The notes beneath the pieces are model-generated. The model was given only the letters and a program-made list of their open reading frames with translations, did not search any database and was not told where the DNA came from. Shown here piece after piece: positions 1 through 64,000 of a DNA stretch of 64,000 nt (the stretch's first letter is position 1; each line of letters begins with the position of its first letter). The stretch comes from Linyphia triangularis. Lineage: Eukaryota > Arthropoda > Arachnida > Araneae > Linyphiidae. The stretch spans positions 48,521,385 through 48,585,384 of the forward strand of contig OZ021727.1 in NCBI GenBank assembly GCA_963978545.1, given 5' to 3'. The position numbers and the translations under genes are program-made.

Positions 1-2639
1 AAATATTAAAAATGAATACTTATCAAACCTTAAAAAATGTGTTTTAGATGATATTTATCAAAACCAATAATGAATTCAGTTTTTCATAATAGATTTTTAA
101 CTAGATGAAATTTTTTTCGTAAAGTTTTATGAAAAAGAGAAGAAGTTATAGCATTAAAAACTTTTGATAGTTCTTTTTAATTTAATTTGATGTGTAAAAG
201 GGAGAGAGTTTAATTTTATTGGTAAAAATAACTTCGTGAATATATAAAGATACGAATTGCATTATTTAATATGAAGAAATATGATAAAAGTTTATTAGAA
301 ATATTGAAGTGTACATATTCTATAAATTGAATTAACGAAGGTTGTTCTTTGCAAAGAATTTTAGGTAAAACTTAATAATTTGTTTACAGAAGGGTTAAAT
401 TTTTAAAGTATAGCTCGAACGGTAAACATTTCGAAACTAAAATTGGTCTGACATTATCTATCATATGAAACTTTGTGTTAAGAAAGGCAGTTCAGGCAGC
501 GCTTAATTACATTGCACAGAAAAGTTTCATCTTTAGTAGATATTTTAGTAGTGATTAGCAGACTAAAGTTTTATTGTGCCTAAAATTATTGTTAAATGGT
601 AGTTTATATAATATTCATATATCTGTTCATGAATATTTAAAATTAAATAAAAATAAGAAATAAGTTAGAATTCAACTCACAACACAAAATCTTATTCGGA
701 ATTTCCCCATCTTAACAAAGCCAAAAAATGCACTAGAACGTAAAATTCAGTTCAACATTAGAAATAAATTTGCCAATAATTTTCCACTTCAGGAAACTAA
801 GAGAAGATTAATGAGAAGAATCATATTATGCTCATTTCCTTTAAAGGCATTTGATTTAGACCTTTTAAAAGTTTTACAAACTAAACTTTTTAAAAGTTCT
901 TCAATGACATATTTGTCAATAAAATCAGGAAAGTGAACTAATTTATGATGCAGATGTTTTGTAGTTTAAATTATCTTTATCACTATTGGATGTAGCATCA
1001 AATTATGATTTAGCGACATACCACCAATACAATTAGTGGATTGTATTTATATACTGACAATAACTCATTTAAATTGACAGAGGAAATTAGGCAGACGCTC
1101 TTTCATAGTTTATATCTTAAAATTTTAGCGCAATCTAATATTTATTCACTGCCCTATACCGAACAACTCCAGTTAACACAGAGTAAATGAAGTTTCATCA
1201 ACGAGGCACCTAAACCCTATTTGTGAGATCAATATAAAAATTCATGATGCAAAGTAATTAACCATGTATATGGTAATTGTAACTGGTAATTACAAAAATA
1301 TATAAAAACCATACCCCTCCTTTTTCTAAGCAAAAGTCTAAGCAAAAGCATGATGAGTCAAAACGTCTCCCCATGCTCTGATGTAACAATTGCAATTCAA
1401 TGCGTTGTGGTCTTAATTTAACTGCTTTTGAATAGAGAAAATGTGTAACTTTTCAAGTATTTAAAATGTGAGAAAAAGCACTTTGAATTTTATAACCTTG
1501 GCGAGAGTACTTTTTTAATTCGTATGAAAAGTCGTTTTAATATTTTTTTTTTTAAATTTGTTTATTTAAATGTATTTAATATTTTAAAATAAATGCTATT
1601 TTAATTTGTTTTACAATTACAATTGCTACGAATTTTCACAATGTGAATGTTAAAATTCGAAAGACATTTCTGCATTTCACATTTTGTTCGTTTGACCTCA
1701 TTTCTACTCATAAAAGTTTATTTATAAAAATCGGAATAGCTTGCTTTATCTACGCTTGCCCTTGTTGACATTTGTACAAAATTTCCGAGTTGTAAGTACA
1801 TTTTATGGAGGGCATTGGTATGGTATAATACGTAAATAATAATAATGATATTGATAATATAAACAACAATAACAACAACAATAATAATAATAATAATAAC
1901 AATTCGAACGATGGCTATGTCTTCAGTTCCAAAAGCGCAGAATATTGCTTTTTGCACCAAAAGTGTATTGTTTCCGATTATTTTATGTGTCTGATGCAAA
2001 CTTTTTTTTTTCCTTAGCTGTTTACAAAGGAAATGTAAATCTAAATTTTAAAATTTACATGCGAACTTCTATTTTTAAATCTTTTATATTAACTTCGATT
2101 TTGTGTGTGTGTCGATGGGAGGCAAATATGTGGATGCCTAATTAACTCCCTTGCCGTCATCCAATCAGGCTGAAACTTGGCAAATAGATTCGATGTCGAT
2201 GACAATTTTGTTGATAGGAATGTTTTGGACATTCAAAATTCGAAGCAAACACCAAGCACACGCTGTTTACATAATCGACGCTGTGTTAATGAATATCAAA
2301 ATTGGCAATACATATAAAGGATTTATATTAAAAACTTTGTTTTAATGGGATATATTATTTATCTTTTGTTTCGATTTAGAATACTTCAATTTCAAAACTA
2401 AATTTTAGTTCTTTATGTTGAAAAACACGTCATTTACGAGCAAGAATGTCTTGGTTGATATTGGGCTTACTATTGCTTATTAATATTGGGCAAATCTCAA
2501 TATTAAGAAATAGTATTTTTAAGTTCTGGAGGAAACGGCATGTTTCAAAACTTCATAAGAATACAGATATTTTTAATCTAAAATTAAATGGAAAATGGAA
2601 AGTACTTGGATTTAAGGTTTGGGTATTAAGTAATAAAAA
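1..2639. other. AT-rich intergenic DNA, no gene seen
   Basis: No ORF with family character and no exon with recognisable coding content was found. An imperfect trinucleotide microsatellite (AAT/AAC units) lies at about 1835-1901. A short stretch near 2120-2230 resembles fragments inside repeat R1 (9770-9930), so part of it is probably repeat-derived. Confidence 0.55.
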
Positions 2640-3300
2640 TATAGCATTCGATATATTTTCCAAGTTTTGGAGCACCTTGATTTTCAAAAAAGTGGTCTAG
2701 AAAAAATATCCGTCTGTGTGTACGTTGTCGGTATAGCTCCCAAACAAATTGACCTACGATGTTCAAATTTTGTGTGCAAGTTAGTGTTGGCCATAGAACC
2801 TACCATGAAGGTTTTTGTCAAAATCGTGATTGCGCATAAGGATGAAATCATAAAAAATCATGTTTTTCAGCAATTGCTAAAAAACGACTGCAACGATTTT
2901 GATTAAAATCTTTGTGTCAATGTCTCTTAAGGTATTGTAATCCTCCCCGCCTTTGAAATTTCCCTAGAATTGCTATAAAAATTGCTTACAAAATTGAAAA
3001 ATGATCTCCTTTATTACAGAGGTCTCTGCTCCTGAGCATTTCCCATCAACGATTAATATTTTTCTGATTTTCTACAAGAAATGACTATGTAATGTCTATC
3101 GAATTACATCGGCAATTTCGCCATCTTGGCGCTTTTTTGGCGCATCTAAAAATTATTGCCAAAAATATTGCCAAACTGACCATTTTTATTTATGAGTGAA
3201 AATATGAAAACGGTAAACAAAACCATAAATTTTAATGCAAAGACCAATATTATATTGTATTTGAAAGTTGCTTGATGTTCCATGCCCATAATTTTTCTTA
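2640..3300 (+). repeat. Dispersed repeat R2, copy 1
   Basis: This segment aligns by eye along about 650 bp with 60520-61190. Shared landmarks come in the same order: a TTTTCAAAAAAGTG-like start, GTCAAAATCG followed by TTGCGCATAAGG, a CATGTTTTTCA block, a TTGCCAAACTG block near the end, and a GAAAGTTG...GATGTTCCA tail. A fragment on the opposite strand lies at about 26850-27010. No coding capacity survives. It is an interspersed repeat of unknown class. Confidence 0.7.
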
Positions 3301-4439
3301 ACAAATGCGGAAATTAATATGGAGTTGCTTCACTTGCTAGGCGATAGTCTTGCAACTTATTCAGGAGTTTGATTCAAACACTGTATAGAACCTTTTAAAA
3401 TATGAATTCGATGCATATTTATGAAAACCTACTTCTTGTGACATTTCAATGTGCTGGTTGTCCGCAATTAAAATTTTACTTTCATTTTGGTGGCAAAATA
3501 AAATCACCTGTCAGAAGGACCTGAAATTTGACCTGTGTATACTCAAAAGATGTAAGAAATGGTATGGTATAAGAACAGAAACTATTTCGAATGATTTTTT
3601 TCTTATTATTCCGTACCCTTGCTGTTTTAATGCCTTAATCTGGCATAAGAAAAATTTCATTTAATTAAAATCATGTTTTTTGAAAGTTGATCTTTAATTA
3701 TTATCATTATGTGATTATTATATTCCTTCATGGAAGATTATAATTAAGGTTAAACTTAAAAAAAAAAAAAAAAAAAAAAAACTTCAGAATAATCTAAAAA
3801 TTTATTTGAATATACGCCGAAAAGCCAAAGTGGTGTGTTATAAGAAAAAATTGTTTGAAAGTTTTTTTATTTTATTTTGTTTTAAAGTTTCCCCTTTTAC
3901 GAGTATCTACAGGTCGAATTGCAAGTCAATCTTCTGCTGAAAAATATAAATTGTTAAGTTTATCACCTATATTCTCCCAATACTTTAAAGAGACAAAATA
4001 TCGAAAAGAGACAAAAAGTATTTTTTTTCTTTACATTTTTGTTTAATTATATGGAAAGAAAATCAAATGGAAATCAATGGAATATCAAAATGGAAAGAAA
4101 AAAAAAAAAAGGGGGGGGGGGGGGGTTCAACCATGACAAATCTAATGAAAAAAAATTTATGTTTCTATTCGAAAATTTGGAAATATTGCTTTAATTACTA
4201 AAAAACAGCTAATTACTAAAAAACTATTTAACACAAAATCTGCATGCTATTTATGTTTAGTTTTTAACAAATTAACATTGAAATAGAAATTAATCAAACA
4301 TATTGACTATTAAAGAATTTATGAACAAAATAAGCAATTTTTCTTTAAAACATTAATTTGTCCTTTATCTGTCACCATTTAAACTACTAATCACTCTTTG
4401 AAAAATCATGAAATTCGATATTTAGACGGGTTTTTTTTT
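3301..4439. other. Intergenic, homopolymer tracts only
   Basis: No gene is seen. A poly-A run lies at about 3758-3781. An A-run followed directly by about 15 G lies at 4098-4125. Short ORFs here look like chance reading frames in AT-rich DNA. Confidence 0.5.
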
Positions 4440-5600
4440 GGATGCTAAATCTAAATTTGCACTGTGAGATTCTTAGGTTACGGGTAGTTATCTTGAACTC
4501 CCTCCAGCGCCTGAACTGTTATTGTGGGTCCTACCCATCACCCCCTCAAGGAAAAAGTGGTTTGATCAGGAACAGGGTATTTCTGAGTAGAGACCTGGGT
4601 TCTGGCAACAGAGATGGACCTTCAAGTGAACTTGAGAGATGTCTTCGACTTGTGAGATAGTTCGCACAGAAGTCTACGGATATGGTAATTAATAAAGACG
4701 AATTGTTAAGTTTTCAACCACAGTATTTTTAATCCAGCCTCATAACCACCATAAACGCATAAACAAACCTAATCCCGTGGAAAGGGATTATCACAGTGGA
4801 GCAGTCGTAAGGATGAGGTGTATCTAAGGCAACCTCGTGGACGCAAGGCCTATTATTGTCGGTGACAAATGACCTGGAAGACCCGACGTTTCCGGAAAGT
4901 GGATACCATAGGAGACTAGAGTGGATCGGAACGGATTGAAGACTCCTGTTTGATGATACCTGGTATGATGACGAATTATGGACGTAGAGCAGTGGTTTAC
5001 AACCCATAGGACGCGGCCTACAAGTGGGCCGCGAGTAGCGTGGTACTGGGGTGTGGACACTGGTCGAAAATCTATGGTGAATTCAGGGTAGAGAAAAATC
5101 GAGTCACTTGATTGTTAGCAACAATCGCATTATTCGATTGCATTCTTCGATGGTGTAACGAGTGAATAAGGTTTGAATTCAACAGCATGGCTAAAACTAT
5201 ATAGTTTTAATTCAGATATTGATTCTCTCATGGGCGACAGACAATGTAAAATATCCTATTAACTTTTTTAAACTTTGATCACTTGTTTTTTAGTTTTCTT
5301 ATAGTTGTGATAGAAAAGTGAATGCAATAAACTGCTTTATTTATAAAAAGTTATTTAATCCTTTTTGTATAGTATGTTTTAATACTTTCTGCAGCACGCA
5401 CGCACATATTCTATAAGCTAGTGGGGCTCAAAGTATTTTTTACAAAATAGGTGGTCCGCACAGCTAAAAAGGTTGGGAACCACTGACTTAGAGGAATCCA
5501 GGACTTACGATGAATTTCGTGGAAACGCAGAATAGATGTTCGCATTGGGGTAAGTCCCAATCCTTTCCTATCCGTGTGAGGGTCAGAGTTACTGCATAAA
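4440..5600. repeat. Unclassified GC-richer repeat split by a MITE
   Basis: Base composition is richer in G+C than the surroundings at 4440-4989 and again at 5486-5600. The two pieces are separated by the hAT-type MITE. They were contiguous before that insertion, because the 8-bp duplication flanks the MITE. No conserved protein is recognisable in any frame, so the class is unknown. Confidence 0.4.
4990..5485. mobile_element. hAT-type MITE with 8-bp target duplication
   Basis: The element is 496 bp. It starts CAGTGGTTTACAACC and ends GGTTGGGAACCACTG, which are inverted repeats of the CAGTGGTT...AACCACTG type seen in many hAT elements. It is bounded by ACGTAGAG (4982-4989) and ACTTAGAG (5486-5493), an 8-bp direct repeat with one mismatch, as expected for hAT transposition. 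It has no transposase ORF and is therefore non-autonomous. Confidence 0.8.
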
Positions 5601-5919
5601 TTGTAATACAGAGGGGAACACTTGAATTGCGTTGTATAGTATTTTTTTTTTATAGTTAATTTGCTTGATAAGAGAGACGATGCAAAGTTACTGTTAAGGT
5701 TCTAAATATATTTTTTTCGATGGATGATCACTGGTGTAAAGTTTCATTCATATTTATGTAGTCTTTTTAAGTATAGTTAATTATTTTCTGATATTTTAAT
5801 GTGCTAAGGTTATTTTTTATACATAACTGTCGTTCAGTTTGAAGTTGTTATTGGACGGACAGTAAGCTTGAAGTTTGAGTCATGTGTTAGTTGTGATAGT
5901 ATTTAGTTAAACACTCTTT

Positions 5920-6470
5920 TTGAGTAAAAACATATATTTCGTTTTCATTGTTTATATTATTAAAGTGCCATCGTATTTTATTAAAATGTCGTTTCTTGGT
6001 AAGGGTAGAAAAGTAGATTTTATAGAGTTAGCCACTGAATTAGGTCAAGAAGTACCTATGGGTAGCAAGATTTTGGCTTTAAGGGGACTAATTTTGAACT
6101 GTGAGGGATACGATGAGGGGTTCGTAAAAGAATTCTTAAATACTATTGCGGAGAACAGGATTAAACGGGAGAAAAAGGAGGTCGAGATAAAGTTAAAAGA
6201 ATTAAAAATAAAAGCGCGTTCATGGGGATAGTTTGGGAACGAAAGGATGTAATTTCCTGAGGTATTTGAATATGATGAAGGGCGCTGTCCTCGACTCTCC
6301 AAACAGACCCGAAGATTTGCCGTTTTTTCTTCACCACGTTTAAATGATGTTTAGGTTGTATGAAGTGCCAGTCCATTTCCAAAACAAAATTACTTTGCTC
6401 GTCCTAAAGGGACGTGAGTTGGAATTAAGTTCGATGTTGGGGGAGGAGGAATTCGCAAATTATGGTTGAA
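5920..6470 (+). pseudogene. LTR-retrotransposon Gag-like relic
   Basis: A Met at 5986 opens a frame to about 6231 that starts MSFLGKGRKVDFIELA. It continues through a charged, Lys/Glu-rich helix typical of the N-terminus of Gag-like proteins of spider LTR retrotransposons. After the stop near 6231, Gag-like sequence seems to continue in another frame (around 6350-6450), so a frameshift or deletion has broken it. No protease, RT or integrase follows; the next sequence is an unrelated LINE. Family assignment rests on remembered similarity, not a search. Confidence 0.5.
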
Positions 6471-6474
6471 TAAA

Positions 6475-8388
6475 AGAAATAATTTTGAAAAACCAACCAA
6501 TACCAATCTTAATTCACATGCAGAGGTTATTAACGACCTCGAGTCTGATCATCTCCCTGATCAGGTCAGGGTTGCCAAATATGTCAACACAGACTCAGCT
6601 TCCATTCCAAAACGGACTGGATATGTTTCACAACATCCTCTCCACTCAAACCGACCAACACACACCCCTGGTTCATGCCAATGACATTGATGCAGCTGTT
6701 ATAAGCTCAATGGTGATAACAACACTGCCCACTCCTCGTCCACTGCTTATAAAAAATATATCCCAAATTATATGAGGCTCTATTCGGATATCAGAGACCT
6801 CATCAGATTCAGAAACCGACTCCGTAAAACATATCAACGAACCATGGACCTTACTCTTAAATCATAGCTTAATGCTCTGAAGAGAGTTTTCGAGAGAATT
6901 ATCTGTAATTGTTTCGCGTCTCTCTATGCTCATATTCCAAACGAGGAGTTTGGATTTATGAAAGGAAGGTGCACCACCAGGCAACTGGTCAGGATTTTAG
7001 ACTATGTTGGTGCTGCCAAACATTGCAATGAGAGATCGGCTATCCTCATGTTGGATGTCACCAAGGCGTTTGGCAGGGCAGTCCACTCTTGGCTTATCTT
7101 TAAACTTATCCCGTGAAACATACCTAACGACATTCTACACCTCATATGGAGCTATCTAGACTAAAGATCCTTCAGGGTCAGGTTGGTTGGTTGTATTCAG
7201 ATTATCTGGCGCCGTCAGCAACACGAGGGCTATAATGCGCCGAAACATTCATCATTAGACAAGCTAACATACATTTACAAACACCCATGCCTAACATGGG
7301 ACTCGAACCCGCAACCTCGCGGTCTAGAAGCCAGCATGCTAACCACTATAGCGTTTGGTCGGCCCTTCAGGGTCAGAGTAGGTAAATACATCTCCTCACA
7401 TCGAGAAATAAAGGCCGTGGTCCCACAGGGGAGCATCCTTGGTCCCACACTTAATAATAATCACACGTCAGATTTTCCCACATTTCATGAAGACAGCAAC
7501 TGTCTAACCTCTTTTTACGTGGATGACACGGTCATTGTATCAAAATCTCTTAATACTCAAACTGCCCTCAACAAGCTTCAGTCTAAAATACATGCTATTG
7601 AATCCTGCTGCGCCAGGTGGAAGATTAGCATCAATGCTGGAAAATCTCAAATTCTATGCACCAAAACTAGAAACAAAAAAGAAAAACCCAATCACTAGTA
7701 ATGAAGTCATTCTCTTCAACGAGGTGAGCCCCATTGTCCGCAAGGCAGAATACCTAGGTGTCACCATCAATGACAACCTAAGCTGGTCAGACCACATCAC
7801 TGCGGTGACCAAAAACATGTTTGGAGTAATAAGAAAACTCTGGCCACTTCTTGGCAGGAACTCCACCCTTCCATTAAACTTTAAAAGGAGGATTTACCTC
7901 AGCTCTGTCAGGCCAATCTTTTTATATGCCTCCTCTGCTTGTGTCAAATGCAACCCCAAAGTTTTTCTAAGATTACAAATCATACAGAACAAAATTCTTC
8001 GAAACATGGTTAATGCTACAAGATACGTGAAAAATGATCTAATTCACAGGGATTTCCGTATCAACACACTAGCCCAAATCCTGGCAGAGCTGAACACTTA
8101 TTTTTATAAGAAAGCGCGAGTTTTGTAAATAGAGGTATTTAACGTTTTTTATTATTATTCTTAGTCCTAACCGTCCGTCCCCTTTTACTGTATTTTATTA
8201 TGCCAATCTGATTTATTTACCTTACATGATCGTCCTTCGGGTGCGATGCGATTAGTGGAGCAGTGTCTTCGGGCTGGTTCCACTGTAACTCTAGCATCAA
8301 AGTCAAAAGGCCTATCAGTTTTATTACTTCCTATATCTCTTTTCCATTCTCAATTGATAAAATGAGTTTACTTTTTAGTAAATTAGAA
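6475..8388 (+). pseudogene. Jockey-like LINE, decayed ORF2 with 3' UTR
   Basis: Scattered frames encode a non-LTR retrotransposon ORF2. In order they show an endonuclease-type SDHLP motif near 6547, the linker helix with RNRLRKTYQRT (near 6810-6845), an RT motif GFMKGRCTTRQL (near 6950-6990), LDVTKAFGRAVHSWLI, then after a SINE insertion VPQGSILGP (near 7410) and the catalytic box YVDD (7516-7527). The C-terminal region runs to a stop at 8128 with YLGVTINDNLSW. The RT core is internally deleted between the linker and GFMKG, and there are stops and a frameshift near 7690. Sequence to about 8388 is probably its 3' UTR. It is inactive. The order and motifs fit the Jockey clade. Confidence 0.8.
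7182..7363 (-). mobile_element. tRNA-derived SINE inside the LINE
   Basis: Read on the minus strand, it begins GCCGACCAAACG and contains an A-box-like TATAGTGGTTAGC and a B-box GGTTCGAGTCC. It ends in an (AACC) tail, seen as TTGGTTGGTTG on the + strand. It is flanked by the 13-bp direct repeat CCTTCAGGGTCAG (7169-7181 and 7364-7376), a target-site duplication inside the RT frame of the LINE. A second copy lies at 8583-8762. Confidence 0.88.
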
Positions 8389-8582
8389 ATCCCCCAAAAA
8401 AAACACTATTGAAAAATAGAAGAACCACCAACCTCAAAAACAAAAAAAACTTTCTTACAATAAAAAAATCATAAACATGATGAAAATTTTCAGCCACAAA
8501 CACAGTGATATAAAAAATGGCTAACCTCTGATTACAACTCTCGGTTGTGACTCGCTTAAGAATGTATACTTACTTAGTTTAC

Positions 8583-8762
8583 GCCGACCAAACGGTATAG
8601 TGGTTAGCGTGCTAGCTTCTAGACCGCGAGGTTGCGGGTTCGAGTCCCGTGTTGGCATGGGTGTTTGTAAATGTATGTTGGCTTGTCTAATGACGAAATG
8701 TTTCGGCGCATTATAGCCCTCGTGTTGCTGACGGCGCCAGATAATCTGAATACAACCAACCA
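8583..8762 (+). mobile_element. tRNA-derived SINE inside repeat R1
   Basis: This copy is 180 bp with a 5' tRNA-like part (A-box-like TATAGTGGTTAGC, B-box GGTTCGAGTCC), a tRNA-unrelated body and an AACC-type tail. It is flanked by a perfect 15-bp duplication ACTTACTTAGTTTAC (8568-8582 and 8763-8777). The paralogous R1 copy at 24118-24140 has the uninterrupted site, which confirms both insertion and boundaries. Confidence 0.92.
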
Positions 8763-9449
8763 ACTTACTTAGTTTACTTTTAAAATTTAAGTTCCGCTCC
8801 CACAAAAATTTACGCTGTTTGAGGTTGGCGCCCGTCATAGGAATATTAACAATGCTTGCGTTTAAACTAATTTATGGCTGTTTGTACGAATATTCGAGTT
8901 TACGATTTCATTTGGATGGGTAGGAAACACAAAGTGATGTAAATCTTCATGTTCATGTAATTTTCAAAATAGCATAGATAAACTGTGCTCAAACGCTAGA
9001 ATTTGAATCGTTATTAAGAATTTTTTAAGTAGGAAACTGAAGTGCTTGTGGCAAGCTTTTGTTTGGTTGATACATAAATTTTGGAAAGTTTTTATTGTGT
9101 GGGGGGTTTTAAAGGTTAGTAATTAAGACGGGTGCAAACCTCAAGCAGCTTAAATATTTATGGGATCGGAAATTAAATTTTAAAAATAAACTAAGTAAGC
9201 ATACATTCTTAAGCGAGTCACAACCGAGAGTTGTAATCAGAGGTTGGCCATTTTTTATATCACCGTGTTTGTGGCTGAAAATTTTCATCATGTTTATGAT
9301 TTTTTTATTGTAAGAAAGTTTTTTGTGTTTTTGAGGTTGGTGGTTCTTCTACTTTTCAAAAGTGTTTTTTTGGGGGATATCATTACATTTTTTTAAACAC
9401 TGGCGACTTCTCTTTTTTGAATTTGTCCGTTTCATCGTTTTTCTATTTA

Positions 9450-9770
9450 TCACCTATGGTACACCTGGTACCAGGGATATTCATAATTCTTCAAACTGAG
9501 TTCGACGATACCTTACATGAAATAATTATCTTTAAAATTTATAAACCGGAAGTGGTACTACCTATGCTATACCTGGTACCTTAAACATTCATAATTTTTC
9601 AAGACAAACCCAACGACACCCAACATGCCATATTTATCTTCAAAATTGATAAACCAGAAGTAGTACCACCTATGGTACACCTGGTACCATGAATATTCAT
9701 AATTTTTCAAGTTGAGTTCAATGATATCTTACATGCCAAAATCTACTTGAAAATTGACAAATTGTTTGAA
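9450..9770 (+). repeat. Three-unit ~109-bp tandem repeat
   Basis: Units open with CACCTATGGTACACCTGGTA or a close variant near 9450, 9559 and 9667. Each continues with ATTCATAATT...CAA and a TTGATAAAC block. The homologous array in R1 copy 2 (24809-25200) has about one extra, partly degraded unit. Confidence 0.75.
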
Positions 9771-11222
9771 TGCGGACGGCAGTAAACATCAAAATCGACC
9801 ACGAACGATTAATAGAAACTTGTGTACGGCAACTCAACTCCCAAAACTTAAAGAAATACGTTGCCATCGACAAAGAGCCTGTCTGCCAAGTTTCAGCTCG
9901 ATTTGTTAGTTTGTAGGGCACAAAGACCTATTTTAGTGCATAAATAACGACTATTCAGTCCGGGACTCACAGCTTAACTTGGATTCCGAATCACAACGAA
10001 CATCCACACCTAACCCAGGAATCAAATCCGGCATCTTTAACATACATTCCACTGAAAATTTATTCTAATAATTTGTTACAAATAAATATTACAAGTTTTT
10101 TACAGCCTAAATATTGCGGTATAAATTATTTTTATTATACCAAGCATTATTTTGGTTCACATAATAACCCAAAATTTAAAATATTTTCTTAACAAAATTT
10201 TTGAAATTCACTATGAGATTACAGTTTTGATGATATTTGATTCTACGATTTCATTTTACAACGGAAAGTAAACAAAATCAACACATCTTTAAAAACGAAT
10301 GACATTTTTGCAAATTCCTGTAGCCAATCGCAATGCGTGGTTCCTTTAGACCTCTGTAATGAATTGACTGTGACGTCAGCTCGCATAACCTCCACATGTA
10401 TACTTTGTATTCAGCCCATAGTATCTTGCAACAAAATGTGATTGTTTTTATTTTTCAATAGAGATTCCCCGAAATTAAAATGTTTTTGAAAGTTAACTCT
10501 CTCTAAATTGTCTTACAGTTCAAATAACATGCAACTTGAAGAACAAATATTTCTCTTTATCTGTCTCTTCAAAAATTAAATTATTTCAATTTTAAAGATG
10601 TTATAAGCCATATAGTTATAGTCCGATTCGTTCTGCCTATACTTTAACTTTACGTTCATTCTCACTAAGCCTAACATGTCGGAAAAACTAACTTCGAAAT
10701 GATAGCAAACCTGTTTGGCAACTTTTGGCATATATATCTGAACCTCAATTACAAGCTGATCGCCTTTATCTCTCGCCAAATTATGAAATAAAAAAAAGTG
10801 GTTGAAATTAATTAAAAATAGAAAGAATTATTTAATGAAGTTCCAACCAGCGTAGGATTTTAAGTTGAAACATTCCCCATCATATAATTCAATCCGTTTA
10901 AAGATCTATAGCTTAGTTAGGGCTGGACGTTTGTCTAAATTTTTACATCAAAATCGGGCTAGAACTCGTTTTATAATTTCGGTTTGGAAATTTCAATATT
11001 TTTTTTTCTTTGTTATATTTAATCCTAGGTACTCACATTTTTTTTTATAAAATATCACCGAGACGAATCTATGGTATTTTTTGTATAATTATGTGAAGTT
11101 TCGTAAGCGCGCTAGAAAATAATAAATTTCGGCTTTTTCGCTGGAAGTTGTCCAGAGAATAGATACTTATTGTCGTTTCTGCCTTTTTAAGGTTGGCGGC
11201 GAAACGACCGTTTCGTCTGATG

Positions 11223-11799
11223 AAAATTGTTTTTTCACAATATTTGTAGGTTTAAACTGAATGATAAATAGTTTTTAGTTTGTTTGTTTTTTTGCAATAT
11301 TTATGTTATGCTAATATATGTGGTGTTATTTAAAATATCCAAACTTTGGGATGCTGAGAACTGCAACTGAGGATGTCTATTTAGAAACTTAATTTTGCTA
11401 GTTAAAAGTTGTATTAACTCCTAGATTAAATAAAAAATTGTATTTTATATGAAATTTCTACTGGCTCAAAGCTATCCCGAATGTCAGGGTAACTTTCCAT
11501 CGGATTATTTATCTATTTTTTGGTGCTTTCATCATCATCATTTACTAATTTACGTAAATTAAGTTATAAATTAGGATTTATTCTTCGATTTTATGCTATT
11601 AGGTCTAAAAATTTAAGATTTATTCTTCTGTTTTATGCCATTTGGTCTGAAAATACTATTAAAACATAAGTGAGGTAAAATAAAATACAGAAAATGTGGA
11701 TCAAAGTTACCCTGAATGACTTTATCAATACTATTAACAGTCAGCAAGTTTTTTTTTTTTAAAGCGTTGGGCTTTTCACAAATTTTAAAGAATTCTTGT
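11223..11799. other. Non-coding segment, probable insertion in R1 block
   Basis: This stretch has no counterpart at the equivalent place in the second copy (26706-27020), which carries an R2 fragment instead. No ORF or terminal motif is recognised. Confidence 0.4.
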
Positions 11800-12530
11800 A
11801 GTATTGGGTGCCGTGGATTAGCAATATCTGATGTGAAGTACGTGTATCTTGGATTTCAGCAGTAAGACGTCTGAAGATGACTCAATGGCTCTCTGAAAGA
11901 TTTTCAGAAATTTTTTATTATCTTTCAAAAGAACTTTCGTTGTATCTTATTAAATGAAGCCTTTTAGAATTTCTATTTCGCCCCAGTGATAATTTTCTTT
12001 TAAGAGAAATTATAAACATGTAAAAATGTTGAATTAGTCATGATAAACAAGTTTGTTTTGTTTTTGTTTTTTGGAACTAACGACTGTCTATTTCTGCCAC
12101 TTATAAAGTGTTTAACACAGCCAAATTCGTCTCGTAATTTTGGGCATCTAGAAGAATACGAGATCGAAATGTTTTAATGTAAGCCCCTCTCTCCGACCCC
12201 ACCACACCAACGAGAAGACATTGAGGCCAATAAACAAGTTTCAATTTCAAAACGCTTATTCATTTACATTGTACTATTGCCAACAATGTTCCGTTTCATA
12301 AGAAACTATCTATATTGTCATAAATAAAGCCTAAACCGCAACACGACAAAAATTTCTTTTCGCTTGTAATTGCAGTTTTTTGTGTGTTTAAAATGTAGCA
12401 AAAATGCATTCAATACAATCTGCAGAAAATTATCTACCTATCAGCACAAACTTTAATCAAATTGGTTCAGAAGATAATGCGTTACAGTCGTATATATAGA
12501 CAGACGTTGAATTTTGAATAAATGTAGAGA
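11800..12530 (-). mobile_element. Helitron-like family 2, fragment
   Basis: Read on the minus strand, the end near 12530 starts TCTCTACATTTATTC, followed by a CAACGTCTGTCTATATA-type block, which resembles Helitron 5' termini (TC start). Related sequence lies at 27030-27515 (minus) and 33935-34500 (plus). All three share a GAAGATGACTCA-like block near the distal end. A 3' hairpin/CTRR end was not identified, so the class is tentative. Confidence 0.45.
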
Positions 12531-12685
12531 AATGTCTTCAATTTGGAAAATATATTTTTATCCCTTCTATTAATATTCGTGCTGAAGTATATATCACTTT
12601 GTTATCTCTACATAATAGATCCCAGTAGAATAGATCTCCACATACTCAAAAGTGCTTATAATTAAAAAAAAAAAATTAAAAAAAT

Positions 12686-13256
12686 ATGTTACTAGATCTT
12701 ACAAAGGGAATCTTTCAAGTTTTCATTATCACATATTAAAAAATGTATGAAACAACAGTTATTTAATATAAATATAAATAGTAAAAAAAAAAAAAAGATA
12801 TGTTACTAGATTTTACAAAGGGAATCTTTCAAGTTTTCATTATCACATATTGAAAAATGTATGAAACAACAGTTATTTAATATAAATATAAATAGTAAAA
12901 AAAAAAAAAAATATGTTACTAGATCTTACAAAGGGAATCTTTCAAGCTTTCATTATCACATATTAAAAAATGTATGAAACAACAGTTATTTAATATAAAT
13001 ATAAATATTAAAAAAAAAAAAAATGTTACTAGATCTTACAAAGGGAATCTTTCAAGTTTTCATTATCACATATTAAAAACTGTATGAAACAACATTGTTA
13101 TTTAATATAAATATAAATAGTAAAAAAAAATATATATATATATGTTACTAGATCTTACAAAGTTAATCTTTCAAGTTTTCATTATCACATATTAAAAAAT
13201 GTATGAAACAACAGTTATTTAATATAAATATAAATAGTAAAAAAAAAAAAAAAAAG
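12686..13256 (+). repeat. Five-unit ~114-bp tandem array
   Basis: Units begin with ATGTTACTAGAT near 12686, 12800, 12913, 13023 and 13142, giving spacings of 114, 113, 110 and 119 bp. Each unit contains AAAGGGAATCTTTCAAG, TTCATTATCACATATT, ATGTATGAAACAACA and an A-rich spacer of variable length. Units are nearly identical apart from the A tract, which suggests recent expansion. Confidence 0.93.
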
Positions 13257-13319
13257 ACACAAAAGAAGGATATTCGCAGTATTTATTTCCTTATTCTACA
13301 AACGATAATTTATTTTTAA

Positions 13320-13794
13320 TGTTATAAATACTGTTGCACAAATTGTCTGTATATAGTGTAAATAGTGACGTATTAATTTAAAATTATATTGTAATTTATT
13401 TTTATCTTATTTTATTTTTTTAACAGCGATTATACAGGTTAGAAAAAGGTGGTAACACCTAAAGCAATCGAGAAAGTTCGAGATGTTTCTTTTCCGACGA
13501 ATTGGCTGGAAATTTCGCGAATGTCTCACGCGCTTGTATATAAAAGACTGGAGAACGGGAAAGTTTTCAGATTGACTTTGGATTTCGATCAAAGCTTATC
13601 GTTTTGTTTACATATTGGAGTGAGCTTGTATAATCGCTGTATTCGAAGTTGTTTTTGCTAAAGCTTGTGTTGAAGCTTGTGAGCGATTACACTGTTGCCT
13701 GTGAATAAATTTTGTGAGTTTTCTGAAGAGTGAATAAATATTTTTATACTGTAAAAACTGTGCCATCATTGCCTCAGCGGAAAAATTCATAACA
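13320..13794 (+). mobile_element. Solo LTR candidate
   Basis: It starts TGTTATAAATACTG and ends AAAATTCATAACA, so the termini are TGTTAT...ATAACA, the short inverted TG...CA ends of LTRs. Inside it are a TATA box (13537-13546) and two AATAAA signals (13704 and 13733) downstream of it, in the order U3-R-U5. No Gag or Pol follows, so it is a solo LTR. I could not identify a convincing 5-bp duplication (TTTAA on the left, ATACA on the right), so the exact boundaries are uncertain. Confidence 0.6.
13537..13546 (+). promoter_or_regulatory. TATA box of solo LTR
   Basis: TATATAAAAG matches the TATA consensus. It lies about 165 bp upstream of AATAAA in a TG...CA-bounded segment, as expected for an LTR promoter. 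A GTGAGT splice-donor-like site follows at 13714. Confidence 0.55.
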
Positions 13795-14672
13795 ATACAT
13801 TACTGAAAAGGCAATTAATAAACATTAAAAAATTAGTTTTTGCTTTTAAATTAATTTCAATATTTAATTAAAAGTAACAAAGTAAGATCATTTTAAATTT
13901 AATACAGTTATTGCAGCTATTCTATTATTTGTAAAATCGAATGCTATTTAAACTTCATATAATGCATACATATTTGTGTGTTTTGCATCACAATTTAAAA
14001 TCTGAATGTAATGTAGAAGTTTATTTCCTCACATGTTCGAGTTAGAAATAAAAATTGACGGCATTTACAAAAATAATATTTTTGAAATTCACAGTGGCCC
14101 TTAGTTGTTGATATAATGCATTTGAAGACTGGAAAAACATACTGAATCTTGAAATCCATATTTGTTCTACAATTATTAGGATATATCTTACCTATCAGGA
14201 CTGAATAAGTAAATACCATTAAATACTAAATTGTTTGATTTGGTAAACAGGGATTCTCTATAAAATTGTGATTGCATGCCTAGGCTACTACATACCACAT
14301 GCAATTTCTATTTACAGTTGTAGAAAAATCAATTTATTTTCTGATTCCGTATCAATCTCAGTAAATAGTGTCTCATGATATTGCGTGCAGACTATGGAAT
14401 TGCGTGTATTGGCATTTGCTACTGAAATTTCTTTTTATTTCCATTCTAGTAAATTATGAGTAATTAGGAATGTATACAATTTTATTATTTTTTCAAATAG
14501 CAATTTTTAAGATTTTTTTTAGAAATTGGGAAAACATCTTATATTCAACTTAAATGACTTCGAAAACCCATATAAATTTTTTAAAGGATGATTTCAGGCA
14601 GGAAAAATGTATTGGTGTTTAAAATAATTTTGTAATTGTTATATGTTGCCTACCATTTTTAGTTTAATAAAT

Positions 14673-35579
<20,907 letters not shown>

Positions 35580-35793
35580 AAATTATATTGCTTGGATAAA
35601 CATTGAGTGATTAAAACAGAATATTTGTCATGTGTTGTTTTTTCTTTTATTTAATTTTCCCAGCATTTTTTGTTCACATCAAGGATAATTAGAAATAGTA
35701 AATAACAGATGTAGGCAAAATCAAACCTATCAATGTTCGAACTTCTTAGTTATTGAGCAGAGAAGCTTCTTTTTTACAGCAGTACGAATTTAA
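35580..35793. other. 3' flank of receptor gene 1
   Basis: Probable 3' UTR. No AATAAA was found directly after the stop; the first clear one (about 35801) already lies inside the Helitron terminus. The polyadenylation site is unresolved. Confidence 0.4.
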
Positions 35794-36434
35794 TCTATTA
35801 TAATAAAACAAGTTGTCTGTCTGTCAGTCTGTGGATCTATAGAAAGCGAAAGCTATTTAAAATTGGAGTCGAACTTTTAAATTTTCAACATAAGTAGTTT
35901 TGGCCTATTAATTTTGCCTCTGAAAAAACGAATGTTAAAATTTTAATAAATAATTTTTTAATTAATATTTTTTTTTTTTTACAAAACTACTTCAAATAGA
36001 GATACAGTTCTTAAATTTTCAACATAAATAAATTTAAGCCTTCTAATTGGACTGTTGAAAATCAGAATGTTAAAATTTCAATTAGTTATTTTTAAATAAT
36101 TTACTTAATTAATTAAAAAATAATTATAAAACGGATACAGCTCAAATTTTCAACATAAGTAGATTTGTCCTTCCCATTTTGCTTATGACAAACAGAATTA
36201 AAATTTTAATTAGTTCTTTTTTAATTAATTAATAAATATTTTACAAAACGATTTCTAATAAGGCTATACATCTCTGAAATTTTCAACGTAAGTAGTTGTG
36301 GCCTTCTAATTGAACTTTTGAATAAAGAATTTTGAATTTCTATTTACTTCTTTTTTAATTAATTTTTTAATTAATAAATATTTATTTTACAAAACGATTT
36401 CAAATAGGGCTACAGCTCTGAAATTTTCAACCTA
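35794..36434 (+). mobile_element. Helitron family 1, 5' portion
   Basis: It begins A|TCTATTATAATAAAAC with TGTCTGTCTGTCAGTCTGTG, matching the 5' end of the Helitron at 16942-18409. It continues with several ~130-bp units (CTCTGAAATTTTCAACATAA, TTGGCCTTCTAATTGG). It is cut at 36434 by the palindromic element and resumes at 51519. Confidence 0.72.
36429..36434 (+). repeat. Left 6-bp target duplication (AACCTA)
   Basis: AACCTA directly precedes the terminal AGTAGTTAG of the palindromic element and recurs at 51519-51524 directly after its CTAACTACT end. Removing the element and one copy restores an intact Helitron unit (TTTTCAACCTAAGTAGTTTT). Confidence 0.78.
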
Positions 36435-36494
36435 AGTAGTTAGAAAATGCCGATCCTGGGCCAGGGGCGGTGCCGGTGCAGGGATGAGGGATGA

Positions 36495-37135
36495 TGACGT
36501 CACGGGAAGGGGGCGTGACCGGATATGACATCACAGGAAGTGATATCACCGGAAGTCACGTGACTGGAAGTGGAGTTGAGTTGTTCCACCTGCCGCTGTT
36601 TTAGTTTCGGTTTCGTTATAAGCTGTTTGTGTATGACGTCACAGTGGGTATGACGTCATAATGTGTTTTATATCAAAGTTTTGAGTGGTGGCAACACTTT
36701 TTAGTTTCGGTTTATCTTTCAGACGGAGTTGAGTTGTTCTAGGACTGCTTCTTAGCGAATAAGTTAGAGTGATAGGCTTTTATTGCGTGACGTCACAGCG
36801 GGTATGACGGCATAATTTATTTTATATCAAAGTTTTGAGCGGTGGCAACACTTTTTAGTTTCGATTTACCTTTAAGGCGGAGTTGAGTTGTTCTAGGGCT
36901 GCTTCTAAGTGAATAAGTTAGAGTGATAGGCTTTTATTGCGTGACGTCACAGTGGGTATGACGTCATTCATGATTTTACAAAACTTACTTTTAAGACGAT
37001 GGCAGCAATAGGAATATATGCTAAGTTTTAGGCGGTATGGAGTTGAGTTGTTCTAGGGCTACTTCTAAGTGAATAACTTAGAGTGATAGGCTGTTTTACC
37101 AGTGACGTCACAGTGTTAATGCAGTGGGGGGGGGG
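36495..37135 (+). promoter_or_regulatory. Terminal array with seven TGACGTCA octamers, left arm
   Basis: Perfect CRE/ATF octamers start at 36495, 36634, 36651, 36788, 36942, 36959 and 37103. Four of them head ~155-bp direct repeats (spacing 154, 154, 161) that also contain GGAGTTGAGTTGTTC, AAGTTAGAGTGATAGGC and TTTATATCAAAG. A G-run (37124-37135) follows. CRE octamers are known binding sites for CREB/ATF bZIP factors; here they could equally be binding sites for the element's own transposase. Confidence 0.8.
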
Positions 37136-37331
37136 GACATCACGATTTGCTTTATATCAAAGTTTAAGGAATAGCAACATCTTGTTTCCTGATATAGCTA
37201 AGTCTCCTTTGATTGGTTGAAATAAAAGCTCGCTTCTGATTGGTTAGAATATGTCACGTGATTTCAAATGCTCTTCTCATTGACTATACAGTTTAGTAAA
37301 ACAGTTTTCTACTAAGTTTAATGTAATTGCG

Positions 37332-37345
37332 GCGCCATCTAGTGG
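37332..37345 (-). promoter_or_regulatory. CTCF-like motif, left arm
   Basis: On the minus strand CCACTAGATGGCGC fits the CTCF core CCASYAGRKGGCRS at every position. The mirror copy is at 50608-50621 on the + strand, so the two sites face outward on opposite strands. Confidence 0.55.
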
Positions 37346-38449
37346 TAGGAAAGAATATAAATTACACAGTTTATAACTTTTCATGCTTCACCATTAAAAA
37401 CTTCAAATACATGCAAAGATAATATATTAACACAAATGCGTAAAGTTTCGGATTGAGTTGATTTTTTTTCTATAAGTGCTTAACACATTTAAACTAATGT
37501 TGAGAGATATAATCGCAAGATACTTTTAAGGAATCAGGTTTAATCAATGTTAGACACATAAAGTCTCATTATTTTCTCAATAACAGTATGAAATGTAAAT
37601 ATAAATTAAAATTTATGAGATAAAAATTTAAACTTTGCAATCTTAACGTGAAAATTTCTTTTACAGAGCTTAACATGTCATTAAAAAGTTTTTTTTTCTT
37701 TTATAGTCATAGTTTTTGAGGGATTGAATACACAACGAAAAGAACTTAAACTAGAATTAATTTTTAATATTCAGCAACTGAAACCCATTATGGAAGTTAA
37801 AACAATGATTTTACAATTATTTTTAGGTTGAGTTAGTCTGACCCTGTTGAAGGGAATTAGTAGTTGTAGTGTGTTCACACGTGACTTTGCAATACAATAT
37901 TAGTAATATACATTTCCAAAAAGAAATATTTATCACTTTGAATAGAAAAATTACGATTTTTTTTTTTATTTATATAAGTATTATTCTCAATTTTGTAAAT
38001 TTGAAATGTATTATCCATTTTTTATTGAGGAATCTATAATTTTTTTCTTCTTCTTCCAGAATGGTTTAGGAAAAAACCTTTCATTTTAGTCCGAACAATG
38101 TTTTCAAAGAGATGGAAATACATAACTTTTCGATATATCAACATTCAAATACTTTGAAATTGATTCTATTTGTTACAACCGATTATAATTTAAAGCTATA
38201 CTGTACAATGCGAGCGATATTATATATCTTAGCTACTTACTGTCTATGTTAAAATTTATATTAACAATAAACTTGTTAGAAATTAATATGTCTATGTTAG
38301 TTATATTAATCAAGATAGTTTTTATTGTACAATGATACTTACTTAAGTTGATGAATGGCAACACAGAACTAGCTGCTAATGCTGAATAGAGATGTGATAA
38401 CTGATTTTGGATACTCTAATGTCTAAATAAGAGAGAAATAGTAACATAC

Positions 38450-40050
38450 TTGAACATCTTACATTTAAGAATTCAAAAGTGAACATGAAAATTTACTTTA
38501 CGAATAAAAATCATGTCTTTAAAATGTCTACGAATATCACTAAATAAGAGAAAAAAAGTAACATACTTAAACTCTTTACGACAAATAACTTTAACATTAA
38601 CGAAAAAAAATTTACTTTACACATAAAAATCACTTTAAAATGTGTAAAAATATCGCTAAATAAGAGAAAAAAAAAGTAACTTACTTAAAATTTCTAAGAT
38701 AAATATTTAACCTTTGCGCGAAAATTCCCTTCATATATAAAAATCACGACTTTAAAATAAAACATGCAAGAGAAAAGTAACGTACTTAAACTTTCTACGA
38801 CAAATAACTTTAACATTAACGTAAAATTTTACTTTACACATAAAAATCCCGACTTTAAAATATGTAGAAATATCGTTAAATAAAAGAAAAAAATTAACAC
38901 TCTTAAACTTTATACAACAAATAACTTTGACATTAACGTAAAAAATTTTCTTCACATATTAAAATCATGACTTTAAAATGTGACGTGTAAGAAGAATTAG
39001 CATACTTAAAATTTCTACGACAAATAATTTTAACCTTTACGCGAAAATGTACTACATATATAAAAATCATGTCTTTAAAATATCTCTAAATAAAAGAAAA
39101 AAAGTAACATACTTAAACTTTCTACGACAAATAACTTTAACATTAATGTAAAATTTACCTTACACATAAAAATCACGACTTTAAATATGACATGTAGGAG
39201 AAAAGTATTACATACCTATAATTTCTACGACAAAGAATTCAAACATTACCATTCATGTCTTTAAAATGTATAATGACAACTCTAACTTTTAGAAAAAAGA
39301 AACACTAAAAATTTACAAGGCAAAGAATTTAAAATTGAACTTGAAAATTACTTTACATGTACAATCATACTCTTATATCAACGATAAAGATAAAAAAAAA
39401 AAAAAAAAAGAAGCTCTAAAAATGTATAAGACAAAGAATTTAAATAATACGCGAAAATTTACCTCACGTATAAAAATTATGTCTTTCAAATGTGTAAGAA
39501 TAACGCTAAATTAGAGAAAAAGAAATATTAAAAATTTATAAGGTAAGGAATTGAAACAATACGCGAAAATTTATTTCACACATAACATTTTTATCTTTAA
39601 AATGTGTGAGAATAATGCTAAATTGGAGAAGAAAAAAAAATAACATACTTAAACTTTCTTCGACAAAAATTTAAACAATACGCGAAATTTTCATACACAA
39701 TCATTTTCTTAGATTAATGTTAAATAATGGGAAATTTAACGGAATAAAAATTTCAAAGATAAAGAATTTTAACCTTTACACGAAAATTTACTTCACATAT
39801 AAATATCATGTCTTTAAACTTTAACGTGACAATTTACTTCTCATATACAATTAAACTCTTAGGTTAATGTTAAATAAAAGAAAAAGTAACATACTTAAAA
39901 ATTTCTAAGATAAGCATAACGTAAAAATTTCGCATCATGTGTTTAAAATGTAACATATAAGAAAAAAAAACCTAACATACTTGAACTTTCTATAGCAAAG
40001 AATTTAAGCATTAGCGTAAAATTTTACTTTACATATAAAATTCACGTCTT
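38450..40050 (+). repeat. Satellite-like array of diverged ~120-bp units, left arm
   Basis: Loose tandem units repeat a fixed order: TTTACTTTACACATAAAAATC, GACTTTAAAATGTG, AATATCGCTAAATAAGAGAA, AAAAGTAACATACTTAAAC, TTTCTACGACAAATAAC. At least a dozen units are visible, with deletions. The mirrored array is at 47890-49520. Confidence 0.75.
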
Positions 40051-40102
40051 TAAACGGGATGATAAGCATGTGACGGTAATTAGCCAATCAGGTTAGCGGT
40101 AG

Positions 40103-40312
40103 GTGATACGCCACTTGCCGGCATTTTTAGACCGGAGGATGAGTCACGCTAAAACTTGTTCAAACAGGTCGGGAGACTTGTACAGCAAGAACAACAGCAT
40201 CGACGCGCAAGCAGCGGGTGATGCTGCGGTGTGTCAGCAGGTCTTCGAGATTATCGTTTTCCTACTTTTCCTTTTTCATAATGAAATGTTTGTGAAAACT
40301 TGGAATGAATGA
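40103..40312 (+). CDS. Hypothetical 69-codon ORF, left arm
   Basis: The ORF starts MIRHLPAFLDRRMSHAK and ends NEMFVKTWNE. It occupies a GC-rich island (about 40070-40260) in an otherwise very AT-rich arm. The mirror arm carries the same translation at 47630-47839, so it is intact in both copies. No family is recognised. It may be a captured exon fragment or a non-coding island rather than a translated gene. Confidence 0.3.
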   Translation: MIRHLPAFLDRRMSHAKTCSNRSGDLYSKNNSIDAQAAGDAAVCQQVFEIIVFLLFLFHNEMFVKTWNE

Positions 40313-43300
40313 AGTGGATTTCAAAGACACATTAGTAAGTGAAGGTAGAATTCGCATGGACTTTCTTCCAAAAAGTATGATTCACTTGGAGAATTTAAGA
40401 TCATTTCTACTTGAAAACTTTTCTATTGTCTAAAACATTGAATATTGTTCAAACTCAGTGAGATTATATGCTACAATACGGGTAAAACTTAACAAAATTG
40501 TTACATAGAAGAAAAATAGTAAGAGATTTAAAATAAATACTAGTTATAGATACTCCAAGGGAAAAAAAATTCACCTCTACTTTTCAATCTGAAAATCAAT
40601 GCAAGTTGGAAATTTATGTTACTTCAAGAAAGACTTAGACAATTTACTTTGTAATAATATACGTTAAGGTGTCGTATTAACTCGTGCAATACATGCTGAC
40701 TGAGGTTTATTTTACTTATCTAAGAAAGGTGAATTGGGGGAAAATATTAAATAAATTGTAGATATTAAATACATTGTAGATATGCATTTAAGTTTTGAAA
40801 ATCACCTGCAAGACTTTTAAAACATCTTAAGATAAATTGAAAGAAACTTGCGAATTATATGTAAACTATATAACTTTTTATACTCTGAAAGGAAATCACA
40901 AGTAATTTAGTTAACTTTTTTCATGGTAACACTCATATTCAACGACATGTTTTTAAAATTTAACCTTCTTTACATGATAATAGTTATAAATTTTTTCAAT
41001 CTCAGATGCGATATACTATTATTTCTAACATATATGTTACGAATTGTGTAAAGTTTTTAAAACTATATATGCAAATCACCAATCAGAAACATAAAAATCT
41101 AACATCAATCAAACAAGCTAAAATAATAAGATATTTTCCTTAGTGGAAATAGTTAACTACTCATGTGATGAAATATACTTAGAAAATTTAAATACTGAAA
41201 AAAGTTTGCTAGGCAAACTTAAAGAATATTTTTTTTTCTTGTGAAAAACTAGCATAAATTTGGAAAATGTAGAGTTTGTTACTACGTAAAATTGAACATC
41301 ATCTGGACAAACTAAATTATACATGAATTTTTTTTTTATTTGAGAGGTGCTGACAATATATCATTAATATAGAGATTTTTAACTTCCACCCATAATTTCT
41401 AAATAACTTATACATAAATTTCAGAAAAACTGAAACGGAATGTGTTTTACAAGAGGCTTATTTTGTAAGATGAATATTCAATATTAATATAACTGAGCAA
41501 AGTTCATTCCGGAAAAACTTGTAAAAGATACTTATATTTTAAAATAGTTTGAAATATCCTTTTCAATTTATGAATGCTCGCTTTCGAAAGACACAAATAA
41601 AACTGATATTACTCATGATAATTAACACATACATAACATTAGTCAAACAAAGTGAAATTTTTATTGCTTGTGACCGATAACTTGTCAGTGAAGCAGAACT
41701 TACATAGGAAATTTGTGCAAACTTTTTCAACTTTTAAACCAAGTATCATGTAAAATTATAAATTACGATAGGAAATAGCATACTTCAGAATCGGAACAAG
41801 TCTTGTAGTTAAGCTAAATGTATTTCTCAAGGAATTGAAAGCATACCAGAGAAGTCCTTATCATTTCGCATCTTTTCTCATGTTGCAAGAAGACATACTT
41901 TGTAAAAGATCGTCTTAGCACTTAACAAAAATCAGTAAAAATAAATATATTTTCTATGGCAAAGATAAAACTTCACAACTTAATTACTTAAATATAGCTA
42001 AGTTGCATATGGTTTATTCGCATAACTCGCATGTGCTTTGAATGTTGAAATATATTTGTCAGTTGAAATCAAACTCATCGAAAATAAATGCTATCTACAT
42101 TTTCAAGTCGGAAATTACTATTAAATAAACTTTACATGTAAGACATTATCATGTTAAAAAGAAAAATCTACAAAAATGTAAATGATAATTTTACTGTTGG
42201 TACATAAATGATGAATAATTTATGATTTTATTCTAGGCAAACGTTTTATTGTCTAACAGAGAACTTAAACTTTAGCAGAAAAACGAAAAAATACAATTTT
42301 TATATCCTATCATGCTTGCCGAAAATTGAATTTATTAGCTGTTGTAATAGATTTTTATTGTCCAAATTTCTATAGTTCTTCCCAGTGCAATAATATTAAG
42401 TTCATGTGTAATGAGTAGGTTTTTTTTTTTTTTTTTGTTGAATCTTATAAATTTAATGAAATTATTATGACCTAAGAGATTGAGTGAACTGAATAAATCA
42501 ATGACGTAAATTTAAACAGTGACTTGAACTGATATACATACTATAACTGTAAAGAAGTATGACAAAGTGATAGATGAAGTGAAAATAGAAGTTGAGTGAA
42601 ATGTGTTGAAAAAAGTTGAAGACGACAAGAAATTCATAAATGAGAATTATCATTGACTTATATTAACTTCGTTTTTCTTGCTTATGACAAGAAAATACAC
42701 TCTTGTTTATTAAGAACCAACTTGATATCTTATCATAGAATGACAATGATGAAATATCTATACATTAAAAAAAAAATACCAAACTTAGACATAGCAAATT
42801 TCTTGAAATTCATGTATAATGTGAGAAGTTTTACTGGAAATATAGAAGATACAACATTGAAAGATGTGAATGTTTCGAAGTACTTTATCAGAAATAAAAA
42901 AAAATAAAAAATGCGCTGAGGTCCGCTATAAAATTTTTTAGGAGAAAGTTTAAACAAAATTTAAAATCAAACATGCTTTTAAGTGGGAACACATATATTA
43001 AAACTATAGCACATTTAACAATTTATATTATGTCATCTCAGTTGGTATCAAACTGAATTATATGAAAAACAACCACAAACTGAATAAACATGAAAATTAT
43101 CAATATATGTGGAAAAGTTTCCTTTTTTCACATATAAAAAAAAAATAACACATTGACATACGTTAAGATCACGAAACATGCGTAATCATATACCGATAAG
43201 AGCAACCAATGTTGCGGGGAGATATTCACGTGATGGACAATATCCCATGAATAAATTGAGTGATTTAATTTCTAATGCTAATTCCAATAGTATTCCACGT

Positions 43301-43970
43301 AACTTCAACTTTATATGTTACACTATAGATATATTTATTTTTCAAATATATTGACTTTCGAAAAATCATCCTTCAATATAAGAATGATCATAGTAAGAAT
43401 AAAAGAAAAGATACTAAGCATTGCTTTAAAGTGTATTTATTTCAACTTAGCAACAAATCATATGCGTGAAACGAAAATTGCTTCGAACCAAAGTATAACT
43501 ATCCAATTTCATTGATTCCTACAAGGAAATTTTTCTCATCTAGTAATTGAATTTTTTTTTTCTCGTACACATTATAAGTGTTGTCCAATCAGGTGTAGAA
43601 TAGCTGAAGATATCCGACCTCTTTCTAAATATTAATAAGTCACTGTTGAAAAACTTATAAAAATTTCAATTTACACTTAAAGTTTTTTTATATATATATA
43701 TATATTTCAAAGAATTTTTTCAAATCAATATGTATATTTAAATACTGAAACTTATTCACTTCAATAAATGTATGTTTAAGTTATAAAACTTGTCGTATGT
43801 ATTGAAAAATTGTAACTTTTCGTCTTCGTATAAATCGATAACTTATACACTAGTTCTTCATCAATTAATCTTCTAAGTAAATCTTTCAAAGGTAAAAACA
43901 TACATATAGCTTTGCATTTGTAACAAGTTAAATTGTACATGTTTCATGTGAAAGTTACAAAATTTTATAT
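40313..43970. other. Inner left arm, no gene
   Basis: AT-rich sequence without recognisable coding content. The ORFs here (for example 42653-42907, 43315-43515) are chance frames; some recur in the right arm only because of the palindrome. Confidence 0.6.
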
Positions 43971-43983
43971 TTTCATGAAAAAC
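43971..43983. other. Central loop of the palindrome
   Basis: AAAATTTTATAT (43959-43970) and ATATAAAATTTT (43984-43995) are exact complements separated by 13 bp. The palindrome therefore closes with almost no spacer. Confidence 0.85.
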
Positions 43984-46900
43984 ATATAAAATTTTAATTT
44001 CACGAGAAACATGTACAATTTAACTTGTTACAAATGTAAAGCTATAGGTATGTTTTTACCTTTGAAAGATTTACTTAGAAGATTAATTGATGAAGAACTA
44101 GTGTATAAGTTATCGGTTTATACGAAGACGAAAAGTTACAATTTTTCAATACATACGACAAGTTTTATAACTTAAACATACATTTATTGAAGTGAATAAG
44201 TTTCAGTATTTAAATATACATATTGATTTGAAAAAATTCTTTGAAATATATATATATATATAAAAACTTTAAGTGTAAATTGAAATTTTTATAAGTTTTT
44301 CAACAGTGACTTATTAATATTTAGAAAGAGGTCGGATATCTTCAGCTATTCTACACCTGATTGGACAACACTTATAATGCGTACGAGAAAAAAAAAATTC
44401 AATTACTAGATGAGAAAAATTTCCTTGTAGGAATCAATGAAATTGGATAGTTATACTTTGGTTCGAAGCAATTTTCGTTTCACGCATATGATTTGTTGCT
44501 AAGTTGAAATAAATACACTTTAAATCAATGCTTAGTATCTTTTCTTTTATTCTTACTATTATCATTCTTATATTGAAGGATGATTTTTCGAAAGTCAATA
44601 TATTTGAAAAATAAATATATCTATAGTGTAACATATAAAGTTGAAGTTACGTGGAATACTATTGGAATTAGCATTAGAAATTAAATCACTCACTTTATTC
44701 ATGGGATATTGTCCATCACGTGAATATATCCCCGCAACATTGGTTGCTCTTATCGGTATATGATTACGCATGTTTCGTGATCTTAACGTATGTCAATGTG
44801 TTATTTTTTTTTTTATATGTGAAAAAAGGAAACTTTTCCACATATATTGATAATTTTCATGTTTATTCAGTTTGTGGTTGTTTTTCATATTATTCAGTTT
44901 GATACCAACTGAGATGACATAATATAAATTGTTAAATGTGCTATAGTTTTAATATATGTGTTCCCACTTAAAAGCATGTTTGATTTTAAATTTTGTTTAA
45001 ACTTTCTCCTAAAAAATTTTATAGCGGACCTCAGCGCATTTTTTATTTTTTTTTATTTCTGATAAAGTACTTCGAAACATTCACATCTTTCAATGTTGTA
45101 TCTTCTATATTTCCAGTAAAACTTCTCACATTATACATGAATTTCAAGAAATTTGCTATGTCTAAGTTTGGTATTTTTTTTAATGTATAGATATTTCATC
45201 ATTGTCATTCTATGATAAGATATCAAGTTGGTTCTTAATAAACAAGAGTGTATTTTCTTGTCATAAGCAAGAAAAACGAAGTTAATATAAGTCAATGATA
45301 ATTCTCATTTATGAATTTCTTGTCGTCTTCAACTTTTTTCAACACATTTCACTCAACTTCTATTTTCACTTCATCTATCACTTTGTCATACTTCTTTACA
45401 GTTATAGTATGTATATCAGTTCAAGTCACTGTTTAAATTTACGTCATTGATTTATTCAGCTCACTCAATCTCTTAGGTCATAATAATTTCATTAAATTTA
45501 TAAGATTCAACAAAAAAAAAAACCTACTCATTACACATGAACTTAATATTATTGCACTGGGAAGAACTATAGAAATTTGGACAATAAAAATCTATTACAA
45601 CAGCTAATAAATTCAATTTTCGGCAAGCATGATAGGATATAAAAATTGTATTTTTTCGTTTTTCTGCTAAAGTTTAAGTTCTCTGTTAGACAATAAAACG
45701 TTTGCCTAGAATAAAATCATAAATTATTCATCATTTATGTACCAACAGTAAAATTATCATTTACATTTTTGTAGATTTTTCTTTTTAACATGATAATGTC
45801 TTACATGTAAAGTATATTTAATAGTAATTTCCGACTTGAAAATGTAGATAGCATTTATTTTCGATGAGTTTGATTTCAACTGACAAATATATTTCAACAT
45901 TCAAAGCACATGCGAGTTATGCGAATAAACCATATGCAACTTAGCTAAATTTAAGTAATTAAGTTGTGAAGTTTTATCTTTGCCATAGAAAATATATTTA
46001 TTTTTACTGATTTTTGTTAAGTGCTAAGACGATCTTTTACAAAGTATGTCTTCTTGCAACATGAGAAAAGATGCGAAATGATAAGGACTTCTCTGGTATG
46101 CTTTCAATTCCTTGAGAAATACATTTAGCTTAACTACAAGACTTGTTCCGATTCTGAAGTATGCTATTTCCTATCGTAATTTATAATTTTACATGATACT
46201 TGGTTTAAAAGTTGAAAAAGTTTGCACAAATTTCCTATGTAAGTTCTGCTTCACTGACAAGTTATCGGTCACAAGCAATAAAAATTTCACTTTGTTTGAC
46301 TAATGTTATGTATGTGTTAATTATCATGAGTAATATCAGTTTTATTTGTGTCTTTCGAAAGCGAGCATTCATAAATTGAAAAGGATATTTCAAACTATTT
46401 TAAAATATAAGTATCTTTTACAAGTTTTTTCCGGAATGAACTTTGCTCAGTTATATTAATATTGAATATTCATCTTACAAAATAAGCCTCTTGTAAAACA
46501 CATTCCGTTTCAGTTTTTCTGAAATTTATGTATAAGTTATTTAGAAATTATGGGTGGAAGTTAAAAATCTCTATATTAATGATATATTGTCAGCACCTAT
46601 CAAATAAAAAAAAATTCATGTATAATTTAGTTTGTCCAGATGATGTTCAATTTTACGTAGTAACAAACTCTACATTTTCCAAATTTATGCTAGTTTTTCA
46701 CAAGAAAAAAAAATATTCTTTAAGTTTGCCTAGCAAACTTTTTTCAGTATTTAAATTTTCTAAGTATATTTCATCACATGAGTAGTTAACTATTTCCACT
46801 AAGGAAAATATCTTATTATTTTAGCTTGTTTGATTGATGTTAGATTTTTATGTTTCTGATTGGTGATTTGCATATATAGTTTTAAAAACTTTACACAATT

Positions 46901-47629
46901 CGTAACATATATGTTAGAAATAATAGTATATCGCATCTGAGATTGAAAAAATTTATAACTATTATCATGTAAAGAAGGTTAAATTTTAAAAACATGTCGT
47001 TGAATATGAGTGTTACCATGAAAAAAGTTAACTAAATTACTTGTGATTTCCTTTCAGAGTATAAAAAGTTATATAGTTTACATATAATTCGCAAGTTTCT
47101 TTCAATTTATCTTAAGATGTTTTAAAAGTCTTGCAGGTGATTTTCAAAACTTAAATGCATATCTACAATGTATTTAATACCTACAATTTATTTAATATTT
47201 TCCCCCAATTCACCTTTCTTAGATAAGTAAAATAAACCTCAGTCAGCATGTATTGCACGAGTTAATACGACACCTTAACGTATATTATTACAAAGTAAAT
47301 TGTCTAAGTCTTTCTTGAAGTAACATAAATTTCCAACTTGCATTGATTTTCAGATTGAAAAGTAGAGGTGAATTTTTTTTCCCTTGGAGTATCTATAACT
47401 AGTATTTATTTTAAATCTCTTACTATTTTTCTTCTATGTAACAATTTTGTTAAGTTTTACCCGTATTGTAGCATATAATCTCACTGAGTTTGAACAATAT
47501 TCAATGTTTTAGACAATAGAAAAGTTTTCAAGTAGAAATGATCTTAAATTCTCCAAGTGAATCATACTTTTTGGAAGAAAGTCCATGCGAATTCTACCTT
47601 CACTTACTAATGTGTCTTTGAAATCCACT

Positions 47630-47839
47630 TCATTCATTCCAAGTTTTCACAAACATTTCATTATGAAAAAGGAAAAGTAGAAAAACGATAATCTCGAAGA
47701 CCTGCTGACACACCGCAGCATCACCCGCTGCTTGCGCGTCGATGCTGTTGTTCTTGCTGTACAAGTCTCCCGACCTGTTTGAACAAGTTTTAGCGTGACT
47801 CATCCTCCGGTCTAAAAATGCCGGCAAGTGGCGTATCAC
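47630..47839 (-). CDS. Hypothetical 69-codon ORF, right arm
   Basis: Mirror copy of 40103-40312 with identical translation over 69 residues. Conservation may only reflect recent palindrome formation or gene conversion between arms. Confidence 0.3.
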   Translation of the reverse strand: MIRHLPAFLDRRMSHAKTCSNRSGDLYSKNNSIDAQAAGDAAVCQQVFEIIVFLLFLFHNEMFVKTWNE

Positions 47840-47889
47840 CTACCGCTAACCTAATTGGCTAATTACCGTCACATGCTTATCATCCCGTT

Positions 47890-49520
47890 TAAAGACGTGA
47901 ATTTTATATGTAAAGTAAAATTTTACGCTAATGCTTAAATTCTTTGCTATAGAAAGTTCAAGTATGTTAGGTTTTTTTTTCTTATATGTTACATTTTAAA
48001 CACATGATGCGAAATTTTTACGTTATGCTTATCTTAGAAATTTTTAAGTATGTTACTTTTTCTTTTATTTAACATTAACCTAAGAGTTTAATTGTATATG
48101 AGAAGTAAATTGTCACGTTAAAGTTTAAAGACATGATATTTATATGTGAAGTAAATTTTCGTGTAAAGGTTAAAATTCTTTATCTTTGAAATTTTTATTC
48201 CGTTAAATTTCCCATTATTTAACATTAATCTAAGAAAATGATTGTGTATGAAAATTTCGCGTATTGTTTAAATTTTTGTCGAAGAAAGTTTAAGTATGTT
48301 ATTTTTTTTTTCTTCTCCAATTTAGCATTATTCTCACACATTTTAAAGATAAAAATGTTATGTGTGAAATAAATTTTCGCGTATTGTTTCAATTCCTTAC
48401 CTTATAAATTTTTAATATTTCTTTTTCTCTAATTTAGCGTTATTCTTACACATTTGAAAGACATAATTTTTATACGTGAGGTAAATTTTCGCGTATTATT
48501 TAAATTCTTTGTCTTATACATTTTTAGAGCTTCTTTTTTTTTTTTTTTTTTTTTTTTTATCTTTATCGTTGATATAAGAGTATGATTGTACATGTAAAGT
48601 TAATTTTCAAGTTCAATTTTAAATTCTTTGCCTTGTAAATTTTTAGTGTTTCTTTTTTCTAAAAGTTAGAGTTGTCATTATACATTTTAAAGACATGAAT
48701 GGTAATGTTTGAATTCTTTGTCGTAGAAATTATAGGTATGTAATACTTTTCTCCTACATGTCATATTTAAAGTCGTGATTTTTATGTGTAAGGTAAATTT
48801 TACGTTAATGTTAAAGTTATTTGTCATAGAAAGTTTAAGTATGTTACTTTTTTTCTTTTATTTAGAGATATTTTAAAGACATGATTTTTATATATGTAGT
48901 ACATTTTCGCGTAAAGGTTAAAATTATTTGTCGTAGAAATTTTAAGTATGCTAATTCTTCTTACACGTCACATTTTAAAGTCATGATTTTTATATGTGAA
49001 GAAAAATTTTTACGTTAATGTCAAAGTTATTTGTTGTATAAAGTTTAAGAGTGTTAATTTTTTTCTTTTATTTAACGATATTTCTACATATTTTAAAGTC
49101 GGGATTTTTATGTGTAAAGTAAAATTTTACGTTAATGTTAAAGTTATTTGTCGTAGAAAGTTTAAGTACGTTACTTTTCTCTTGCATGTTTTATTTTAAA
49201 GTCGTGATTTTTATATATGAAGGGAATTTTCGCGCAAAGGTTAAATATTTATCTTAGAAATTTTAAGTAAGTTACTTTTTTTTTTCTCTTATTTAGCAAT
49301 ATTTTTACACATTTTAAAGTGATTTTTATGTGTAAAGTAAATTTTTTTTCGTTAATGTTAAAGTTATTTGTCGTAAAAAGTTTAAGTATGTTACTTTTTT
49401 TCTCTTATTTAGTGATATTCGTAGACATTTTAAAGACATGATTTTTATTCGTAAAGTAAATTTTCATGTTCACTTTTGAATTCTTAAATGTAAGATGTTC
49501 AAGTATGTTACTTTTTCTCT
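47890..49520 (-). repeat. Satellite-like array, right arm
   Basis: Mirror copy of the array at 38450-40050, with the same ordered blocks on the opposite strand and a longer T-run near 48534-48559. Confidence 0.75.
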
Positions 49521-50607
49521 CTTATTTAGACATTAGAGTATCCAAAATCAGTTATCACATCTCTATTCAGCATTAGCAGCTAGTTCTGTGTTGCCATTCA
49601 TCAACTTAAGTAAGTATCATTGTACAATAAAAACTATATTGATTAATATAACTAACATAGACATATTAATTTCTAACAAGTTTATTGTTAATATAAATTT
49701 TAACATAGACAGTAAGTAGCTAAGATATATAATATCGCTCGCATAGTACAGTATAGCTTTAAATTATAATCGGTTGTAACAAATAGAATCAATTTCAAAG
49801 TATTTGAATGTTGATATATCGAAAAGTTATGTATTTCCATCTCTTTGAAAACATTGCTCGAACTAAAATGAAAGGTTTTTTCCTAAACCATTCTGGAAGA
49901 AGAAGAAAAAAATTATAGATTCCTCAATAAAATATGGATAATACATTTCAAATTTACAAAATTGAGAATAATACTTATATAAATAAAAAAAAAATCGTAA
50001 TTTTTCTATTCAAAGTGATAAATATTTCTTTTTGGAAATGTATATTACTAATATTGTATTGCAAAGTCACGTGTGAACACACTACAACTACTAATTCCCT
50101 TCAACAGGGTCAGACTAACTCAACCTAAAAATAATTGTAAAATCATTGTTTTAACTTCAATAATTGTTTCAGTTGCTGAATATTAAAAATTAATTCTAGT
50201 TTAAGTTCTTTTCGTTGTGTATTCAATCCCTCAAAAACTATGACAATAAAAGAAAAAAAAAACTTTTTAATGACATGTTAAGCTCTGTAAAAGAAATTTT
50301 CACGTTAAGATTGCAAAGTTTAAATTTTTATCTCATAAATTTTAATTTATATTTACATTTCATACTGTTATTGAGAAAATAATGAGACTTTATGTGTCTA
50401 ACATTGATTAAACCTGATTCCTTAAATGTATCTTGCGATTATATCTCTCAACATTAGTTTAAATGTGTTAAGCACTTATAGAAAAAAAAAATCAACTCAA
50501 TCCGAAACTTTACGCATTTGTGTTAATATATTATCTTTGCATGTATTTGAAGTTTTTAATGGTGAAGCATGAAAATTTATAAACTGTGTAATTTATATTC
50601 TTTCCTA

Positions 50608-50621
50608 CCACTAGATGGCGC
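50608..50621 (+). promoter_or_regulatory. CTCF-like motif, right arm
   Basis: CCACTAGATGGCGC on the + strand, exact mirror of 37332-37345. Confidence 0.55.
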
Positions 50622-50816
50622 CGCAATTACATTAAACTTAGTAGAAAACTGTTTTACTAAACTGTATAGTCAATGAGAAGAGCATTTGAAATCACGTACC
50701 ATATTCTAACCAATCAGAAGCGAGCTTTTATTTCAACCAATCAAAGGTGACTTAGCTATATCAGGAAACAAGATGTTGCTATTCTTTAAACTTTGATATA
50801 AAGCAAATCGTGACGT

Positions 50817-51458
50817 CCCCCCCCCCCACTACATTAACACTGTGACGTCACTGGTAAAACAGCCTATCACTCTAAGTTATTCACTTAGAAGTAGCCCTAG
50901 AACAACTCAACTCCATACCGCCTAAAACTTAGCATATATTCCTATTGCTGCCATCGTCTTAATGGCAAGTTTTGTAAAATCATGAATGACGTCATACCCA
51001 CTGTGACGTCACGCAATAAAAGCCTATCACTCTAACTTATTCACTTAGAAGCAGCCCTAGAACAACTCAACTCCGCCTTAAAGGTAAATCGAAACTAAAA
51101 AGTGTTGCCACCGCTCAAAACTTTGATATAAAATAAATTATGCCGTCATACCCGCTGTGACGTCACGCAATAAAAGCCTATCACTCTAACTTATTCGCTA
51201 AGAAGCAGTCCTAGAACAACTCAACTCCGTCTGAAAGATAAACCGAAACTAAAAAGTGTTGCCACCACTCAAAACTTTGATATAAAACACATTATGACGT
51301 CATACCCACTGTGACGTCATACACAAACAGCTTATAACGAAACCGAAACTAAAACAGCAGCAAGTGGAACAACTCAACTCCACTTCCGGTCACGTGACTT
51401 CCGGTGATGTCACTTCCTGTGACGTCATATCCGGTCACGCCCCCTTCCGGTGACGTCA
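50817..51458 (-). promoter_or_regulatory. Terminal array with eight TGACGTCA octamers, right arm
   Basis: Mirror of the left terminal array. The innermost octamer is 50843-50850 and the outermost 51451-51458. One octamer intact here (near 51419) is TGACATCA in the left arm, consistent with CpG decay. Confidence 0.8.
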
Positions 51459-51518
51459 TCATCCCTCATCCCTGCACCGGCACCGCCCCTGGCCCAGGAT
51501 CGGCATTTTCTAACTACT

Positions 51519-51524
51519 AACCTA
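51519..51524 (+). repeat. Right 6-bp target duplication (AACCTA)
   Basis: It directly follows the CTAACTACT terminus and repeats 36429-36434. Because AGTAGT follows it, a longer 12-bp duplication with a non-symmetric end is formally possible. Confidence 0.78.
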
Positions 51525-52019
51525 AGTAGTTTTGGCCTCCTAATTGGACTTTTGACGAAAAGAATGTTAAAATTTTAATTTGTTTTTAATTCATTTTTTT
51601 AATTAATATTTTCACAAAAAGCGACTTCTAATGGGCATAGAACTCTGAAAAAGTTTCAACATAAGTAGTTTTGGCCTCTAATTTTGCTTTCCACAAACAC
51701 CTGTTAAAATAATCTTAAAGGGGTGTTGTATTATTGTATTAACGGGGAATTTTTTTTTTCTCGACAAGGGAGAGGCTCCCAATATTAAGGCTTTAAGTAG
51801 CAATTAGATTTTAGTGAATGAAGTGAGCCTATGCTTGCATAGCAATGAACCTTTCAACAAGTGAAGTAAGCTTGTGTTTTTGTGTCAATGAACTTTTCAG
51901 CGAACGAAGCGAGCTCGATTTTGAGCAGCGATGAACCTTAATTCCTGCGAGCGAAGTTCCAAAAACTGGGATCTATACACCAATTACGAATTTCCGCAGC
52001 GCGAGTCCTCACACCTAGG
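51525..52019 (+). mobile_element. Helitron family 1, 3' portion
   Basis: It continues the Helitron interrupted at 36434: AAGTAGTTTTGGCCTCCTAA, a further unit, then a region with GGGTGTTGTATTATTGTATT, GAAGTGAGCC and AGCGAACGAAGCGAGCTCG. It ends near CGAGTCCTCACACCTAG. Compared with the copy at 16942-18409 the terminal hairpin after the CTCACA block is missing, so the 3' end is truncated or replaced by the next repeat. Confidence 0.6.
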
Positions 52020-52480
52020 CTTGGGCGATACATCGGCAAAAATCGGTGTGAAATCAACATCGTCAAACCGGTGTAATTATTTTCTCAAAACCGATACATC
52101 ACGATCTTTTTTAATGATACTTGCCTAACACTTCAAGGACGAAGAACCGTGCCACGATTCATGCGCGGTGTTCCTAAGACACTATAAAAACGTATTGAAA
52201 CCGTCGATAATGCGCCGTTTGAAAGGAGTTCCATTTGCTTTTCCCCGGTATTTCATCGGCAAGCTCACATCGTGATAATTCTGCCCTGCATATGCACGAT
52301 GTTCCCAATATTATATAGAAACAAAGTGAAACCGTCGACATCGGTCCTTTTGAGACGATTTCCATTTGCTTTTGCTCATGCCCGATACTTCATCAGAAAA
52401 AACCGCATCGTGGTAATCGTATCCACCTTACGCATGTGCGATGAGTATTGAAATTGCGAGGTGGTGCCAGTAGTCTAGTA
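52020..52480. repeat. Unclassified repeat-like segment
   Basis: It starts GCTTGGGCGATACATCGG and contains several related sub-blocks (AAACCGATACATC, GAAACCGTCGA, CCATTTGCTTTT twice), with GC content above its surroundings. GGGCGATA-type starts occur in some eukaryotic MITEs, but I could not find matching inverted ends. Confidence 0.4.
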
Positions 52481-53439
52481 ATATTGGAGATTCGATAAAA
52501 GAAGTATTTCTTTTATTGTATGAAAATGTTTTATGTTGTTCTCTGAACTTTTGGAAAACATTTTTATTTTTATTTAATAGTCATCAGATATAAGACATTG
52601 ATATCTATTTTTGGAATTCTATTAAACATTTCTTACACTTTTTGTGTTTAATTTCTTTTTTTTTTTTTTTCATTATTTCTCTAACTTGAAAGAAATAAAA
52701 TATTACACTTTTATATTTTGAAATCTTTTATATTAACTTCAAGATTTTTTTTTTTATCTTGCTGTTATTTTATTTTGCTTTATTTATTAACGCAAGGGGA
52801 TTGCGGTATTCTGGCGCGGTAATTTCTGTCTAGTTCTTACCCAGTTAAGATAACCTGGTTATTTATTACTATGAGCTGTTTGTTATATCTGCCAAAATCA
52901 ATGTTTTATAAAAAAAATTTCAGTTTGTACTATTTGAATAAAGTTTATTTCCATAAGATTATTTACTCAATCCAACAATGCTTCTTAAAAATGCGGAAAT
53001 GCAGATTTTTTTGGCACAAAATAAAGATCATTAGAATTTTAAATGTTATGCATTAATTTTATTTTTATTGTTTAATAATTATATTGTATATTGTGAGTAA
53101 TAAAATATTCATTATAAAGTATGTTTTTGATTTAATAATTAAGAATATCCAATAACTAAAGTAACATGTGCACCACCAGGAATTGCACTTGTCTTTCACC
53201 CCCCCCCCCCTTAATTCCTTCCCTTGAAAATAACAAAGTAAATTTCATTAAGATAGAGAAATTGAAAAATCCGGATTAAACCAAAAATAATAATAATAAC
53301 AACCGGCTTATACCCCCTTGGGTGTTTTGTGTATCCCCCTGAAAATAATTTGGTCGCTGCTCATATTATTTAAAATAAACTTTCATACATGAATTTAATA
53401 AATTTTTACAAAGCTAAGTAAGCATAACACATTACATTT
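52481..53439. other. Intergenic, AT-rich
   Basis: No gene is seen. T-rich runs lie near 52650-52670 and 52745-52756, and a C-run at about 53200-53211. Short ORFs are not convincing. Confidence 0.5.
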
Positions 53440-54420
53440 TACAAAGGGACTTTATATAGAGATACAGCTCTGAAATTTTCAACATAAGTTGTTTCAGCCT
53501 TATAATTGTAGCTTTCAAAAACAGAATTTTAAAATCTTGATTAATTTTTTTAATTAATTAACACATATTTTAGAAAATGATTTCTAAGAGGTCTACAGCT
53601 CTAAATTTTCATCATAAGATTTTGGCCTTCTAATTAAACATTTGAAAAACAGAATTATAACTTTTTTTTTTTTTTTTTTTTAATTCATTTTTAAACTAAT
53701 TAATAAATATTTTACAAAAGGATTTTACTAAGGCTATAGTTCTAAAATTTTCAACATAAGTAGTTTTGACCTTAAAATTGTGCTTTTGGAAAACATAATT
53801 TAAAATTTTTATTCAGTTATCTTTTAATTAATTTTTTTAATTAATTAATAAATATTTTACCAAACGATTTCTAATAGGGCTACAGCTCTGAAATTTTCAA
53901 CATAATTAGTTTTGCCCTTCTAATTGGACTTTTAAAACACAGAGTTTTATAATTTAATTTACTTTTTAAATTAATTTTTTTAATTAATTAACAAATATTT
54001 TACAAAACGATTTCTAACAGGGCTACAGTTCTGAAATTTTCAACGTAAATAGTTTTGGCCTTCTAATTGGATTTTTGACAAAAAGAATGTTAAAATTTTA
54101 ATTTGTTACTTTTTATTGTTTTATAATATTTGCACAAAAAACGACTTCTAATAGACCTAGAGCTTTGAATGTTTCAACGTAAAATTGTTTTGGCCTTCTA
54201 AGTTTGCTTTTCTCAAACACGTGTTATAATGTTCTTAAAGGGATGTTTTATTATTGTATTAACGGGGAATTTTATATTGTTTCTCGACAGGGAAGGGGCT
54301 CCTAATATTAAGGTTTTACGTAGCAATTAGTTTTTTGTGAGTGAAGCGAGCTTATGCTTACGCAGCAATGAACCTTTCAGCAAGCAAAGCGAGCCCACGC
54401 TGGCATACCAATGAATCTGT
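53440..54420 (+). mobile_element. Helitron family 1, partial copy
   Basis: At least five ~130-bp units (TACAGCTCTGAAATTTTCAA, TTTTGGCCTTCTAATTGG, TTAATTAATAAATATTTTAC) run into the same 3' module as 51525-52019 (TATTGTATTAACGGGGAATT, AGTGAAGCGAGC). The 5' TC end and the terminal hairpin were not found; the right side is cut by a (TA)n tract. Confidence 0.65.
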
Positions 54421-54422
54421 TA

Positions 54423-54536
<114 letters not shown>

Positions 54537-54731
54537 ATTTTCTTTTAATGTTGAAACAAGATTTTCAGGGTCCACAATCAAGTTATAAAAACTAATGACG
54601 CAATAAAACTGGGAAGCGAAACTAGACAAGAATCTGAGTCTTTAGAATGCCTTCAGTTTATTAAAAACAAGCTTAAATTTAAATTTGGACAAATAAATTA
54701 CATATAAGCGTGTAGAAAATATATTATATAG

Positions 54732-54734
<3 letters not shown>

Positions 54735-54817
<83 letters not shown>
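54735..54817. repeat. (TA)n microsatellite 2
   Basis: About 80 bp of pure alternating TA. Confidence 0.97.
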
Positions 54818-54819
<2 letters not shown>

Positions 54820-55900
54820 AACTGTGACAATACAACAAAGTAAATGGTTTGTTTATATTCATTCTACTTTGGCTTTATTTGCTTATGTTTATGGTGTATC
54901 ATTTCTTAATAACACAATGAAACCTTTAAAGAGCAAACTTAAAGCAAGATCTGACATAAAAATGTCCAATTTTCGATCTACTACAAGCATTAAGCAACAG
55001 TATATTATCAACATATGAAGAATTATTGAAATATTATCTTCATGTCAGAAATTAGTTTTATCCAACACTGCTTTCTAAGGATCCTAATCTTCCAGACGTT
55101 GCAGCTAAATTTGTTGATAAAATTCACACTATCTGGGATAAAGCTTCAATTCCTACAGAGACGAGAACAAGAATCGTAGTCATGTTATATGCTTACTATG
55201 ATTCTTATATGAAACTCTAAAAATTCCAAGAGCACTTAAGCTGATAAAAAGTATGCGTTAAAAGTTGAATCATTCAAAGCACCAAAACAATTATTCGACA
55301 TTTGTTCTTGTAAATGTGCAACTTTATCGCAGTGCTCTTGCACCAAAGATAGAAAAGTTCCTCGCAAAAGTATTTCTGTTTTAGATGATCAAGAAACATT
55401 ATGGAAGATGGTTATTGAAACTGTTGACACAAAAACTCTAAATGCTAAGAAAAACGCAAGTCATCACAAGTATTATTTATGTCTAACATTATGTCTAAAC
55501 GACAAAAATACTATCAATCAGAAGATTTTGAAGTAAATGTTTCATTGACTTCAGAAATCAAAGACTTATTTGACAAAGAGTGGGATGTTCCTTTAAGTTT
55601 TGGAGTCAAGTGTAGGTGAAAAAACAAGGAACGATGAACACGTTGGTCAAAACATGCAATACGCATGTAGCATTGTAGACAAGAGCAAGTTGAGAAGAAA
55701 TATATCAATATACTGTAGAGCTATTCAATCAAGCAGTTACTTGAATAAGATGCATGGTATAATGGATGATAGACATGCATAGAATCAACATTTCTAAAAT
55801 CCCTTGTCACACTCGGACTACCGGGATATAAGTAAAATTAATAACAGAAGCGGCCGGAAGTATATGTGGAGAAGACAACAGAGATGGTTTCATACATGTA
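54818..55900 (+). pseudogene. Broken Cys-rich ORF, probably mobile-element derived
   Basis: Coding-like sequence survives in pieces on the + strand. One frame gives LPDVAAKFVDKIHTIWDKA...RTRIVVMLYAYYDSY and stops near 55220. A shifted frame gives KYALKVESFKAPKQLFDICS, followed by a Cys-rich stretch (CSCKC...CSCTKDRKVP) that could be a zinc-binding motif. A third piece lies around 55600-55780. Similar KLFDI-C-CKC stretches occur in repetitive arthropod ORFs, which suggests a transposon relic, but I cannot name the family. Frameshifts and stops make it non-functional. Confidence 0.5.
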
Positions 55901-57136
55901 AGAATTAATTCAAGAAATGAAATGAAGACATTCAATACAAAAAAGGAATTTAAACTGTAAATGTATATAATTATTTTATGTTTAGTTTATTCAGTTAAAA
56001 GTTAGTACAGTGACACTGAACTGATGAACACATAATAGTAATTATTTTTAATTTTGTAAATTGCTTGCAATTAAAATTATACTGCTATGCAACATTTTCG
56101 TATGTTTTCTTATGAAATTCTCTTATTTGTTCGTTGGGGTAAAATAAAATGTATATTAATGACCATTTTTCTTTTTTATATTAATATTACATTTTAATAA
56201 CAACATTTTTTCCAACAAGGCTTATCATTATCACAGAAAAGTTTTTGATAATAGAAGACATGAAATATTCATATTTTTATGTAAACTTTGATATTTCAAG
56301 ATCATTGGAGCGGCAGAAAATATCACTTTCGAATTCATTATTATTATTATTATTTTTCAAATAATAATGAAAAGCAACTTGCATACGTACAGGTTAACAT
56401 ATTTTCCGAAATTCGATTAAAAAGTACCATTTTCGATCCACCTTACTGACCATGGACAGGCAGACGCACATACATTTTTTCTTTACCACTTTTTTTGACT
56501 CCGTTCGTTCCCAAATGTGTCGAATTGTAAAAAAATACTTCGCAATACTTTCATTATCTTATGTTAACGTATAGGTAGTAAAAGTTACAATATATATTTT
56601 TACGATTTTTTTTTCTCTCACTAACAATGTAATACTTGATGTTTCTGTGTGTTTGTTAGTTTATTTATTTTTCTATTAGATAAAAAGCACCAGTCTCAAT
56701 TGCAAAAATACTCAAAATAAGGTAGGAAATTAATAAAAGGTTAAGTAATTTTCATAGTTACGTAATAAAAAAATTTCATAATTTTAGTTTTTATTTAGGA
56801 TCTACAGGGAACCAAGAAAAATTACAATATTTTTTCCGATGTCGTAAAAATAATTAAACTCAAGTTTTAAAATTAAGTGAATTACAACGAGTTAAAAAAA
56901 GAGTGTGACCTGTATATAAATTTATAAAGTAAATTTACATGTTTTTGATAACAATGATATAATATCTCTTCTGATAAAGTTTGTATGAAATGTTGTATAA
57001 AACTTCTGTTGAATAAAAGACTTTGCTTCTAAATATGTTTTTAGATGCAATAATTCATGATAACTTTGATTTAAAAATTAAAATTTATTTCACCAATCTA
57101 TTCTTCCAATGAGTTTTAAGTCACGATTTTGAATAC
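55901..57136. other. Intergenic, no feature
   Basis: AT-rich with a short (TTA)n near 56338-56360. No coding or mobile-element structure was recognised. Confidence 0.5.
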
Positions 57137-57300
<164 letters not shown>

Positions 57301-58280
57301 TATTTTTGCTGTTTTTGCAATTTTGCTTTTAGTTTATTGACAAATTTCTCCAAATGAAAGCATGCCTCATGGGTCAATCATATGCAAATCATCATCAAAT
57401 TTACTCACATCAATCATTTCAATGTTGTCTTAAAAATAATTACTGAATGTTATAGTTTTTTGGATGCTAATTACACAAAAAAATAAAAAAAATAAATAAC
57501 GTACAATTTGATCACAAATGACAAGTCTAATATAAACTTCCCCGCTTTATATAAAATTATGTCGAATAAAACTATTTGCAAAACATATTAAAAAAATAAA
57601 AAAAAAAATAAAAAAAAATACTAAAGATGTAGGAAAAGCTATTCTTAGGAACTGATATAAAAGTAAATTATTAAAGAATGAAAACGTTGAGCTCACAATG
57701 GAGGGAATCGAAAGAAAATAGTCTTTCTAACAAATGGCAATCAGCTTTCTTGGAAACCAAATGGACTCGAAGTATTATTATTTATTTTATTATCTAAGAT
57801 ATGTTACAAAATTTTATTATATGAGTTAAAAGTTTATTTTCTCCATTTGCATCCGTATACTTTATCCCTGAAATTTTAGGTGCTTTCAGTGAAGAGTAAG
57901 TTGAAAGATTTCACCAAGATACAAAAAAAATGGAAAAGGAATATCAAGAAAAGTGGAGTATTAGCATGATAGCCATGATTACTACTGGATATTGCGAACA
58001 AAATACCTAGCAACTTCACAAGAAGGAAAGCGGAAATGAAGTTTAGAGAAAAAGAGAAAACACTACAATAAGCATTTGTAAACTTTCCCTAAACTAATTG
58101 ATCAATAAAAATATGCCACAGCTAGTGTATAAATGTTAAGTATGTATTTAAAAAGGTGGTAAAATAGCAACACAAATGTAGAAATATCTTGATTTTAGTT
58201 ATTTCCTAGTTTCCTACCTAATATTTCCTACAAAATATTAAATCATTTTGTAAAATTCTTATGTGATAGAAAAAAAAGGC
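57301..58280. other. Intergenic, no feature
   Basis: AT-rich sequence with A-rich low-complexity patches near 57590-57620. No gene was recognised. Confidence 0.5.
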
Positions 58281-58827
58281 ATTTCATATTTGGAATCAGT
58301 AATGAAAATAATGTAAAAATAAGTTATCAAAACTAAACATTTCTTAAAAAGTATTTTTTGTAGACCTGTGTTATGTAACCAGTGATTTAAAAATCCATAA
58401 CTGTCTAATCAACATTCCACCTGTCTCTGTTTCAGAGTTGCGTTTTTTCAAAATTAGAGATTCCTTTCTGATAAACCATGTATTCAAATTTTTTTTGGTT
58501 AATTACACAACAGATTTATAGAATAACTATCGTAAAAAAAGAAAATCATATCATAAGAAAAAAATGAATTTCATATTTGGAATCAGTAATGAAAATAATG
58601 TAAAAATAATTGTTATCAAAACTAAACATTTCTTAAAACGTATTTTTTTGTAGACCTGTGTTATGTAACCAGTGATTTAAATATCCATTACTGTCTAATC
58701 AACATCCCACCTGTTTCTGTTTCAGAGTTGCGTTTTTTCAAAATTAGAGATTCCTTTCTGATAAACCATGTATTCAAATTTTTTTTGGTTAATTACACAA
58801 CAGATTTATAGAATAACTATCGTATAA
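58281..58827 (+). repeat. Tandem direct duplication, period 287 bp
   Basis: ATTTCATATTTGGAATCAGT begins at 58281 and again at 58568. The copies agree almost base for base through GTAGACCTGTGTTATGTAAC, TCAGAGTTGCG and ATAGAATAACTATCGTA, with only a few substitutions and an indel. It looks like a recent local duplication. Confidence 0.92.
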
Positions 58828-60519
58828 AAAATCACATTTGTAAAGTAATTTTGTCCGTTTAATTGTAAAAATACACATATTAAATCATAACTATAAAATT
58901 AAAACAATACCTTTCCCTGAACAACTTTGATCGATTTAGTTTTTCTTTTGTTTGAAAATTTTGAGTGTTTATATCTTTTTTTTTCATGTATGTCACTATA
59001 AGGTCCAAATTGTATTTTTTTCTTGCGATATTCAAGCCATCATATGATATCTTGTTAAAATAATATTTATTCTAAGAACACTCGTTTCCAAAACATCGAA
59101 ATACTCTGCAGAACCTGTAAATTGCATGAATCTTACAATGCAAAATCCATTGTATATATATATATCTTTCAAACTAAACCGATTTCCATGTCTTTATTTT
59201 GGATCATTACTAAAATACTGCTAATGATGGTAAGCATTCTGCCGATAAAATGATTTCTTCTTGAACAAACACCAAACTATCATTTTCCAAATGATGGGAA
59301 CGAAAATTACATTATCCCACTTATCCAATTTTTTGTCCACTTATCCATTTTATCCTAGTCAATATTGATTTATAAGTTACTTCTTGAAAATGTGCAGAGT
59401 CACGTTAGATCTGCATATCATAACATTTTTAGAGCAATTATGAAACAATTAGTAAAAGATCAAATGTTTCAATTTTGAAATCGTGAGAATGAAACCCTTA
59501 TTCTTCAAGTAAAAAGGTTTGGTAGTGGGTTTCAAATTTATTTTAAGAAAGTTATGAAGAAACTTCGGATAACAATTACTCCGGTAAATATTTTAGTTAA
59601 ATTGTATATAATAAATAAAAATGTCAGCTTTTATTTTATACTTATAATTTTCAAGTAATGTTTTCTGTGATAAAAAATTATTTTTCGTGTATATTGAATA
59701 GATGAGCCTCGACACTTGTTTTGGTATGTTTAATTTAATGTTTTAATATGTTCATGCATGAAGTTTTTCAACTTAAAAAAAAAAAAAAAAAAAAAAAAAG
59801 AGAGAGAGAGATAAGTTTATATTCATATAAATTTTTCTATATTTAACTATGATTAGTAAAAACGCTACAAAATTAGAATTCATAAAAGTATATTTTTAAA
59901 AACAAGTATATTTACAATAAATAAAATTTATTTTTTTAAACTTTTGACACTTAATCAAATAATGTCGAATTAATAAAAGCATACTTAAATATTCTTTAAT
60001 GATCTGAAACTTAATACTGCAACGGATAAAGATTTGTTTGAGATTTTGTATGTTATACACAATGTGGCATTATCTGTTTATTATATACTTTTGATATTTT
60101 ATCTCTTTAAAACTTATTTAATCACATATTTTTGTTCTTCTTTCTCGTACTGATATACCCAACGCATATTTAAGTGATTTCTGTAAATAAATTTCGAGTT
60201 TAAGAAACACATCGAAACATTCGAAAGGTTTAACTTTTTGACACGCCTCAAAAAAAAAAAAAAAAAAAATCCACTTGAAGTTTTCCTTAAATGCGATTCA
60301 TGTTTAATCACAATCGTTTTTAATCACGTGTTTATTGGTTGGCTGAATTTCATTCTTCCTTCGCTGAAAATGAAACACGTGGAATACCTAAGGATAACGC
60401 AAACTCTTTTATTTCATCGTTGTTGTATATGAAGTTTTTAAAATACTTTTGACTCTCGATTAACCATATATATACATAGGGTAATGAAAGAATAGTATTC
60501 GTTCAAATTTTTATTTTTT
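58828..60519. other. Intergenic upstream of receptor gene 2
   Basis: AT-rich. A poly-A tract followed by (AG)n lies at about 59776-59811. No counterpart of receptor exon 1 was identified here. Confidence 0.45.
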
Positions 60520-61195
60520 TGCATTTCTCCACGTTTTGGAACATCCTGATTTCAAAAAAGTGATACAGAAAAATTTTCTTTCTGGATGTATATGTGTTTG
60601 TGTGTACGTGGTCAGCATAACTCCCGATCAAATGACCTTGGATATTCAAATTTGGTGTGCGGGTTGGTGACGGTCAAAATCGCGTTTGCGCATAAGGCAG
60701 CTGCCATTGAAAAAATCATGTTTTTCAATAATTGCTGATAAACGTTTTAACGATTTTGTTAAAAATCGCTGTGGTAATGCCTTTTAAGGTGTTTTCAACA
60801 TCCCCACCTCCAAAATTCCAGAAAAAATACTTTAATGGCGTAAAAAGTTGAAAAACTAATACCTTTTAACACAGAGTTCTCTTTCCTAGAGCATACCTCA
60901 TCAATGATCGTTTTTCTTCTCTCCTCAGTTTCACTTACAAGAAAGGATAATATAAGCATTATCGAAAAGTATATAGCCAAAATCATCATTTTGGCTAAGG
61001 TTTTCTTCTTCTTTAATTTTTACATATAAGAAATATCCATTCAAGAATTACTTAAAAAAATATAGCCAAACTGGCCAATTTTGCTAAATGAATTATGAAA
61101 ATACAAAAACGGTAAATGACACAAATCCACGTCAGTATTATAGTGTAATTGAAAGTTGTGCGATGTTCCACACTCCTAGTTGTTTAATTGTTATT
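60520..61195 (+). repeat. Dispersed repeat R2, copy 2
   Basis: Colinear with 2640-3300: TTTCAAAAAAGTGA, GTCAAAATCGCGTTTGCGCA, CATGTTTTTCAATAATTGCT, AGCCAAACTGGCCA and GAAAGTTGTGCGATGTTCCA occur in the same order. Its end lies only about 110 bp upstream of receptor exon 2. Confidence 0.7.
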
Positions 61196-61306
61196 CATTC
61201 TTTAAATATTATCTTTTATATTTACTTTGAGTGTTTTCTTTTTTATTATACTATCTTTATAAATTTTTTATTTATTTAGAAAAATAAAAATTTTTTACAA
61301 TTGCAG

Positions 61307-61410
61307 TGGAATCCATGGGTAATGTTTCAGTATGAAAATGAACAAATTTCACAAGTTCAAGGGGTCGTTATAGACCTTTACAGATCTATGAGAAGTGCAA
61401 ATATTTTTGA
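61307..61410 (+). CDS. IR gene 2, exon homologous to exon 2
   Basis: Acceptor TACAATTGCAG, donor GTAAGT, 104 bp (two codons longer than in gene 1), ends in phase 2. It opens WNPWVMF. Confidence 0.88.
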
Positions 61411-63682
61411 GTAAGTTTAGTTCTTTTATAGAGAAATTCATTTGGATGACAGTAGCAGAACGTGCATCAACAATTCCTTTAAAACTCATAACTCAACAAA
61501 TTCTTTATTTTCACATTTATTAAGCTACTTATTCTACATAATATATATATCTTGATTTTGCAATTATAAAATAATATATATTCCCACGAAACATTATATT
61601 TGCACATTTATTTCTTATTGGCTACAGTATCATTCACTTCCAACTATCTTTCAAGCTATGATCTTCAATTTGGAGAAATTTATGGTTCTTTGGGAAGCGA
61701 CAATAAGTGGACGGGGATGATTAGAGCGATGATAGATAATGTAAGTTTATATGAAATTATTATAATTAAAACTTTTTTTTTAATATTGCGCAGTTTTTAT
61801 ATTCTTTTCATTTATCATTTATTGAAATATCACCTATATTCCATATACACGAAAACTGCATTTTACAAAGTTTTATTTGCGAACACTTAAGACATTTAAG
61901 GTTACACTCCATCAATTTATATTTTAAGTATAAGAAATATTCAAGCATGGTCTGCACTTTTTACAAAGAAATATGTGAAATCTATGTAAAATCTATTATC
62001 AAAGTACATACAATATAGAAACAAAGAGTTTCTGTAAAATCTACATTTGATTAGTTAATAATTTCATGAATTAATAATATTTTAAAAGATCATTTCTTGT
62101 TAATAAGTTTAAATTTATATTTTTCCTACAATCTTTTCTCAATAAAAGGGCTTTATCTACTGTCATTGTCGAAAGAATCTGAACTTCTGAAATGCATTTC
62201 TTTTTGTTAATACTTTAATAATAACACATTAATTTCGTCATGAATGTCCATCAATGCACATATATATTGAATAAAAGTAACACATCCGTAATAGACTGAG
62301 AGGCGACTGCAATTTTTGGACCCCATCGAACATCATTCTGAATTTTGTATAGAAATTGGAGAAAAGTGAGTAGATTACGAATCCACTGGACTGCTGTGGC
62401 AAAAATGGCCTAAACTGGTCAAAAATCGACTTTTAATAAGTTGAATTAAATCCAATTGCCAAATGCGCCATAACTTGCCAAATAATGAGCATATTTTTTA
62501 TTTGGTAACCATCACTCTTTAATTTTCAATTAAGAAGGTTGCAGACGATTCCGATATCTGGCGACGGTCTACTTGTATCTATTAAAAGGGAGCCAAGTTG
62601 GCAATAAACATTAAGTCCTAGATGGTGTAACTAATATCGCCAATTTGGCTTACTTTTAAAAGATACAAGTTTTCCGAGGCAGAGATCAGAAATCGTTTGC
62701 GCTTTTTCTCGTTGAAAATCAAAATGCAGTGGGTTGCCAGACGAAAAAGTTTGTTCTCTTTTTGACAAGTTACGACATATTTGGCAATCGGATTTCAGCT
62801 CAACTCATTCCCAGAGCAATTTTTGATCAGTTTCGGCCATTTTTTGCCACGGCAGACCAGTGGATTCATAATCTATTCACTTTTCTCCAATTTCTATAAA
62901 AAATTCAGAATGATGTTCAATGAGGTCCAAAAATTGCAGTTGCCTCTCGGACTATAACTTGTTATATTAATGTATTATACAAGAAGACAACCTACCCTGA
63001 GATCACTGAATACCCTACAACGATTAGTGGAACGGTTTTACTACGCCCTGATTGGCTGATCGGAACGATGTGTGGTCGATTAGTTAAAACTCTTGTAATA
63101 CCCGTGGTAAGAAAAATAAAATATTAATTAAAATTTAAACTTAAAAGCACTTCTTTTTTTATTAACTTATATTTAAGTTTAATACAAAACAATGTGAGCA
63201 AGTTAACAATATTACCATATAAGTTGTGATTTGCTTGGAAGTATGTCTTTTCGGCGGAAGGAACCATCCTACAGCATATTCAGTAAACTCGGGTTGGTTG
63301 TCTTCTATTATAGCACATCCTACTAAAAGAATAATGTCTAATTTCTTAACAAATACGTATGTGGGCAATAAGTATTATAGCCGTATTTTCAGAAGTAGCC
63401 CATTCGCTCTTTGAATCAAAAGTAAAATAATAATATCCTTCACTCTACCAAGATTCTAAGGTCTTGGAAATTTTCTTTTTATCCAGCCACCTTTAAGCTA
63501 AAACTGTATTGTGCTATATTTTACAGGAGACGGACTTATCGGGTCCATATTTTCTGGATGAAGCAAAATCCAAAGTCGTTGAATACCACGCTCCACTATA
63601 CTTCTCTCAGCTTGTCATTGCAACTAACTTAGTTTCAACTCACAAAGACCCCTTCTTAGTATTCGGAATATACTCTCCTTTT
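61307..63682 (+). CDS. Ionotropic receptor paralog (gene 2), partial
   Basis: Three exons are visible: 61307-61410, 61656-61740, 63527-63682. They are homologous to exons 2, 3 and 4 of the upstream receptor and have the same intron phases (2, 0, 0). They encode WNPWVMFQYEN...LYRSMRSANIF, then DLQFGEIYGS...KWTGMIRAMIDN, then SGPYFLDEAKSKVVEYHAPL...FGIYSPF. This is the S1 lobe up to the base of M1; the channel and S2 lie beyond the window. The first exon, equivalent to MDES...VGVAP, was not found. The putative ligand Arg is replaced by Lys (DEAK against DEDR). Tandem orientation and shared structure indicate local gene duplication. Introns are much shorter than in gene 1. Confidence 0.85.
61656..61740 (+). 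CDS. IR gene 2, exon homologous to exon 3
   Basis: Acceptor TATCTTTCAAG, donor GTAAGT, 85 bp as in gene 1. It encodes WTGMIRAMIDN at its end. Confidence 0.9.
61741..62290. other. Gene 2 intron, 5' part, no feature
   Basis: AT-rich intron sequence; the frame of the preceding exon runs on by chance beyond the donor (to about 61890). Confidence 0.5.
62291..62955. mobile_element. Foldback MITE in gene 2 intron
   Basis: The element is about 665 bp with inverted arms of about 300 bp. It starts ATAGACTGAGAGGCGACTGC and ends with the complement of ATAGTCCGAGAGGCAACTGC. Inner parts such as GGAGAAAAGTGAGTAGATTA / TAATCTATTCACTTTTCTCC also pair. There are no ORFs. The target duplication could not be decided, so the superfamily is open. 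Confidence 0.8.
62956..63526. other. Gene 2 intron, 3' part, no feature
   Basis: No exon or element was recognised. The ORFs at 63162-63368 and 63226-63414 overlap on opposite strands and look like chance frames. Confidence 0.45.
63527..63682 (+). CDS. IR gene 2, exon homologous to exon 4
   Basis: Acceptor ATATTTTACAG, donor GTAAGG, 156 bp as in gene 1. It encodes GPYFLDEAKSKVVEY, with Lys at the Arg87-equivalent position. Confidence 0.9.
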
Positions 63683-64000
63683 GTAAGGCTTTTATTTCTT
63701 TGGTTAAACTATTAAACTTACAATGGTGGCATACATATGTTTGTTACCAATTCGAAAAAAATAAATTGAAGCCATCTTATTCAATGTATTTAGATTTTTT
63801 TGTCACTAATCTGTTTCATGATTTTGTGTTCTGTTAGAACAAAAGCAGACTTATATTCAAATGCATATCATTTGCTTATTATTTTCCCTTGTTCACGCCA
63901 ATTAAACGGCAAATAAAGAGAAACAAAAAATAGCATTTACAGGTAAACTTTAGAAACTTTGGAAGTTGTCCTTTTCTAAAGTGACTAATTTTACTGTCAA
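63683..64000. other. Start of next gene 2 intron
   Basis: Sequence after the GTAAGG donor. No acceptor followed by an M1-coding exon is seen before the window ends. Confidence 0.6.

What the first reader, a model, noticed from the sequence alone, without database searches (positions are those of the whole stretch)
36435..51518. A 15-kb near-perfect palindrome that behaves like a transposon insertion
Seen: two ~7.5-kb inverted arms closing on a ~13-bp loop, termini AGTAGTTAGAAAATGCC and its complement, 6-bp direct repeats AACCTA on both sides, and a Helitron restored when the element is removed. Known: Polinton/Maverick elements have 6-bp duplications, AG...TC or AG...CT-like ends and 15-20 kb length. 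Inferred: this may be a non-autonomous derivative in which one end was inverted and duplicated until the whole element is terminal repeat, or a new class of giant foldback element. No replication or integration gene is present, so it would need a helper in trans.
Basis: partly seen in the sequence, partly recalled or inferred. Interest (0 to 1): 0.9.

Follow-up and report, generated by a model that had tools for sequence, protein, structure and literature searches.

The report
Giant all-palindrome Maverick-like transposon family
A 15-kb piece of mobile DNA that is almost entirely one near-perfect mirror image, with no recognisable genes of its own, occurs in many copies in this animal genome and appears to be inserted, and probably copied, by the enzymes of virus-like Maverick transposons.

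Summary
The palindrome is real and one of a multicopy family. Window 36435-51518 is two ~7.5-kb inverted arms (98.9% identical) meeting at a short imperfect hairpin. At least 65 places in the same 1.35-Gb genome carry such an end or centre (capped lists). [quoted passage not shown] Removing this copy restores a related repeat. These are published marks of vertebrate Mavericks (PMC8097293). Five near-identical resident loci with a DNA_pol_B_2 match (four without a stop in it) also begin AGTAGT. The palindrome has no ORF over 85 aa, so it needs a helper. Arms of one copy share private changes (333 doubletons within copies, 0 between). Only six columns beside the loop keep an old left/right difference (17 of 18 centres). 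So arms are equalised in each lineage. I favour foldback of a displaced strand during helper-driven, protein-primed replication; chromosomal gene conversion is the main rival. No parent Maverick was found: the genome search stopped answering.

The parts
36429..36434 (+). left target-site duplication AACCTA
   Evidence: 6-bp duplications in 9 of 9 fully read copies, 8 perfect and 1 with 5 of 6
36435..43958 (+). left arm (P arm), begins AGTAGTTAGAAAA
36435..37134 (+). outer 700 bp of left arm: GC-rich, 154-bp tandem repeat (36634-36967), 7 copies of TGACGTCA
38561..39248 (+). tandem array inside left arm (periods about 103 and 210)
43946..44007 (.). central imperfect hairpin; 6 fixed differences between its two sides, all within 13 bp of the arms' inner ends
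43995..51518 (-). right arm (Q arm), inverted copy of the left arm, ends ...TTTTCTAACTACT
48703..49419 (-). tandem array inside right arm, mirror of the left-arm array
50819..51518 (-). outer 700 bp of right arm: 154-bp tandem repeat (50986-51319), 8 copies of TGACGTCA
51519..51524 (+). right target-site duplication AACCTA
36035..36434 (+). left part of the interrupted target repeat (as used in the joined-flank test)
51525..51924 (+). right part of the interrupted target repeat (related uninterrupted copy at 53680-54384)

Best explanation
A family of non-autonomous transposons, each a ~15-kb palindrome, moved by the integrase and probably copied by the protein-primed polymerase of resident Maverick/Polinton elements. 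Shown: termini, duplications, copy number, lack of recognisable genes, equality of arms within each copy, a shared old asymmetry at the central hairpin, and resident loci with a Maverick-type polymerase and AGTAGT ends. Inferred: the helper primes at AGTAGT and displaces a strand. Because that strand is self-complementary along its whole length, it folds into a 7.5-kb hairpin with one paired (AGT)2 end, which is itself a complete origin. The polymerase enters there, runs up one arm, round the loop and down the other, remaking the 15-kb duplex. Mismatch repair or template use in the folded form makes the two arms alike, except beside the loop, where repair fails. The integrase then inserts the duplex with a 6-bp duplication, and the arms diverge from then on, like LTRs.
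For: Ends and duplications: 9 of 9 fully read copies begin AGTAGTTA and end TAACTACT, 8 with perfect and 1 with 5-of-6 6-bp duplications. PMC8097293 (passages; section 7) gives (AGT)2//(ACT)2, 6-bp duplications and 12.7-24.6 kb for intact vertebrate Mavericks; these copies are 14.5-15.1 kb. Helper: PF03175 has 60 listed matches in this genome and none in 14 control genomes (91 of 810 candidates scored). The ORF read at L044 has 1155 aa, hits DNA_pol_B_2, and its top relative, 65% identical, is an Argiope bruennichi protein. Five loci (99.5-99.8% identical) begin AGTAGTA where their shared sequence stops. No genes: 2 ORFs of at least 80 aa, of 84 and 85 aa, with no mirror ORF of that size; longest stop-to-stop frame listed 99 aa. 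Arm equality: mates are sisters in 9 of 9 copies, support 0.979-1.0; 333 doubletons within one copy, 0 across copies, and 472 of 619 polymorphic columns arm-concordant in every copy (8 copies); 72 of 77 biallelic sites arm-paired against 1.3 expected (16 copies, inner 1.5 kb); 139 of 155 arm differences have a state seen in no other copy. Hairpin: 6 fixed columns within 13 bp in 17 of 18 centres examined; the 18th, C8b, has lost one side.
Against: No Maverick carrying the TIR AGTAGTTAGAAA was found, and no integrase was sought or located. The arms give only one 25-bp chance-like hit against 20 polymerase loci. Arm differences are unevenly spread in 4 of 8 copies (p 0.017 in W, below 0.001 in C8a, 0.043 in C9a, 0.045 in C4a), which hints at some conversion or exchange after insertion. 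In the tree of the inner 1.5 kb only 8 of 16 copies have sister arms (that stretch includes the fixed centre columns and holds few variable sites). The mate is strictly nearest in 26 of 34 arms (includes C14a, whose centre is disrupted). 16 of 155 arm differences show states also found in other copies. One place (C4:77901881-77916072) shows two ends in the same orientation, and 12 of 26 outer-end places show one listed end only. The centres were located by a motif that contains the fixed columns (one mismatch allowed). No extrachromosomal form was looked for.
Confidence: 0.6

Rival explanations
1. The same Maverick-mobilised palindrome, but the arms are kept alike after insertion by chromosomal arm-to-arm gene conversion, as in sex-chromosome palindromes, not by a folded replication intermediate.
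For: Gene conversion between palindrome arms is described for sex chromosomes (PMC3403216 and PMC7023750, listing and start of abstract only). Arm differences are clustered in 4 of 8 copies. The uncorrected centre is also expected under this view.
Against: Arm divergence differs about tenfold between copies (0.068% to 0.666%, 8 copies), and 139 of 155 arm differences are private, which looks like a clock started at insertion. One-sided inserts persist in C9c as far as it was read.
Confidence: 0.3
2. A giant foldback element moved by an unrelated cut-and-paste transposase with 6-bp duplications, with no Maverick involvement.
For: Foldback-like elements with long, internally repetitive TIRs exist (Galileo, PMC3573991, passages only). 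No Maverick sharing more than the first six bases of the end was found.
Against: Both the (AGT)2//(ACT)2 motif and the 6-bp duplication match those reported for Mavericks, and resident loci with a Maverick-type polymerase and AGTAGT ends exist. In the Galileo passages the bounding sequences are 7 bp and TIRs run from 18 bp to about 1.26 kb.
Confidence: 0.15
3. Assembly artefact: one arm reversed and joined by the assembler or by foldback-chimeric reads.
For: Palindromes are a known artefact of amplification and hairpin reads (recalled).
Against: Nine complete copies, each with its own flanks and its own 6-bp duplication; the empty site; 120 singletons that distinguish individual arms (8 copies).
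Confidence: 0.01

Closest known systems
Maverick/Polinton (vertebrate Mavericks, PMC8097293)
   Same: 5'-(AGT)2//(ACT)2-3' ends, 6-bp target-site duplications, length about 15 kb, inverted ends
   Different: no polymerase, integrase or capsid gene; the inverted repeat is the whole element (7.1-7.5 kb per arm) against TIRs of 46-1447 bp in intact vertebrate Mavericks; sequence inwards of AGTAGT differs from the one resident family whose end I could read
Foldback-like elements such as Galileo (P superfamily, PMC3573991, passages only)
   Same: long, internally repetitive inverted repeats; non-autonomous copies made only of TIRs; much TIR variation
   Different: 7-bp bounding sequences and a different transposase; TIRs 18 bp to about 1.26 kb; not near-perfect 15-kb palindromes
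Adenovirus type 12 symmetric recombinants (recalled; term not found in the library)
   Same: a palindromic, gene-poor derivative that keeps a terminal origin of a protein-primed replicator and needs a helper
   Different: an episomal virus product in cell culture, not a germ-line family with integrase-type duplications
Hairpin-ended replicons with imperfect flip-flop ends (poxvirus, parvovirus; recalled)
   Same: an imperfectly paired terminal hairpin kept through replication while the adjoining arms stay equal
   Different: here the hairpin sits at the centre of an integrated 15-kb duplex and no resolvase or nickase is known

Membership tests
Polinton/Maverick | 6-bp target-site duplication | tested here: met
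   9 of 9 fully read copies: 8 perfect, 1 with 5 of 6; two further fetched copies (C9c, C14a) were read at one end only and not counted
Polinton/Maverick | (AGT)2//(ACT)2 (or related) end motif | tested here: met
   motif from PMC8097293 section 7
Polinton/Maverick | encodes protein-primed PolB and retroviral-type integrase | tested here: not met
   no ORF over 85 aa in the element; so not an autonomous member
Polinton/Maverick (as non-autonomous derivative) | shares its TIR with an autonomous element of the same genome | tested here: inconclusive
   one resident family has AGTAGTA ends but different sequence inwards; a scan for AGTAGTTAGAAAA did not complete (last try)
Polinton/Maverick | a resident polymerase-bearing element exists as possible helper | tested here: met
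   DNA_pol_B_2 frames; both ends, integrase and duplication of that element were not read
Galileo / P superfamily foldback | 7-bp bounding duplication | tested here: not met
   duplication is 6 bp
Galileo / P superfamily foldback | P-type transposase in the autonomous copy | not tested
   no autonomous copy of the palindrome family was found; P-type transposases were not searched for
MITE / foldback by form | non-coding, TIR-only, multicopy | tested here: met
   but 15 kb is far above MITE size (recalled)

The most novel reading that the evidence does not exclude
A satellite-like parasite of Mavericks that has turned its whole genome into one snap-back strand. Every displaced strand is by itself a complete replicon with a double-stranded origin, so it needs no annealing partner and out-replicates its helper, and the central hairpin is an inherited, uncorrectable tip. 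Its arm-arm divergence would be a built-in insertion clock.
Probability: 0.35. Interest if true: 0.88.

Novelty: new variant of a known kind. Interest (0 to 1): 0.74.

Why it matters
How Mavericks replicate has been deduced from their polymerase, not observed (my reading of the field, recalled). A family whose arms are equalised in every lineage, except for a few bases beside the loop, would be a natural record of a folded single-stranded intermediate. It would also be the first Maverick-driven non-autonomous family that I know of: four spellings of non-autonomous Polinton or Maverick occur in no held paper, though subscription papers and repeat databases could not be searched. It also shows that an animal assembly carries at least 40 such near-spacerless palindromic centres, a structure usually thought unstable (recalled). 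And it offers a dating method that works like LTR pairs.

Tried and rejected
Assembly artefact: rejected on nine independent complete copies. Rfam: no family in the window at the gathering threshold. Target preference for AGTAGTT, which follows AACCTA in the right flank here: not seen in the other eight fully read copies. Arms derived from one of the 20 polymerase loci in hand: one 25-bp hit only. An automatic centre search chose wrong axes for several copies; the arm tree and domain table of that call rest on it, so one search repeated the comparison with the centre fixed by sequence (8 copies; C8b dropped because one side of its centre is lost, C9c and C14a dropped because incomplete). In one search, C14a (centre disrupted by a 2.7-kb stretch) spoiled the doubleton count (21 same-copy, 10 different-copy, 525 singletons); one search repeats it without C14a. 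Adenovirus SYREC: six papers listed, none holds the word; one was searched for passages without support, so it stays recalled.
Full report
What is there. Window 36435-51518 is one palindrome: it aligns to its own reverse complement from end to end at 98.889% over 15118 columns. The arms differ by 54 substitutions and 16 indel events. The element lies between two copies of AACCTA. Joining the flanks and dropping one AACCTA gives a sequence that aligns through the junction to other copies of the same repeat in the window (8 of 23 matches span it; best 81% over 717 columns). I did not test whether that repeat is a Helitron. The element has two ORFs of 80 aa or more, of 84 and 85 aa, each in one arm, one listed stop-to-stop frame of 99 aa, and the window has no Rfam match at the gathering threshold.

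It is a family. The window lies in a 1.35-Gb genome of 369 contigs. A query of the outer 1 kb gave 58 matches (40 of 2734 candidates scored) at 26 places. Thirteen places have both a + and a - end (spans 14.3-22.8 kb), one shows + ends only, 14.2 kb apart, and 12 show a single listed end. A query of the central 651 bp gave 40 scored centres out of 841 first-look candidates, matching on both strands. Only the window copy is in both lists, so at least 65 distinct places carry an end or a centre; the lists are capped, so this is a lower bound. I fetched ten further copies. Eight of them and the window copy could be read from end to end, 14,475 to 15,084 bp long. C9c and C14a are incomplete in what I fetched and carry other insertions.

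Ends. All nine complete copies begin AGTAGTTA and end TAACTACT; the element boundary was set at this motif. The flanking hexamers are AACCTA, ATGGTA, GCTAGT, GACATA, TACGTG, TTCATG, CCCAAG and GATGTA, each perfect, and CGTGCC/CGTGCA in C9a. Inside the first 12 bases (one base differs in C4a) the tip differs strongly between copies, yet the first 50 bases are the same in both arms in eight of nine; C15a first differs at base 22. The outer 700 bp of each arm hold 7 to 11 copies of TGACGTCA in all nine copies, and 15 of the 16 in this window lie there. The name CRE for this motif is recalled.

The arms of a copy evolve together. In the tree of 18 arms from nine copies, each arm is sister to its own mate, support 0.979 to 1.0 (centre positions imprecise there). 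With the centre fixed by sequence in eight copies, arm-arm divergence is 0.068% to 0.666%. Of 619 gap-free polymorphic columns, 472 are arm-concordant in every copy and 147 are not. There are 333 doubleton sites in which both arms of one copy share a base seen in no other arm, 0 in which arms of two copies do, and 120 singletons. For 16 copies and the inner 1.5 kb: 42 doubletons within copies, 0 between, 42 singletons, and 72 of 77 biallelic sites fully arm-paired against 1.3 expected. Of 155 arm differences, 139 involve a base seen in no other copy, so they arose after the arms were last equal. Against a simple picture: differences are clustered in 4 of 8 copies; in the inner 1.5-kb tree only 8 of 16 copies have sister arms; and 26 of 34 arms have their mate as strictly nearest (C14a included).

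The centre is different. Six alignment columns separate all P arms from all Q arms, all within 13 bp of the arms' inner ends. This holds in the eight fully compared copies and in 17 of 18 centres examined; the 18th, C8b, has lost one side. The centres were found with a motif that contains these columns, one mismatch allowed; all 17 show it exactly. The centre folds into an imperfect hairpin (-31 kcal/mol, shuffles -9.4 +/- 2.4). So the two sides of the centre descend from one old asymmetric hairpin, while the 7.5-kb arms on either side have been made equal again in each lineage.

Who moves it. In PMC8097293 (passages; section 7) vertebrate Mavericks have 5'-(AGT)2//(ACT)2-3' ends as their commonest motif, 6-bp duplications, and in intact elements lengths of 12.7-24.6 kb and TIRs of 46-1447 bp. 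The first three hold here. In this genome DNA_pol_B_2 gives 60 listed matches (91 of 810 candidates scored; 0 of 14 control genomes), 19 of them on contig C10. The ORF at L044 has 1155 aa, hits DNA_pol_B_2, and its top relative is a protein of the spider Argiope bruennichi at 65% identity. Five such loci, L044 to L048, are 99.5-99.8% identical to one another; four have no stop in the matched stretch and L046 has one. Their shared sequence begins at AGTAGTA, each after a different flank. So resident Maverick-type elements end in (AGT)2 at the one end I could read. Inwards of that their sequence differs from the palindrome, and the palindrome's arms match none of 20 polymerase loci beyond a 25-bp chance-like hit. 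The parent or exact helper is therefore not identified. An integrase was not sought.

How it works. Inserted, and probably copied, as a Maverick: likely. The palindromic form as an adaptation to protein-primed strand displacement: inferred. A displaced strand folds on itself and recreates the double-stranded origin, the polymerase passes round the loop, and the folded stage makes the arms equal except beside the loop. The (AGT)2 repeat fits the jumping-back start known from protein-primed replicators (recalled). Gene conversion between arms in the chromosome explains arm equality too. The tenfold spread of arm divergence and the private nature of most differences lean to a clock started at insertion; the clustering in four copies leans the other way.

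Host. Probably a spider: inferred from the Argiope hit (which a horizontally moving element weakens) and the base composition (29.5% GC in the window), not tested otherwise. The window also holds a ligand-gated channel match below the Pfam cut-off.

Prior art. Among the titles and abstract starts listed (lists are cut) none describes a palindromic Maverick derivative, and four spellings of non-autonomous Polinton or Maverick occur in no held paper. Of the papers, I read section 7 of PMC8097293 and passages of PMC8097293, PMC6431247, PMC3573991 and PMC9147251; the rest are listings. Subscription papers and repeat databases were not searchable.

Noticed in passing
19733-20291: A second, much smaller near-perfect palindrome (about 560 bp, 90.6% identical to its own reverse complement).
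   Followed up: no
30364-30633 and 57137-57305: Two arrays of the same short tandem repeat, 27 kb apart.
   Followed up: no
31862-32152: Possible exon of a ligand-gated ion channel (Lig_chan, below Pfam cut-off).
   Followed up: no
7165-7695: Reverse transcriptase fragment (RVT_1).
   Followed up: no
36435-37134 and 50819-51518; all nine full copies: 7 to 11 TGACGTCA motifs in the outer 700 bp of every arm, 15 of the 16 in the window; could be promoter-like or part of the replication origin.
   Followed up: partly
element tips, from about base 13 of each arm: Strongly variable between copies, but the first 50 bases are identical in the two arms of eight of nine copies.
   Followed up: partly
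genome contig C10: 19 of the 60 listed DNA_pol_B_2 matches lie on C10, about 7% of the genome; some are pieces of one locus.
   Followed up: no
L027/L028 (C14a), L015/L016 (C9c), L019/L020 (C8b): Decaying copies: 2.7 kb of other sequence at the centre, one-sided inserts, and loss of one side of the centre.
   Followed up: partly
G000:C4:77901881-77916072: Two element ends 14 kb apart in the same orientation, unlike the 13 places with opposed ends.
   Followed up: no
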